Assembly: GCA_938023035.1 (NCBI GenBank)
Contig: CALIDI010000017.1
Span: 1 to 64,000 of the forward strand
From: an uncultured Leptolyngbyaceae cyanobacterium
GTDB lineage: Bacteria; Cyanobacteriota; Cyanobacteriia; Leptolyngbyales; Leptolyngbyaceae
DNA length: 64,000 nucleotides
Direction of reading: 5' to 3'
A program made the position numbers and the translations under genes. Under the pieces are notes generated by a model, which was not told the DNA's origin, did no database searches, and saw nothing but the letters and a program-made list of their open reading frames with translations. Below, in pieces: positions 1 through 64,000 of this stretch. Position 1 is the first letter of the stretch; every line of letters starts with the position of its first letter.

Positions 1-2
1 GC

Positions 3-740
3 CTGACCATTGTGGATCACACTGAAACCTTTGGTCGGCATGTTTTAAGGGCGATCGTGCCGCGTCTGAAAATTTGCACCTGCCTTGACTTAGGGTGCGG
101 GGCAGGAGACGATTTGCAAATCATTCTGGCCAGCCACCCAACAGCTCAGTGCTATGGAGTAGACTTTGGCAACTGGAACGCAGCAACCTTAACCCAAGTA
201 GGCATCCACCCCATCACACTCAATATCGAAACCAATCCCCTCCCCTTCGCCAATGAATCTATCGATTTTGTAGTAGCAAACCAAATCTTAGAGCACACAA
301 AAGAAATCTTTTGGATTCATCACGAAATCTTTCGAGTGCTGAAAGTAGGAGGCTATCTCTATCTAGGCGTACCCAACGTGCTATCACTGCATAATCGATT
401 ATTAGGACTTTTGGGAGTGCATCCCACCTGTAGCAAAATGCTCTCCGCCCATGTCCGCTCCTTCTCCAAGCAAGACACACTGATTTTTTATCGCGAAATT
501 GCAGGAGCCTTTACAGCCCTAGAAGGTTTCTACGGCTCCCAGTTTTATCCCTTTCCCAAAAGCCTGGCACGACCTCTGGCCAATCTATTTCCCAGTCTCG
601 CCTTTTCGATTTTCTTCCTGATTAAAAAAACAAATCCCTATCAGGGAGAATTTGTGCAACATCTTTCTCAAGTCTTACTAGAAACAAACTTTTTCACCGG
701 CTCAACCAGTGCTTCAGAGAACAGATCAAACTCTACCTAA
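3..740 (+). CDS. SAM-dependent class I methyltransferase, probably 5'-partial
   Basis: This is a Methyltransf_11-type enzyme. The SAM-binding motif I reads LDLGCGAGDD, followed by an acidic strand end (YGVDFG), the motif IV-like stretch IDFVVANQILEHT, and EIFRVLKVGGYLYLGVPN, which is typical of small-molecule or lipid/sugar methyltransferases. The frame is open to the left edge of the window. A GTG at position 12 is a possible start, but no ribosome-binding site precedes it, so the gene probably begins outside. The C-terminal third (hydrophobic stretch LANLFPSLAFSIFFLIKK) resembles membrane-associated methyltransferases of surface-polysaccharide clusters, but the substrate cannot be told. It ends 75 bases before the DUF2791 ATPase on the same strand. 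I see no link to a BREX PglX-type DNA methylase, which would be far larger. Confidence 0.8.
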   Translation: MTIVDHTETFGRHVLRAIVPRLKICTCLDLGCGAGDDLQIILASHPTAQCYGVDFGNWNAATLTQVGIHPITLNIETNPLPFANESIDFVVANQILEHTKEIFWIHHEIFRVLKVGGYLYLGVPNVLSLHNRLLGLLGVHPTCSKMLSAHVRSFSKQDTLIFYREIAGAFTALEGFYGSQFYPFPKSLARPLANLFPSLAFSIFFLIKKTNPYQGEFVQHLSQVLLETNFFTGSTSASENRSNST

Positions 741-815
741 AATTCAACATTCAGAACTGGTATAAGATGACTAAAGCAATTTTCTTGGTACAAACGCACC
801 CAACCTTGAGGCATA

Positions 816-2144
816 ATGGCTGCTGCTAAACTTTCAAAGCGAGTTTCAACTGCCCTGATCAATGCGTTAAGTGCAGGGGTCGTGCCCCGGGTCGGGGTTG
901 ACCAAATTGCCGTTGGGCGCGAGAAAGAAGTTGCTGTGTTGTTGCAAGATCTAGAAAATGTAGCCGCTGGGGGAGCCGCCTTTCGATTTGTGGTAGGCCG
1001 CTACGGTTCTGGGAAAAGCTTTACCCTGCAATTACTGCGGAGTCATGCCCTAGAACAGGGGTTTGTCGTAGCAGATGCCGATATTACCCCCGAACGGCGC
1101 ATTGCCGGAGCCAACGGTACCAGCCTGGCAACCTATCGGGAATTAATGAAAAACCTGGCGACTAAAAGCCGTCCTGACGGGGGTGCCCTAGCGATCGTCC
1201 TGGAACGATGGATTGCGGCCATTCAAACCCAAGTCGCCAAAGAAACGGGAATGAAACCCAGCAGCGAGGGCTTTGACGACAAAGTTGAAGCAAAAATCCG
1301 GGAAGTGGTCAAAGAAAGTGCCGATCTGGTCAACGGGTTTGAGTTTGCTAACGTCATCATTGCTTATTGGAACGGTCATCGCAGTGATGACGAAACAAAG
1401 AAAATGGCTGCCCTGCGCTGGCTGCGCGGTGAGTTTGCCACAAAGACCGAAGCACGACAAGCCCTAGGGGTGCGGGTAGTGATTGACGATGAAACCTGGT
1501 ACGACTACATCAAGCTATTAGCCCGCTTTGTCGCAGATATTGGCTATAAGGGATTATTGGTCATTTTAGATGAGGCCATTCATCTCTATAAGATCAATAT
1601 TCCTGTTGCTCGCCAAAATAACTACGACAAGCTGCTAGCGATGTTTAACGATGCCATGCAAGGCCGGGTTTCTCATCTGGCAATAGTGATTGGAGGCACC
1701 CCCCAGTTTTTAGAAGATCCGCGTCGAGGGCTATATAGCGACCCCGCTTGGCAACGGCGCACCGTCAAAAGTCGAATTGTCAAGGTGGGCGTGCAGGATA
1801 TATCGGGGCCAGCCATTCGCCTGGAACCCCTAAACCAGGAGCAAATTCTGCAATTGCTAAAACGTCTGGCAGAGATCTATGCCGCCCATCACAACCAAAG
1901 CCAATCGTTCTCAGAAGAAGAGTTACAAACGTTTTTGCAAGTGGTTGTTAACCGTCTGGGAGCAGATGCCCTACTGACTCCTGGTGAAATTGTTCGCGAT
2001 TTTATGAGTGTGCTCCATATTTTGCAGCAAAATTCCACCCTAACTCTGAGTCAGGTGATGCATGGTTCGGCGTTTCAACCCAGGGCCAAGGCAGAGACAC
2101 CCTCAACGGACGCGGATAATGAGTTTGCGGAGTTTACGATCTAG
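816..2144 (+). CDS. BrxC/BrxD-type (DUF2791) P-loop ATPase
   Basis: This 442-residue AAA+-like ATPase belongs to the DUF2791/BREX ATP-binding family. Walker A is GRYGSGKS at residues 61-68 and Walker B is LLVILDEA at 247-254. A sensor-like strand (LAIVIGGTPQF) and a conserved arginine-rich segment (EDPRRGL) follow. Family members occur as BrxC/BrxD in BREX phage defence, and in cyanobacteria and actinobacteria also beside TerB-domain proteins and DEAD/DEAH helicases in a predicted stress or defence locus. Here it stands alone: a small methyltransferase is upstream and a CysQ-like phosphatase downstream. GAGG at 807-810 sits 5 bases before the ATG and fixes the start. The last ~25 residues are acidic and disordered. 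The family assignment is solid; a defence role is not shown by this window. Confidence 0.85.
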   Translation: MAAAKLSKRVSTALINALSAGVVPRVGVDQIAVGREKEVAVLLQDLENVAAGGAAFRFVVGRYGSGKSFTLQLLRSHALEQGFVVADADITPERRIAGANGTSLATYRELMKNLATKSRPDGGALAIVLERWIAAIQTQVAKETGMKPSSEGFDDKVEAKIREVVKESADLVNGFEFANVIIAYWNGHRSDDETKKMAALRWLRGEFATKTEARQALGVRVVIDDETWYDYIKLLARFVADIGYKGLLVILDEAIHLYKINIPVARQNNYDKLLAMFNDAMQGRVSHLAIVIGGTPQFLEDPRRGLYSDPAWQRRTVKSRIVKVGVQDISGPAIRLEPLNQEQILQLLKRLAEIYAAHHNQSQSFSEEELQTFLQVVVNRLGADALLTPGEIVRDFMSVLHILQQNSTLTLSQVMHGSAFQPRAKAETPSTDADNEFAEFTI

Positions 2145-2408
2145 TCTCACGACGCAGAAGGCAGAATGCAACGGGTTGCCCTGTGCAGACTTTTTCGACG
2201 TTGCTGAATCTAGATAGGAATTACCCAAGGTGCTCTTACTCTCTAATTGCGACCCGCACTCACCCGATGAATCCCAATGAATGCGGGGCACTGTGGTTCT
2301 GCTAGCCAAAATGGTCTAAGAATGTTGCGTTGGGAAAAGGCCGGGGGGGATGAGCCTAGGGGTATGCCGACTTTATAATAGGTAGCGGCTAACCATGAGG
2401 TAAAGGTT

Positions 2409-3260
2409 TTGATAGAGGCCAGTGGAGCAGAGTTAAAAGCTTGGGTCGCGATCGCCCGACAGATTGGCTGGGGTGCGGCAGATATTCTGATGGACATGCA
2501 GACGAACTACCGCATCGAAAGTGCCGAAGATGGGCCGGTGACCACGGCAGATATTGCCTCCAACCACTATATTCTGAGCAATTTGCAGGCGACGTTTGGT
2601 GATGAATTTGGCTATCTGAGTGAAGAGACCTTTAAGACCCAGCCGCCAGAGGAGCGCCTGCAAAAAGCTTTGGTCTGGGTCATCGACCCCCTAGATGGCA
2701 CAAAGGACTATATTCAGGCCACTGGAGAATACGCTGTACATATTGCCCTAGTGCAAAACCATCGCCCTGTTTTAGCAGTGGTAGCCTGCCCAATGGCAGA
2801 AACGGTTTATTTTGCGGCGATCGCCCAGGGCACCTTTGCCGAGCGCCGCGATGGAACCATTCAGTCCATGCAGGTTTCAGCCCGCAACCAGCTAGCAGAG
2901 TTGACCGTTGTCGCCAGCCGAAACCACCGTGATCAACGATTCAACCAACTGATGCAACAGCTCCCCTGCCAACGCCAAAAACAGGTAGGCAGCATCGGTG
3001 GCAAAATTGGGGCGATTGTCGAGCAGGAGGCAGACGTTTATATTTCTCTATCGGGCAATTCCGCCCCCAAAGACTGGGATTTAGCGGCTCCAGAGCTAAT
3101 TTTGACAGAAGCGGGGGGGCAGTTCACCCGGTTTGATGGCGCTCTGTTGCAATACAATCAGGCAGATGTTTCCCAATGGGGAGGGCTACTAGCTAGCAAT
3201 GGGCATTGCCATGAAGCTCTCTGTATCGAAGCCAACCGTCTGTTACGCGAGCTTCCATAA
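2409..3260 (+). CDS. cysQ: 3'(2'),5'-bisphosphate nucleotidase / inositol monophosphatase family (CysQ-like)
   Basis: This is a Mg-dependent, Li-sensitive phosphatase-superfamily enzyme. The metal-binding signature WVIDPLDGTKDY and the C-terminal motif KDWDLAAPELILTEAGG are both intact, as is the upstream SEET motif that supplies another metal ligand. CysQ members hydrolyse 3'-phosphoadenosine 5'-phosphate left over from sulfate assimilation; other members act on inositol or fructose phosphates, so the substrate is inferred. The length of 283 residues fits. The start is a TTG preceded by a purine-rich AGGTAAAGG; the nearest ATG upstream is out of frame, and the next in-frame ATG (inside ILMDM) would remove the first helix. 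It is probably monocistronic. Confidence 0.85.
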   Translation: MIEASGAELKAWVAIARQIGWGAADILMDMQTNYRIESAEDGPVTTADIASNHYILSNLQATFGDEFGYLSEETFKTQPPEERLQKALVWVIDPLDGTKDYIQATGEYAVHIALVQNHRPVLAVVACPMAETVYFAAIAQGTFAERRDGTIQSMQVSARNQLAELTVVASRNHRDQRFNQLMQQLPCQRQKQVGSIGGKIGAIVEQEADVYISLSGNSAPKDWDLAAPELILTEAGGQFTRFDGALLQYNQADVSQWGGLLASNGHCHEALCIEANRLLRELP

Positions 3261-3298
3261 TGCGCAAGCTGGCAAATCAGTGATTACCCCCTTCGTTC

Positions 3299-3762
3299 CT
3301 AAGCTAAAGCCGCCTTCAGCTTTTCTAAAACGGCAGTTTCCTTCGCGCCAGAATCAAACAGTCCCGAACCGGCGGCATCGGCGACGCGATCGCCAACAGA
3401 GTAAATCAGTTCTTTATAGTCGGCCAGCTCACCAGGAGATTTATTACTCAGAATTTGGGTAGCCTCAGCCACATACCCCATCGCCTTCTCAACCGCGACC
3501 TCAGCACTTGATCCAAGTTCTGAAGCCTCGATCTTGACCGGCTCTGCCTCACCCTTCTTAAACAGAGATTGAATCAGTTCATTGCCAGAATACTTTTGCA
3601 CCGCTTCTGCACCGCTTCTGTCAACTCTTTATTCATGGCATATCCTTCGATCTCCGTGGAAATCAGACCAAAATCGCTCATCGCTAACGCAAAGCCAGCA
3701 GAAAGAGGAGCCATCAGTAAGATTTTCCACTCTGTATCGGTGTAATCGGCTTGTGTCGTTAT
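3299..3762 (-). pseudogene. Conserved cyanobacterial small protein broken by an 11-bp tandem duplication
   Basis: Two overlapping leftward reading frames (84 and 100 codons) are halves of one protein. The first runs DYTDTEWKILLMAPLSAGFALAMSDF and ends out of frame; the second carries YSGNELIQSLFKKGEAEP to the natural end LEKLKAALA. At 3597-3618 an 11-base unit, TGCACCGCTTC on the + strand, occurs twice in tandem. Deleting one copy joins NKELTEAVQK directly to YSGNELIQSLF in one frame. In addition, the codon placed 8 bases after a perfect AGGAG (3771-3775) is ATA (3760-3762), where an ATG would be expected. The only ATG upstream (3828) lies at the edge of an inserted repeat. The intact protein would be about 150 residues with the look of a tellurite-resistance TerB-like or similar helical family; the function is unknown. 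An assembly error at the duplication is possible. Confidence 0.8.
3597..3620. repeat. 11-bp tandem duplication inside a gene
   Basis: TGCACCGCTTC is repeated perfectly head to tail (3597-3607 and 3608-3618) and followed by TG. The extra 11 bases shift the reading frame of the leftward gene. It is the same class of short tandem duplication that recurs between genes elsewhere in the window. Confidence 0.9.
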
Positions 3763-3824
3763 AGAAACTGCTCCTGAAAATTTTTTCGATCTTAACGGGT
3801 ATGGGCGATTGCTCAAGATGGGGG

Positions 3825-3976
3825 GCATGTCACTTTTGCCCTCACCCTTTTCTGGTATGCCCGGATTGCTCTAATCCCTCTCTCAATTTGGAAGAGGGAC
3901 TTTGAGGCGGCTCGGCCCCTCTTCTCCCAGGTTGGCAGAAGGGGCTGGGGAATGAGGGCCTGAAAAGGTGACATGC
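3825..3976 (-). repeat. MITE-like dispersed repeat, family 1, copy A
   Basis: This is a 152-bp element with inverted ends GCATGTCACTTTT and AAAAGGTGACATGC and two internal hairpins (TCCCTCTCTCAATTTGGAAGAGGGA-type and CCCCTTCT/AGAAGGGG-type arms). In reverse complement it matches the elements at 50699-50825 and 52724-53024. It carries no coding capacity of its own. Its left edge lies beside the start of the broken gene at 3299-3762. Confidence 0.8.
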
Positions 3977-4451
3977 TCTCCTCAAGATGTTCAGGGCTAC
4001 AAAGGAGGGAGTAGGAGCATCAGAGAGCGCGAGCAAGAGTGGGGAGCGTGGAAATTTTGTAGGACTTTGCCCTTCCCGCAGGGCATTGGCAACGATCGCC
4101 ATCACCCTGTTTCTTACAGCAACGGCAAGCTAAAAACCTACCCAGCACTGGCGGTTGAGCACTTGCTTGGGGTCTGAGCGTTTTGACCAACGCGATCCAG
4201 CAGGCGGAAAAGTCGCCAGGTCTTACCCGCAGTACCCTAAAAGGCAAGAGCACCTACACAATTTTCTCGAAAAGCTCACATACTTTACAAAGATTTTTGT
4301 TCTGGCTTTGCAATTCCTCTTACAATAACGGCATTCCGGTTGCAATGGTATCGGTATGCACCACCCGCCATCACAATCAAATCCCAGCTATCGCCTCATC
4401 CCACGCTGGGTCGGGTGGGACACCTCTTAAGGTCTTCAGGAGCTTTTTACA
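3977..4451. other. Intergenic region with a family 2 repeat
   Basis: No credible gene is seen; open frames here lack start signals and recognisable content. Positions 4124-4194 hold a copy of repeat family 2, recognised by the core CACTGGCGGTTGAGCACTT. The last 150 bases lead into the small protein at 4452. Confidence 0.6.
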
Positions 4452-4862
4452 ATGGATTCACTACTCACCCAGGCATCCGTTGCCGTGGAATTGTTCGGTT
4501 TTGGATATTTTGCAAGTTCGTTTGTGATTTATGCCCATCGTCGTTTGCAGCAACCCGCTCGTTGGCAACCATCGAGTCGTGTGGTTTCACAAACGCCCGT
4601 CGTGCAAGAAAGCACAAAGCCTCCGGTTCGTGTGACGGTTGAGCAGTTGCGCAAAGAATGTCAAAAGGCCGGAATTAAGTGGCGCAATGCCCATGGCAAA
4701 AACAAGCACCTCAAAAAAGATGAGATGATTGCCGCCCTACGGCAGCTTGAGCAATCGAAGCGGCAGGCACCTCCTGCAAAGCCGGTGGCCAAGCCAGTAA
4801 AGCCACCTGTACCGACAGATACGGCATCTGTAACAACCAAGAAAGACAAGAAAGTCGCCTAG
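4452..4862 (+). CDS. Membrane-anchored small protein with SAP/Rho-N-like helical motif
   Basis: I do not recognise a named family. Residues 7-30 (AVELFGFGYFASSFVIYAHRR) form one membrane segment. Residues about 60-100 (VEQLRKECQKAGIKWRNAHG, then KNKHLKKDEMIAALRQLE) resemble the short helix-extended-helix of SAP or Rho N-terminal domains, and the tail is a Pro/Lys/Ala-rich basic linker. A membrane anchor with a possible nucleic-acid-binding head is therefore inferred. GTCTTCAGGAGC provides AGGAG upstream of the ATG. A strong terminator follows at 4908-4936. The convergent neighbour is the M16 protease. Confidence 0.7.
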   Translation: MDSLLTQASVAVELFGFGYFASSFVIYAHRRLQQPARWQPSSRVVSQTPVVQESTKPPVRVTVEQLRKECQKAGIKWRNAHGKNKHLKKDEMIAALRQLEQSKRQAPPAKPVAKPVKPPVPTDTASVTTKKDKKVA

Positions 4863-4901
4863 CCACCTGTGCGGGGTTGATATCTTGACCAATAATTTAA
4901 T

Positions 4902-7769
4902 TCACTTAACCCCAAGCAGTACAGCTTGGGGTTTTTCTTGGGTCGATCCGGTCAGGGGTGGCCCCGCCGTCACGATCACCATTTGCTGGGGTTGCAGCAA
5001 CTCCTGAATCACCTGGTTCACCTGGGAAGGGGTAACGGCTGCAATTTTGGCATTGTGTTGGCGCAGTTCGGTGACATTCAAACCATAGAAGGCATTGGTG
5101 GCAATTTGCCGGGCCAAGGCCGTGGTATCGGCTAAATCGACAGGGTAGCTGCTGGTCAGCGATCGCACCGCCGCCGCGACCTCAGTTGCACTGACTCCTT
5201 GGTCTCGCAGTTGCCTGAGCACAGTCAGGGTGCTAGCGATCGCCGAGTCGGCATCCTCTGGGGCCGTCTGCATCGAAATCAAGAATGGCCCAGCCTCTCT
5301 GCCTGCAATAAATTTACTGTAAATGCCATAGGTTAGCCCCTGGCGATCACGAATTTCACTCCCCAAGCGGCTAGATAAGGTGTCTCCCCCCAGAATCTGG
5401 TTGAGCACCAGAGCCGCATAGTAGCGTGGATCTCTCCGATGGATAGCACTGTACCCCATCAGGGTGATGGCCTGGGTTTTACCAGGTAGGCTCAGGGTCA
5501 GGCGAATCCCCTTTGGGGGGAGTGGTACTGGGGGAAATACCAGGCTGGGAGGCTCTCCTAGCCCCTGCCAGTGACCAAACTGTTGTGCGATCCACTGAGT
5601 CACCATCGCCGGATCAAAATCACCCACCAGAGTCAGGGTTGTGGCCTCTGGGCGATAGTGGCTACGGTAAAAGGCCAAAATATCCGAACGGGTGATTGCT
5701 GTCAGGCTTTGTTCCGTAGGATAGCGGTGAAAGGGATGATTTTGAGGGTAAACCGCCTGCTGAAAGACCCGCCGTGCCAAACGCTCAGGGCTATCCCCTT
5801 CGAGCTTAAGATCCGTCAGCGCCTGTTGTCGCGTCAGATTCAACTCCGTTTCTGGAAAGTTTGCCGTTTTCAACGCACAGCCCAAGACCTGGAGCAAGGT
5901 GGGTAGATCGGAGGCGAGGGCTTCACCAGCCATGGAGACTCCTTCTCGGGTTACGGCAAACTCTAGACTGGCTCCCCGATTTTCCAGAGCTTGGGCCATC
6001 TCAAGGGCCGTTTGAGTATCACTGCCCTTGAGCAAATTCTCTGCTGTTAACCAGGCTAGGCCCTCTTTTTGGGGTTTATCAAAGCTGGTGCCTGCGTGGA
6101 TAAAACCGCTTAAGGTGACCGTGGGAGTGCTGGTATCGGGCAACAACAGAAACTGCAATCCATTCGGCAACCGCTTCTTTTGGGGGAGAGCCTGGGCCAA
6201 CACCAACGGTGGATCGAGCTGATTGGTCGGTAAGTATTTCACGACTTCCGCAGGATCTACCGGCGCACCTGGACTAAAGTTTTCGTTCGTCTGACCAAAC
6301 TGACGGGGGGAGGGGGGCTGCGTCTCTGTCATTGTGGTTGGTTCAAACCAGCCAACAGTACGATGCTGTGGCACTAAATAGGTCTGGGCAACCCGCTGCA
6401 CATCCCGATCTGTGACTTGGGCGATCGCTTGCAGGAGTTGGTCGATGTAGCGATAGTCCCCGGCTGTGATCTGGGCCTCACCCAATTGCATTGCCTGGCT
6501 GGTGATATCGCGGTTTTGCAAAATGGCAGCCGCTCGAAGTTGAGCTTTGGCGCGCGCTAATTCAGTCGGCAAAACCCCTTTTGTTTGCACCTCCAGAATC
6601 ATCTTTTGCAGAGCCGCCTCAACAGTATCGAGGCTCTGCCCCGCCATCGCAGTTAAGGCAAACTCATACCAGCCGCCACCGGTTAAATGAATGGCATACC
6701 CACTTGCATCACTGGCCAACCCGGTTTCGACCAATTGTTGATAGAGGCGAGAACTGCGACCGCTGGAGAGTACATAATCTAGCACCTGGAGGGCAGGAAT
6801 ATCTGGATCTGCGATCGCCGGCAGGGGATAAACCACATCCAACAAAGCCGCATTCCCCGGTTCCCGTAGCACAATCCTCTCGACTTGGGCGGGTTGCTGG
6901 CTCCGCGATCGCACCGTTTCCCAGGCAGAGGAGATTTGCGGCTCAGGCAAGGGGGTCACCGGCTTTGCCACCTGACCAAACGTGGCCTCCACGCTCTTTA
7001 AAGCGGCCTCTGGCTCAAAATCGCCCACAATCACCAGGGTGGCATTATCAGGCCGATAGAAGCGGCAGTAATAATCGCGCACCTGTTCCAGGGTAAAATT
7101 CTTGACCTCTGCCTGCGTCCCCCCCACAGGCAACCCATAGGGATGGCTGGGAAAAGCCGCTCGCATCACGACCCGATTGAGCCGATAGTCAGGACTGTTT
7201 TCATAGCCCTGTAGTTCTGAAATCACAACCCGCTTCTCGCTTTCTAGCGCGGCCCCATCGATCAAAGCCTGATGCATGCGATCAGCTTCTAGAGTCAGGA
7301 GCGCTGCCAACTGGTCGCGCCCAACGGTACCAAAATAGGCAGTCATGTCATAGCTAGTAAAGGCATTGGATTGACTGCCCAACGCACTAAATAAGTGCCC
7401 AAACTGAATAGGCCGGGTCTGAGTGCCCTTAAATAGCTGATGCTCTAACTGGTGGGCAATCCCATTCAGGCCAGTGGCCTCATCCCGTGAGCCAACCCGA
7501 TACCAGATCTGCACCGTAACGACAGGGGCCGTATGGACTGCTTTGGTTAAAACGGTTAGCCCGTTTGACAATATCGTTTTCTGTACGCCTTGGGTTAATC
7601 CAGAAAGGGAGCCTGGAGGCGCGATCGCAGAGGGGGGGACAGGCTTCTGCGCAGCCAAGTTGGGCTTTTGGGGCAGCCAAGCGGGTAAGACCGGCTCCCC
7701 GAAAACGAACAAAAACAAGCAACAAAACAGGGCGAAGCTTCTAAAGAAGCGAACCCAACGAATGGGCAT
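4902..7769 (-). CDS. Exported M16 zinc metallopeptidase, two halves fused in one chain
   Basis: This is a pitrilysin-family protease of 955 residues. Residues 1-30 form a signal peptide or anchor (RFFRSFALFCCLFLFVF). The N-terminal half has the inverted zinc motif HQLEH at 106-110 and a downstream glutamate in SEKRVVISELQGYE. The C-terminal half (from about residue 520) repeats the M16 fold without HxxEH, and keeps the substrate-side R/Y pair region SEIRDRQGLTYGIYS. Many cyanobacteria encode an active and an inactive subunit as two adjacent genes. Here one chain carries both, joined through a Pro/Gln-rich linker near 490-510 (TMTETQPPSPRQFGQ). It probably degrades peptides in the periplasm. 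Confidence 0.9.
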   Translation of the reverse strand: MPIRWVRFFRSFALFCCLFLFVFGEPVLPAWLPQKPNLAAQKPVPPSAIAPPGSLSGLTQGVQKTILSNGLTVLTKAVHTAPVVTVQIWYRVGSRDEATGLNGIAHQLEHQLFKGTQTRPIQFGHLFSALGSQSNAFTSYDMTAYFGTVGRDQLAALLTLEADRMHQALIDGAALESEKRVVISELQGYENSPDYRLNRVVMRAAFPSHPYGLPVGGTQAEVKNFTLEQVRDYYCRFYRPDNATLVIVGDFEPEAALKSVEATFGQVAKPVTPLPEPQISSAWETVRSRSQQPAQVERIVLREPGNAALLDVVYPLPAIADPDIPALQVLDYVLSSGRSSRLYQQLVETGLASDASGYAIHLTGGGWYEFALTAMAGQSLDTVEAALQKMILEVQTKGVLPTELARAKAQLRAAAILQNRDITSQAMQLGEAQITAGDYRYIDQLLQAIAQVTDRDVQRVAQTYLVPQHRTVGWFEPTTMTETQPPSPRQFGQTNENFSPGAPVDPAEVVKYLPTNQLDPPLVLAQALPQKKRLPNGLQFLLLPDTSTPTVTLSGFIHAGTSFDKPQKEGLAWLTAENLLKGSDTQTALEMAQALENRGASLEFAVTREGVSMAGEALASDLPTLLQVLGCALKTANFPETELNLTRQQALTDLKLEGDSPERLARRVFQQAVYPQNHPFHRYPTEQSLTAITRSDILAFYRSHYRPEATTLTLVGDFDPAMVTQWIAQQFGHWQGLGEPPSLVFPPVPLPPKGIRLTLSLPGKTQAITLMGYSAIHRRDPRYYAALVLNQILGGDTLSSRLGSEIRDRQGLTYGIYSKFIAGREAGPFLISMQTAPEDADSAIASTLTVLRQLRDQGVSATEVAAAVRSLTSSYPVDLADTTALARQIATNAFYGLNVTELRQHNAKIAAVTPSQVNQVIQELLQPQQMVIVTAGPPLTGSTQEKPQAVLLGVK
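4908..4936 (+). terminator. Rho-independent terminator
   Basis: A perfect 8-bp stem CCCCAAGC / GCTTGGGG with a 6-base loop (AGTACA) is followed by five T residues. It ends the small gene at 4452-4862. The stem overlaps the last codons of the convergent M16 protease gene (stop at 4902-4904), an unusually tight convergent arrangement. Confidence 0.85.
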
Positions 7770-8105
7770 AGGGCCAAGGCAGTGCGTAGATGATTAGATC
7801 GAGAAAGGGATAGGGGCGAGAAGCATTGCCCTGACTTCTGATGGCGGTGGCTATGAGCTGTTAGCAGCGAGCGCGTCCTGATTCTTGGGTCAGTCCTCAA
7901 GCTTGAGAACAAGGAGCCAAGTGTCAGCTTGATTGGGCACGGTCTCCTAAAGACTCCGGAACGGTCGGCTCACTCTTCTTTGCTTTCCTGGTAACTCCCT
8001 TTCTTCTTCTAGCAACTGCGATCACAGATCAGGACGCCTAAGACAGATTTAAAACATTTCGTTACAATTGCTTAAGATACTGATACAAAGTTAGGAATTA
8101 CTGCC
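7770..8105. other. Divergent intergenic region
   Basis: This region separates the leftward protease gene from the rightward cytochrome b-like gene. No gene is visible. It should contain both promoters; none could be fixed with confidence. Confidence 0.5.
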
Positions 8106-8816
8106 ATGCAAGCTGTCGTCTATGCGCTGCGGCGCACTTCAACGATTTTGGCAGTCGTTGCTCTTACGTTAACCCTAACCGCCGCCCTGACTGGAGTGTT
8201 GTTAGCGTTTTACTATGAGCCAACGGCTGGAGGTGCCTATCAGTCTTTACAAACGCTAGCCACCGAGATTTCCAATGGCTGGCTTATCCGTACTATTCAT
8301 AATCTGGCGGGCAATCTACTGATTGTTGTTGGCTTGCTCCAACTGGTGGTGATGTTTTTGAGCGAGCGGTTACGGCCCAGTTGGTTCACGGCTTGGATTA
8401 GTGGAATTTTTCTGATTTTGATAGCAATTGGGCTAGACTGGACAGCCATGATCCTGGATTGGTCCCAGATTGGGTTTTGGCGTTTTCGCATTGAGTTAGG
8501 CACTATTGAGGCCATTCCGCTGGTTGGGGGCTACTTGCGTCAAATTTTGACGGGGGGTGACTCGATTAGCACGGTGACAGTGGCTCACCTCTACACACTG
8601 CACAGCTATGTGTTGGCGATCGCAGCAGTCACTCTGGCGATTGTTCACCTAGTGAGTTTGGTGTTTCAGGAGCGCGAAATTAACTCGGAGGGAGCAGCGG
8701 TTACAGCCAAGGGCGATCGCGTTGATCTGGATAGAACAATACGAAGCGTTGAAGAGCAGCAAGGAGCAGTGGTCATGGCAAAGAGCAATCGCGTCGATGC
8801 CCCTTCCGAAGCCTAG
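8106..8816 (+). CDS. Divergent cytochrome b6-like membrane protein
   Basis: It aligns along its length with PetB: FYYEPTAGGAYQSLQ matches FYYKPTVAEAFSSVQ, GWLIRTIH matches GWLIRSIH, and DWSQIGFWRFRIELGTIEAIPLVG matches the b6 helix C-D loop. It has four membrane helices. His65 and His166 keep the first haem pair. In the second pair His181 is kept, but the partner on helix B, 14 residues after His65, is Gln79. The b6 cysteine that binds haem cn is absent. So it may carry one normal haem and one altered or missing haem. It lacks a PetD partner and adds a 40-residue hydrophilic tail made of two imperfect copies of a GAxVxAKxxRVD motif. It is not the b6 of the photosynthetic complex; a role in other electron transfer is inferred. 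Confidence 0.8.
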   Translation: MQAVVYALRRTSTILAVVALTLTLTAALTGVLLAFYYEPTAGGAYQSLQTLATEISNGWLIRTIHNLAGNLLIVVGLLQLVVMFLSERLRPSWFTAWISGIFLILIAIGLDWTAMILDWSQIGFWRFRIELGTIEAIPLVGGYLRQILTGGDSISTVTVAHLYTLHSYVLAIAAVTLAIVHLVSLVFQEREINSEGAAVTAKGDRVDLDRTIRSVEEQQGAVVMAKSNRVDAPSEA

Positions 8817-9530
8817 TTTACTGGTCTAAGCCAGACTCTCAGACTATTCAACCCGTGGTGCCAGTCACAACAGTTTGGACACTTTTGCGCCGAACCACCC
8901 TCATCCCCAGATTCTTCTTTCAAGTTTGTAAACAGGTAAGCCAGATTTAAAGTTCCTCTCTCTTCTCGGGAGATAAGCAGCGTTCGTCGGTTACTGCTCG
9001 CCTCTTAGCAAAGTCCCTCTCCCTCCCTAGGAGAGGGATTGCGGGTGAGGGCCAGAGCAGAAGGTATAGTAAAGGTTTTCAGAATTCTCGCAAAAATTAA
9101 TTGTCCGAAGTATTTCTAATTTTTCAATTAGTTATGGCGAAAAAGCCAAGGGCGAAAGGCTTCTTGGCGAAAGCTACCCCTTCCACTCGTTTAGGGCGAG
9201 ATGAATGGTTCTAAGGCGTCATTCTGTCTCCTATTGCCATTATCAGATTGCTGGATCCATTGGTGGTCAGGGAGATGGTGCCCTCTGTGAAATTAGGTTT
9301 TAGGCGGGCACCCATTCAGTGACAGCATTCCGGGTGATTGGATTTTCTCCAATTGTGAGGTAGTGTCCTTAGGAACACGACTTAACCAGTTCAAGGATGG
9401 AGTTGGGTGGGTTGAGCAGTTGGGTTTGCCAAGGTTTGGATAGTTGGGTCAAGCCTACCAGGCAAACGGTTGCATCAATCCCTAATCCTTAGAAAATGAA
9501 CCATTACAAATCTCTCGGAAGCCTGTCACT
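8817..9530. other. Long intergenic region with a partial family 1 repeat
   Basis: These 714 bases hold no credible gene. Positions 9009-9052 match the right half of repeat family 1 (CAAAGTCCCTCTCCCT, then GGAGAGGGATTGCGGGTGAGGG). The rest shows no structure I can name. Confidence 0.6.
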
Positions 9531-10448
9531 ATGGATGCTGCCTACCCCCGTGATTTAGTTGGCTACGGTCGTACCCCCCCTAACCCCCAATGGCCTGACC
9601 AGGCGCGTATTGCTGTACAAATTGTGCTCAATTACGAGGAAGGAGGCGAGCGCTGCATCTTGCATGGAGATGAAGCGGCAGAAGCTTTTTTATCAGAGGT
9701 GGTTGGGGCAGAACCCTTAGCAGGGGTACGTCATATCAACATAGAGTCCTGCTATGAGTACGGCAGTCGGGTTGGCTTCTGGCGATTACACCGGCTATTC
9801 ACGGAGCGGCAGATTCCGATCACGGTGTATGGGGTCGCAATGGCTTTAGCTCGGAATCCAGAAGCAGTAGCTGCCATGAATGAAGCCAATTGGGAGATCG
9901 CCAGTCATGGTTATCGCTGGATTGATTATAAGTACACTTCTGAATCAGTGGAGCGGGAGCACTTAGCGGCTGCGATCGCACTTCACACCAAGGTGACAGG
10001 CCGCCCTCCTCTAGGTTGGTATACAGGACGCAATAGCCCCAATACCCGCAAGTTGGTGGTTGAGGCCGGTGGCTTTCTCTACGATGCCGATAGCTATGCG
10101 GATGACTTACCCTACTGGGTGTATGACTATGGCAGACCCCATCTCGTGATTCCGTACACTCTCGACAACAACGACATGCGGTTTTCAACCAGTCAGGGGT
10201 TTAATTCGGGGGAACAGTTTTTTGCTTACTTACGAGATGCCTTTGATGTGCTCTATGCAGAGGGGGCGATCGCACCCAAAATGATGAGTATTGGCCTCCA
10301 TTGCCGTTTAGTGGGCAGACCAGGACGATTTGCGGCCCTTGCCCGATTTCTAGACTACGTGCAGCAGCATGAGCAAGTATGGCTTTGTCGCCGGATTGAT
10401 ATTGCCCACCACTGGCATCATGTTCACCCGGCCCAACCAACAGATTAA
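9531..10448 (+). CDS. puuE: Polysaccharide-deacetylase-family allantoinase (PuuE-like)
   Basis: The start YPRDLVGYGRTPPNPQWP and the segment RIAVQIVLNYEEGGE are hallmarks of the PuuE branch of NodB/polysaccharide deacetylases, which open allantoin without metal-dependent amidohydrolase chemistry. IASHGYRWIDY and LGWYTGRNSPNTR are also conserved, and the length of 305 residues matches. In purine-catabolising bacteria puuE sits with other urate genes; here it is isolated, with argJ convergent downstream. Allantoin hydrolysis is therefore inferred from the family alone. A weak purine-rich site (CGGAAG) precedes the ATG. Confidence 0.85.
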   Translation: MDAAYPRDLVGYGRTPPNPQWPDQARIAVQIVLNYEEGGERCILHGDEAAEAFLSEVVGAEPLAGVRHINIESCYEYGSRVGFWRLHRLFTERQIPITVYGVAMALARNPEAVAAMNEANWEIASHGYRWIDYKYTSESVEREHLAAAIALHTKVTGRPPLGWYTGRNSPNTRKLVVEAGGFLYDADSYADDLPYWVYDYGRPHLVIPYTLDNNDMRFSTSQGFNSGEQFFAYLRDAFDVLYAEGAIAPKMMSIGLHCRLVGRPGRFAALARFLDYVQQHEQVWLCRRIDIAHHWHHVHPAQPTD

Positions 10449-10529
10449 AAGCAAGCACGACATCACAGCGAAATTCATTCTAAAAATGCGGTCAACCGCG
10501 CCAGTAGCAACATGGCTGAATGAGCGTTT

Positions 10530-11774
10530 TCACGTCGTGTATTCGGCATTAATTTTCACATAGTCGTAGCTTAAGTCGCAGCCCCAAGCGACCCCTGTAC
10601 CGGGTCCGTCGCCAACTTTGACCCGAATAAGCACCGTATCGGTTTTAAGATACTCTCCTGCGGCTGCCTGCTTGAGATAATTATGGGCTGCATCTCGGTC
10701 AAACACTTGGGGTTGTCCATTTTGCATGAGCATAAAATCCCCCAATTGAATTTGCAATGCCTCTTGGTCGAAGGGGACGCCGGCACGACCCGCTGCCCCG
10801 GCAATGCGCCCCCAGTTGGGATCGCGGCCAAAAATCGCAGATTTGACTAAAGCCGAACCAGCAATCGTGCGGGCGATCGCTCGGGCGGCTCTATCTTCCA
10901 CGGCTCCGCTGACCTGCACTTCAATCAGGCAACTGGCCCCTTCTCCATCACGGGCGATCGCCTTCGCCAAATAAATGCAAACCTCAGTCAGCATAGCCTC
11001 TAATTTATCGGCATCCGGCCCTGCCTCAGTAATCGCTGGGGTGCGCGATTCTCCATTAGCCAAGGCAATGAGCGAATCGTTGGTACTGGTATCACCATCT
11101 ACTGTGATCTGGTTAAAGCTGCGATCTGCCGCACGACTTAACATCTGCTGCCAGAGCACTGGAGATACTGCCGCATCACAGGTAATAAAACCCAGCATTG
11201 TCGCCATATTGGGGTGAATCATCCCTGCACCTTTGGCCATGCCACCAATCCGCACGGGGCGATCGCGGAGTGTGGTCTCTAAAGCAATCGACTTGGTGAC
11301 CGTATCTGTCGTAGTAATTGCCTTCGCCGCACTTTCTCCACCTTCGGCAGAAAGCCCTGCCACAAGTTGCGGCAACGCGGCTTTAAGGGCATCTAGCTTA
11401 ATTCGCTGCCCAATCACCCCAGTAGATGCCAGCAAAATGGCCTCCGGGGTCACCCCCAGCACTGCACTCAAGGCCTCGGCACTGGCCTGGGCATCGGCAC
11501 GCCCCGCTGCCCCGGTCGCCGCATTCGCTTGCCCTGCATTACAAAGAATGGCCCGTGCACTTTGTTTGTTTTCTAACCGTTCTCGACAATAAAGTACCGG
11601 TGCGGCACAGACCTGGTTTGTTGTAAAAACCCCAGCCGCGATCGCCTCCACATCCGACACAACCAAGGCCAAATCTGGCAACCCAGAAGGTTTTAAACCT
11701 GCCGCCATACCAATTGCCCGAAATCCCTTTGGCGCAGTAATTCCGCCAGAAACAATCTGCCACTCCCCAGCCAT
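10530..11774 (-). CDS. argJ: Bifunctional glutamate N-acetyltransferase/ornithine acetyltransferase ArgJ
   Basis: This is a 414-residue ArgJ that recycles the acetyl group from N-acetylornithine to glutamate in arginine synthesis. The autocleavage site is the ATML motif in HPNMATMLGF, with Thr192 as nucleophile and new N-terminus of the beta chain. TRPVRIGG-like and SNDS-type motifs (GDTSTNDSLIAL, FGRDPNWGRI) are intact. The frame is open further upstream to 11891, but AGGAGAGG sits five bases before the ATG at 11774, and only from there does the protein match the family, so I place the start there. Confidence 0.93.
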   Translation of the reverse strand: MAGEWQIVSGGITAPKGFRAIGMAAGLKPSGLPDLALVVSDVEAIAAGVFTTNQVCAAPVLYCRERLENKQSARAILCNAGQANAATGAAGRADAQASAEALSAVLGVTPEAILLASTGVIGQRIKLDALKAALPQLVAGLSAEGGESAAKAITTTDTVTKSIALETTLRDRPVRIGGMAKGAGMIHPNMATMLGFITCDAAVSPVLWQQMLSRAADRSFNQITVDGDTSTNDSLIALANGESRTPAITEAGPDADKLEAMLTEVCIYLAKAIARDGEGASCLIEVQVSGAVEDRAARAIARTIAGSALVKSAIFGRDPNWGRIAGAAGRAGVPFDQEALQIQLGDFMLMQNGQPQVFDRDAAHNYLKQAAAGEYLKTDTVLIRVKVGDGPGTGVAWGCDLSYDYVKINAEYTT

Positions 11775-11887
11775 GCTTACCTCTCCTGTGCAATTTGTCT
11801 GAGATGATTCGTCTGAGAGGCGATTATATGCTGAGCAGTTGAGAAATTCCAGGAAAAGTGATGTACCTTTGACCCTTGGCGCATCGC

Positions 11888-12460
11888 TCACCTTGATGGA
11901 GCTGGAGGCAGGGCGACTGGGGGCTGCAACAGTTGGGCGAGATTCAGTAGAAAGATAGGTGGGTCAGCAGAGTTGGGAACCAGCAAACCTGCCACACAGT
12001 GGAGACTTCCAGATGTTTGGAAAGTGGTTGAGAGGGGGCGAAAAGCAGACTCTGGGATGCGGCGCAGGGTCGGTGGGTATTCCAAAGGCAGGCCCACACA
12101 TTCTCCCTGGTTACCGCTAACGAGTAAAAGATACCGCGCTGTCAGCGGCGTTGGTGCATCTGGCAAGGCATCTGCATGGGTTGAGGCTGGGGGAAGAGCC
12201 AATGAAGACGGGGGGTGCTCATGTCTAGAACCAAAAATGCGTGAGTGGAGGGCAATCACTGGAATTTCTTGCCCCTGTTCCATCACCAAGGCCACTTGGG
12301 AACCAGGTCGATTAGCATAGATTTGCTCTACCGCTATCACCCGCTGAACCACAGTGAGGGGCAGGGCAAACTGCTCGCCTTGCAAAACAAACAACAAAAT
12401 TGGTTGAGTCGGTTCAACGGGCTTGGTGCGCAACGCCCGCCGTGACAGAGGATGAGCCAT
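11888..12460 (-). CDS. CheW-domain adaptor, last gene of the pix-type cluster
   Basis: This is a CheW-like protein of 190 residues (ILLFVLQGEQFALPLTVVQRVIAV; VAGLLVPNSADPPIFLLNLAQLL at the end). It links receptors to the CheA kinase. The two halves of the domain are separated by a Pro/Ala-rich insertion (about residues 80-105). Its first 47 bases overlap the 3' end of the cheA gene in another frame, which suggests translational coupling. It is a second CheW for the cluster and may serve a different receptor or act as an antagonist. Confidence 0.85.
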   Translation of the reverse strand: MAHPLSRRALRTKPVEPTQPILLFVLQGEQFALPLTVVQRVIAVEQIYANRPGSQVALVMEQGQEIPVIALHSRIFGSRHEHPPSSLALPPASTHADALPDAPTPLTARYLLLVSGNQGECVGLPLEYPPTLRRIPESAFRPLSTTFQTSGSLHCVAGLLVPNSADPPIFLLNLAQLLQPPVALPPAPSR

Positions 12461-15344
12461 AAAGATGTTCTGCTAAATGGGTAAGAAGGTCGCGCTCGTG
12501 GTAGGGCTTAGAAAAATAGGCGCTGGCCCCCAAGCTCAAGGCCAACTGGCGGTGTTTGGCACTGGTGCGAGAGGTTAGCATTGTCACTGGTAGATGGGCC
12601 AATGTGGGGGTTGCTTTTACCCGGGCCAGAAAGCCGTAGCCATCCAGTCGGGGCATTTCAATATCGCAAATCACCGCATTGACCTGTACCCCCCTTTGCA
12701 GCTTTTCGAGTGCTTCCTGGCCATCCTTGGCCTGCTCCACCTGATAGCCAGCCTTTTCTAGGGTAAGGGCCAGAAAGCGGCGGACATTGATGGAGTCATC
12801 AACGACAAGAACCGTAGCCGTGGGTAAAGGCCCAGCGACCTCTAGCAAGGCAGGCCCCGCTGACGGAGTCGCAGGAGATGGGGGATGGGCGGCCCCACTG
12901 GCTTCGAGGCTGGCAATCCAATGCAGCAGTTCTGCTATGTTGACTAGGGGCACAACCCGACCGTCCCCCAGAATTGTACAGTTGCTAAAGCCCGGTGGCA
13001 GTGGAATCGTGCCGTTTACCCGGCGCACGGCGACTTCTTGTTCTCCCCAACAACAATCGAGTTGCAGGGCGACCAACTGGTGGTTGTGTTCAACCAGCAG
13101 TACGGTTTCTGTGGCAATCGTGGGCGGGGTTTCTAATCGGTAGGGCACTGTGGGGCGATGCACCGTGAGCCAGTCCGATAGGCGGATGAACTGCACCAGG
13201 GTGCCCTGCAAGTTGAGCATCTCCCTGCCGGCGGTTTGGAGCAGGTCGTCGGGCTGGAGGGCAAGAATTTCACTGATCGCGTCATTCGGAATGGCTAATA
13301 GCAGGCCGTTACTTTCAACTAGGAGGACGCGCACCACGGATAGGGTGAAGGGCAGCGACAGGGTGAAGAGGGTGCCCTGGCCTGCTTTGGTCTCGACTTT
13401 AATGTCGCCCCTCGCCTGTTTCAGGCGATCGCGCACAATATCCATGCCAACACCGCGACCAGAGAGGGCAGTGACTTGATCCGTCGTGCTAAACCCCGGT
13501 TCAAAGATTAAAGACACCAGTTCGTCGTCACTGGCGGCGGCCAGTAAAACAGGGTCTAGGCCCATTTGCTCTGCCTTTGCCCGAATTTTAGCCAGGGGAA
13601 TGCCAGCCCCATCATCGCTCACGGTGATGATCGTGCGGTTGCCGCGATGCCCCGCATGAATTTGAATCACCCCTTCAGCAGCTTTGCCCTGGGCAATGCG
13701 GGTTTGGGGGTCTTCAATGCCGTGGTCAAAGGCATTGCGCAGCAGATGCAACAGCGGGTCATTAAGGGTTTCGAGGATGGTGCGATCAATAAGAGTATTG
13801 GCTCCGCTGACTTCAAGCCGCACTTGCTTGCCATGCTCCAGGCAAAGTTCGCGCAGGACACGGGGAAAGCGATCCACAATGTCGGAGAGCGGGCGCATCC
13901 GCACCTGGGTAAGGCGGTTTTGCAGTTGGCGGGCAGTTTTGCTGAGGCTGCGGCTGGTGTGCTCCACTTCTTCGAGACTAAAGTCAATATCGCTGGTAAC
14001 CTCTTGCACCTGCACAATAGTTTCCATCACTTCCTGAGAGAGCAGGTGCAAGGCACTGTAGCGATCCAGTTCCAGAGTGTCAAAGCTGGCAGTGGCCGGG
14101 GGGGAGGGAATAGCCGCCAGTTCCTCTGCTGGGGCAGTGCCGCCGGGCAGTAGCCGTTGAGCGCTAGAGGTGTGGGGTGTTCCGGCAATGCGGTCGTAGG
14201 TGGTGCGGAGAGCGGTGTTGGCTTGTTCTAGGGTGTGAACGCGCTGGCTCAGGAGGTGAGTCAAGCTGCGCAATCGTTTGAGGTAAAGTTCTAGGGCGTT
14301 GCGGTCAATAGTCAGTTCTCCAAACAGGTCGTTGAGCTGATTCAGTTGGCGCATGGAGACGCGCACGCTACTATCGGCTTCGGCTTCTTCTGCGGAAGCC
14401 GTTGCGGCGGTTGGCGTCGGGGGTACTGTTGGTCGCTGAGCGTGGGAAGGCGTTTGGGTATGCCGCTCAGGTGTGGTGGGAGTAACGAAAATTGGATGAA
14501 GCTCGTACGGGTCGGCTGCCGGTGGTTGCACGATCGCAGGAATAACCGGGGCCACAGTAGCAGCATCAGCCGACGGGTCAAAGTTGAGAAGGGCGTTGGG
14601 GAGCAAATCCCACTGCCCGGATAGAACCAGCGTTTGAGACTGTCGCCAGGTAGCAAGGGCCGCACGAGCCAAGGCTGCAATATCCGAAGTCCTTGCCCCC
14701 ATCTGAGCAATGGTGTGGGAGAGTTGGCTAAAGGCGCTAAGTTGTAGCATTTCCCCCAGGCCCTCTAACTCTTGAGCAAGAGTGACTAAACTTTCGCGCA
14801 GGTCAGAGGCCTCTGGCATGGCCAGTTTTTCCTCCAGGCCAGCAAGACCGGCCTCTACCTCCGTCTGAAACACAAGAGGAAGAATATCCTGCCCTTCATC
14901 AGTCGAAAGCACAGAACTGGCATCCTCCGCTGGCGGTTCTCCCAGGCGCTGGTATAACTGCTCAAACAAAGGGTTCACCGTTTCTTCCAACCAGGAAGAC
15001 GAGATCGGAAGCAATTGGCGATCGCAACGGATTACCTGGCGCAAACAATCCACCCCTGCCAGCAGCCATTGTTCCAGTTCAGCATCCACCGCCAGGGATT
15101 GCTTTTGAATCTTGAGCACCTTGAAAAAGTCCTCAATGCGATGGGCCAGAGCACTGAGGGTGTCATACCTCATCATGCCAGCCCCACCTTTAATCGAGTG
15201 AGCCGCACGTAAGGCCGCATTCACCTTTTGGGTATCAATTCCCCGGTCGGAGAGGCCCAACACAGCCTCATCCAGCGTTTGCAAATAGTCTTCCGCTTCA
15301 TCGAGAAACTGCTGTCGAATTTCGAGTTCCTTATCCTGTGACAT
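12414..15344 (-). CDS. pixL: Hybrid CheA-type histidine kinase (PixL-like)
   Basis: The 976 residues are organised as P1 phosphotransfer domain (AALRAAHSIKGGAGM, phospho-His49), a variable Pro/Ala-rich region (~250-330), dimerisation helices, a HATPase domain (N-box LLHLLRNAFDHGIED, G-boxes DDGAGIPLAKI and GRGVGMDIVRD), a CheW-like regulatory domain, and a C-terminal receiver (DDSINVRR; phospho-acceptor in VICDIEMPRLDGYGF; KPY). This is the layout of cyanobacterial PixL/TaxAY-type kinases that drive type IV pili in phototaxis. It lies after pixJ and overlaps a CheW gene. Confidence 0.92.
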   Translation of the reverse strand: MSQDKELEIRQQFLDEAEDYLQTLDEAVLGLSDRGIDTQKVNAALRAAHSIKGGAGMMRYDTLSALAHRIEDFFKVLKIQKQSLAVDAELEQWLLAGVDCLRQVIRCDRQLLPISSSWLEETVNPLFEQLYQRLGEPPAEDASSVLSTDEGQDILPLVFQTEVEAGLAGLEEKLAMPEASDLRESLVTLAQELEGLGEMLQLSAFSQLSHTIAQMGARTSDIAALARAALATWRQSQTLVLSGQWDLLPNALLNFDPSADAATVAPVIPAIVQPPAADPYELHPIFVTPTTPERHTQTPSHAQRPTVPPTPTAATASAEEAEADSSVRVSMRQLNQLNDLFGELTIDRNALELYLKRLRSLTHLLSQRVHTLEQANTALRTTYDRIAGTPHTSSAQRLLPGGTAPAEELAAIPSPPATASFDTLELDRYSALHLLSQEVMETIVQVQEVTSDIDFSLEEVEHTSRSLSKTARQLQNRLTQVRMRPLSDIVDRFPRVLRELCLEHGKQVRLEVSGANTLIDRTILETLNDPLLHLLRNAFDHGIEDPQTRIAQGKAAEGVIQIHAGHRGNRTIITVSDDGAGIPLAKIRAKAEQMGLDPVLLAAASDDELVSLIFEPGFSTTDQVTALSGRGVGMDIVRDRLKQARGDIKVETKAGQGTLFTLSLPFTLSVVRVLLVESNGLLLAIPNDAISEILALQPDDLLQTAGREMLNLQGTLVQFIRLSDWLTVHRPTVPYRLETPPTIATETVLLVEHNHQLVALQLDCCWGEQEVAVRRVNGTIPLPPGFSNCTILGDGRVVPLVNIAELLHWIASLEASGAAHPPSPATPSAGPALLEVAGPLPTATVLVVDDSINVRRFLALTLEKAGYQVEQAKDGQEALEKLQRGVQVNAVICDIEMPRLDGYGFLARVKATPTLAHLPVTMLTSRTSAKHRQLALSLGASAYFSKPYHERDLLTHLAEHLYGSSSVTAGVAHQAR

Positions 15345-15651
15345 GGTGTTTTGTCAGTAGTGAGTAGGGGATAGCAACGGCCAAACTAGTAAGAACGAGA
15401 TGCGGAAAGCTTGGAGCACTTGTGAGTGATGAGTTGCGCGGGATGGAAATGTTCAACCCTGTTGTCAAGTAACTAAACGCAATTCAATTGCAGTTGACTT
15501 TAGAGGTAGAGGAGGTAGCCCCCCTGTCTGGGGGCACCACCTTCACTCCTCCCTGCTGACAGTGAATGAGGACTATCTACCGACGCCAATCGATAGGTAT
15601 GAGCTTAGAGGAGCAGAGCCGATCCACCGCTGCTCCCATACCCTTGGATGC
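15345..15651. other. Gap between pixJ and pixL with a family 3 palindrome
   Basis: No gene is seen. Positions 15507-15562 hold a G/C-rich palindromic repeat (GAGGTAGAGGAGGTAGCCCC, then CTGTCTGGGGG) related to those at 22578-22640 and 56404-56458. Confidence 0.55.
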
Positions 15652-18600
15652 TTAGACCTCCGCACCGACCTTAAACGCTCCTACCGATGCCTGCAAATCC
15701 TGAGCCACCCGCACCGTCTCCCGCAGAGAGTCTGATACTTGGCGAGAAGACTGAGAAGTGCGTTCAGACACGGCTGCCACCTGTTGCATCAACTGCGCAA
15801 CCGATGCGGAGGTAGCCGCCTGAGACACAGTCGCCGTAGAAATCGATTGCACCAACTGATCAATTTGCTGAGAGACCTCTAGAATCTGGCTCAGACTACG
15901 CTTGGCATCGTCTACCAGATGAGTACCCTCCACCACTTGGGCTGTGCTCTGCTCCATCGCCTCGACCACCTCACTAGTTTCCCGCTGAATCGCCTCGACA
16001 ATTTTCTCAATCTCCTGGGTGGCGGCAGCCGATCGCGTCGCCAGTTCACCCACTTCTTCTGCCACCACGGCAAAGCCTTGGCCTTCCTCCCCAGCACGAG
16101 CGGCCTCAATTCCTGCATTAATCGCCAGCAGATTCGTTTGCATGGCGATTTGGTTAATTAAGGAGACCACCTTCGAGATTTGTTGAGACGATTCACCTAA
16201 GCGTTTTACCTTCTTAGCCGTTTCACCTACTGTTTCTCTGAGGCTAAGGATGTTGTGCACCGTGCGGTCAATTGCCGCGCCCCCAGCAGCAGCAGTCGTG
16301 GAGGCGTGGCGAGCCACCTGGGCGGCCTGCTGAGCGCTTTCTGCCACCGCTGCGATCGAACGAGTCATTTGCTCCACTGAGTCGAGGGTACGGGTGGTTT
16401 CTTCCGCCTGCCGCAGGGCTTCTTCCGCCAGTTGGCGCATCGCTTCCTCATTTTTCCCTAGGGAGGCGTTGACCTGAGTGGCAGAGGCTTTCACCTGGGT
16501 AACAATCTGGCGCAAGCTTTCGACAATCGCGTTAAAGAAGTCGGCAACAGTGCCAATATCGGCGGCAGTAACATCAGCTCGCACGGTCAGGTCGCCCTGG
16601 GCAACTCCTTCCACATCCTTAAGCAACTCCACTAACTGCATCTGGAGCGATTCTTTTTGCAGCCGTTGCTCTTGGGAAATGGCTTCTGCTTGTAACCGGG
16701 CTTTTTCCCGCTCTTCAAATAAATCAGATTGCTCCAGGGCAAAGGTCAGTTGAGTGGCCACCTGGCTTACCAGTCCGACTTCTTCTTCTTGCCAAGCCCG
16801 TGGCCCAGCACACTGATGCACTGAGATTAGACCAATGAGATCCCCCTGGCGCAAGATGGGGGCGACGATACTGGCGCGAATTTCAAAGTTTTCTAGAATA
16901 TCGCGATGACAATCAGCGATCGCTTCTTGACTCACATCGGCCATAACCCGCACACGACCATTTCGGTATTCCTCAGTCAAGCCTTCGCGAAACGGATCGG
17001 ACACAACTTGATGCAAAATCCGCCGCCACCCGCTGGCCACCGACTCTGCAGTGATAGTGCCGCTCCAGTCAGGGTTGAACTCATAAATCACAACGCGATC
17101 CGCCTTAAGGGCGTAGCGCAATTTATCCACCGTGGCATGGAAAATGTCTTCCCGCCGGAGGGATTGCCGCATCCCCGCCATGATTTCTTTGAGTTGGTAA
17201 GCTTGCTCAGCGTTGCGCTTTTGCTTTTGAAACAAACTGGCTTGTTCCAGGGCAAAACCTAATTGAATCGCAATCTGGCGCATGAAGTTTATATCTAAAT
17301 CACTCCATTCGCGGGGGGCGTCGCATTGATGGGCCACAAATAAACCCTTTAAGCGACCCTCCACTAGAATCGGAGCAACCAAATTGGCTTTCACTTCAAA
17401 AGGTTTGAGCTGCATCAGGTGACAATCGGTCAAGCCCGCTGCCAGAATGTTGTTAGTGGCCTGTACTCGCCCTTGCCGATACTTCTCCACATAGCCTTCG
17501 GCAAAGCAGGGGTCAGCAATTTGGGCACCTAGAGCGACGGGGAAGCGCCGTTCAACCGATTCAGCAACGATTCGGCCCGCCCAGTTTTGATCAAACAAGT
17601 AAACGAGCACGCGATCGCTCTCCAGAGCCGACCGGGTTTCTCTTACCGCAACCTGAAGGATACTGTCTTCATCAGAGCACTCCCGCATCCGCGCCACGAT
17701 CGCCCCCTGCTGACGTTCCCGTAGAGCCGTATCACTCTGTTGCTTGAGCAAAGCCGCTTGGCTCAGGGCATAGCCAATCTGAGTCGAGAGCTGTTGAATT
17801 AACTCAATATCGGCCTGCTCCCAATAGCGTGGCCCGCGACACTGATGAGCACAGAGCAAGCCGATTAAATCATCACCGACCAAAATCGGCGCAACAATGT
17901 TTGCCTTCACTTCCAGACGTTCTAAAATCTCACAATGGCACTGGGAGAGGTTTGCGGTCTCCAGATTTTCCACCATCGTGACGCGCCCCAATTTGTAGCG
18001 GGCCACTGAGTCGGGGAGGAGTGGGTCATGAATGACTTGCCCCAGGGCGCGACCCCATCCCTCTCCCACCGATTCTGCCGTTACCTCCCCACTCTTAAAA
18101 TCGGGGTTAAACCGATAAATCACCGCGCGATCCACCTCTAAGACCTGTCGTACTCCGTCAACCGATGTGCGCAAGATTGTATCGAAATCAAGCGTTTGCC
18201 GAATGTTTGAGGTCAGGTCGGCTACGAGTCTGGCCCGTTTGGCTTGGGCCGCCTGGGTTCTTTGCAAATGTTGGATCTGCTCGGCCATCTGGTTGATGGT
18301 GTTGCCCAGGGTGGCCATTTCATCCTCTCCCTGTACAACCAAGCGGGTATCTAAATCGCCACGAGTAATTTGTTGCACCAGTTGGGTGGTCTTGACTAAT
18401 GAGCGGGTGGCGCGATTGGCCCACCACACTGCGATCGCGCCTGAAAGCACCGTCATCAGCCCACCCCCTAGGATCCCTTGCATCCACAGCGATCGCTGCG
18501 GTGCCAAAGCCATCTGGGTATCTTTGCCCAAAATCACCCCCCACTGTAGATTCGGTAGCCCTTCGCGGCGAGGGATGGGGGCATAGCTCAGCAACTGCGC

Positions 18601-19497
18601 TGGTTGATCCGCAGAACGATTGGTCTCGAAAATACCGCTGACTTGAGCCGTAAATAGTGGCTCTAGTTGAGGAAAAGCCTCCTGAGCCGAGCGACCGATT
18701 TGCTCCTTCTCCTCCGCAATAAAAACCTGACCTGACTCATCAATGACTTGGTAACGAGCACCTTGACTATCATTGGCTTGCAACAAACTTTCTAAAACGC
18801 TGGCGGGCATACTGGCCCGCACGACTTTAGTGACCCGGTCTGAATCCGGCTCCTGCACCGGAGCAAACAGGTAGATTTTCGTCGTACCATCCGTTGCAGA
18901 ACTGGGTTGGCTAATCAGCGGTTGTTTACGCTTCACCACTTGCTGAAACACGGCGTTATCACGCTGATTCGGCAATGACTGGGTACCCGTTTGCAGAATT
19001 GGAGCACCATTGGCATTAAAAACAGCAATATTGTCATAGGCCTGCGTTGCCAGCATCAATTGCTTCAGCACCGCCTGCTGCTCTGCGTTACTCATACTGC
19101 TGCGTAGCCGTGGGTTCGTTAAGATTGGCAAATTGGCCAGCCCTTGAATATCTCGATAGCGCTCAGCCATAAACTGATGCAGCCCTTTAGCCAATTGCTC
19201 TGTATTCTGCTGTTGCGTAGCGAAGGTCTGTTGTTTCACGGCCTGTTGGGCTGTGGTGTAAACGATGCCACTAGCAACGATTAACGGTAAGGTTCCCAGA
19301 GCCAAGGCCGACAGGGCTGCTTTTTGTCGTATCCCCATCGACTTGAATTGGGCTGTTTGCTGAGTCGTGTCTGTTCCATGGGTGCTCCCAGCAGGGGGTT
19401 GCTCAGCAACCATGCGAGACGAGGTGCTCTCTGTACCGTTGTTCAAGGCTGAGTTCCAGTTCGGAATATTTTTGACAGGCTTGGTGCGGTTAACCAT
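15652..19497 (-). CDS. pixJ: Methyl-accepting phototaxis receptor with three bilin-type GAF domains (PixJ-like)
   Basis: Order of parts: membrane helix ~58-82, periplasmic Cache-like sensor ~85-335, second helix ~338-360, HAMP ~360-412, GAF1 ~425-580, GAF2 ~600-752, GAF3 ~775-923, second HAMP ~950-1000 and an MCP signalling domain (hairpin tip [17 protein letters not shown]). Each GAF has the Cys-His pair that anchors a bilin in cyanobacteriochromes: Cys520-His521, Cys692-His693, Cys863-His864. Only GAF2 also has the DxCF motif (DPCF, Cys664) of blue/green DXCF photoreceptors. Synechocystis PixJ has two GAFs of which one binds bilin. AAAGGATTCCCACC precedes the ATG. The receptor should report light to the kinase PixL through CheW proteins. 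Confidence 0.93.
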
Positions 19498-19613
19498 GGT
19501 GGGAATCCTTTCTAAGTATGGGTGAGGGAAACATCAATTCAGCAGTGGAAAAGTGACCGCAACGATGGGGGAGGCGGCCAGTCGGGGGCAGGGGCATGTT
19601 CAATCCGTGAAAG

Positions 19614-20111
19614 CTAATCACCATGTAAGATTTGAGATTGAGCGATCGCAGCAATATCTAGAACAAGCCCTACTTGCTGAGACTGCACCCAGCAACCCTG
19701 GAGGTAAGGCAATAAATCAGGAGCAACCTGTCCCGGAGCCGGCTGAATCACTTCTGGCTGTAGCCAAACAATTTCTTCTACCTGGTGTACGGCTAGGGCT
19801 AGCAGCATCTTGCCTACCTGCACAATGGCAGTATTGTGTTGTTGTAGGTTTGCTGGCAGCACTCTCAACCCCAGCATTCTCGCCAAGTCAACGACCCAAA
19901 CCACCTGTCCACGTCGATTAGTTAACCCTAACAGGCAGGCAGGCTTATTGGGCATGGGTGTTAATTGCTGCATCGGCAGCACCATCACCTCCTGAACATG
20001 TCGCATGCCCAGAGCCGCCACAATTTGGGATGTTAACCGAACTTTGAGATAGGGGTCTCCCTGGATCTTTTGCGATCGCAGACCATGCGTAACAATAGCG
20101 GAGGAATGCAT
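19614..20111 (-). CDS. pixI: CheW-domain adaptor (PixI-like)
   Basis: This is a 165-residue CheW protein (LKVRLTSQIVAALGMRHVQEV; GLTNRRGQVVWVVDLARMLGL). It couples PixJ to PixL. The frame is open 15 codons further upstream into the neighbouring receiver gene, but the ATG at 20111 starts where the fold begins and lies just 4 bases after the pixH stop, so I use it. pixJ follows 116 bases downstream. Confidence 0.88.
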   Translation of the reverse strand: MHSSAIVTHGLRSQKIQGDPYLKVRLTSQIVAALGMRHVQEVMVLPMQQLTPMPNKPACLLGLTNRRGQVVWVVDLARMLGLRVLPANLQQHNTAIVQVGKMLLALAVHQVEEIVWLQPEVIQPAPGQVAPDLLPYLQGCWVQSQQVGLVLDIAAIAQSQILHGD

Positions 20112-20115
20112 TAGA

Positions 20116-20493
20116 TTAACCCATAACAGATTGAACAACTGTAAGTAACTGCTCACGAGTAAATGGTTTCGTCAGGTAAGCACTAGCTCCCTGCCGCATC
20201 GCCCAAAATCGATCAATGTCTTGATTTTTAGAAGTACAAATAATAATCGGCACAGTTTCTAACCCAGGTTCTTTTTTGACACTACGACATAGTTCAAAGC
20301 CACTCATGCCTGGCATTACCACATCAGTGATAATTACATCTGGTCTACATTCACTCACTTTTTTAAGTGCTTCCTTTGCACTAATAGCACTAATAACCGA
20401 ATAGCCGCTCTCTTGCAGATAATGACTAATCAGCCGCATCTCAGAGAGGGTATCCTCAACAACCAAAATGGTCGTCATCAGAGTAATGCTCAT
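20116..20493 (-). CDS. pixH: CheY-like response regulator (PixH-like)
   Basis: This single receiver domain has acidic pair ED after ILVV, phospho-acceptor Asp in VIITDVVMPGMSGFE, the conserved Thr in IICTSKN and Lys in YLTKPF. PixH/PilH-type regulators oppose or modulate pilus extension. GAGGAAACTCGAAA gives a good ribosome-binding site before the ATG. It is followed immediately by pixI. Confidence 0.9.
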   Translation of the reverse strand: MSITLMTTILVVEDTLSEMRLISHYLQESGYSVISAISAKEALKKVSECRPDVIITDVVMPGMSGFELCRSVKKEPGLETVPIIICTSKNQDIDRFWAMRQGASAYLTKPFTREQLLTVVQSVMG

Positions 20494-20927
20494 TTTCGAG
20501 TTTCCTCAAATCAAGTGTTGTAACTTTTTATCTAGATTTTATCCAGCTCCAGCCTTTGAGTTTGAACTCAACCCTACCTAAAAATCCTAATCAAATCACC
20601 ACAGCAGAAACAAGCTGATTGTTCAACAAGTACAAGACATCAAAAAACTTTTTCCATTTCATTGCGTATTTTGAATGACGCGTAGCCATACTAATTTTGA
20701 TGTCAGACATTTTATCCGATTATTAGACTGCTTCAACAGCCAATCAAGCTATGGCCAACATTCAAACCATTCAAACAATCGACAAGAAAACCACAGGTTT
20801 CGAGTGAATTGCCTTCCACATTTTCAAGATTAGGCCTGAGAATGCAACCATCTCCTGCTTAAATAAGAAGCTTGCCCACCCTTCCACACCAGCAATCTAT
20901 TCTTTCGGGTTAGCCTTGACCGATACG
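20494..20927. other. Gap between pixG and pixH
   Basis: These 434 A+T-rich bases hold no gene. It probably carries a promoter for pixH onward, so pixG may be transcribed separately. Confidence 0.5.
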
Positions 20928-22022
20928 TTAAGTCAGGTGCTTAAAGACCGTCTTCAGCAGTTCAGACTGGGTAAAGGGCTTCGTCAAGTAACTCGATGCC
21001 CCAACCAGCCGCGCCTTAGCCCGGTCAATAAAGCCTGTATTACCTGTCACCATGACCACCGGGGTATTCTTAAAGCTAGGATGTCGTCGCAACAAAGAGC
21101 AGAGTTCATAGCCATCCAGATTTGGCATGGTGACATCCAGCAAAATCAAATCTGGCTTACTCCGAACAATTTGCATCAGTGCCTTGACCGGATCATTGAT
21201 CATGACCACAGAAAACATCGCATCGTCTAAAAATGTACTGATAGAACGGAGAACCGTTGGACTATCATCAATACAAACGACTGTATAATGCTGCTTAGAC
21301 AACTTTGTCAGCGGTGGGCGCATTGACTCATCAGACGGATGCCCGGTTGAACCTGGAACGACCGAAGATGGACGACGAGCATTACCCGACTGGAATGAGT
21401 CAGTGGGTTGTGGCTGGGTAAATCGCCCACGATCAGGGGCAATTGGGTTAAGGGGCGATCGCTTCGGGCGATCGCTTTCCTCCTGCAATGTTTGACTCTG
21501 AACCTGCTGCTGACACTGATCAACCAGACGGGGCAGATCAAATCGTCCCAGATTCAGCCATTGATCAAAATATTCTCGCTCAATTTGCTCATAGCTACCG
21601 CGATTCACCGCCAAAAAACTGGTAATGACTTCTTTCGCGATCGCCTCAATTAAAGAAGCCGCTTGCTCTGATTGCAGGTATTGTTGCTCTACCAACCAGT
21701 AAATAGCACGAAAATCAGCTGATAGCGCCGTCTGATAGGCTTGTTGATTTTCAAACAGCAACCTGAGTTGTACTCGCACAGCACTGACCAAACTAGGAAC
21801 CTGACGACTCATTTGAGTCAAATGGCGATCCAGGCGCTCAAAGGGAGAACTCGAGTTGGAGGCATAGATCAAATCTCCTTCCTCCAGGTAAATTGACCAT
21901 ATCGTTGATCCTTCTGCAACCCTCAGACATCCCGTCATCTTACGACTTTTGAGCTGAGCCAATAGATTCAGAGGGTATAATCGCTGGGGAAATCGATAAT
22001 TGGACATTGAAGTAATGTTCAT
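20928..22022 (-). CDS. pixG: PatA/PixG-type response regulator
   Basis: The N-terminal ~190 residues form a PATAN/DUF4388-like domain (PLNLLAQLKSRKMTGCLRVAEGSTIWSI-type start; GDLIYASN). A Ser/Pro-rich linker (~195-240) precedes a C-terminal receiver (VVCIDDSPTVLRSI; LILLDVTMPNLDGYEL; VMVTGN; YLTKPF). This is the architecture of PatA (heterocyst pattern) and PixG/TaxP1 (phototaxis). Its place at the head of the pix-like cluster points to PixG. Confidence 0.88.
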   Translation of the reverse strand: MNITSMSNYRFPQRLYPLNLLAQLKSRKMTGCLRVAEGSTIWSIYLEEGDLIYASNSSSPFERLDRHLTQMSRQVPSLVSAVRVQLRLLFENQQAYQTALSADFRAIYWLVEQQYLQSEQAASLIEAIAKEVITSFLAVNRGSYEQIEREYFDQWLNLGRFDLPRLVDQCQQQVQSQTLQEESDRPKRSPLNPIAPDRGRFTQPQPTDSFQSGNARRPSSVVPGSTGHPSDESMRPPLTKLSKQHYTVVCIDDSPTVLRSISTFLDDAMFSVVMINDPVKALMQIVRSKPDLILLDVTMPNLDGYELCSLLRRHPSFKNTPVVMVTGNTGFIDRAKARLVGASSYLTKPFTQSELLKTVFKHLT

Positions 22023-22760
22023 TGATATCTGCTCAATGAAGTTATTAGCATCGACAGTTAGTTCAGCATTTTAGTATCAGCAGCTCTGCACCCTACGAAA
22101 CATAGCAGCTTAGCTGAAAAGCTAAATACAGAGTCAATCAAAATCAGTGATTTAACTAACTCTATAAACAGAGTAACAGAATATTTAAGCAATAAAGTAA
22201 AACCAAGTTAAAGATGTAGATAAAGATATAAAGAAGATATTCATTCTAAGAGCTTAGAATAATAAAATAAATTTTCACAATTAAATCAAAATCATGCCAA
22301 TCCCAGCAAAAGATATGACAGAAAATCAACTGAACACTTGATACAAAGAGGTTCTTATCATCCACAATCACACATTATTCGAAAAGCTAATCACACGTCT
22401 AAAATTCAAAATAGCTTCAGTTAGAAAATACAAAGTCAGTATCAGTTTCTTAAAAGAAGATACAAAACCAAAGAACAATATTCCTTTAAAAAATTGAAAT
22501 TTTCATAGAAACCTTTGATACCTTTTATCTTTCATCGCTTAGTATCATTATCACCAAGTTACTTATTACATTTGGGGTTCAGGGGAGGTAGAGGTTATTG
22601 CCCCCAGTCAGGGGTTCCACCCCCCATGCCCTGTCCTTAGTCGGGTAGCCATGGCTATACATATGCCTGTACGAGGGGATCAAAATTAGATCACCTGAAA
22701 AAAACCAGCTTGTCATTTCTAGCCGCTGGGTTGTTGACCCCTATCAATAGCACATTACAC
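22023..22760. other. A+T-rich intergenic region with a family 3 palindrome
   Basis: No gene is seen in 738 bases. Bases 22023-22560 are strongly A+T-rich compared with the rest of the window and should hold the promoter of the pix cluster. Bases 22578-22640 hold a palindromic repeat (GGGAGGTAGAGGTTATTGCC, then CCAGTCAGGGG). Confidence 0.6.
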
Positions 22761-25331
22761 CTAGCCAATACTTTTGAGAATCAGACGAATCTTATCCTTT
22801 TGCTGCTTTTCCAGCATTGGAGGAAAGGAAAGCTCCATAAGGACGCGGTGGCCTAAATCAGGCAAGACATCAATCTGCTTGAGTTCTGCGATCAGACTCA
22901 GGGGGGAAGCGTCATCCGGCTGACGAAAGACCAGTAAACTCAGGGAAGTGCGAGCAGGAACTAAGACATCGAGAGCCTCCGGATCGATTGCCTCCAACTC
23001 AAGCCGGAGATCCTTCAATCCCAATTCGGTAATAGTAGCGGGATAGGAAATCTCACCCCAGCCCTCGCAGAATAGGAAAGTAGAGAGACTAACCTGTTTC
23101 CGCACCTTGACCTTAGCCTCTGGGCGAAACTCCTGAAAAGCCCGTCTCAAACTAGCGGCAATAAACTTAAACGAATCAATGGGATTATCAGACTCCTGAC
23201 GGTTCTGTGAATACCATTCCTTCACATCCGAATAGATGACCAATGCTAAGTCATCTTGCTGGCTCTGAGTCAGATGTACAAACTGTAGCGCTACCTCAGC
23301 CTGTAATAACGGCGTCGCCTTTGCCCGGACAATGTGGGCATCAAGCAGCACCCGCGCACCATAATCCCCTACCAATTCCACCTGCACCTCATCCGGCACA
23401 TTTGGCCACTCCTCCAGCAAAACGAGCGCCCCCGACTCACTCACATTGCGGGTAATACCCGTCCAGGTTTGGTTGCCACTATGAAGCCTCACAGTCAACT
23501 GGCGCGGCAAGCGATGAGCATCCCGCAACTGGGGTTGCTCAAAGGCGACCAAGCACGCAGCCAAAAGCAAAAACAAATTGAACACATTCCACAGCGCATT
23601 AATCAGCACCGCCTGCGTATCCTGAGGACTAATCACTAACCAAAAGGGAATCGCAAGCAAAGATGCTGCCGCCAAAATACTGAGATATAGCAGATAGCGG
23701 ACACTGTCAAAATCAAAGCTGCGCTCGGTTACGGTTAGTCCCTTATCCGTTACATTAAACGACCCTAACTTCGGGTTGATTAATGCCAGCAGCGTTACAA
23801 TGCCCGCCTGAAAAGACATGGCAAACTCATAAATCTCATTCCAAAACGAAAAGCGCACATGCTTATAGGGAATATGATTCGTCTGCATTGACAGCAAAAT
23901 ATGGGGCAGTGCATAAAATAGCGTTTCTACCCCTAAGCCCCGCACCGATGAAATTCCCAATAGCATATAGACCATCGGCGCGATCACATACATCAGCCGG
24001 GGAAAGCCAAAGAAAAAATGGGACGTGGCACTGAAATAGCAGAGGCGCTGCGGTAGGGTGAGTTTGAGTTTGCGGTTAAATAAGGGGTTTTCTAAGCGCA
24101 GGATTTGGGCCATCCCCCTAGCCCAACGAACCTGCTGCCCCACATAAGAAGAAAACTTCTCCGGAGCTAGGCCCGCCACCATAATTTTGTCGTAGTAGAC
24201 CGACTCATATCCGAGGGAGTGCAACCGCAATGCTGTGTGGCAATCCTCGGTTACGGTTTCAGTGGCAATTCCACCAATTTGGCGGACATAATCGCGCCGG
24301 ATAATTGCAGCAGAACCGCAAAAGAAGGCTGCATTCCAGGTGTCGTTACCCTTTTGCAACACTTTGTAGAACAGCTCATTGCCCACAGGCACCCGGCCAC
24401 CGGTAAGCAAGTTCCGCTCAAACGGATCTGGGTTATAAAACCAATGGGGTGTCTGTACTAGCGCCACCTTTGGGTTGGTAAAGAAACCCACGGTTTCTTC
24501 AAGGATGCACCGCGCTGGGATGTGATCACAATCCAGAATCAAGACTAAATCGCCTTCTGTTTTTTCCAGCGCAGTGTTGATGTTGCCTGCTTTGGCATGA
24601 AGGTTATCCTCACGCACCAAAAGGGTGCAGCCGAGTTCCTCACACATCGCCTGGAGGCGTTGGCGGCGTTCAGGGTACTTGCGGCCATCATCTAAGATGT
24701 AAACTCGCTTTTTACCCGCGGGATAGTTAATAGCCAGTGCTGCCAGAGCGGTTTTGCGTACAATCGCCACATCCTCGTTATAGGTGGGGATGTAGACATC
24801 CACGTTTAACCATGCTTCCGGTGGCTGGTGCGATAAATCAATCGAGTGTCGTTCTCGTATCCGCAAAGTTTGAAAGTAGGCTAGAAATAGGGTGCCAATG
24901 GCATACAGTTCGGCGGCATATAGTAGTATGCAAAAGCAACTATTCAACCAGTTTTCCAAGGATAGGGTGTAAGAGGTTCGGTAGTACCAATAGCGCAGCG
25001 TCGTGAGTGTACTCAGACTGACTAATAGCAGATGAATGCGTTCACTCATGGCCGTATCTCGCTGGCCTTCTTCTAACCGCACTAACCAGTTGCCAAATAG
25101 AATGACAAGCAGAGCGACGATGCCCTGTTGCCAGATGGCAGGACGTAGGGTTAGCAGGGGCACGGCCAACCACCCTAAACACCCCCATAGGAGTAACTGT
25201 ATGAATACCGGCGACTGCGCTAGGGGTTCAAACATTGGGGGCAACTGATCTATTAAGCCCATCATCCACTCTGCGGGTTGATGCCGCCAGTGACGAAACC
25301 GAGGGGGAAGGGAAAGAGATGAACGAGCCAT
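22761..25331 (-). CDS. bcsA: Cellulose synthase catalytic subunit BcsA (UDP-forming), with PilZ domain
   Basis: This family 2 processive glycosyltransferase makes beta-1,4-glucan from UDP-glucose in the inner membrane. Visible motifs are IPTYNED, DD at 214-215, DCD at 267-269, FFCGS at 337-340, TED at 361-363 and QQVRW at 399-403, with several membrane helices before and after. The C-terminal PilZ domain has the RxxxR-type start (AHRLPRQLTV) and NVSESGA, so c-di-GMP should activate it. It follows bcsB directly (stop and start adjoin as TAAATG, with AGGAGAAG before it). No bcsC, bcsZ or wss genes are present. Confidence 0.93.
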   Translation of the reverse strand: MARSSLSLPPRFRHWRHQPAEWMMGLIDQLPPMFEPLAQSPVFIQLLLWGCLGWLAVPLLTLRPAIWQQGIVALLVILFGNWLVRLEEGQRDTAMSERIHLLLVSLSTLTTLRYWYYRTSYTLSLENWLNSCFCILLYAAELYAIGTLFLAYFQTLRIRERHSIDLSHQPPEAWLNVDVYIPTYNEDVAIVRKTALAALAINYPAGKKRVYILDDGRKYPERRQRLQAMCEELGCTLLVREDNLHAKAGNINTALEKTEGDLVLILDCDHIPARCILEETVGFFTNPKVALVQTPHWFYNPDPFERNLLTGGRVPVGNELFYKVLQKGNDTWNAAFFCGSAAIIRRDYVRQIGGIATETVTEDCHTALRLHSLGYESVYYDKIMVAGLAPEKFSSYVGQQVRWARGMAQILRLENPLFNRKLKLTLPQRLCYFSATSHFFFGFPRLMYVIAPMVYMLLGISSVRGLGVETLFYALPHILLSMQTNHIPYKHVRFSFWNEIYEFAMSFQAGIVTLLALINPKLGSFNVTDKGLTVTERSFDFDSVRYLLYLSILAAASLLAIPFWLVISPQDTQAVLINALWNVFNLFLLLAACLVAFEQPQLRDAHRLPRQLTVRLHSGNQTWTGITRNVSESGALVLLEEWPNVPDEVQVELVGDYGARVLLDAHIVRAKATPLLQAEVALQFVHLTQSQQDDLALVIYSDVKEWYSQNRQESDNPIDSFKFIAASLRRAFQEFRPEAKVKVRKQVSLSTFLFCEGWGEISYPATITELGLKDLRLELEAIDPEALDVLVPARTSLSLLVFRQPDDASPLSLIAELKQIDVLPDLGHRVLMELSFPPMLEKQQKDKIRLILKSIG

Positions 25332-27782
25332 TTACTTCTCCTGGGATTTGTCCAGCGCGGTATAGCGGTTTAGGCTAGCTTGGGCGATGCCATACAGCAG
25401 TAACCCCAGGGTCAGCATGCCAGGAATTAACAGAAACCAGTTGCCCCCCAAAAATTGCCAGGTGCGTTCTTGCCATGGGGTTTCACTCAATCGGCGATGG
25501 TGTTTTGCTTGTTGCAGAAATTCCAGTGTGTAGTTGGGTGCCCCTTCTGCTATTGGCTGGGTCGAAGTTTGACTAATCAGCACTGTGTCTTCTCGCAGTT
25601 GATAAAACAGCGAATCTTGAATGAAAACGTCCTGGAGGTTTTGTAGGCCCGTGGCTGTTTGCGCAGTCAACAGCAACAGCAGGCGATCGCGATTCCAGGG
25701 AGAAACGATTTGCTTCACGACCCCTTCTACATCTGGCAGGGTGCGAATGGTAGCCTGATCGCGACGACGCTCAAACAGGGAGCGGAGGGTAAAGCCTTCG
25801 GCTTGCAGCCCGTCGGGTAAAGGAAATTGGGAAGCTGTCCCAATCGCAACTAAATGTCGCTCATCGCGTACAACCGTGGGCAACTGCTGAGCGCGATAAA
25901 CATCGAGCTTGACGGATTCAGCACGACTCACTCGGCCCAATCGTTCACTAAAGGTGAGTAAAACCAGCAAATCTGCCGGGCTGGGGGAATCAGGTACGAC
26001 CAATGCCAGTTGGGATAAATCTTGCGGAGCCGTAAACGGATAGCCCGTTTGCAACAGTTTGAGATCGGGCACGCGAGCGATATTTTCTCGCTTTAGTTCA
26101 AAGCGACTACTAGCATGAACCGTACCCCATAGGTGTTGGTCTACCGGTCGATTGCAGGAGCGCCGCTCTCTAGGATCCAGTTGAAACCGCACCTGGATTT
26201 TGGAGTTGGGTTTGATTTTATCAGCGGGAAGTTCGACCCGCAGGTTTGCCTGCCGTGCCCCATCAACGGCATCCAGTTTGCGCCCTGCTAGGGGTAGACC
26301 ATCCAGCTGTACTTCTAGCAAGGAGGTGAGGGGATTCAACTGAGGGCCATAGCTGTAGCGCAGATGCAGCACATTCCCTGAAAGAAAGTGATCGTCGGGC
26401 AGGGCACGAAAGTCAAATTCAATTGGCGGGGCATCGGAGCCACGCGTGGTCACATCGGGAAAGGGAGTATCTCCGTGGGTTTTCAAATCCCTCAATTCAA
26501 ACTCATTATTGGTGGGGAGATAGCCGGGCCACTCGCGGATCGGTGGGGTTGGCACATCCGATATCTGCTTGACCAGGATCGTTTGACCGCTGCCAATCTG
26601 CCGATCGCGGCGCTGGAGCAAAAACTGCACCGCTTTGCTAACCGCAGCAGGGGTATTGCCAGTAGCCACCAGGATAATGCCCTTTTGGTCGGCACTGGGT
26701 GCCAGCATCAGCACGCCTACATCATCTGGTAGTTTTTGGCGCTGTTCATCCAGCCAGCGATCGCCCTGAAGTTGGAGGGGCAGTTTCAGAGCCTTCAGTG
26801 CCGGTTGGGTTTGAGGCGTCCCAATGATCATCAAGCGCTCCCCTGCCTGCACTTGAGTAGGAGAGGATACCAGCCGAGTATTGAGCGGGCGAAACTGAGC
26901 CAGTCGGCCCAGCGCAGTGTGAAACCGGGTGGTAGCAGTTAACCAGGTTTCATCAATACGGCTCGGCAACAAGTACGCCACTTGATTTGGGTTGAGGCTC
27001 AATTCATCAAACAAGGGGAAAGGGTATTGGCTGAAATCGAGCCGAATCGGCTGGGGCTGGTAATCAAACACCAGCTTAGAGTCCGGCAAAAGTTCAGTCC
27101 ACAGAGAGGGGTCAAAGGGGTCTTGGGTGCAGGTAGGGGAGTTATTTTGCAGAGCCGCGACGACAACCTCGTTGTAATCTTGCAAAACATGAGACGGGAT
27201 CGAATACACGGCAGTACCGATTTTTCCTTCTTTTTGATTGAGCGGCACGCTCCCTACACTCACACCATTCACCAACACACTCAAGTTGGAGCGAGTGGCG
27301 TACAGAGCCGGAGAATGGCGAAACCGCAGGGCAATTTGACTCTTTTGAATCTGCCAATGCCGGGGGCGAGTAAACCGCAGCCGTGATTCGTCGTAGATGC
27401 CGCGCAGTTGCAAGCGACCACCAACCACCGGGCTACGATTAAACTCAACAATATACTGACCCGCAGCGAGGGGTTGCACCTGTTCGCTGGGGAGCACCTG
27501 TTTATCAGGGCTAGTAGGAGACTGCCGTGATTCTGGAATAGCTTCAGCAGGAGCAGCTTGTTGTCGATAATCAGGTAATTCGCTTTGGGCGATGGCCCGC
27601 CCACTCAGCAGCAAAGAACTGCCCCAGAATAGACTGAAACCGGCCAGAATCAGTGGAGGATAGCGACGCATCCGAATGGTGAGATGAACCGTAGACTTCT
27701 CTTGCATGATTAAACAGCAGAACCGCAAACAACAACTAACAACAAGCAATGCGTTACACACAACAGCAATAAAGATCTGCAC
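25332..27782 (-). CDS. bcsB: Cellulose synthase periplasmic subunit BcsB
   Basis: At 816 residues this matches BcsB, which guides the glucan across the periplasm. It has a signal region, two rounds of carbohydrate-binding and flavodoxin-like domains (GGRLQLRGIYDESRLRF; WTELLPDSKLVFDYQP; DQHLWGTVHASSRFEL) and a C-terminal membrane anchor (FLLIPGMLTLGLLLYGIAQ). The start is a GTG with a perfect AGGAG 8 bases upstream. It gives an N-terminus with two hydrophobic stretches, at residues 3-25 and 42-64; the second looks like the real signal peptide, so an internal ATG start (27671) remains possible. Confidence 0.9.
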   Translation of the reverse strand: MQIFIAVVCNALLVVSCCLRFCCLIMQEKSTVHLTIRMRRYPPLILAGFSLFWGSSLLLSGRAIAQSELPDYRQQAAPAEAIPESRQSPTSPDKQVLPSEQVQPLAAGQYIVEFNRSPVVGGRLQLRGIYDESRLRFTRPRHWQIQKSQIALRFRHSPALYATRSNLSVLVNGVSVGSVPLNQKEGKIGTAVYSIPSHVLQDYNEVVVAALQNNSPTCTQDPFDPSLWTELLPDSKLVFDYQPQPIRLDFSQYPFPLFDELSLNPNQVAYLLPSRIDETWLTATTRFHTALGRLAQFRPLNTRLVSSPTQVQAGERLMIIGTPQTQPALKALKLPLQLQGDRWLDEQRQKLPDDVGVLMLAPSADQKGIILVATGNTPAAVSKAVQFLLQRRDRQIGSGQTILVKQISDVPTPPIREWPGYLPTNNEFELRDLKTHGDTPFPDVTTRGSDAPPIEFDFRALPDDHFLSGNVLHLRYSYGPQLNPLTSLLEVQLDGLPLAGRKLDAVDGARQANLRVELPADKIKPNSKIQVRFQLDPRERRSCNRPVDQHLWGTVHASSRFELKRENIARVPDLKLLQTGYPFTAPQDLSQLALVVPDSPSPADLLVLLTFSERLGRVSRAESVKLDVYRAQQLPTVVRDERHLVAIGTASQFPLPDGLQAEGFTLRSLFERRRDQATIRTLPDVEGVVKQIVSPWNRDRLLLLLTAQTATGLQNLQDVFIQDSLFYQLREDTVLISQTSTQPIAEGAPNYTLEFLQQAKHHRRLSETPWQERTWQFLGGNWFLLIPGMLTLGLLLYGIAQASLNRYTALDKSQEK

Positions 27783-28759
27783 CAGACAAACTCCTAGTCA
27801 AATGGGCAATCCTTATCAAGGTTGCTGACCCATAGGAATTGGCCATTCGCGATCGCCTCCAAACAAAATCCAGCGCTAGCAATTGCACCCGAAATAACCG
27901 CCGCCCAAAGATCGACTGCTAAAGAGATAAGATTTCCACTCAGAACTGAGCACTGCTATCTTCAACACAGCCAAACACTCTTTCCCCAGGTAAAATCACA
28001 TCACATTGCACTGGGATAGCCGCACAGCCCAAAAGGGCAAGACAGTAATACCAACTGGTATTCGAGTGCACCCCAGTATTGAACAAGCTAGTCTGAAAAA
28101 GCATGATGCACAGTTTAAGAACGAACAATATTAACGCTTCAAAAGCAACTTGTTGGTTAGCGCTAAAAGCAGCAGTTAACCAATAACATTGGCAACCTGT
28201 GATGCAAGCAAAGATTGACCACCTGGGGCGACCAAGTAAGGGGACAAAACCTATATCTAGGCATTTCATCTGTACTCAAATGACTAGAATGTTGGTGAAG
28301 CAGATCAAAATTCTACTTACAAAAGATAGTTTCTCTGAATTTATGACGTCAATTACGAAAATGAAAACAGAGATTCATCAAAACAACATTCATTTCTTAG
28401 ATTGGTGCAGTTAGTGACCTCGATACAGCACAAAAACTTTAGTCAGGAGGCAGATGCGACCTTAGATCGAACAAAGTGCTTTAGACAGAAGCTTGACTGA
28501 CTCAGCATAGCTACTCAACTAATCCATCTAGATTGGAAGAAAACCGGAAATTTCTTCACTAGTATTGCGGCTTTTTGCAGTTGAATTGGCGTAACGTGGT
28601 AGAAGCAACCTGTTATGACAATCAGCAATATGGCGGTTGCCCTTCTCGGTTTCTACCTTTATACCCTTCTTCTCAAAGAAGCTGAATAAAGCCAAGAAAG
28701 ATCCACGTAAAGATCCAATAAAGTTGATCGCTGTGTCTATCACGTCAGGCGACCAAGCC
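27783..28759. other. Long intergenic region upstream of bcsB
   Basis: No convincing gene is seen in 977 bases. Small open frames at 28199-28414 (+) and 28528-28743 (-) lack recognisable content. The region should contain the bcsBA promoter; no operator could be defined. Confidence 0.5.
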
Positions 28760-29221
28760 CTAACGAGACTCTACGGGTTTTAGCAAGGTGATCTTGAGCT
28801 TGTAGTTGCCCGCTGCTAGTTCACCAAAAGCACGAACTCGAATGTAGTAGGTGCCCGTTTTCGCAATCCGAACGAACAAGAGCGAGTTCGTTGTACCATC
28901 AGGGCCATCATCATTCTCAGCAACCGTAGAGCCATCAGCGGCCAGCAGGGTGACGATAGTGTCAAAATTTTCTGAGGAGAGGTCAATCGCTAACTGGTCG
29001 CCCTCGGTTAAGTTAATCACATAGTCGCGAGCAAAACCGCTCAACCCTGTAGGAATATCTTTATTGGTGAGCTTATCAGTCACCTGCTTGCCCGGTGTGA
29101 TCGGAATCGGTGCATAGATCTTGGTCTGGGCTAAACCGGGTACGCCCCAAAAGCTCATCAAAGCAGTTGCTAGGGGCAACAGATACAACAGAGAAAATTG
29201 AGTGAATGAGGTATGAGCCAT
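28760..29221 (-). CDS. Exported protein with pre-peptidase C-terminal (PPC) domain
   Basis: This 153-residue protein has a signal peptide (FSLLYLLPLATALMSFWGVPGLAQ) followed by one PPC beta-sandwich: DYVINLTEGDQLAIDLSSE, FDTIVTLLAADGSTVAENDD and GTYYIRVRAFGELAAGNYKLKI. PPC domains usually hang on secreted proteases; here the domain is alone, so it may be a surface or carbohydrate-binding protein. The ATG at 29221 is chosen because the signal peptide starts there, although the frame is open 19 codons further. Confidence 0.8.
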   Translation of the reverse strand: MAHTSFTQFSLLYLLPLATALMSFWGVPGLAQTKIYAPIPITPGKQVTDKLTNKDIPTGLSGFARDYVINLTEGDQLAIDLSSENFDTIVTLLAADGSTVAENDDGPDGTTNSLLFVRIAKTGTYYIRVRAFGELAAGNYKLKITLLKPVESR

Positions 29222-29972
29222 TGTTGATTTAGAAAACCCAACCCGGATCACGCTGCATTTTTCTGAAGAAAAGACCAATGCACCAGGTCTGAAGAGAAGA
29301 AACAGCTTTTGATTCAGATAGGCAATACTCTACATTATTCTTTATTATTGCTTACCCGTTTAGCAGAAATCCGTTTCAAACTCATTCGTTTTGAAATCGA
29401 GCATTGTCCGTCACAGCCCCTTCTTTAACCCGTGAAAAGACCAACAGGACTTGTACCTCAAGCCCCTCGCTCAAATCCTTTGTCCTGATGAGTCTTCCGA
29501 ACTCTCCGTGATCAGTAAAACCCAAGACTATCGAGCCTTTTGGGTGGTTTCGGCAAGGAGCCGTAAAGAATGCCCATTGCATTCGTGGTTCAAGCATCCT
29601 GAACCATCGGCTGATTTCTGCCGTGGTGCCACGTTGGGCACTCGACCCGTGACAGAACAACTCCCCTTGGCCGCAGAAGAGTAGAAGCAACGGCGTTCAA
29701 CTGAACCATAGTTTAGCAGAGGAAACCCAGGTTACCTGATTCGGTTTTAAAAATTAGCTGTGACAGAAGATAAACTGGCTTGCCTGTTAGTAAGAGTATC
29801 ACGGTAGAATTCTTAAAAAGAGTCTAAAATCCTGTCTGTAAAAAAGTTTCAGGCTTTCTAAGTAATATCCGGCCCGTTATTTTAGCAGGTAATTATCAAG
29901 GGAACCTCTCCAGAAAAATTGGGTCATAGAGGAATGATAACGCATGCAGCTTTTATTTCGGAGAACTCTCTC
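29222..29972. other. Divergent intergenic region
   Basis: It separates the leftward PPC protein from the rightward SLH protein. Overlapping open frames at 29382-29690 (-) and 29451-29684 (+) contradict each other, and neither has a recognisable domain. I call no gene. Confidence 0.5.
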
Positions 29973-31199
29973 ATGTCCTATACAATGCTGAAGTCTGGAA
30001 CAGCCGCTTTAGTTGCCTTGGGTTTAGTGAGTGGAACGGTTGCCCCCATCATGCTCCAAGCACCTGCTACAGCCCAAGCTGCTTTTCCGGATGTACCCTC
30101 TAATCACTGGGCCAACAGTTTTATTCGAGAATTAGTCAACCGTGGTGTGATTGCTGGCTTCCCCGACGGCACCTTCCGCCCTCAAGACCCTGTTACCCGT
30201 GCCCAGTTCGCAGCCATGTTGCGAAAGGCTTTTCGCAAGGGGTCGGTGCGCAGTTCTGTGCAGTTTGTAGATGTGGCCTCTAGCTACTGGGCAGCTTCGG
30301 CAATTCAATCAGCTTATACCTCTGGTTTTATGGCCGGCTATCCCGGTAATATCTTTCGCCCTGAAGAAAATATTCCTCGGGCACAAGTGCTCGTATCCTT
30401 GGCTAATGGACTGAACTACACGGCTAGCAATTCTGTAGATAGCGTGCTGTTGGCCTACAACGACTCTAGTTCGATTCCTGCCTACGCCCGCGCCAGCATT
30501 GCGGCTGCAACCGAACGACGGATTGTTGTAAATTATCCCAGTGTGCAAACGCTTGCCCCCAACCAGATTGCGACCCGTGCAGACGTGGCAGCTTTCATCT
30601 ACCAGGCGCTTGTAAGTCAAGGGGAAGCTGTAGCGATTAATTCTCCCTATATTGCTGGTCAGCCAGTCAGTCAGACGGTGCGCATCCCAGCGGGTACTTC
30701 TCTGCCTCTAGTTTATGACCAGGCAGAAAAGATCTTACTGGCGAAGGATGAACCAAATCCGGCTCCATTGACCTTAAGGGTCGCTCAAAACATTGTGACC
30801 TCCCAGGGAACGGTGTTAATCCCTTCTGGTAGCAGTGTCGTCGGAGAACTCCGCACCATTAATGGTGGCGCTCGCTTCTTTGCCAGTGAAATTGTCTTTC
30901 CTGATGGGCGACGCTTACCAGTTGATGCGACCTCGGGGTTGATTACCAAAACAGAAACTATCCGTAAAGGGGCGAGCTTGGGTCGCATTTTGACGGGTAC
31001 TGTTGTGGGTGCTGGTGCCGCAGCAGGGATTGCTGGGGTTACGGGCGATCGCAATATTGCAGCAGATGAAGTCCTGGGGGGTGCGGCAGCGGGCGCTTTG
31101 GCTGGTGTACTGCTAGGTCGCGATCGCGTTGATTTGATTGCGATCAACCCCAATACAGATTTGTCGGTCACTATCAATTCTGATCTAGTACTGCGCTAG
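29973..31199 (+). CDS. Exported protein with three S-layer homology domains
   Basis: This 408-residue protein has a signal peptide (GTAALVALGLVSGTVAP; cleavage near ATAQA). Three SLH repeats follow: FPDVPSNHWANSFIRELVNR with GFPDGTFRPQDPVTRAQFAA, FVDVASSYWAASAIQSAYTS with FRPEENIPRAQVL, and a weaker third ending PNQIATRADVAAFIYQAL. The C-terminal half is different: a beta-rich stretch (PAGTSLPLVY; GTVLIPSGSSVVGEL) and a Gly/Ala-rich hydrophobic segment (GTVVGAGAAAGIAGV; GGAAAGALAGVLLG). SLH domains bind cell-wall polymers. Start at 29973 has GGAG upstream. Confidence 0.88.
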   Translation: MSYTMLKSGTAALVALGLVSGTVAPIMLQAPATAQAAFPDVPSNHWANSFIRELVNRGVIAGFPDGTFRPQDPVTRAQFAAMLRKAFRKGSVRSSVQFVDVASSYWAASAIQSAYTSGFMAGYPGNIFRPEENIPRAQVLVSLANGLNYTASNSVDSVLLAYNDSSSIPAYARASIAAATERRIVVNYPSVQTLAPNQIATRADVAAFIYQALVSQGEAVAINSPYIAGQPVSQTVRIPAGTSLPLVYDQAEKILLAKDEPNPAPLTLRVAQNIVTSQGTVLIPSGSSVVGELRTINGGARFFASEIVFPDGRRLPVDATSGLITKTETIRKGASLGRILTGTVVGAGAAAGIAGVTGDRNIAADEVLGGAAAGALAGVLLGRDRVDLIAINPNTDLSVTINSDLVLR

Positions 31200-31256
31200 G
31201 TTAAACGCTTTAGGGTGCGTAGCTCCACAGTAGACATCGTCTAGAACCTCTAGCAT

Positions 31257-31284
31257 GGGAAGTTGCAAGGCAGCTTCCCTTTTT
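31257..31284 (+). terminator. Rho-independent terminator of the SLH gene
   Basis: The hairpin GGGAAGTTG / CAGCTTCCC (one G-T pair) with a short loop is followed by TTTTT. It lies 58 bases after the SLH stop codon. Confidence 0.8.
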
Positions 31285-31820
31285 GGGTTTTGGCTAGTTC
31301 CCAAAAAGTAGAGCGATCGCCAGGTTACTCCGTCCCTTGAGGGTTAAAGGGGGTTAGGGACGTTGTTCCCAGCCAAAGGGGATCCCTCTGCTCTCCGTCC
31401 TCAAGCAAGCAGCTACGGCTATGGCTAGAAAAACACTAAACTTGTCAGGCAAAAACAAGAAAAGCGGCTGAAAGCCTATCTGTGAAGGGAATGCGTCGCT
31501 TTTGATCGAAAATCACCCAGATCTTCAATGAGTCAAGTTTTCAAAGGATGTTTGATCTAATTTCCAGACAACGCTATTCCCTTGGGAGCTGCACAAAAAT
31601 AAGATACCCGTGATGCGTTACGGTTATCGCCTACCCCATCCTATGAGAAGGGGCGTTACTTAGTTATGAATCCCTTAGGGTACATCATCGTAATAGAGAG
31701 CAAAATCAGCCAAGTCAGAAAACGAAAGCTTCTCAGTTCTCAACTGATTTTCGACCCCAATGAATGCCACGCTGCACTTAGGGTAAAACACTCGTGGCTC
31801 AACGGTTTCCACCCTTTGCT
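31285..31820. other. Intergenic region with a family 3 repeat
   Basis: No gene is seen. Positions 31328-31395 hold a palindromic repeat (GGGTTAAAGGGGGTTAGGGA, then CGTTGTTCCCAGC) of the kind common in cyanobacteria. Confidence 0.5.
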
Positions 31821-33005
31821 TTAATTTTCGCTACTCGGCTCATTCCGCTTGGAAGGCTTAGGCACTGGCGGGCGATTGGGTGTAGCACCCGATTGCCGGG
31901 ATTTGCCCCCCCCGCCTCCGTCAAACCGTTTCTTGAAGGGACGCCCCCCTTTCTTAAAGGAAGCGGCTGCCCCCATTTTCTTTTTAGGCGGCACCAGCCC
32001 AACCACATTACTCTCGATAATCGCCAGCGAGGTGGCTTCTCGTCTGATATGGAAGTCCCAAAAATAACCAACGGTTTTAGGGCTAGATAACGTTCCCTTA
32101 AGGTGGAGTTTGAAAGCCTTTGCCTTTTCCGTGCCCTTCTTAGGACTTTGTTGAATTTTAACAATGACTAACTCCTGTTCGGGTTCGACCGTCAGCACCT
32201 CACCCCGAATGGAAAAATAGTCATCATCGTAGCCAGGAGTCAAATCACTCCCCTCTTGTCCAGAAAGAACTGCTACAGTCTCTGCTGTTGGCCTTTCAGA
32301 GCCGCCATTCGTGGTTAGAGCCTCCTTCTGCTCTAGCAATTCTTTCTGTAGCTTTTCTGGCTCCCATACCCCCACTACTTGAATATGCAGATCCTTTTGC
32401 TGAACTCGGGTGCGCGGGTAGACAACCCAGAGATGCTCTTGAGTCAGATCGAGATGGTTTTTTACCAGGCTCATGATCCGCCCTAGTAAGACGGCCTCAA
32501 CCACTGTACCATCGGCGATCGTCATTTCCCCACGGGTAAACTGCTCTGCAGAAGGAGTGTATCGCCCGCGTACCAAGCCGATCGCCCGATACTGTTTTGG
32601 CTCACTCGGTGGTGGAATCGGTTGAAACCGGTTGACAGGCTTGACCTCCGTTGCTTGACTAGAAGCCGCCGATTTTTCTTCCATTGCCTTCGGCGAAGCG
32701 ATCGCCGCCGTTAGAGACGGCGGTTGGGTTGCCTTTGGTTCATCCACTGGCTTTACCGCTGGCCGTACCGGACGCATCACTGGGCGCTTCAACTCCAAGA
32801 CTGGCCCCCCTGTCGGGGCTTGTGCAGGAATTGTTGACTCCTTAGGAGAACTATCAGGCGCAGAGGGACTCGCAAGATCAGGAGATTGGGCATCGCCAGA
32901 TCCACCCGTGTGATCAGACGACAGCTTTGCTGGATCAGCAGACGCGCTAGGGTTAGAGGAGGAAAGGGGCTGTTCGGGCAAAGGACTCATAGGTTTTACT
33001 TTCAC
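31821..33005 (-). CDS. Conserved cyanobacterial protein of unknown function, low-complexity ends
   Basis: The 394-residue product has three parts: a disordered Ser/Pro/Ala-rich N-terminus (~1-140), a folded core (~140-340) beginning YRAIGLVRGRYTPSAEQFTRG and containing LLGRIMSLVKNHLDLTQEHLWVVYPRT and VVGVWEPEKL, and a basic Lys/Arg/Gly-rich tail. I know this core as a protein kept across cyanobacteria, but no function is established to my knowledge. The basic tail suggests nucleic-acid or ribosome contact; that is inference. The start may be GTG 33005 or the ATG at 32990. It points away from the DnaA-box region. Confidence 0.8.
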   Translation of the reverse strand: MKVKPMSPLPEQPLSSSNPSASADPAKLSSDHTGGSGDAQSPDLASPSAPDSSPKESTIPAQAPTGGPVLELKRPVMRPVRPAVKPVDEPKATQPPSLTAAIASPKAMEEKSAASSQATEVKPVNRFQPIPPPSEPKQYRAIGLVRGRYTPSAEQFTRGEMTIADGTVVEAVLLGRIMSLVKNHLDLTQEHLWVVYPRTRVQQKDLHIQVVGVWEPEKLQKELLEQKEALTTNGGSERPTAETVAVLSGQEGSDLTPGYDDDYFSIRGEVLTVEPEQELVIVKIQQSPKKGTEKAKAFKLHLKGTLSSPKTVGYFWDFHIRREATSLAIIESNVVGLVPPKKKMGAAASFKKGGRPFKKRFDGGGGGKSRQSGATPNRPPVPKPSKRNEPSSEN

Positions 33006-33182
33006 GGCAGAGCAGGCGACCTTATCAGTTTAGCTATTCTAGTGAATGCAACTGAGTCGCCCATGAATCCGCAAGTTTTGCGTAATTTTCATAAACAGGC
33101 TTAACTGCGGTTGTCGAAACAGGGACGGGATGATCTAACTTTAAAGACCTATCATACAAGCTGATTCAGGTTAGCAGATCAA

Positions 33183-33378
33183 TATAGTCAATGCACTATA
33201 GTCAATGCACTTCAAAGCTCCTCTAAGGTCAGCCTGAAAAGGCCAGTCTGAACTGCTAACCGGCAACCCCCTGCTGACTTGCTGAAAAGAGCGATCATTT
33301 TCCGCAAAGTTGAATTGAATCAATCGGTTGCACCCATAACAGCCCGCTGTCCTGAGCTAGAAATCTGCTAGAAATCTG
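33183..33378. repeat. Two short tandem duplications (14 bp and 11 bp)
   Basis: TATAGTCAATGCAC occurs twice at 33183-33210. CTAGAAATCTG occurs twice at 33357-33378. Both are perfect, head-to-tail pairs. Confidence 0.9.
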
Positions 33379-33595
33379 CCTGGAAAGGTAGACTTTCCCC
33401 AGTTTGGCAGATTAAGGTAGTCTGAATGGCCTATGGAAATCGGTCAATGAATGAAAATGTCGGATGATTCAGGGGCACGGAACGGTTGAAATCTACAGCT
33501 CTATCCCGAACAATGCCATCTGCAGTCAGGCAGGCACTGTCTATTGACAAAGCTCTAGAGAAAGTATTTTTTACAATTCTTTGTGCTCACCCTGG

Positions 33596-33667
33596 TTTTC
33601 CCCAAGATTTTCCACAGACTTCCTGAGTTTTCCACAGACTGTGGGAGCAATTGGCCATTTTTCCCCA
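33596..33667 (+). promoter_or_regulatory. Cluster of four DnaA-box-like sites (candidate oriC)
   Basis: Two perfect copies of TTTTCCACA, the cyanobacterial DnaA box, lie at 33608-33616 and 33628-33636. Two one-mismatch copies, TTTTCCCCA, lie at 33596-33604 and 33659-33667. All four point the same way, with start-to-start distances of 12, 20 and 31 bases. An A+T-rich repeat tract follows at 33980-34051, and the flanking genes diverge. Confidence 0.5.
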
Positions 33668-33979
33668 GATAGGCGATCGCCTCTGCAACAGATGATCGAC
33701 ACAAAGCGCTCGAATTGTTAGTTTACTTTGCGGGGATCACCCTGAGATCACTGCTTACATAAAGAAAAATTGAGACAATCGCAACCCTCTCTAAGGGTTG
33801 ACGTTGACAAGATCTGACAAAGATGGCGACAATAAAGCACCTACGTTATAAACCTCTGCACTGCCCCTCTTCTTATTTTAGGTAGCGTTTGAACAAGTGG
33901 AGGGCTGAAGTGTGGGGGACTTCAGCGGCCTTCAGTCATAAATCTGGCCCAATCAATCGACAAAAGCAGACACGCTTCA

Positions 33980-34051
33980 TCTAGGTATTCTTTATCCAGG
34001 TATTCTTTTTATTTCTTCATTTTTAATTTTATTTCTTCATTTTTTAATTTT
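33980..34051 (+). repeat. A+T-rich direct repeats upstream of the DUF2811 gene
   Basis: Two 15-bp units (TCTAGGTATTCTTTA and TCCAGGTATTCTTTT, 33980-34009) are followed by two 20/21-bp units beginning ATTTCTTCATTTTT and ending AATTTT (34011-34030 and 34031-34051). The tract is almost pure A+T and could act as an unwinding element or as an mRNA leader. Confidence 0.8.
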
Positions 34052-34111
34052 ACCTTTCTTAAAGTTCTCTTTTCTTTTGTTGCAGCTTACGCATCTTTAA
34101 AGAGGTTGGTT

Positions 34112-34318
34112 ATGCAAACGACAACAATTAGCCTGTTGGCAGAAATTCCAGAGGGCTTACATCAAGCCATTGCCCAATATCTGGAGAACCACCCAAACTG
34201 GGATCAAGACCGCTTATTTGCGGCGGCTTTGTCGCTGTTTCTATTGCAAACGAGTGAGACGACTGACCAGGGCAAAGCGGATGCCTCCTTGGAAGCATGG
34301 TTTCGTCAATCTGTGTAA
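34112..34318 (+). CDS. DUF2811 small cyanobacterial protein
   Basis: This 68-residue protein belongs to DUF2811: TTISLLAEIPEGLHQAIAQY, then NHPNWDQDRLFAAALSLFLLQ. The fold looks like a ribbon-helix-helix-sized helical protein; the function is unknown. AAAGAGG at 34099-34105 sits 6 bases before the ATG; a TTG two codons upstream is less likely. Confidence 0.85.
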   Translation: MQTTTISLLAEIPEGLHQAIAQYLENHPNWDQDRLFAAALSLFLLQTSETTDQGKADASLEAWFRQSV

Positions 34319-34698
34319 ACAAGTTGAATTTTGGATTTTCAATTTGCGAGGATAGTCACTGAACTACTCAATCATCTTCAGGTTCACAGCAGTGACTGAA
34401 ACCGAATAAAATCTGGATGCGTTGTGGCGATGTCTTGACGAGGTTTATGCCACGAGCCTAGCCTGTTTAACGTTTTATCGCCATAGCCAGTTCATTGAGA
34501 ACAAAGTGAAAGATGAACCCCTAGCTGAGGGCATTGCCCCCATAACCCCCTTACACCCCATAGACTCAGCAACTTGGCGATAACTGTATCGGCCGATTCT
34601 GGTCATACCTGTCCTGAAAAAACAACTGGCTTCGAGTCAGCCTAGGTGGAGTGCGTATTGCGGTTAAAAGCCCAAATTTTGCAAAAGAGGTTTGATTG
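34319..34698. other. Intergenic region with a family 3 repeat
   Basis: No gene is seen. Bases 34517-34563 hold a palindromic repeat (ACCCCTAGCTGAGGGCATTG, then CCCCCATAACCCCC). Confidence 0.5.
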
Positions 34699-35292
34699 AT
34701 GACATATTTTTGGTTTAAGGCATTTCACCTTGTGGGTATTGTGTGTTGGTTTGCGGGCCTATTCTATCTGCCGCGGTTGTTTGTTTACCATGCCGAAGCA
34801 AACGAGCAATCAGAGCCAGCTCGCAGCATTCTCAAAGCACAGTATCAAGTCATGGAGAAGCGCCTCTACAGCATTATTATGACGCCGGCCATGCTACTGA
34901 CTGTAGCTATGGCGGTTGGTCTATTAACGATAGAACCCGAGGTTTTGAAACAGCCCTGGCTCCATGTTAAGCTCGCTTGCGTCTTGTTGCTGTTGGGATA
35001 CCATCATTACTGCAAACGCATAATGAAAAAGTTGGCTCACGATGAATGCCAGATGACTAGCCAGCAGTTTCGCTGGTTTAATGAGTTTCCGACGGTTTTC
35101 TTTGTCGTGGTGGTGCTGTTAGCCGTGTTCAAGAACAACTTTCCTACGGATGCGGTGACTTGGCTGATTGCAGCGATGGTGGTAGCGATGGCGACAGCAA
35201 TTCAACTCTACGCCCGGAAGCGTCGCTTGGATCGGGAAAAGGGAGCGATCGCAGCCTCCGAAGAGTCAGCTTCTTCGGGAGCGAGTGCCTGA
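34699..35292 (+). CDS. hemJ: Protoporphyrinogen IX oxidase HemJ
   Basis: HemJ (UPF0093) is the membrane haem-b oxidase that makes protoporphyrin IX in most cyanobacteria. Visible features are the first helix with conserved His (FKAFHLVGIVCWFAGLFYLPRLFVYH), MEKRLYSIIMTPAM, WLHVKLACVLLLLGYHHYC and FNEFPTVFFVVVVLLAVFK; four or five helices in 197 residues match. AAGAGG lies 8 bases before the ATG. It feeds the same pathway as chlI at 39.9 kb. Confidence 0.92.
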   Translation: MTYFWFKAFHLVGIVCWFAGLFYLPRLFVYHAEANEQSEPARSILKAQYQVMEKRLYSIIMTPAMLLTVAMAVGLLTIEPEVLKQPWLHVKLACVLLLLGYHHYCKRIMKKLAHDECQMTSQQFRWFNEFPTVFFVVVVLLAVFKNNFPTDAVTWLIAAMVVAMATAIQLYARKRRLDREKGAIAASEESASSGASA

Positions 35293-35606
35293 AGTTCAGT
35301 CATCCCACCCTATTAGTTTGTTCGATTGACCTTACCGGCCTTTCTGACAAACCCTGACCCCACCCTCCTTCTCCCCTAATGATCGGCTTAACCCTACGCC
35401 AGAGCGTTAGGACGCTTGAACAAGGAGGGATATAGAGGTTGTTCCTCTCATACACTTCGTTCTAACCTTAGGTTGCACTACTAAATCAGCTTCAAACTGA
35501 AGAGGAAGCGGCCTGCGATCGCGCTACACTAAAGGGCAACCACATAAAAGTGCCGCAACATAACATAATAGCTGCACAATCTTGCTTTCTGGATTTTGAG
35601 ACCCCT
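35293..35606. other. Intergenic region with palindromic repeat
   Basis: No gene is seen. Bases 35353-35455 hold C/T-rich and GAGG-containing palindromic sequence of repeat family 3 type. Confidence 0.45.
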
Positions 35607-36128
35607 ATGCCCAGAACACAGCGTAACGATAACTTTATTGACAAAAGCTTTACCGTCATGGCAGACCTAATTCTTAAGGTTTTGCCAACGAATCGCAAGT
35701 CTAAGGTAGCGTTTGCCTACTACCGCGACGGTATGGCGGCCCAAGCCGATGGCGAATATGCTGAAGCCCTAGAAAACTACTATGAAGCCTTAAAGTTAGA
35801 AGAAGACCCTAATGATCGCAGCTACATCCTCTATAACATTGGGCTGATTCATACCAGCAATGGTGAGCATGAGCAAGCTTTAGACTACTACGAGCAGGCC
35901 CTAGAACTAAACCCTAGACTGCCTCAAGCCCTAAACAACATTGCGGTCATTTACCACTTCCAAGGAGAGCAGGCCAAAGAAGCCGGGCAAGATAAAGAAG
36001 CAGAAGCCTACTTTGACCAGGCCGCTGAATATTGGAAACGGGCAATTCGCCAGGCCCCCAATAACTATATCGAAGCTCAAAACTGGTTGAAAACCACCGG
36101 GCGATCGCAAATGGATGTCTACTTCTAG
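35607..36128 (+). CDS. ycf3: Photosystem I assembly protein Ycf3
   Basis: This TPR protein of 173 residues matches Ycf3 length exactly: [21 protein letters not shown], then three TPRs ([31 protein letters not shown]-type; [40 protein letters not shown]) and the end GRSQMDVYF. Ycf3 is a chaperone for photosystem I core assembly at the thylakoid. gatC starts 10 bases later on the same strand, so the two are probably cotranscribed. Confidence 0.96.
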
Positions 36129-36138
36129 GGAGCGGGAG

Positions 36139-36429
36139 ATGATTGACCGGCAACAAGTTCATAAGGTAGCCCACCTCGCCCGATTAGCCCTGACCGACCA
36201 GGAAGAAGAAACCCTCACAACCCAGCTTCAGGAGATTTTAGGGTATTTTGACCAGTTGAGTGAGCTAGATACCAGTGATGTGCCACCAACAACACGGGCG
36301 ATTGAGGTCGTCAACGTGGTGCGTGCCGATGAATTGAAAACGCACCTCTCCCGGGATGCAATCCTTGACTGTGCCCCCGAACGGGATGGGGAATTCTTTA
36401 AGGTGCCGAAAATCATCAACGAAGGCTAA
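36139..36429 (+). CDS. gatC: Glu/Asp-tRNA amidotransferase subunit C
   Basis: The 96 residues match GatC (VHKVAHLARLALTDQEEETL; LSELDTSDVPPTTRAIEVVN; VRADE). It is the wrapping subunit of the GatCAB enzyme that makes Gln-tRNA(Gln) from Glu-tRNA(Gln). The ATG has GGGAGCGGGAG just upstream. The tRNA-Gln substrate gene lies at 55.4 kb. Confidence 0.94.
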   Translation: MIDRQQVHKVAHLARLALTDQEEETLTTQLQEILGYFDQLSELDTSDVPPTTRAIEVVNVVRADELKTHLSRDAILDCAPERDGEFFKVPKIINEG

Positions 36430-36536
36430 ACCTTTGAAGGATGCTCCATCAAGCCTACTCCCCTGGTAGACCTGGTAACAAGTCATCGCGGTGATCGGCA
36501 AAAAACCGACCTGCGCCAGCTTAGTCAAGTTTGCCG

Positions 36537-36758
36537 ATGCAGACTCACGCAAAGGCAACTATAGCCTACCAGACCTTCTTCAAAGCCAACCCCCGCACCC
36601 TAGACCCCATGCAACAGGCAGAAAACTATCAATAACTGTTGCAGCAAGCTCTACAACCGGGTACGAGTGTGGAGCAAGCCCTGCAAAGGGGGGCGTTCAT
36701 TAGCGGTTTGGGCAGAACCTGCTACGCTAGTAATTTCTTCTTCAAGTTAAGAAACTAG
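36537..36758 (+). pseudogene. Possible gene remnant with internal stop
   Basis: Reading from the ATG at 36537 gives 32 residues ending DPMQQAENYQ, a TAA at 36633-36635, then LLQQALQPGTSVEQALQRGA and FISGLGRT in the same frame to a stop at 36756. The sequence on both sides of the TAA has a smooth amphipathic protein-like composition. It may be a decayed small gene; no start signal is strong. The function is unknown. Confidence 0.35.
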
Positions 36759-36777
36759 GCAAGTTAAGAAACTAGGC
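36744..36777. repeat. 17-bp perfect tandem duplication
   Basis: AAGTTAAGAAACTAGGC occurs twice head to tail, just before the sucC start. Confidence 0.95.
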
Positions 36778-36795
36778 TGCAACAGGTTGGGCCGC

Positions 36796-38016
36796 ATGGA
36801 TTTACTGGAATATCAGGCAAAAGAGCTTTTTCAAACTGTTGGGATTCCGATCCCACCTTCCCAGCGAATTGAGCGTCCGAAGGATATTAAGAGCTTGACC
36901 ATTCCTTACCCGATCGCCCTCAAATCTCAGGTGTATATCGGGGGGCGGGGACGGATGGGAGGGATCCGCTTTGTGGAAAACACCATTGACGCGATCGCGG
37001 CAGCTCAGAGTATTTTCAACCTGCCCATCATGGGTGAATATCCCAAAGTTTTGTTGGCAGAGGCAAAATACGAGGTGGAGCAGGAATTCTACCTAGCGGT
37101 TATTTTAAATCGCTCAATTCGGCGGCCCGTGCTGCTTGGCTCGGTCAAAGGCGGGATGAATGTACAGCAGCATGTTGACCAGATGCAGCACGTGGTGGTT
37201 GAGCAAGATTTTTCTCCCTACTACGCCCGGCGACTGACCATCAAGATGGGCCTATCAGGAGATTTAATTGAAGCCGTAAGCAGCATTGTGGAAAAGATGT
37301 ACCATCTCTTTGCCACAAAAGACCTAGATTTGGTAGAAATTAACCCTTTAGGGATCAGTTCTGATGGCAAACTGATCGCGCTGGATGGCAAAGTTAGTGT
37401 GAATGACGATGCCTTACCACGCCAGACCGCTTTTGCTGGGTTAATCGGCGACTCCGATGGCGATGAGCACAACCCCCAGCAAACTGGCTGCCCAATCACC
37501 CTCGACCCAGATGGCCAAATCGGTATCCTCTGCAATGGGGCAGGGTTAACGATGACCACAATTGATTTGATTTGTGCTGCGGGGGGCAAGCCCGTTTCTT
37601 TTCTTAACTTGGGTAGCGAAACCCAGGCGGGAGTTTCTGCCAGTCTGCTGAAAGAGCGCTTAGCCCAGGGGCTAGAGCAGCTCGCCCAAATCAAGAAGGT
37701 GCGAGTATTGCTCGTTCACCTGGTTACTGGGTTGCTACCAGATGATGAAATGGCCGAGGTCATTGCTGGTTTTATTCGTCGGCGATCGCGGGAACCCCGT
37801 GGCATCAGCGAAATCCGGCCAGACACGTTGATTACTCACACCGTTCGAATTCCCCAAATGGTAGTACGTTTAGTTGGCCGATCCCATAATTTGGAGAATA
37901 CCGGCAACGAAAAAGCCGTTAACGCTTATCTGGCAGCAGCACAGGTCATCGTTGTGGAGAGTCTGGATGACGCAGTTGCCCAAACCGTTGCCCAAGCCAG
38001 GAAATGGGCGAAATAG
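36796..38016 (+). CDS. sucC: Succinate-CoA ligase beta subunit
   Basis: This ATP-grasp-type subunit of 406 residues begins MDLLEYQAKELFQTVGIPIP and has GGRGRMGGI (nucleotide-binding loop), DLDLVEINPLGISSDGKLIALDGK and GILCNGAGLTMTT. It converts succinyl-CoA and succinate in the TCA cycle. The start is the ATG at 36796. The partner sucD lies 650 bases downstream rather than directly after it, unusual for this pair. Confidence 0.92.
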   Translation: MDLLEYQAKELFQTVGIPIPPSQRIERPKDIKSLTIPYPIALKSQVYIGGRGRMGGIRFVENTIDAIAAAQSIFNLPIMGEYPKVLLAEAKYEVEQEFYLAVILNRSIRRPVLLGSVKGGMNVQQHVDQMQHVVVEQDFSPYYARRLTIKMGLSGDLIEAVSSIVEKMYHLFATKDLDLVEINPLGISSDGKLIALDGKVSVNDDALPRQTAFAGLIGDSDGDEHNPQQTGCPITLDPDGQIGILCNGAGLTMTTIDLICAAGGKPVSFLNLGSETQAGVSASLLKERLAQGLEQLAQIKKVRVLLVHLVTGLLPDDEMAEVIAGFIRRRSREPRGISEIRPDTLITHTVRIPQMVVRLVGRSHNLENTGNEKAVNAYLAAAQVIVVESLDDAVAQTVAQARKWAK

Positions 38017-38069
38017 CCAAAATAACCTGCCCATAGGTTCTCTGGACTACCATTGTAGACCGACAAGAC

Positions 38070-38105
38070 CATTCACAGATAAGTTCACATTCACAGATAA
38101 GTTCA
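38070..38105. repeat. 18-bp perfect tandem duplication
   Basis: CATTCACAGATAAGTTCA occurs twice head to tail in the sucC-sucD spacer. Confidence 0.95.
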
Positions 38106-38294
38106 AACGGGTTTCAAGGGGGTCTGCTTCTCCCGCATGGTTGCAGCGCTTGCCCACAACCGTTAGGGTTTCCGGTAGGGCAACAGAGCACAGAATAGCC
38201 CCCGTCTGGTCAAACGGATGATCCGGATTTCTTCAAGATTGTGATCTGAGTTGCAGTCTCACGGTCAATCGTCCGGCATGATTAAGAGAACACT

Positions 38295-38358
38295 AAGTCA
38301 GAACACTTAGGGCAAAACCCGGTGCTCAACCGCCAGTGATGAGTAGGCTTTCTGACTT
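38295..38358 (-). repeat. MITE-like dispersed repeat, family 2, best copy
   Basis: This 64-bp element has perfect 9-bp inverted ends, AAGTCAGAA and TTCTGACTT. The core, read on the minus strand, is CACTGGCGGTTGAGCACCGG followed by GTTTTG. Related copies lie at 4124-4194, 47460-47530 and 59175-59233. Confidence 0.75.
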
Positions 38359-38666
38359 GTAGAGTGATCCACCAAGGGATTGACTCCATTGGGAGTTTAG
38401 GGGGCTTAGCCTCCCCATTTGTCCCGATACTCAACCTTTCCGACTGGCTAGCATCATAGCCTTTTATGCAGCTAAAGGGGCAACCGTCAGATTGACTCTC
38501 GCCAGAGTCAACGGTATGGTTATCAGAATAAATCGTGTGTTTTGTCAAGGACTATTTGGCGGTTAAGCATCAGCTAAACGCAGCAAATTAGAAAAAAGCT
38601 GACAGACTTGAATCGAGGTCCAGGCTCTACAGCTTTAACAATCGAAAAAGGGAAAGTGCAGTTACC

Positions 38667-39572
38667 ATGATTTTCTCACCACACAATCGCGTACTGGTTC
38701 AGGGTATTTGTGAACCTCTGGGTGCGGTTTATGCGCCTATTATGCAAGCCTATGGCACAGATTTGGTTGCTGGGGTTAGTGCAGGTCATGGAAGCAGCGA
38801 TTTTTATGGTATTCCAGTCTTCGATCTGGTGGATCAGGCAATCGACCAGGTTGGAGCCATTGATACGACGGTTATCTTTGTTTCTCCCTACGCGGTGTTA
38901 GATGCAGCCCTAGAGGCGATCGCTGCCGGTATTCACCAGGTGATTATCGTCACTGAAGGGGTACCACCGCTAGATATGGTAAGGCTATTGCGGCAGGCAG
39001 AGGCCACAGAGACGCTGGTGGTAGGGCCGAATAGTGCTGGCATCATTATTCCCGGTCAACTGCTGTTGGGGGTGCATCCGACAAGCTTTTACACCCCTGG
39101 CCCCGTGGGCATTATCAGCCGCAACGGAACGCTTACCTACGAAGTGGCCATGCAGCTATCCCAAGCGGGCTTAGGCCAATCGATTGGAGTTTGTATTGGG
39201 GGCGATGCCATTATTGGTTCCTCCTTTCCCCAGTGGTTGCAAATTCTGGAGGAGGATGAGCACACCGAAGCAATTGTTTTGATTGGAGAAATTGGTGGAG
39301 ATAGCGAAGAGGCTGCCGCCCATTATATTGCCGAGGCGATCGACAAACCCGTTGTTGCCTACATCGCAGGTAAAAACGCCCCAAAAGGTAGACGCATCGG
39401 TCATGCCGGCGCGATTATTGATGCCCAAATTTTAGAGCTAGGGCCAGATACAGGGACTGCCGCCAGCAAAATTAATGCCCTACGACGGGCAAGAATTCCT
39501 GTAGCAGAGCGGCCTTCTCAAATTCCGACCCTGGTCGAGAAAGCACTCCGCAAGTTAGTGAAGCAGGCTTAG
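38667..39572 (+). CDS. sucD: Succinate-CoA ligase alpha subunit
   Basis: At 301 residues this is the CoA-binding and phospho-histidine subunit. GRRIGHAGAII places the catalytic His at 246, the same number as in E. coli SucD. VVGPNSAGIIIPGQ and IGEIGGDSEEAAA are conserved. It pairs with sucC. GAAAAAGGGAAAGTGCAGTT provides a purine-rich site before the ATG. Confidence 0.92.
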   Translation: MIFSPHNRVLVQGICEPLGAVYAPIMQAYGTDLVAGVSAGHGSSDFYGIPVFDLVDQAIDQVGAIDTTVIFVSPYAVLDAALEAIAAGIHQVIIVTEGVPPLDMVRLLRQAEATETLVVGPNSAGIIIPGQLLLGVHPTSFYTPGPVGIISRNGTLTYEVAMQLSQAGLGQSIGVCIGGDAIIGSSFPQWLQILEEDEHTEAIVLIGEIGGDSEEAAAHYIAEAIDKPVVAYIAGKNAPKGRRIGHAGAIIDAQILELGPDTGTAASKINALRRARIPVAERPSQIPTLVEKALRKLVKQA

Positions 39573-39881
39573 CGCAGCGTCATAGTGCCTTAATTTAGGA
39601 TTGGCACAAATTTAGGATTAGCACATTTGGAAGCGCTTAACGTGACGAGTAGATTAAAGCATCAGTTCGACTTCCCTGAGCCTCATTTCTCTCTCAGCGT
39701 AGGAGAGGAGCTTTGCCCCGGTTTCCCTTCTCCCATCAAGGGAGAAGGGAATTGCCCTAACGGACATGCAAGCAAGAGAGAGAGAAGAATGACTGAAGCG
39801 AGTTCAGAAATTTATGCCTTGCTGTACCAGCGTTTGAGAATCATCACCTTAATTTTCAGAATTTTTAGTCTTGACAGACCC
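39573..39881. other. Convergent intergenic region with repeats
   Basis: A 17-bp tandem duplication with one mismatch lies at 39592-39625 (AATTTAGGATTGGCACA and AATTTAGGATTAGCACA). Bases 39684-39760 hold C/T-rich palindromes of family 1 type. No gene is seen. Confidence 0.6.
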
Positions 39882-40982
39882 CTAGACTGCGACACCAAAA
39901 ACTTCATTAAAGACCTTTTCGACCTTGTAGCCAGAGTCAATCGACTCCAGAGGGTCTTTACGCAGACGATGCCGCAGACAGAGGGTCGCCACCCGGCGAA
40001 TGTCTTCAACGGTCACTTCTGCTCGGCCTTCAAAGGCTGCGATCGCGCGTGCGGCCCGGTTCGTTACAATATCGCCCCGCAACCCATCCACATCCAATTC
40101 GGCACAAACCTGAGAAACCTTTACCCGCAGATCATACTCAATCGTGACCGCATGAAGCCGCTGCTGAGCCTCTACAATCCTCCGCTGGAGAGCTTCTTGC
40201 TGGGGTTGGTATCGCTCTAAAAAAGATTGAGGATCCTGGTCAAACTCAGTACGCTGTTCCACAATCTGCACGCGCAGAGCGGGTTCTTTCACGGTGCGAA
40301 TCTCAGCATGCATGCCAAACCGGTCGAGCAATTGGGGCCGCAGTTCCCCCTCTTCTGGGTTACCGGAACCGACCAAAACAAAGCGGGCTGGATGGCGAAT
40401 TGAAATGCCTTCGCGCTCAACCGTATTCCAACCAGAGGCGGCAGAGTCCAAAAGTACATCTACAAGGTGATCATCCAACAAGTTGACTTCATCCACGTAG
40501 AGAATGCCCCGATTGGCTTTAGCCAGTAGCCCTGGCTCAAAGGCTTTGACCCCTTCCGATAGGGCTTTTTCAATATCAATCGTGCCGCACACCCGGTCTT
40601 CCGTCGCCCCCAGCGGCAAATCAACCATCTGTACTTTTTTCTGAATGATTGCGACCTCGCCTCCTTGGGCTAAGATTTTGCGCACTTCATCCCCCATTAG
40701 TTCTGGGTCGCTGGGATGGCTGTTAAAGGGGTCGTCTGCCACGACGTCAATTTCCGGGAGTAGGTCGGCCAGGGCACGAATCGTTGTTGATTTACCAGTG
40801 CCGCGATCGCCCATAATCATGACCCCACCAATTTTGGGGTCAATCACATTCAGCAACAGTGCCAGCTTCATTTCTTCCTGGCCCACAATCGCCGTAAAGG
40901 GAAAAACAGGGCGACGGCGATTTGCCATTGATTGCACAGAGCGACCGTTTTCAACAATCGGGGGGTTAGCGACAGAACTCAC
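39882..40982 (-). CDS. chlI: Magnesium chelatase ATPase subunit I
   Basis: This 366-residue AAA+ protein has Walker A GDRGTGKS at 58-65 and Walker [42 protein letters not shown] follows as sensor 1. With ChlD and ChlH it inserts Mg into protoporphyrin IX, the first step committed to chlorophyll. The start is GTG (SSVANPP follows). Convergent with sucD. Confidence 0.95.
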
Positions 40983-41148
40983 AGGCGTACCTAAGGGGTT
41001 AAATACATCAATTGATTACCTCCCATTATCCCATAAGCTGTTAAGCCAACCGAGGGACTTTGATTTTTGCCACTACCTTATCGGGATTGGGCCACACCAG
41101 CGTATTCTGGACAGAAGAAAGCCAGCAGATCGTTTTAGAGGTATGGGG

Positions 41149-42246
41149 ATGAGTCAAGCAGCAATTGGAGTCGCCCTTGTGGGCACAGGGTTTGGGCAAA
41201 AGGTGCATATCCCCGCCCTCCAAGCCCACCACCGCACCAACTTGGTCGCGGTCTACCATCGCGATCGCGCCAAAGCCGAGGCCATCGCTCAAACCTACGG
41301 TATCCCCCATGCCTGCACCCACATCGAAGCGCTGGTAGCACTGCCAGAAGTCGATGCCGTCAGCATTACGACTCCGCCCTTCCTGCATTACCCAATGGCC
41401 AAGACCGTGCTGCAAGCGGGGAAACACTTATTCCTCGAAAAACCCGTCACCCTTGTGGCTAGAGAAGCGGAGGAATTGCAGCAACTGGCAATAGTTCATC
41501 AGCGGGTGACAGCTGTGAATTTTGAGTTTCGCTGTGTCCCTGCCTGGATGCAACTAGCGGAATTATTAAAGGCCGGGTATGTGGGCAAACCGCGTTTAAT
41601 TAAAGTGGATTGGTTAGTCTCTAGTCGCGCAGATGCCACCCGCCCCTGGAACTGGTACGCCCAGGCCGCACTAGGAGGTGGGGCGTTGGGGGCGATCGGT
41701 TCCCATGCCTTTGATTACATTACCTGGCTTTTTGCCCCCGTCAAACAACTGTGTGCCCGATTGAATGTATCGGTACCGCAACGGCCCGACCCAGTCAGTC
41801 GCGAGTTAAAACCCGTGGATGCCGATGACATTTGCCAGATAATGCTGGAGTTAACCGATGGTACCCCCTGCCAGATGACCCTAGCGGCAACGACCTATCA
41901 GGGGCGGGGGCATTGGCTAGAGGTCTATGGCGATCGCGGTACGCTGGTGTTGGGCAGCAGCAACCAAAACGATTATGTCCATGGCTTTCAGCTTTGGGGC
42001 AGCCATCAAGGCGAACCCCTGGTGGAATTGCCAATTAGCGATCGCTTCGCCTTTCCCCAGACCTACCCCGACGGACGCATTGCCCCCACACTCCGTATCA
42101 TTGACCGCTGGATTCAAGGCATTGACCAAGGAGCCGCACTCGCCCCCTCCCTGCAAGAGGGGGTAGCGGCCCAAAAACTGATGGACTTAGCCCGCCAATC
42201 TAACCAATCAGGCCAATGGGTGCAAGTTCCAAGGGGGCAAGTTTAA
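41149..42246 (+). CDS. Gfo/Idh/MocA-family oxidoreductase
   Basis: This is an NAD(P)-dependent sugar-type dehydrogenase of 365 residues. A Rossmann start [18 protein letters not shown] is followed by [20 protein letters not shown] and the catalytic EKP motif (LFLEKPVTL), then the C-terminal beta-sheet domain ([20 protein letters not shown]). The substrate is unknown. The frame is open far upstream as an antisense shadow of chlI, but AGAGG at 41137-41141, 7 bases before this ATG, sets the start. Confidence 0.88.
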
Positions 42247-42397
42247 GCTAACCTTCCCCGCTACTCGCCTGTGGGGTTACTTCACGTTGGCACAGCCAAG
42301 CCAAAAGACTGACAACGCCCGCTTCTTCTCACTCGCTCCCACTTCTAATTCCCCATTTTCCACTGACTCCTTCACGTTCTCCCCCACCAACTTATCT

Positions 42398-43471
42398 ATG
42401 ACTTCCACGACTTCCACCTCTGCGATTTACCCTGTCACCTGGCAAGCCGATGCCGCTGTTTTGATAGATCAAACTCGGATTCCTGCTGAGTTAACCACCG
42501 TGCGGATTGAAGACTATGAAACCATGGCGCGCGCCATTGAAACAATGATTGTGCGAGGTGCACCAGCAATTGGGGTGGCCGCGGCCTATGGCATGTACCT
42601 GGGGGCACGAGCACTCACCACCTCGGAGCGAGCCGAGTTTCTTCGCCAGCTAGCAGCGATCGCCCAGCGGCTCCGAGCCACCCGCCCAACAGCCGTCAAT
42701 TTATTCTGGGCCGTTGAGCGCATGGTGCAAGCGGCTCATGCTGTAGATGGCCCAGTAGAGCAAATCAAGCATCATCTGCTAGAAACGGCTCAGGCCATTC
42801 AAACCGATGACCTCCGCACCTGCGAATTGATTGGTCAGCATGGCCTCCAGGTACTCCCGACGCAACCAGAACGTCTTCGCATTTTGACCCACTGCAACGC
42901 TGGTGCTCTGGCAACAGCCGGCTATGGCACCGCCCTGGGGGTAGTGCGGGCCGCTTGGGCAGCCGGTCGGTTAGAGCGAGTGTTTGCCGATGAAACCCGT
43001 CCCCGCTTGCAGGGTGCGAAGCTAACTGCCTGGGAATGCGTCCAGGAGGGCATTCCCGTAACCATCATTACAGACAACATGGCGGCCCACTGTATGCAGC
43101 AAGGGATGGTGGATGCGGTCGTCGTGGGTGCCGATCGGATTGCTGCCAATGGCGACACGGCCAATAAAATTGGCACTTACAGCGTGGCTCTGGCGGCTAA
43201 AGCCCATCACATTCCCTTTTTTGTCGCGGCCCCCCTTTCGACCATTGACTTTTCTCTGATTGATGGTCGTCAAATTCCGATTGAGCAACGCCACCCGAGT
43301 GAAATTTACCAGGTCGGCGATGCCCAACTGTGCCCTGATGGAGCAGAATTCTACAACCCCGCCTTTGACGTGACTCCGGCAGAGTTGATTGCGGCGGTGG
43401 TCACCGAATTTGGCGCGATCGCCCCTGCGGATCTGCAATCGACCCTGGCAGCCAAGCAGGGGAAACGCTAA
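42398..43471 (+). CDS. mtnA: S-methyl-5-thioribose-1-phosphate isomerase
   Basis: MtnA of the methionine salvage pathway: [39 protein letters not shown] (catalytic Cys), [19 protein letters not shown] and [19 protein letters not shown] (catalytic Asp). The length of 357 fits. The start is uncertain: the frame is open to 42287, and neither ATG 42398 nor the upstream TTG has a good ribosome-binding site. No other salvage genes are in the window. Confidence 0.92.
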
Positions 43472-43555
43472 ATCCAAAAGCGTCTAAAATCCCCCCTCAG
43501 ACGCAGTAGTTGTTGCTAAACTAAAGAATCAACCCATCTCACTGAAGCAGCTTCT

Positions 43556-43783
43556 ATGCAAAAACGTCACACCATTGACTCAACCCAATTGCTGCGCCGA
43601 GCAGATGATTTGATTTCAGCAGCTTCTAACCGCTATCGGATTACTGTTCAAGTCGCCAATCGGGCAAAGCGGCGGCGATTTGATGATTTTGACGGGGCCG
43701 ATGACTCTGGCATGAAGCCTGTAATGCGGGCCATTATTGAAATGTCCGATGAGTTGACCCAACCGGAAATTATTGGTGACTAG
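43556..43783 (+). CDS. rpoZ: RNA polymerase omega subunit
   Basis: This 75-residue protein matches cyanobacterial RpoZ ([49 protein letters not shown]). Omega helps assemble and stabilise the polymerase. The following gene overlaps its stop, so they are probably cotranscribed; a DUF1818 gene follows, a neighbourhood often kept in cyanobacteria. Confidence 0.93.
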
Positions 43784-44360
43784 AAAATCATTGGTAACTC
43801 GGATGGTGCAGCGGAGCGCGCACTGGCGGCTGAGCTTTGTCTTGGGATTGGTTCTGGTGTTGCTTACGTCTACCGGGGCGATCGCTCAGCGCATTCGTCC
43901 TGATAACGTCTGGCAGGTAATTTATCAACAATTGCCCGATTTGCCTCGAGAAAACCAGTATATCCACTCTGAAACCCGGCAACCCGCCCCCAACAACACC
44001 CTAGTTGGGCGAATGATTCGCTACCACCTCTACGTCAAGGAGCGTCCACCTTTTTTTCGGTTTGACTGGAAGATTACCCTGGCTGACTATTTGGGAGTCA
44101 ACGACTGGATCGATCCCACGACCTATCCCAGTGCCAAAACATTACAGTCCAACCCGATAGAGGGCGATATGGCTGCCATTCGTCGCCTTAGCCGGGCGCA
44201 GCGTGAGGCCTTGGTGCAGGCCCTCACCGATGCTTTTGCCACCCAGTTGCCCACCCCTGCTCCTTCCAGCAACCCCCGTCCTAGCTCAAGCACACCTCCA
44301 CCCGCACAACCAACCGCTCCTGTCAAAGCACCCGGAGCGGCTGATCTCCTGCGACTTTGA
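43773..44360 (+). CDS. Exported cyanobacterial protein of unknown function
   Basis: No function is recognised. After a positively charged start comes a signal peptide ([21 protein letters not shown]), then a folded part ([55 protein letters not shown]) and a Pro/Ser-rich tail. The GTG at 43773 overlaps the rpoZ stop; the ATG at 43803 is an alternative. Confidence 0.75.
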
Positions 44361-44459
44361 GTTCACAGCGATCTCATCTGGATGGTGAAAAGGGCATTCT
44401 TAGGAAAATCTTTTCACCCAGACCCTCACCTTCACGAACGACGTAGGACGGCGATACAC

Positions 44460-44816
44460 ATGCAAAAGAGTGGCCCGGGTTGGCGACTGGGGTGGAACCC
44501 AGATGCGACCGAGTATGTCGGCCTAGTGGGAAGTGATGATTGGGCACTGGAGTTGACGGCTACCGAGTTTGCTGACTTCAACCGGCTGGCATTGCAACTG
44601 GCCGACACGATGGCAGCGATGCAGGCGGAATTGATGGATAAAGAGGCGATCGCCTGCGAGGTTGAAAGTGAGCAACTTTGGCTAGAGGCCGAGGGCTATC
44701 CTCACTCCTACAGCCTGCACCTCATTCTGTTGACCGGACGCAGAGGCGAAGGCCTATGGCAACCCACAGCAGTACCTGACCTGCTGCAAGGACTGCGATC
44801 GCTCTACGTTTTCTAA
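44460..44816 (+). CDS. DUF1818 family protein
   Basis: This 118-residue protein is typical of DUF1818, kept in cyanobacteria and some plastid lineages: GWRLGWNPDATEYVGLVGSD, WALELTATEFADF and EGLWQPTAVPDLLQGL. The function is not established. GTAGGACGG precedes the ATG. Confidence 0.85.
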   Translation: MQKSGPGWRLGWNPDATEYVGLVGSDDWALELTATEFADFNRLALQLADTMAAMQAELMDKEAIACEVESEQLWLEAEGYPHSYSLHLILLTGRRGEGLWQPTAVPDLLQGLRSLYVF

Positions 44817-44888
44817 CCGATTCAACCTTGCTTATCTCCCTGGAGTTGTGCTTAGCCCAAGCCGGGTTCATCTATCCATCGAGATCCT

Positions 44889-45476
44889 ATGGAATTAATT
44901 TTGACCTCTGATTCTCATCCGATTCGAGTTGATTTTTTACCGCGTGAAGTGGTCGGGTTACCAGGTCTCTTAGGTATGACAATTGCGCCAGGTCAGCGCC
45001 ATTTGAGCCAACTGGGGCTGTGGCAACGTAACCTAGATCAGGATCTGGCGCGTCTGCGTGATTTTTACTTAACAGATTTACTGGTCACTTTAAATGAGCT
45101 GCTTGAGTTGCAACTGTTGCAAATTCCTGACTTACTCCAACGGGTGAACGCCTTTGGGATGATTTCTCGGCATTACCCGATTCAGGACTACAACATTCCT
45201 TCATCAACTGCTACCTTGATGACTTTAATCAGAGAGATTTTACAAGCAGTGGAGCGATCGCAAACGGTTGTCGTGCACTGTAGGGAAGGGTTAGGGCGCT
45301 CTGGTCTGGTAGTTGCGGCTTGTCTGGTAGCACGGGGATATTCTGCCGATGAAGCCTTTTTCTATGTCCGTGACACACGCCCCGGAAGCATCGACACCCT
45401 AGAACAGGAAAATTTCGTGCGGCGAGTGGCAAAAATCTGGCAGGAACACTCCACCCAGGCCCCTCCGAATAGCTAA
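44889..45476 (+). CDS. Dual-specificity/tyrosine-type protein phosphatase
   Basis: The cysteine phosphatase loop HCREGLGRSG places catalytic Cys131 and Arg137. PIQDYNIPS provides a likely general acid Asp100. The layout resembles CDKN3-like and KAP-type phosphatases of bacteria. It may reverse protein phosphorylation or act on phospholipid or nucleotide substrates. The 195 residues have no membrane segment. Confidence 0.85.
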   Translation: MELILTSDSHPIRVDFLPREVVGLPGLLGMTIAPGQRHLSQLGLWQRNLDQDLARLRDFYLTDLLVTLNELLELQLLQIPDLLQRVNAFGMISRHYPIQDYNIPSSTATLMTLIREILQAVERSQTVVVHCREGLGRSGLVVAACLVARGYSADEAFFYVRDTRPGSIDTLEQENFVRRVAKIWQEHSTQAPPNS

Positions 45477-45486
45477 TCTCCACTCT

Positions 45487-45510
45487 TGATGTGAAATGTG
45501 ATGTGAAGTG
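45487..45510. repeat. 12-bp tandem duplication, one mismatch
   Basis: TGATGTGAAATG is followed by TGATGTGAAGTG, between the phosphatase and queC stop codons. Confidence 0.8.
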
Positions 45511-45532
45511 TTATCGACAGCAGCAGGTTAAA

Positions 45533-46228
45533 TTATTCGAGCGTGTGCAGTTGGCGACCGCTTGGCGTTGCTAACTCGGGGTGGCCCGCAGCAATCAGAG
45601 CGCGATCGCGAATGCGACAGGCATCACACACCCCACAGGGTTCGGTACCGCCTTGATAACAAGACCAAGTTTGCGCAATCGGCACTCCGAGCTGTAAAGC
45701 CCGTTTGACAATATCCACTTTAGAATCCAGCACGAGGGGAGCCACTAGACGAGGAGCGCGCCCCTCTAACCCTGCTTTAGACGAAAGGTTTGCTAAGTGC
45801 TGGTAAGCCGCGAGATATTCAGGACGACAGTCGGGATACCCCGAATAATCAACGGCGTTAATGCCTAAGTAGATAGCTTCGGCTCTTTTGGCTTCGGCTA
45901 GAGATAGGGCGATCGCCACAAACACCGTATTCCGTCCGGGCACATAGGTTGAAGGAATCACCCCCAACTGCACACCCTCCTGCGGAACTGCGATCGCAGT
46001 ATCCGTTAGAGAAGAGCCGCCCCACAATCCCAAATTCACCTCAACTTCGTAATGGGAGGTGATATGGAGCGCCTTAGCAATGGCTCTAGCCGCTTCTAAC
46101 TCCCGCAAATGGCGCTGCCCGTAGCGAATTGACAGGGCAACCAATTCATATCCATCCGCTACCGCCTGCGCCGCAGCCGTGGCAGAGTCTAAACCCCCTG
46201 ACAATAAAACAATCGCGATCGGTTTCAT
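45533..46228 (-). CDS. queC: 7-cyano-7-deazaguanine synthase QueC
   Basis: This PP-loop ATPase forms preQ0 in queuosine synthesis. [14 protein letters not shown] is the PP-loop, [16 protein letters not shown] is conserved, and the zinc site is [21 protein letters not shown]. The ATG at 46228 begins the fold ([12 protein letters not shown]); a second ATG seven codons upstream (46249) is possible, with GAGG lying between them. No preQ1 riboswitch was seen upstream. Confidence 0.93.
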
Positions 46229-46671
46229 AGAAATGCGATCCTCTTTCATTCAACGCCAGTTTCTAACAAAGACCTTTGGATACAATCTGATACCGATTGA
46301 AACAGCGCATGCGGCAGCTATCGAATTGAACATCTGGAACGGTACAAACTAAGGGAAGAGGAAGGATTTGCATCGTTTTTGACAATCCTTAACCAAGCGT
46401 AACCGATTCTCCTAATTTTCCAGAGGCAGTTGTAAGACTGGCACAGGGCATGCTGCAATGTTAGAGCAACTCTCGTTAACCTACGGGTAGTTTGGCTCAA
46501 TTTCCGTTGATTGTGCCGCATTGGTGTGGGGCAGGCTAGACTTTTGAAGCCGTTGCCGCGATGATTAGCCAACGGGGATCTGTTAGGCGCGGCAGAATCA
46601 GGCGAGGGATCTCGTTATGCGATCCTGGGCTGACCGATTGGAGTTGTCCTTTTCTTCCTAAGGTCTTAACA
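46229..46671. other. Divergent intergenic region
   Basis: No gene or repeat is recognised between queC and the exported protein at 46672. Confidence 0.45.
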
Positions 46672-47052
46672 ATGAAGCATCTGCTAGTGGCTACCCTCAT
46701 GACCGTTTGCCTGTTGCCCGCTCACTTGGTTCAAGCTCAGTCAGCACCTGATGCTAAAGCCCAAGCCAATGGAGCCGCATCCTTACAAGCTCAGCCAATA
46801 TCGGTACGGCGATCGCCTCAAAGAGTAACCCCTTACCAACCAGGTGAGTTACGTAACCTGGCTGACTCACTGCAATCTACGCCAGCCGCTACCCAACGCT
46901 CAGGGCTTGCAATTCCAGAATCGCTGGTACCAAAACGATTACAGAAAATGTTGTTGACCCCTCCCCCCCAGCCAACCGCTATTGATCCGCTAGAATTCTT
47001 TAAAGTGCCCTCCCCCGATGCTGGCGTCAAGGTCAACGTGCTGCAAAACTAA
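46672..47052 (+). CDS. Small exported protein, unknown function
   Basis: This 126-residue protein has a clear signal peptide (HLLVATLMTVCLLPAHLVQA, cleaved near AQS) and a Gln/Ala/Pro-rich mature part without a recognisable domain (LADSLQST; PESLVPKRLQKMLLTPPPQP). I do not know its role. The ATG at 46672 is chosen because the signal peptide starts there. Confidence 0.65.
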   Translation: MKHLLVATLMTVCLLPAHLVQAQSAPDAKAQANGAASLQAQPISVRRSPQRVTPYQPGELRNLADSLQSTPAATQRSGLAIPESLVPKRLQKMLLTPPPQPTAIDPLEFFKVPSPDAGVKVNVLQN

Positions 47053-47459
47053 AAACCCACATACGCAAGCGGGGGTGAAGTATTGGAGAGCACCGAAGAG
47101 GGCTGCATAGTGTCTGGTGGTTAAAACCGCGACGATAGGAGTCAAAATTCGCCGCTTTTATCTAGTCGAATCCTACCATCGCTTGCAAGAGACAGAGGTT
47201 TGGCTCTATCGCTGCGGCTGGAGTCGTCACGGCTCCTAAGAAACGAGCCTTTAAAGCAGCCTCTGGAAGACAGAAATTAGATCCGGTCAATAGTAAAGCA
47301 GAGCGGCTTGCACTCTAGGGGGGATCCAGTTAGTCAGAATTGCGACCGACCCCCACCCGCCCAGGGCTTAAGAATTCATTAACCCTTGCGTCAGCCAGCA
47401 TCCTCACATATCTATTCAATCTGCCTGGCATAGCTGTTGCCAGGGTTCTCATCGCAAGG

Positions 47460-47530
47460 TCAAGTCAAAAAGCCTAACCCAGCATTGGTGGTTAAGCACT
47501 GGGTTTTGTCCTAAGCTTTCGTCAGAAAGC
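47460..47530 (+). repeat. Dispersed repeat, family 2
   Basis: The core GCATTGGTGGTTAAGCACTG, then GGTTTTG, with left end AAGTCAAAAAGCCTA, matches the element at 38295-38358 read on the other strand. Confidence 0.75.
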
Positions 47531-47617
47531 AATCCATCGCTAGATCGCTCAAACTTCCCGCCGGACTGAGTCCCAAATTTTCTTGGGATACACTCTCAGC
47601 ACCAGACAAACGCCAAT

Positions 47618-47645
47618 AAAAAAGCAAAAACCTTTCTGCTTTTTT
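47618..47645. terminator. A/T-rich terminator-like hairpin
   Basis: A perfect 9-bp stem AAAAAAGCA / TGCTTTTTT with a 10-base loop. No gene ends nearby on either strand, so what it would terminate is unknown. Confidence 0.3.
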
Positions 47646-47746
47646 GCAGAGCCATTTAACCCCTCAGACAGGCATCAGGCTGCATCCCATGGCAAGCCAC
47701 CCCTACGCCTAAACCATAGGGTAGTTGCCCCTTTGCTCTAGGGAAA

Positions 47747-47781
47747 AAACTCGTTATACTAAGCGTAGTCGTTACGAGTTT
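47747..47781. promoter_or_regulatory. Inverted repeat around a -10 box upstream of NTRC
   Basis: Perfect 8-bp arms AAACTCGT and ACGAGTTT are 19 bases apart, directly before the NTRC gene. A -10-like TATACT (47755-47760) lies between them. This is the layout expected of a repressor operator; a redox regulator is plausible but not shown. Confidence 0.45.
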
Positions 47782-47793
47782 GTATAAAGTTTT

Positions 47794-49161
47794 ATGACGA
47801 GCCTACCTGTTGAGAATCTGGTCATCATTGGTTCAGGGCCGGCTGGCTATACAGCTGCAATTTATGCCGCGCGAGCAAACCTGAAGCCATTTATGTTTGA
47901 GGGTTTTCAGGCAGGGGGGTTGCCTGGTGGACAGTTGATGACCACAACCGAAGTCGAAAATTTCCCTGGCTTTCCCGAAGGGATTACTGGGCCACAACTG
48001 ATGGCTCGGATGAGAGCGCAGGCCGAGCGTTGGGGGGCCGAACTGGTTACCGAAGATGTCACTTCTGTGGATTTGAGCCAACGCCCCTTTGTGGTGCGAT
48101 CTGAGGAGCGCGAGGTGAAGGCCCACAGTATTATCATTGCCACTGGGGCAACGGCCAAGCGACTTCACTTGCCCTCTGAGGCTGAGTATTGGAGCCGGGG
48201 AATTTCGGCCTGTGCTATCTGTGATGGCGCTACGCCGATTTTTCGGGGCGCTCCCCTGGCGGTCGTCGGTGGTGGCGACAGTGCTGCCGAAGAAGCGATC
48301 TATCTAACCAAGTATGGCAAACACGTACATCTGTTAGTCCGCTCTGAGAAGATGCGTGCCAGTAAGGCGATGCAAGACCGCGTCTTGAATAACCCCAATA
48401 TTACTGTGCATTGGCATACTCAGCCAGTGGATGCAGTTGGTGAAAATGGGGTAATGACTGGGTTAAAGATCCGCAACAACCAAACCGGCGAAGAAAGCAT
48501 GCTAGATGTAAAGGGTCTATTTTACGCGATCGGCCATACCCCTAACACGGGCTTGTTTAAGGGGCAACTGGAGTTAGATGAGGTTGGCTATATCGTGACC
48601 CATCATGATGTCGCCACTAGTGTAGAAGGGGTATTTGCGGCGGGGGATGTGCAGGATCATGAGTATCGGCAGGCGATTTCGGCAGCCGGTACGGGTTGTA
48701 TGGCGGCGTTGCTGGCCGAGCGTTGGCTGTCTGAGCATGGCCTGATCCAAGAGTTTCACCAAACAACCGAAGCAGAAACTCAGGTGGCTGAGCCGCCTGA
48801 GAAAAAGTCGGAAGCAACCCAAGCTGATGAATTTGATATCACTCGCACACGTCACGAAGGTAGTTTCGCTTTACGCAAGCTTTACCATGAGAGCGATCGC
48901 CTGATCATGGTGAAATATGCCTCGCCCCAATGTGGCCCGTGCCACACATTAAAGCCCATCTTGAATAAAGTTGTAGACGAGTTTGATGGCAAGATCCACT
49001 ATGTCGAAATCGATATTGAGCAAGATCCTGATATAGCCGAAGCCGCTGGCGTTATAGGCACCCCAACAGTGCAATTCTTTAAAGCAAAGGAGAAAGTCGG
49101 TGAAATGCGAGGAGTCAAGCAGAAGAGTCAATACCGAGATCTGATTTCAGCGCACTTATAG
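47794..49161 (+). CDS. trxB: NADPH-thioredoxin reductase C (reductase-thioredoxin fusion, NTRC)
   Basis: Residues 1-320 are a low-molecular-weight thioredoxin reductase: FAD motif [10 protein letters not shown], redox pair CAIC at 140-143, NADPH motif [10 protein letters not shown]. Residues ~350-455 are a thioredoxin with CGPC at 380-383. The fusion passes electrons from NADPH to 2-Cys peroxiredoxins and chlorophyll-pathway enzymes in oxygenic phototrophs. A Gln/Glu-rich linker (~321-348) joins the halves. No strong ribosome-binding site is seen before the ATG at 47794. Confidence 0.95.
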
Positions 49162-49406
49162 ATGCTAAAGTTGTGCGCCTTTTCGACGGGGTAAATCTTT
49201 CCAAAGGTACAGCCTAGATAAAGATCAAAATCGCGAATTGAATCAATTGAAACACCAAAGACTCTATCCCAGAAACACGAGCACACACAGCCAGCCCTTC
49301 GTGTCCTCCAGGCATCTAGGATAAAGATTCAGGTATCAAACCCTGTTTCCGTAACCTTCACTTCTTGAGGCTAGCTGTCGGGTCAACTCACCACCAGACT
49401 GATCAC

Positions 49407-50621
49407 CTAGCCAATTTTCTGAGCCACCCTCATGGCTGCTGTGATCGCTCCTTCATGCAAACCATCCCCCAGGTAAGCCCCGGCATGATAGGTATAATTT
49501 TCGCCATTGGTGGCGATTACCTCATCTCGATAGCGAAAAGCTTCGACAGTATAAAGAGGAGTATGGTGGGTCTGAGTATGAATGATCTGATCTGGCGAAA
49601 TCAATTCCTCCAGGTTAAAGGCCAAACTGTAGGTCTGAGCCGGGGAGATGCCACAGAGCTGATTCAGGTAGGCATTGTATCCCCAGCCACGCCTAGTTTG
49701 AAAAAAGTCAAACTCAGAGGGGTGTCGGATACCATATTTGACATACATAGATACATCAGTATGCATTACAGTGGTGGCATAGTTGGCTTGCCAGCCTGAA
49801 AATCGTCGAACTTCAGCATCCGTAGGGTCAGCTAAGAGTTTGATTACCTGGTCGGGTGGAGTTGCAAAGACCACGCGGTCAAAGTAGCGGGTCGTACTGT
49901 TGGCAAGTTGAATTTGGACAGAATCCAATGTTCGAGTGATGGTAGTAATTTCAGTATTGAGAAAGACCTCACCCCGAAAGCGGTCTAATATTTTTTGAAT
50001 GTAGGAATAGACTCCTCCTTTCACTCTTACCCAGTTGACGAAGATATAATCTCGCAGGGTCGGCAGGGCTAATTCTGCTGGGAAATTGTTGATCGCCTCA
50101 AAGGGCATAGAGTAGCTGTACATAGTCAGTAACTTAAGCCAGCAGTTGCGTAGGCAGGGTCGCCTTAGGTAATGCGCCAATGGGCGATCATAAAAATCCT
50201 GCATTTTGGCAAACCGAGTCATCACCCAAAAACCGGCTGAACGGGCATAAAGGGTATCAAGCCTGAGATATTCGATCCATCGCTGAAAGCCACTGAAGTT
50301 TTTTTGAATCATTCCTCCAGAAAGCACATGATGACCATTTTGTAAGAAAAGGGCTGAGCCAACACTAACGGGTTCTAAGTCAACCTTGAGTTCTTTCATT
50401 AAGGCCAGAAAGTTATGGAAAACGCAGGGAAATTCAAGCACCCCGCCTTCTAAAAACTCATCACAACTGGCATGATTCGGTTGAATGTTTTGATTGAGGG
50501 TGCGGATATGGCCGCCGAGCATCGGTTGTCTTTCAAACACTGTGACAGAGTGCCCCTGCTTATCCAGTAGATAAGCAGTCACCATACCGCTGGCGCCTCC
50601 TCCAATCACTGCTATTTTCAT
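49407..50621 (-). CDS. FAD-dependent amine-oxidase-like oxidoreductase
   Basis: This 404-residue flavoprotein begins KIAVIGGGASGMVTAYLLDK, then ERQPMLGGHIRTL, and ends with the FAD motif YLGDGLHEGAITAAMRVA. The fold is that of NAD(P)-binding-8/amine oxidases, which include desaturases and cyclopropane-pathway proteins. The substrate is unknown. It lies downstream of a carotenoid-isomerase-like gene on the same strand, separated by repeat copy C, so a joint role in isoprenoid or lipid modification is possible. Confidence 0.85.
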   Translation of the reverse strand: MKIAVIGGGASGMVTAYLLDKQGHSVTVFERQPMLGGHIRTLNQNIQPNHASCDEFLEGGVLEFPCVFHNFLALMKELKVDLEPVSVGSALFLQNGHHVLSGGMIQKNFSGFQRWIEYLRLDTLYARSAGFWVMTRFAKMQDFYDRPLAHYLRRPCLRNCWLKLLTMYSYSMPFEAINNFPAELALPTLRDYIFVNWVRVKGGVYSYIQKILDRFRGEVFLNTEITTITRTLDSVQIQLANSTTRYFDRVVFATPPDQVIKLLADPTDAEVRRFSGWQANYATTVMHTDVSMYVKYGIRHPSEFDFFQTRRGWGYNAYLNQLCGISPAQTYSLAFNLEELISPDQIIHTQTHHTPLYTVEAFRYRDEVIATNGENYTYHAGAYLGDGLHEGAITAAMRVAQKIG

Positions 50622-50698
50622 CGTTCAAACAACTCATAGAGTGCTGTGAATCAAACCAGGTTTAGAGAATGCTTTGAGAGGCCTTCTGAACTGAGAGT

Positions 50699-50825
50699 AT
50701 GTCACCTTTGCAGGCCCCCATCCCCCAGCCCCTTCTCCTAACCGGGGAGAAGGGGGGCCAAGCCATGTCAAAGTCTCTCTCCCAAATTGGGAAAGGGGTT
50801 TAGAGTGAGGGCAAGAGTGACATGC
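50699..50825 (+). repeat. MITE-like dispersed repeat, family 1, copy C
   Basis: The 127-bp element has ATGTCACCTTTGC at the left and GAGTGACATGC at the right, with internal hairpins (CCCCTTCTCCTAACCGGGGA, then GAAGGGG). It lies between two leftward flavoprotein genes, and its right 26 bases encode the last residues and stop of the upstream gene. Confidence 0.8.
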
Positions 50826-52371
50826 ACCCTTCTGAACTTTTTCCTAAAATTAAGTCTCTTGATAAGGTTTGATAGAGCAGTGCGCCGGTCCAAAAAGTAG
50901 CAGCGAAGCCAGGGTAGCCTGATGAAGCATTGCAAAAATAGAAGTTTTTGAGAGAAGACTGGTAGTTCAATCGGCCTAGCCCCATGTTGCGGGGAGTCAA
51001 ACTCGAACCATAGGAATTACCATTTGGACACCAGCAAAATCGCTCATTTGTTGTGGGGCTACCCGTAATCTTAAAGATAAGGTGCTTTCTAAAATTTGGA
51101 ACATACTGTTGTTCAACAATGTTCAGAATTGATTCTAAGATTTCGGCTTTTTTCTGGTAATACGCTTTGCGATCGCGATCGCGCAGTTGCTTGAAGTAAG
51201 CATAGTTTGCCACTGTTAGGAACTCAACAATTTGGCAATCTTCTGGACAATCTCGTTTTTTTTCAGTGAGTAGGGTCGGGGTTGTGATTGCAAAACTTGG
51301 GTTAGAAAAGTCATGCTTTTCATACATCTGCTGAAAGGCTTGGTTTAAATCGTGATGACCGCTATGAAACGTATTCCATCGACCAAAGCCGTAGTCTCGC
51401 AAATCCAAGTCTTTAACGACGCAGTAGGCCATATAGTTTGAAGGAGAATAGTCATAATTTAGTTTCTGGCGAATCGCGCGGGAGAAGTGCTCAAGCCCAA
51501 TCATTTTGGCTGCTTTTTGCGGGTCGATGTTGCAGATAATGGTGTCAGCGGTGAATTCTTGGGTTCGTTTGCGGATGAGATCGCGAGCCTTGACCCCCAT
51601 AATCCGACGATCTTTGCAGACAAAATCAGTCACTTCACAATTGAGCCGCACCTCACCCCCATGGTCAGAAATGACTTGAACAAGCGAATCAATCACATGC
51701 TCAAAATGTTGAGTAGGGTAAAAAGCCCCCTGTTGATAGCCCGTAAATAAAATTACCCAGGCATAGAAGGAGAGTTGATCGGGCGGCAATAAAAAATCAG
51801 GCCACTGTAATGCCAGCAGGGTTTGGGCTGCTTGCGGCAGCTTAAATTTATCAAAAACTTGCTGTAACGTACTGTTGAGATACTGCATCGCCGTTAAAAC
51901 AGCCCCGCCATGTTGCAGCAAATCGACCGGGCGAACTGGAGGAGACAACTGTTGCAGTCCTTGACTCGTCCTTTGAACTTCTTCCACAAATCGACGAATC
52001 GATGCCACATCCTGGGGAAATAGCTGAGAGAGTCGGCGAATCAGCTCTTGCGAGTCTGAAGGGATATTAAGCGCATAACCTGGCATTCTCATGTGATCAA
52101 ACCCATCCGGGTCGTATCGTTCAAAGGTGACCGCTTGATCTAAATTGAGTTTCTTTAGAACTCGATGAACTGTATGACCTTCTCCACAATCCCAAACATA
52201 GTGAAGTTGGGCATTAAATGTATATTTCTTCGCCATGGTAAATGTGTGCCCAAAGCCACCGGGATGCTCATGGGCTTCTAAAACTTGTACGGTCTTACCA
52301 GATTTTGCCATCAGAGCACTAAAGACCAGTGCTGATAAGCCACTCCCTAAAACCAGGTAATCTGTTTTCAT
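50800..52371 (-). CDS. Carotenoid isomerase / retinol saturase-like FAD oxidoreductase
   Basis: This 523-residue protein belongs to the phytoene desaturase/CRTISO/CrtO superfamily: DYLVLGSGLSALVFSALMAK (FAD motif), LEAHEHPGGFGHTF and the C-terminal NASSGYPGFAATFWTGALLY. The exact reaction (isomerase, saturase or ketolase) cannot be set. AAGGAAG lies before the ATG at 52371; the frame is open another 40 codons upstream without family similarity. The last residues CMSLLPSL and the stop come from repeat copy C, so the natural C-terminus was changed. Confidence 0.87.
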   Translation of the reverse strand: MKTDYLVLGSGLSALVFSALMAKSGKTVQVLEAHEHPGGFGHTFTMAKKYTFNAQLHYVWDCGEGHTVHRVLKKLNLDQAVTFERYDPDGFDHMRMPGYALNIPSDSQELIRRLSQLFPQDVASIRRFVEEVQRTSQGLQQLSPPVRPVDLLQHGGAVLTAMQYLNSTLQQVFDKFKLPQAAQTLLALQWPDFLLPPDQLSFYAWVILFTGYQQGAFYPTQHFEHVIDSLVQVISDHGGEVRLNCEVTDFVCKDRRIMGVKARDLIRKRTQEFTADTIICNIDPQKAAKMIGLEHFSRAIRQKLNYDYSPSNYMAYCVVKDLDLRDYGFGRWNTFHSGHHDLNQAFQQMYEKHDFSNPSFAITTPTLLTEKKRDCPEDCQIVEFLTVANYAYFKQLRDRDRKAYYQKKAEILESILNIVEQQYVPNFRKHLIFKITGSPTTNERFCWCPNGNSYGSSLTPRNMGLGRLNYQSSLKNFYFCNASSGYPGFAATFWTGALLYQTLSRDLILGKSSEGCMSLLPSL

Positions 52372-52723
52372 CGTGCACTTCCTTATACAAAGTCTGTAGA
52401 GACAAAGACCCACCCGCCTGCGAACCTTTGGGAATGTAGTCACTATCGCGATCGAGGCTATTCTGCTATTTGTCAACCAGGCAGCCTTCACACGGTGTGG
52501 ACGATCTGGTCGGCAATTCTGGGCCTAGATTTTGGCGCGGTAATGGAGCTTGAAGGAAAATGTGGAATTCACAAATGAGGGGAGGGTTAATCTGCTCTTT
52601 GGGCAGATTCTCAGCAAACAGGGTCGTAAGAGATGTTGGGCTTGACCTTACTTCAATCTTCTCATGCTTTGCTTTAACCAAAGCCTGGGATGGGCGATCG
52701 CTCAGAGAGAAAACTAAAGAGTC

Positions 52724-53024
52724 TGTCACCTTGGCATGCCCTTATTCCCCAGCCCTTCTACTAGGTTGGGAGAAGGGGAGCCGAGCCATCTCAAAGTCCT
52801 TCTCCCAAATTGGGAGAGGGATTTAGGGTGAGGGCAAAAGCTGATTGACTGACAAAAACTGGGCACCGGGTGGTTGAAACCGTTGCGGCATCAACGCAGT
52901 CGGCCTCCGCTAGCTTTCTACCCTTACCGAGAACCTGCGCAGGCGGGTTTTGCCTCTGTAGGCGCGGCTTCGAGCCGCCAACACAAAAAGTTTTGTCAGT
53001 CAGCAAGGGGCAAAAGTGACATGC
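52724..53024 (+). repeat. MITE-like repeat, family 1, copy D (interrupted)
   Basis: TGTCACCTTGGC begins the element, and its right end TGACATGC is found at 53017-53024, after an insertion at 52841-53007 and a 9-bp duplication. Without these it would be about 125 bp, like copy C. Confidence 0.75.
52841..53007. mobile_element. 167-bp non-autonomous element nested in repeat copy D
   Basis: The ends are inverted: CTGATTGACTGACAAAAACT at the left and, in reverse complement, CTTGCTGACTGACAAAACT at the right. A perfect 9-bp direct repeat GGGCAAAAG flanks it (52832-52840 and 53008-53016), as left by transposition. It encodes nothing and contains a further palindrome (TAGGCGCGGCTTCGAGCCGCC-type, 52959-52979). 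Confidence 0.75.
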
Positions 53025-53800
53025 ACCCGAAAGCTAAAACATGCGGAGCAGAAGCTTCGCATGGCTCGTAGCACCAGAGCGCAGCCAACCTCGAGCTTCT
53101 GAGTAATGTTTTATTTGAAGCTTGAAACAACGCAGTCTTCTACTAATACCAATTTCAACAAAAAATACAGTAGCTACCTAATTAAACGCTTGGCGATACC
53201 AGACTGCTACTAGCAAAAAATCGCAAATTGTTCGACACGCTCACTACGAATTCAAAATCCAAGGTTATGTAAACCATGCCCTCATGTAGTTATTACACGG
53301 AGCCGTCGTTCGTCCAATAGTCGTTATTCTAACAAAATGAAGAATTACGGCTTCTCCCTTGGCGAAACAGTTCACGCTCTATGGTGCCCCGCAAAACGAC
53401 CAACCATCGTACTCACTCAGTTGTATGAGTGGGGTCGAGCCTAGGACAACAAGGCGGAAATTTCTAGACTCATCTAAGCCACCCGCAGCCCCTAGCCTCT
53501 GAATCCCATCGAGGCAGGGATAGGGGTAGGAGTGAGAGCAGATAGACTGCTGCCTTTACTAGGTTGAAAGTCGGTGAGTCAGTTATCTGGGGGTGCCTGA
53601 CCGTTGAAAAAATTGCCTAGAATGCCTGTTTTTTTGATTCAATTCTAATAAGCAATGCTACATTAGCTGCAACCGCTATATTCAGCGCGAACTTCACCCT
53701 GCTCCGCTACCCCTTGCCAAGGGAGAAAATTGGTAATCTTGGGGCATTCTAACTAACTGGAGCGAGTATACTATGCCAACGATGCAATGGAGCTAAGACC

Positions 53801-54349
53801 GTGAGTACCCCCGATCGCCAAACCCTGCAAAATCTTAATGCTGAGGTTGCCCGTTTGCGCGAAGAGTTGCAAATGCGCGATAGTCTTGTGCAACAGCTAT
53901 CCCAAGAGCTATTTCGGCTGGTGAAAGGCAATGCCAATTTCTTGCCTAGCCCAGAAGTTTCTGAACGCCACCAAGCCGAAGTTAGGGCCTTGCGAGAGCA
54001 ACTACAAGGTGTGGAGCAACAGGTTAGTTTTTATCAGCAGCAAATCTCCGACCGAGATGTTGAGATCTATCAACTACGCCAAACTGTCCAGGAACTCACG
54101 GATCGCTCCCGCATGCTAGAGCAGGTGGTGCAGGAATTACCCCGAATTTATCGACAAAAATTTGCTGAGCGAATGGCCCCAGTCCGTGAAAAAGTCGCTT
54201 CCCTGCAACGAGAAAATCGGCAGCTTCATGCTGAGTTGCAAAGCGTTAGCTATCGACTCGCCGTTCGGACTCGCCGTACAGCCAGTCTGGATTTGCCTAA
54301 CTTTTCCAGAAATCGTGAAGCACTGCTGCCTAGCTTAGGAAATGCTTAG
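53801..54349 (+). CDS. Coiled-coil protein, unknown function
   Basis: The 182-residue product is almost entirely heptad-rich coiled coil (LNAEVARLREELQMRDSLVQ; EVRALREQLQGVEQQVSFYQ; VASLQRENRQLHAELQ), with a short Arg-rich end. It starts at GTG; GGAG lies 8 bases upstream. Such proteins scaffold pili, carboxysomes or division structures in cyanobacteria, but nothing here decides which. Confidence 0.75.
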   Translation: MSTPDRQTLQNLNAEVARLREELQMRDSLVQQLSQELFRLVKGNANFLPSPEVSERHQAEVRALREQLQGVEQQVSFYQQQISDRDVEIYQLRQTVQELTDRSRMLEQVVQELPRIYRQKFAERMAPVREKVASLQRENRQLHAELQSVSYRLAVRTRRTASLDLPNFSRNREALLPSLGNA

Positions 54350-54360
54350 CAAAAACAAAC

Positions 54361-55125
54361 TTAGCCGCTCAAGCGCCAAAGCTCGTCACGAACGGAGCGA
54401 GCCAATGATACCAATGGTTTAGTTAAAGTCATGCGGTCGTACCAGTGGCCTCCAGCCAAGCTGCTGGGCGACCCCTTTTGACTGGATAGGTTAGGGTTAC
54501 TCACCAGGCACACTACCTCTGGATGAAATTGACGAAATAGGGTAAGCGCTCCATCAATGTAGAGTCGCCCTCCTCTCGGATCTCCAGGGGGGTTTGTGAG
54601 TGTCTCCTCCAAATAAGCAACGAGCTGACGCAGAATGCGCCCATGGACACAGTAGCAATGGGCCCAGATAAAATACCGGCTCCATGGCACCAGCCCATGC
54701 GGATGGGGGCGTAGCTCAGCGGGCTTAATCGAGTGGCCCAAGTAACATAAATCCCAGTTGTCCTGGCGCAGTCGCTCGACTAGTTGCATTTGTTCCTGCG
54801 GTTGTCGAAGTCGGTGTCGAAATATCGCATCGTCTTCCAGGATCCAGATGCGTTCTAGTCCGTCTTTTAGAGATTCTTGCAAAATTCCCAGGTGGCTAAG
54901 AAAGTTACCGTACACTCCAGTCGATGGAAACCCATTTCGATCCTGAGGGCGCGGTGCTTCGGGGATTCGCACTTTGGGAGAATCTATACGAATGCCAATC
55001 TGACTAAGTTCACGGCGTAGAGCTTGGTACCGATCGGTGCGCTCTGGCAGATGAATAATATAAAGACGATCAAAATAATCAATGAGGCGCATGCGCTCAC
55101 TCTTTGGCTTGGTTATTACGCTCAC
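54361..55125 (-). CDS. Family 25 glycosyltransferase
   Basis: This GT25 (LPS/LOS-type) transferase of 254 residues begins with DRLYIIHLPERTDRY and has the acidic motif RIWILEDDAIF, then WDLCYLGHSI and GRLYIDGALT. It likely modifies surface glycans. The GTG start has AGGA five bases upstream; an ATG 11 codons later is an alternative. It is convergent with the coiled-coil gene, 11 bases apart. Confidence 0.85.
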   Translation of the reverse strand: MSVITKPKSERMRLIDYFDRLYIIHLPERTDRYQALRRELSQIGIRIDSPKVRIPEAPRPQDRNGFPSTGVYGNFLSHLGILQESLKDGLERIWILEDDAIFRHRLRQPQEQMQLVERLRQDNWDLCYLGHSIKPAELRPHPHGLVPWSRYFIWAHCYCVHGRILRQLVAYLEETLTNPPGDPRGGRLYIDGALTLFRQFHPEVVCLVSNPNLSSQKGSPSSLAGGHWYDRMTLTKPLVSLARSVRDELWRLSG

Positions 55126-55355
55126 TATTATCCTGCGACTCGATTAAGCGTTACAGAACCAATTAAAGAACTCAACCAATCTTAAAGCTAGTAGACTAAG
55201 GCACTAAAAACTTGGCTGCTCTTTCTCAGGTAGGGAGAGGAGCCTAGATTTACCCATCTTTCTTCCATTATGGAAGAAGGAACTAAGGAACCATAGAATA
55301 AAGATGGCGCAGGACAACCTAGTAATCTTTGCCCTTCTGCGCGAAACCCTTAAAA
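55126..55355. other. Spacer between GT25 gene and tRNA
   Basis: No gene is recognised. Confidence 0.4.
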
Positions 55356-55427
55356 CTGGGGCGCTAGGATTCGAACCTAGGAATGGCGGGACCAAAACCC
55401 GCTGCCTTACCGCTTGGCGACGCCCCA
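55356..55427 (-). tRNA. trnQ: tRNA-Gln (UUG)
   Basis: On the minus strand the 72 bases fold as a cloverleaf: acceptor TGGGGCG / CGCCCCA, D arm GCC...GGC, anticodon arm GCGGG / CCCGC with loop TTTTGGT (anticodon TTG), variable loop CATTC, and T arm CTAGG TTCGAAT CCTAG. The discriminator is G; CCA is not encoded. Charging would use GatCAB, whose C subunit is at 36.1 kb. Confidence 0.96.
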
Positions 55428-55818
55428 TTACCTTTGTATTGCCTATAGTAACAGCTAGTACCGGTGCGATGTCAAGAAGTTTGAAGGGAATGTTTTGCCA
55501 GATAGGATTCATTGGCTCCTGAGTCCCCAATGGACTGAGTCAGTAGAAATGAGGGACGAGAAGAAGTACCTACACCCCTTAACCAGTGATGGACTGAGCA
55601 CCCTGGCGATCGCCATAACGTTAAGAAATACTGAAAAAGGTTGAGAATCACTGCGTTTCGTTTGGGGCGATCGCCCTCAAGGGAAATTTGAAAAAAGAGA
55701 GAACCGCATTCCCTGATCCGACTGGCTAACCATCAGGTTCGTCTAGGTCTGAGACCGTATTGCAGAGAGGGGTACGCCTTTTTCTCACGAAACTACACCT
55801 CATAGGGGGCATGATGCC
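55428..55818. other. Divergent intergenic region
   Basis: No gene is recognised in 391 bases. It should hold promoters of the tRNA and of the phycobiliprotein-like gene. Confidence 0.4.
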
Positions 55819-56292
55819 ATGCAAATGCTAAACCACACGTTAGAACGGGCGATCGCCACCGCAGATGGGCGCTACCTAGCCAGCCAGGAATTGATGCCAA
55901 TTGAGCAGTATGTTCAAACCTATCGGACACGCCTGGAGGCCTACCAGTACCTGCGTGACAACAGTGATAAGTTGGTGCTTTTGGCTTTGCGTAAACTGGC
56001 CCAAGTTCACCCTGAGCTGATTCAACAGCATGGCTCTCGCTGTAAGTACGATATGGGCGAGGTATTGCGTTATATTGCCCTATCGGTGTTACGGGATGAT
56101 GAAACCTTCTTTAGAGAGCAAATGATGTCATGGTTAGACACCATCTTAGTTGCCCATAAGCGCCATGCCCATTGCGTTGTTGCCTATGTTGCACTGCAAG
56201 ACGCTATCACGGCTGCATTCCCAGCACACGTTGTACCTTTTGTGCGCCCTTACCTGGAGATTGTGCTGCAATCCTTACAGTCTCACGCTTAA
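55819..56292 (+). CDS. Divergent phycobiliprotein-like protein
   Basis: This 157-residue member of the phycobilisome/globin-like family starts with the phycobiliprotein sequence ADGRYLASQELMPIEQYV. The bilin site is partly kept: Cys75 and Asp78 (RCKYDMGEVLRYIALSVLRDD) line up with the C-x-R-D of allophycocyanin, but the arginine is Tyr77. One bilin could therefore attach, or the protein could have lost pigment. It is not a standard ApcA, ApcB, ApcD or ApcF. It precedes a linker-domain gene on the same strand (346-base gap). Confidence 0.8.
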   Translation: MQMLNHTLERAIATADGRYLASQELMPIEQYVQTYRTRLEAYQYLRDNSDKLVLLALRKLAQVHPELIQQHGSRCKYDMGEVLRYIALSVLRDDETFFREQMMSWLDTILVAHKRHAHCVVAYVALQDAITAAFPAHVVPFVRPYLEIVLQSLQSHA

Positions 56293-56638
56293 GTGTTGAG
56301 ACTCTTTGACCTGCCAAAATTTTCCTGACAGAGCACTCGGCCGAACCTAAACGTTGGTTGCCATCAAAACCCTGATCAGTCAGTAGTCCCAATCAACAGC
56401 AAACAGGGAAGAGTAGAGGTTGCACCCCTGTGGAGGGAGTTCCACTCCCTTCACCTCCGAAATCAGCTTCAATTTAATTGCGCCCAGATCCTTAGTCACT
56501 TAACGTTTCCATTCAGTTCACCCTAGCATCTAGCAACGGCCCCATACTTACCCTGAGGGAACCAGTTTCCTTATGTGCCCTGGAATGCTTCTTATCCTTT
56601 TCCTCAGATGTTTGTTCATCCCTTTGAGGATTCTGAAA
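56293..56638. other. Intergenic region with a family 3 palindrome
   Basis: Bases 56404-56458 hold the repeat (AGAGTAGAGGTTGCACCCCT, then GTGGAGGGAGTTCCACTCCC). No gene is seen. Confidence 0.5.
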
Positions 56639-57310
56639 ATGACCACGATCGCGCCATCGATAACTGTAAGCCGCCATTCGACACCCACCGAACGCCAAGC
56701 AGCTTTGTATGCTATTTACCAGCAGGTTCTAGAGCGACAACCCTATGCCCATGAGCGCAAGCATCTGGCCAAAATTGAGAAAGAATTTCTTTCTGACAAA
56801 ATTGGGGTGCGGCGATTTTTAAAGGAATTGGGCCATTCCCAAGTCTATCTCGATAACTTTTACCACAACTCGTCCAATATGAAGTTCTTAGAGTGTTGCT
56901 TCAAGCACTTTTTAGGACGGGCACCCATGGATCAGGCAGAGATTGCGTACTATTGCGATATTTTAATGCACAAAGGCGTTGTAGGAATGATTACCGCCCT
57001 GCTAGACTCTGACGAATATCGAAAAGCCTATGGCTGTTTTACAGTCCCCTTTGCCCGTGAGCAGGGTTGCTATGCTTCACCCCGGGCTTACCTAGAATCA
57101 AACGCTCTCAATCAAGAGTTGAATGGCCGTAGGGGCCGCTCAATTCCAACAATGTATTGGCATCAGCTCGGGTTGGATTGTGAGGCGGGCGTTTGCCAAC
57201 CCGTGAAACAGAACCGATCTGCGCAACCTGATTTGATTGAGTCTAATCTATCGAATCTCAATGAGGCCGCGATCGCGGACTTGTTGCGGTTGCTGGGCGC
57301 AGAACCGTAA
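56639..57310 (+). CDS. Phycobilisome linker-domain protein
   Basis: The 223 residues carry one PBS_linker_poly domain (AALYAIYQQVLERQPYAHER; FLKELGHSQVYLDNFY; MKFLECCFKHFLGRAPMDQAE; ALLDSDEYRKAYG). CpcG rod-core linkers have the same domain plus a distinct C-terminus; here the tail (~150-223) is unlike them. It probably works with the phycobiliprotein-like product upstream. GAGGA at 56626-56630 precedes the ATG at 56639; upstream codons in frame lack a site. Confidence 0.83.
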   Translation: MTTIAPSITVSRHSTPTERQAALYAIYQQVLERQPYAHERKHLAKIEKEFLSDKIGVRRFLKELGHSQVYLDNFYHNSSNMKFLECCFKHFLGRAPMDQAEIAYYCDILMHKGVVGMITALLDSDEYRKAYGCFTVPFAREQGCYASPRAYLESNALNQELNGRRGRSIPTMYWHQLGLDCEAGVCQPVKQNRSAQPDLIESNLSNLNEAAIADLLRLLGAEP

Positions 57311-57471
57311 GGATGGGTCTCGTCATAGCCACCGAATTGAGGATGGGGTAGGGGGTGGCCTCCTGGCTGGGGCAGTGCTCCCAGCCCCCTAACCTCCAAT
57401 AAACTCAACCACCTGGCGATAGCAATCGTGCTTCTAGAACGGCCATTGACAACCCCTGGAAACGCGCTGCC

Positions 57472-58227
57472 TCATCGGTTCAACTGAGCTTTTAACCAGG
57501 TAAGGCCAGCACTGCTGTCAGGAACTGTTTCACCATCGGGTATGGCTGGTCGTTGCACCATGACAACGGGTAACCCCAACTCGCGGGCCGCAATGATTTT
57601 GGCATAGGTCGCAGTGCCACCGCTGTTTTTACTCACAATGGCCTCAATTTTGTGCTCCTGTAAAAGCGATCGCTCATTTTCTAGCAAAAAAGGCCCGCGC
57701 TCCAGCAGCAACTTTCCAGGAGGAATAGGGACATCCGGGTGAGGCGGGTCAATCATTCGCATAAGAAACCAGAGCAGTTGCAGGTGGGCAAAGGCAGCTA
57801 ATTCTTGTCGTCCAATTGTGAGGAAAATGCGCTGGGCCAGATCAGGTAGCAATGCTGCCGCTGCCGCATTGCTCTCCACTGTAAGCCAGCAGTCTTCGGG
57901 TGTAGGCTGCCATGCCGGGCGAACTAGCATCAGGCGAGGAATCCCGACCTGGTGGGCAGCAGCAGCAGCGTTGAAGGAAATCTGGGCAGCAAAAGGATGG
58001 GTAGCGTCAATGAGGAGATCGATGCGTTGTTGATGCAGGTAGTCGGCTAATCCGGAAATGCCACCAAATCCACCGATTCGAGTCTTTTCGGATCGAATCA
58101 CGGGTTCACGGGTGCGCCCGGCTAAGGAAGTAACAACAACAACTCCCGGAATGGCTGCGGCTTGAGTGGCTAATTCAACCGCATCCCGTGTACCACCTAA
58201 AATCAGAATACGTTTTTGTGCAGACAT
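57472..58227 (-). CDS. cobK: Cobalt-precorrin-6A reductase
   Basis: CobK/CbiJ, an NADPH-dependent reductase of the corrin ring in cobalamin synthesis: ILILGGTRDAVELA, GGFGGISGL, LLIDATHPFAAQIS and IVSKNSGGTATYAKI. 251 residues. The start is ATG 58227 (or GTG 58230), overlapping the cobS stop, so translation is coupled. No cobalamin riboswitch was recognised upstream of the pair. Confidence 0.9.
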   Translation of the reverse strand: MSAQKRILILGGTRDAVELATQAAAIPGVVVVTSLAGRTREPVIRSEKTRIGGFGGISGLADYLHQQRIDLLIDATHPFAAQISFNAAAAAHQVGIPRLMLVRPAWQPTPEDCWLTVESNAAAAALLPDLAQRIFLTIGRQELAAFAHLQLLWFLMRMIDPPHPDVPIPPGKLLLERGPFLLENERSLLQEHKIEAIVSKNSGGTATYAKIIAARELGLPVVMVQRPAIPDGETVPDSSAGLTWLKAQLNR

Positions 58228-58985
58228 CACAGCACCGTTAAGCCGCAGAGGAACAGCGCTTCACTCCACTCCACAATCGCCCCATAGGTATCTCCCGTTT
58301 GTCCGCCCAGTTGTTGCCGGAAATAAGCGCCGGTGGTTAACGCTATCATACTGCCGTAACCGATGACCAGAATGCCACCAGATTCCAGGTGCCAGAGGGT
58401 AGACAAACCTGAAAGCATCAAACCGCTTGGCACCGCCTCTTGCAGAGAACGAATCGCCTGTTTGTGAAATGCTCCTTTGCCGGTGGGTTTGAGATAAGGA
58501 TCGCGGGCAATAGCGACCAGTTGACCCCAACGGCCCCAACCAGCCGCTAACGCCAAAGCCAAGGGGCGGTGGGTCGGGAGGCTAGCCAAAGCCAGGGTTT
58601 TAAGCAAGACGAGGGCGATCGCGGCCATTACGCCAAACGCCCCGGCATGGCTGTCTGCCATCACCTCTAAGCGCCGAGGGGGGGGCACGGCCAAACCATC
58701 AGCTGTATCCATTGCGCCATCTAGATGCAAGCCACCAGTTAAACCGATCCAGCCCACAATCACAACAGCACTTCGCAACAGCAGTGGCATTCCCAGGATG
58801 TCTAAACCGCAGTCAATCAGCCCGAGAGCAACCCCAAGCAACACGCCGACCAGGGCTGCATAACGCGCAATTCCATCAAAGTTCAGCGCCCAACTGCGTG
58901 GTAGGGGAATACACGTATAAAAGGTAAGAGCACCCAAAAATGTGGCGAGCATTGACTGGCCTGACTTGACCCAATTAAGTGTCAT
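58227..58985 (-). CDS. cobS: Adenosylcobinamide-GDP ribazoletransferase
   Basis: CobS is an integral membrane enzyme for the last steps of cobalamin assembly. GLTGGLHLDGAMDTADGLAV carries the conserved acidic residues, VMADSHAGAFGVMA is the second signature, and six or more hydrophobic stretches fit. It begins the cobS-cobK unit. Confidence 0.92.
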   Translation of the reverse strand: MTLNWVKSGQSMLATFLGALTFYTCIPLPRSWALNFDGIARYAALVGVLLGVALGLIDCGLDILGMPLLLRSAVVIVGWIGLTGGLHLDGAMDTADGLAVPPPRRLEVMADSHAGAFGVMAAIALVLLKTLALASLPTHRPLALALAAGWGRWGQLVAIARDPYLKPTGKGAFHKQAIRSLQEAVPSGLMLSGLSTLWHLESGGILVIGYGSMIALTTGAYFRQQLGGQTGDTYGAIVEWSEALFLCGLTVL

Positions 58986-59652
58986 TTACTTGTTTTATCC
59001 TCTCAACGCCCTCTTCGGTTCACCAGGCTTGCAGGCAAACAGCTTCTTCCTGGTCAGTCTAGCAAAGGATTTTTTGCTCCCGGTTTGATCCGGGCCGACA
59101 GATGTGGTTAAACAGAATGGATGAAAGCCCTCAGCCCTATAGCTGTCGCTATGTTTCTCATGGTGACGGCACGCCAGCAAGCTAGCTTCGCATTGGCGGT
59201 TGAGCACTTAGTTTTGGCCTCAGCTCTCTGACCAAAGCCCTAGTTTTCAAGCCTTACAGAGCACGCGAAAGCTTGAAACTTAATTGCTATGAGGTGACGC
59301 TTCATCGCTCAGTGTCGTGATAGCCACCGATGTATCCGTTGCTTCATCCGTGAATTCAGTACAATTCATTAGGAGCCAGCTAAATAACTTGGGCTAGAAT
59401 TGTTTCGTATATTACCGAGTCAGTCAGCCTCTATTGGGTTTTACTGGTAAGAGTTTTGGCCAGTTGAGCTTTTAGGTTTTAGATGCATCTCTTTCATTTC
59501 TGGAATTTCTAGATAATGACGCAGCTAAAGCTTGGGTTGAGGCTCTGGTACGGTGACCAGTACACGCAAGGCGATTCAGATGTTTCATCCTGTGTTTGAC
59601 CGAGAGGGTGCTAGCGTCTGGCTTCATACTATGAGAGCTAAGGGCATTCCCT
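58986..59652. other. Divergent intergenic region with a family 2 repeat
   Basis: No gene is seen. Bases 59175-59233 hold a family 2 copy (GCATTGGCGGTTGAGCACTT, then AGTTTTG). Confidence 0.55.
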
Positions 59653-60108
59653 ATGAGTTGTGACCAACCTCCCCATCGGAATCGATTGCCAGCCCCTTGT
59701 ATTATCGACACCGGCACGGTCGTGAGTAAGCAGGATATGAAGCGCTTGCTTTCAGATTTGACTCGTGTGCGCTATACCCACTTTCAGAATGGCATCCCTA
59801 TCAGTGAGGGGGAAGGGTGCATTTTAGAGGTCTTTGCCGATCCCCAGCGGGCAACCCTGATTGCAAACCATACCCTGTATTTGAATGTGTGTAGCTTCGA
59901 TTATCTGGTTTTGGGGCGGTCAGGGCTGAGTTCTTGGTTTGACTTGATTCAAGATGATCGTCAGTTGCGGCTAGTTCCCCTCTCGAACCCCCTTGAGGAG
60001 CAGCGCCACAACAGTCTCGATCCGGCAGCACTAGAGGCGATGGTGGCAGAGGTGCTATCGGCTAGTTGGGATGCTCAACTGGATGATGAGGAGCATTTTC
60101 CTTTCTAA
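59653..60108 (+). CDS. Conserved cyanobacterial protein, unknown function
   Basis: I recognise a small family kept in cyanobacteria (RYTHFQNGIPISEGEGCILEV; ADPQRATLIANHTLYLNVCS; DYLVLG) but not its role. The end is acidic (WDAQLDDEEHFPF). The start is uncertain: ATG 59653, GTG near 59719 or ATG 59737. Confidence 0.75.
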   Translation: MSCDQPPHRNRLPAPCIIDTGTVVSKQDMKRLLSDLTRVRYTHFQNGIPISEGEGCILEVFADPQRATLIANHTLYLNVCSFDYLVLGRSGLSSWFDLIQDDRQLRLVPLSNPLEEQRHNSLDPAALEAMVAEVLSASWDAQLDDEEHFPF

Positions 60109-60225
60109 AAGAAGCGGGCGATGCATCAATTTGCCTATCGTTTTCCCGGCTAGGTTTACATTGCAATCTATCGTTTCTTTACGGGCGAAGTTTTCGGCTT
60201 GGGCACGGACGAGGGTGATTTGAAT

Positions 60226-60272
60226 TTTCTACTTATTTCTACTTAATTTCTACTTAACTTATTTCTACTTAA
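60226..60272. repeat. Four near-tandem TTTCTACTTA units
   Basis: TTTCTACTTA(A) occurs at 60226, 60236, 60247 and 60262, the last after a CTTA spacer, in the gap between two convergent genes. Confidence 0.85.
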
Positions 60273-60297
60273 TGGTTGCAACTAGCTACTGGCTGGC

Positions 60298-60966
60298 CTA
60301 CCGAATTTGCTGGGATGCTTTAATCTGGGTAGGAGTAAAGCCTGCTTGGGTCAAGTCCTCCATCAGGTAACCTGGAGCCGCAAAGGCAGGATTGAGTTGC
60401 TCGGCCTGTTGAAGTCGTTGACGCGCTTGGCTGGTTTCACCGTTGCCCCAATGGGCAATCGCTTGGGCAATAAGGGGGTGAGGGTTTGAGGGTTCGAGTT
60501 GAGCGGCTTTTGCTGCCATGGCAATCGCCCAGTCGTATTGCCCCAACTGCTCAAAAGCCAAGCTGAGGTTGTAGTAGGCAATTTCATTGTCAGGTTTGAG
60601 AAAGGCTGCCCAGGCATGACTGGCGATCGCCGCTTTGAGTTGCCCCCGCACCAGATGCACAATTCCCAAAGCATTAAGTGTCGATGCCTCGAAGGGGTTT
60701 TGATAAAACGCTTGCATCAGGGTATCGGTAGCCATCTCAAATTGACCAGCGCGATGCTGAGTCCAGCCCAAGAGAACTCGCCCTGAAAAGTTGGCTGGCT
60801 CCAGCTCCACCGCTTTTTCAAGGGCGGCGATCGCCTCTAGATATCGCCCCTGGCTGCGATATTGCAACCCCTGCTGGCGAAAGACCGCGGCACTTTCTGC
60901 AAAGCTAGGATAAGCCAGCATCAACGGGGCGATCGCCCCAATCCACTCAAATCGTCGCCAAACCAT
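60298..60966 (-). CDS. Exported TPR protein
   Basis: Signal peptide (IGAIAPLMLAYPSFA) then about five tetratricopeptide repeats (GLQYRSQGRYLEAIAALEKA; LGWTQHRAGQFEMATDTLMQ; LSLAFEQLGQYDWAIAMAAK). 222 residues. Probably a periplasmic protein-binding scaffold; the partner is unknown. Confidence 0.82.
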   Translation of the reverse strand: MVWRRFEWIGAIAPLMLAYPSFAESAAVFRQQGLQYRSQGRYLEAIAALEKAVELEPANFSGRVLLGWTQHRAGQFEMATDTLMQAFYQNPFEASTLNALGIVHLVRGQLKAAIASHAWAAFLKPDNEIAYYNLSLAFEQLGQYDWAIAMAAKAAQLEPSNPHPLIAQAIAHWGNGETSQARQRLQQAEQLNPAFAAPGYLMEDLTQAGFTPTQIKASQQIR

Positions 60967-61115
60967 GGGTAATTTCGACCCTCAGCCACGTTCCTTAGAA
61001 ATCAGGATCTTATCACTTGAACGTTCACCCCAGAGACGCTGAGGGCACAAAGGAATGGCTGTATGCTCTCTGTGTTACAAGACAATCCTGTTTGGGTTGA
61101 TTATATCGATAACCC

Positions 61116-62048
61116 TTAATGTTGACACCTAGGACAAAAATGGGCCGATCGCCCGGCCAGTTTAAGCCGCTCAATGACGGTTCCACAGGTGCGGCAGGCT
61201 TCGCCATCACGACCATAAACCCAGGCGATTTGCCCGTAGTTGCCATTCACCCCTTCTACATTGCGAAAGTTACTAAAGGTCGTGCCCTTGGCTGCGATGC
61301 TGGCCGCCAGTACTTTGAGGATATTCTCGTGTAACTGCGTAATTTGGCGACGGCTTAGGCGATGGCATTCTGACTGAGGGCGAATACCGCTCAAAAATAG
61401 CGCTTCATCGGCATAGATATTACCAATGCCAGCCACAATCGCCTGATCGAGCAAGGCATTTTTGATGGGGCGCTGACGCTGCTTGAGTTGCTGATAAAGA
61501 TAAGAAACAGAAAAAGCCTCGGAAAACGGCTCTGGCCCCAGACGTTGCAAACCGGTGATGACCTGCTCTGGTGGCACCCCAGGCGGTACCCACCACATCT
61601 GCCCAAAGGTGCGCTGATCGACAAAGCGTAGTTCTTTACCACTAGCAAAAAATAGCCGGACTCGTGCATGTCTCTCCACTGGCTCACCTGGCTCCAGCCA
61701 GAGGAGTTGACCTGTCATCCGCAGATGCACCCCCAGCCAAGCAGAAGAAGGGGATGTGGAAATCGGTAAACTGATAGTGTCAAGGCTATGACTCCCTGTT
61801 GCGACTTCATTCTCCGCGATCGCTACTGCTGCCCTTTCTGGGGGTTGCACTAATTCGGCTAGAAGGTACTTACCACGCCGATGCCAATGGGCGATCGCCC
61901 ATCCCTGAAGTTTCGTCAAAAAATCAACAACAGAAATAGGGTGAGAAATAATACGCTCAAGTCGCACTTCCCCACCCTGGATAATTTGATGCACGGTGAC
62001 TCGATTGAGGCCCCGCCTTACCGTTTCAACTTCTGGTAACTCAGGCAC
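61116..62048 (-). CDS. mutM: Formamidopyrimidine-DNA glycosylase (Fpg/MutM)
   Basis: The enzyme removes 8-oxoguanine. It starts at GTG 62048, giving the required N-terminus PELPEVETV (Pro as nucleophile). HRRGKYLL holds the catalytic Lys60. HVRLF-type and the zinc finger CRTCG...CPRC (C-terminal) are intact. A 36-residue insertion (~67-102, PPERAAVAIAENEVATGSHS, then LDTISLPISTS) sits in a loop before WLGVHLRMTGQL, longer than in most homologues. An in-frame ATG further upstream would bury the Pro and is rejected. Confidence 0.93.
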   Translation of the reverse strand: MPELPEVETVRRGLNRVTVHQIIQGGEVRLERIISHPISVVDFLTKLQGWAIAHWHRRGKYLLAELVQPPERAAVAIAENEVATGSHSLDTISLPISTSPSSAWLGVHLRMTGQLLWLEPGEPVERHARVRLFFASGKELRFVDQRTFGQMWWVPPGVPPEQVITGLQRLGPEPFSEAFSVSYLYQQLKQRQRPIKNALLDQAIVAGIGNIYADEALFLSGIRPQSECHRLSRRQITQLHENILKVLAASIAAKGTTFSNFRNVEGVNGNYGQIAWVYGRDGEACRTCGTVIERLKLAGRSAHFCPRCQH

Positions 62049-62238
62049 AGGTAGATCACTGTAAAAACACCAGGAGCACATTAAGGAATTGTAGTGCCGT
62101 GATGGAATCTAAAGAAACCACCAGTATTGGAGTCAACGGGTGGTCTTAAAATTCGTCTGAAATAAACTCTAGACCTGCATCTGTGCCCTAATCGCTCAAA
62201 ATGTAACCTGAGAACAATCGCCCCAGGCAGCATTGCGT

Positions 62239-62448
62239 TTAACTCGATTTTTTCTTTGGCGCTTCGACTTCCAACAACTCCGAGGGCGCAAAGTTATTGG
62301 TGTTAATACCTGAATAATTAACACGATCAAATCGAACGATAACGGAGTATTTGATACCGCTCTGATCAATCGAAGCAACTGTGCCTACGTCTTGATACCA
62401 GTAGGACTCTTTGCGAAGAACACGCACTTTAGAACCACGCTGAACCAT
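62239..62448 (-). CDS. psaE: Photosystem I subunit IV
   Basis: The 69 residues match PsaE, a stromal SH3-like barrel that helps dock ferredoxin: [40 protein letters not shown], then APSELLEV. Confidence 0.96.
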
Positions 62449-62648
62449 GGGTGTGTTTTCCTTTCTGTGTTTTTCTTTAGATTGTTATGCTTCAACGCAC
62501 GCAGCATTATTGCTCTACAGCTTACTACGGGGAAGAAACACCGTCGTTATCCATACCAAGACTCGAAACAATCCGATACAAAAAGTTATGCTCGGCAATC
62601 TTAATCGTGATAACGGTTTGACTGGTTCTTCCTGGTTAGCAAGCGGCT

Positions 62649-63254
62649 TTAGTTACAGTAAGCCAGGTTACTATCACTACTGCCCACGCGGCTGTTGTAG
62701 ATCCAACCCGTTGCCCCCCCTGGCGGAATCGTTGGGCTAAAGCTAATTTCGACCCAATTATAGCCATCGGCAACAGCTGTGCTGATGGCACCGTTGGGCT
62801 TTAAAACGGCAAATACGCGATCGCCCCGTTGGGCCTGAGCAATGACATTAGAGTTGCTATCACCTGTCGGAATCTTTGGTTGATTGCGCACGTTAAGAAC
62901 CGCCGGGTTACGGATAATGCGACAGGAAGTGCGAGCTGGCGCCTCACAGGTTTTTAGTACTCCTGTTTGCACATATCCCTGAATTGGTGAACGAATGGCA
63001 ATCATGCCCCCTTGAGCTGCACCAGCGAGGGTAACCGGTTCGTTATTTGCCAGAATGCGCAGGGCAGAGGTTAGAGTAGAAGCCCCAGAAAAGATCGGGG
63101 TGGGGCGATTAGCCGCCCGGCACTGACCACTCAGATCCTGGGTACTGAGGGGTTCAACTGCTTCTGTTTGAGCAAACACAGGGGCGGTCATTGTGACCAG
63201 AGGCATCATTGCCAGTAAACAAATCGATTTTTTGAAAAAATGTTTGGATTGCAT
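62649..63254 (-). CDS. Exported SH3-like protein
   Basis: Signal peptide (SICLLAMMPLVTMTAPVFAQ) followed by two divergent SH3b-like repeats with paired cysteines (GQCRAANRPTPIFSG; NPAVLNVRNQPKIPTGDSN; GYNWVEISF; TGWIYNSRVG). 201 residues. The start is ATG 63254. It may bind cell-wall material; the function is inferred from the fold only. Confidence 0.8.
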   Translation of the reverse strand: MQSKHFFKKSICLLAMMPLVTMTAPVFAQTEAVEPLSTQDLSGQCRAANRPTPIFSGASTLTSALRILANNEPVTLAGAAQGGMIAIRSPIQGYVQTGVLKTCEAPARTSCRIIRNPAVLNVRNQPKIPTGDSNSNVIAQAQRGDRVFAVLKPNGAISTAVADGYNWVEISFSPTIPPGGATGWIYNSRVGSSDSNLAYCN

Positions 63255-63348
63255 TATCAACGCCTCAAAATTGCGACAGCCCAAATCTGGGTTGCCGAGC
63301 GTGATTATGCCATGGCTGATGGCATCGCTACGAAAAATCTAAGTGTTG

Positions 63349-64000
63349 TTAAGACCGGCGAATATTCAAACAGCACCAATCTTTACGTTTCCAAAGAGCG
63401 GCAACAACCCAATGGTTTTCTTCAAGAGTGTCGGCTACGGGCTTTGCCTGATCTACAAGCAAACCACTCAAGATGCCCCAGGTTGTCGGATGGGTGATTG
63501 CCGTCATGGCCGGAATCAGATCGATGATTACTTCTGCCAGAATATTGCAGACAATGCCATCTACTGGTTGGCGGATCATTTCTGCTAATCGATCCACACT
63601 GCCCCGATCAACCAGCAATTGCTCAGATGTCAGGTGATTCAGCGCCCGATTTTCTAACGTCGCCTTGACCGCCAGTGGATCGACATCAACTGCATAGACC
63701 TGCTTTGCGCCCAGCAACAGGGCACCGATCGCCAGGATCCCAGAGCCACAGCCAATATCCGCAATCACCTGGGTTTCAGGGGCTTCTCCCAGCCGCATTT
63801 CCAGGGCTTCTAGGCAAAGTTGGGTTGTTGGATGATCCCCCGTACCAAAGGCGCTACCCGGTTCTAACCGCAAAAGCAAGCGATCGCACTGCTCTGGCAA
63901 ATCTAGCCAGGCAGGATAAATTAAAAAGCGATCGCCAATTTCCTGGGGCTGCCAGTGCTGCTTCCAACTGCTAGCCCAATCTTCTTCATCAATCAGATGC
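63349..64000 (-). CDS. prmA: Ribosomal protein L11 methyltransferase, 5'-partial
   Basis: PrmA trimethylates ribosomal protein L11. [43 protein letters not shown] and [14 protein letters not shown] are the family motifs. The frame runs out of the right edge ([20 protein letters not shown] is still in frame), so the N-terminal domain lies outside. Confidence 0.93.

Follow-up and report, generated by a model that had tools for sequence, protein, structure and literature searches.

A PixJ-type phototaxis receptor with three candidate bilin-binding GAF domains of three lineages

The stretch of DNA analysed here (the window, 64,000 nucleotides from an uncultured Leptolyngbyaceae cyanobacterium) encodes a putative phototaxis receptor with three GAF domains in a row, and raises the question of how many of these hold a bilin and whether one short receptor might read more than one colour. 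The initial annotation had placed a Cys-His pair in each GAF, at residues 520-521, 692-693 and 863-864, and the second cysteine of the DXCF motif in GAF2 only (DPCF, Cys664), and had proposed that two or three colours might be read by a receptor whose Synechocystis counterpart binds bilin on a single GAF. We find the three pairs to be exact to the residue and the DXCF motif to be limited to GAF2, with GAF1 and GAF3 being one residue shorter at the motif and not just substituted. The Synechocystis comparison holds for PixJ1 (TaxD1), which has two GAFs with bilin on the second only, and for which a mutant phototaxis phenotype is known (PMC5812497). As for the idea of several colours, the sequence analysis partly supports it.

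A pixJ-like gene within a pix cluster

The open reading frame starts with ATG and encodes a protein of 1281 residues, on which Pfam models identify, all above cut-off, three GAF stretches, a HAMP domain and, at residues 1060-1243, an MCPsignal domain. Together with the membrane helices read from the sequence this gives the PixJ layout of an N-terminal membrane part, HAMP, cyanobacteriochrome GAFs and a C-terminal MCP. Moreover, the gene lies inside an intact pixG-H-I-J-L (tax1) cluster, with pixG-, pixH- and pixI-like genes upstream and a pixL-like CheA gene followed by a second CheW gene downstream (Table 1), and in most relatives pixJ is flanked by the identical gene order. From its layout and gene context we assign the product as the PixJ photoreceptor of the pix/tax1 phototaxis system.

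Table 1. Coordinates in the window of the receptor gene, its domains and motifs, and the neighbouring pix genes
Feature	Position	Strand	Remark
pixJ-like gene, 1281-aa receptor (membrane sensor part, HAMP, 3 GAF, MCP)	15652..19497	(-)	
HAMP domain (residues 360-409)	18271..18420	(-)	Pfam
GAF1 (type A: DPL, DXCF Cys deleted, [14 protein letters not shown])	17755..18222	(-)	
GAF1 Asp491-Pro-Leu, site of missing DXCF cysteine	18019..18027	(-)	
GAF1 canonical Cys520-His521	17935..17940	(-)	
GAF1 extra Cys522 (CHC)	17932..17934	(-)	
GAF1 extra Cys549 (GLLC; strand position of AnPixJg2 Ala350)	17851..17853	(-)	in 42/42 relatives
GAF2 (type B, DXCF, TePixJ-like)	17239..17703	(-)	
GAF2 second cysteine Cys664 in DPCF	17506..17508	(-)	
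GAF2 canonical Cys692-His693	17419..17424	(-)	
GAF3 (type C: DPFREG, DXCF Cys deleted, CHR[DE]IL, Ser at TePixJ Asn535)	16726..17190	(-)	
GAF3 Asp834-Pro-Phe, site of missing DXCF cysteine	16990..16998	(-)	
GAF3 canonical Cys863-His864	16906..16911	(-)	
MCP signalling domain	15769..16320	(-)	Pfam
pixG-like PATAN/DUF4388 + receiver	20928..22022	(-)	syntenic in relatives
pixH-like receiver	20116..20493	(-)	
pixI-like CheW	19614..20156	(-)	
pixL-like CheA (Hpt-HATPase-CheW-receiver)	12414..15344	(-)	
Second, weaker CheW-like protein	11888..12460	(-)	

The genome encodes both PcyA and heme oxygenase, so that phycocyanobilin can be made, as well as type IV pilus ATPases of the PilB/PilT type. PixJ is the sole MCP detected in the assembly (95.9% complete), in which every CheW domain falls within this single cluster (11888-20051); a PilJ-like MCP was not found in the assembly, though most relatives searched have one. 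Directly upstream of pixG, at 22761-27782, are the cellulose synthase genes bcsA (with PilZ) and bcsB, and this linkage is seen again in many relatives (L037, L039, L045, L046, L052, L067, L073 and others), which hints that motility and cellulose are under joint control. Elsewhere in the same genome (C34; L114:2845-5520) a separate protein of 892 residues carries one GAF with EPCF in place of DPCF and one red/green-type GAF. In the pix-like clusters of several Nostocaceae and others (L086-L091, L093-L096 and L098) the MCP is without any GAF by the GAF model used.

Similar arrangements have been described. PixJ1 shares the pixGHIJL cluster and the order of GAF and MCP with our receptor, with two GAFs against three. 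PtxD (NpF2164) of Nostoc punctiforme, known here by description, is likewise an MCP phototaxis receptor in a che-like cluster, and of its seven GAFs at least six carry bilin and cover six colours (PMC5812497). For PixJ itself, between one and five GAFs have been recorded (PMC13383048; PMC8794177), including five in Synechococcus elongatus UTEX 3055, where PixJ is needed for phototaxis, and four in Phormidium lacuna (PMC8794177), both multi-GAF like the protein studied here, a likeness by description and not by sequence. A phototaxis receptor with several bilins is therefore not new as a phenomenon. Among the proteins that we collected, the five-GAF protein L009 and its kin carry red/green-type domains and not types A or C as defined below.

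GAF types of PixJ-like proteins

By scanning named genomes and relatives we collected PixJ-like proteins from tens of species, and found that their GAFs sort into recurring types, namely type A (that of GAF1, DPL..P[DE][SA]..[15 protein letters not shown]), type B (GAF2, DPCF with CHL.QL) and type C (GAF3, DPFREG with CHR[DE]IL). Searches with the three GAFs of our receptor hit structures of bilin-bound cyanobacteriochromes, the best E-value being 8e-36 for GAF1, 3e-43 for GAF2 and 6e-34 for GAF3, and the motifs of these GAFs were found again in tens of species, showing that this is not a chance pattern. GAF2 has the DXCF cysteine as well as the canonical Cys-His of DXCF cyanobacteriochromes. 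Its closest solved relative is TePixJ (Thermosynechococcus PixJ, PDB 3VV4/4GLQ; phmmer E 3e-43), a member of the same family with which it shares both cysteines, the Asp and the His, and with which, as the blue/green reference, it clusters in the GAF tree (support 98/91). Very probably, then, GAF2 binds bilin and switches between blue and green. Whereas the solved bilin GAF of TePixJ is of the DXCF type, our receptor has two further GAFs that are not.

At the DXCF site GAF1 reads DPLLPDS and GAF3 DPFREGL, and the same one-residue shortening at the cysteine was observed in 42/42 type A and 9/9 type C domains, which rules out that the cysteine was merely mutated. Both domains keep the pocket Asp, the canonical Cys, the His and the later His, with GAF1 also retaining the Asn equivalent to TePixJ N535, and across relatives the Asp is present in 42/42 type A and 8/9 type C domains and the His553 equivalent in 42/42 and 9/9, respectively. 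The initial annotation had named the loss of further essential residues of the pocket in these two domains as grounds against its proposal, and the pocket residues above are kept and conserved. As type A was first labelled by its CHC motif, which is circular for Cys520 and Cys522, we counted retention of the canonical Cys by clade on a tree of 188 GAFs, where it is present in 45/45 type-A-clade GAFs of PixJ type (two of these being fragments with the MCP end cut off), and the five clade members without it all belong to non-PixJ proteins. The AlphaFold models of GAF1 and GAF3 (pLDDT 87.5 and 87.8) likewise have bilin-bound cyanobacteriochromes as their best structural matches. Identity to L033, the only compared relative with all three types, is 79% for GAF1, 69% for GAF2 and 74% for GAF3, and to L034, where type C is absent, 85% for GAF1 and 77% for GAF2; thus neither GAF1 nor GAF3 shows faster evolution than GAF2. 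Additional support comes from single-GAF PixJ proteins encoded in intact pix operons, five with type A alone (L061, L064, L065, L066 and L077) and one, in Microseira wollei (L059), with type C alone. Since a natural PixJ can have either as its sole GAF, both types are likely to be working photosensors, and together with the conservation and the retained pocket these receptors rule out that GAF1 and GAF3 are degenerate.

In the GAF tree types A and C are well supported (100/98 and 100/97), their grouping as sisters is weak (88/41), and A, B, C and the DXCIP domains are separated from the red/green and NpR3784 lineages at 100/99. GAF1 and GAF3 are not DXCF cyanobacteriochromes, as they lack the DXCF cysteine, nor extended red/green (XRG) domains, as their WXDXXL motif has Ile or Val for Trp and they fall outside the XRG and NpR3784 side of the 100/99 split, and this split, with the motif, also rules out NpR3784 membership. 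An insert-Cys assignment fails on the loop, which is Cys-free and, compared with DXCF domains, short by one residue (the tree contains no insert-Cys sequences). DXCIP cyanobacteriochromes show the reverse of the GAF1 pattern, with the DXC cysteine retained and the canonical one absent (PMC6628166), and form a separate clade (100/99); a domain of the DXCIP pattern is the first GAF in some PixJ-type proteins (L019, L049, L062 and L072). The nearest solved sequence to both GAF1 and GAF3 is the dual-sensor histidine kinase PPHK (PDB 6OAP), which binds PCB with a Tyr replacing the DXCF Cys but, unlike GAF1 and GAF3, without a loop deletion, and which joins the NpR3784 lineage and not types A or C (100/99). 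By sequence, then, GAF1 and GAF3 represent two clades matching none of the six characterised domains in our reference set, and are uncharacterised relative to those six.

Type A domains have two extra cysteines, Cys522 and Cys549 (TePixJ positions 524 and 551), both present in 42/42, of which the first is part of the class definition and the second independent of it. Cys549 is equivalent to Ala350 of AnPixJg2, which lies on the same strand as Tyr352 and two residues ahead of it. We take Tyr352 to be a bilin contact, and the side chain of Cys549 would then probably lie on the pocket side. A text search for tandem-Cys cyanobacteriochromes returned no description in the literature covered here. 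The possibly new part of this receptor is the pair of GAF lineages with a deleted DXCF cysteine together with the two additional cysteines in every type A. In a five-GAF protein of another genome (L008, G031; C+C followed by three A-like GAFs) there is no DXCF cysteine anywhere, and the three A-like GAFs are without the type A extra cysteines and all have a new Cys where TePixJ has W499.

Module spacing and the reading of three bilins

Among multi-GAF receptors composed of A, B and C domains the GAF-to-GAF spacing is 172 residues from A to B (29/29) and from B to B (7/7), and 171 from B to C (4/4), type C being one residue shorter. The distance from the last GAF to the MCP tip is 240 residues, or exactly one or two heptads fewer (233, 226), irrespective of composition, and spacings differ in receptors with red/green-type or unclassified GAFs. 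This constancy agrees with modules that can be exchanged along a helical spine whose register is fixed. Compositions among relatives comprise A, B, C, A+B, A+B+B, A+B+C and A+B+B+C, where the last is read from a same-genus relative (G001) having A+B+B... and ...B+C at two contig ends, most simply a single gene. B+B tandems of DXCF GAFs, often near-identical, occur in several PixJ proteins (L034, L024, L026, L035, L085, L021 and L005) and suggest frequent module duplication.

Taken together, our analysis suggests that three bilin-competent GAFs of three lineages stand in a row and that several colours are combined at the MCP, a reading that we consider probable as a whole. GAF1 is quite likely to bind bilin and GAF3 likely as well, with a little less confidence, and bilin on all three GAFs at once is a reasonable expectation. 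Several observations count against it. The literature searched gave no spectroscopy for domains of either type A or type C; at the position of TePixJ Asn535, a Tyr in red/green domains, GAF3 has a Ser, and both GAF1 and GAF3 have an Ile in place of TePixJ Gln526 (for the role of N535 and Q526 see PMC6955287); and in the 188-GAF tree a few type-C-clade GAFs elsewhere, such as that of L017, are without the canonical Cys. Furthermore, a conserved Cys-His is no proof of photoconversion, some cyanobacteriochromes merely fluorescing (PMC11284453), and Synechocystis PixJ1, with its two GAFs and one bilin, demonstrates that a PixJ GAF can be bilin-free (PMC5812497). Along with the deletion in the bilin-side DXCF loop common to GAF1 and GAF3, this last example favours a receptor in which GAF2 is the only working photosensor and the other two are bilin-free or non-switching structural spacers of the helical spine. 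We regard this as unlikely, as type A keeps its Cys and Asp throughout PixJ, GAF1 is conserved to the same extent as GAF2, and a spacer as the sole GAF of several intact pix operons would mean a blind receptor.

GAF1 could also be a new kind of two-cysteine sensor, in which Cys549, on the strand beside the D ring, or Cys522 forms a second thioether and shifts absorption to the blue or violet. The invariance of both cysteines (that of Cys522 by definition) and the probable pocket side of Cys549 would agree with this, as would the emergence of second cysteines at several other sites, namely DXCF, insert-Cys and helix alpha3 (PMC5240096, PMC6628166). However, a Cys equivalent to position 551 is also found in 6/68 type B and 6/9 type C domains and may be a tolerated small residue, and Cys522, two residues after Cys520 in the Cys-His helix, may face away from the bilin, and we therefore hold this alternative to be improbable, more so than that of spacers. 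In its widest form, GAF1 and GAF3 would be undescribed lineages with a deleted DXCF cysteine, and Cys549 or Cys522 of the GAF1 lineage, as second thioether or redox switch, would amount to a new two-cysteine photocycle, a proposal that we likewise view as a long shot.

Proposed working of the receptor and its meaning

Returning to three bilin-competent GAFs, GAF2 would most likely carry phycoviolobilin, with Cys664 forming the second thioether reversibly, and switch between blue and green similar to TePixJ, and GAF1 and GAF3 would most likely carry phycocyanobilin or its isomer on one cysteine each (520 and 863). Having no second cysteine, the latter two most likely switch at longer wavelengths, in the range of green to red; we predict their colours no more finely than as probably of longer wavelength than the blue state of GAF2. 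Each isomerisation would twist the continuous helical spine, from GAF to GAF and into the MCP, so that the output of the MCP, and hence PixL kinase activity, may reflect the combination of colours, with PixG and PixH next acting on type IV pili.

Should bilin be bound by all three GAFs, a single short receptor would read several colours and pass a combined signal to the pili, in an organism in whose assembly no second MCP was seen. Moreover, the PixJ proteins of its relatives offer a natural composition series on helices of constant register, in which how several bilins combine becomes directly testable by module swaps.
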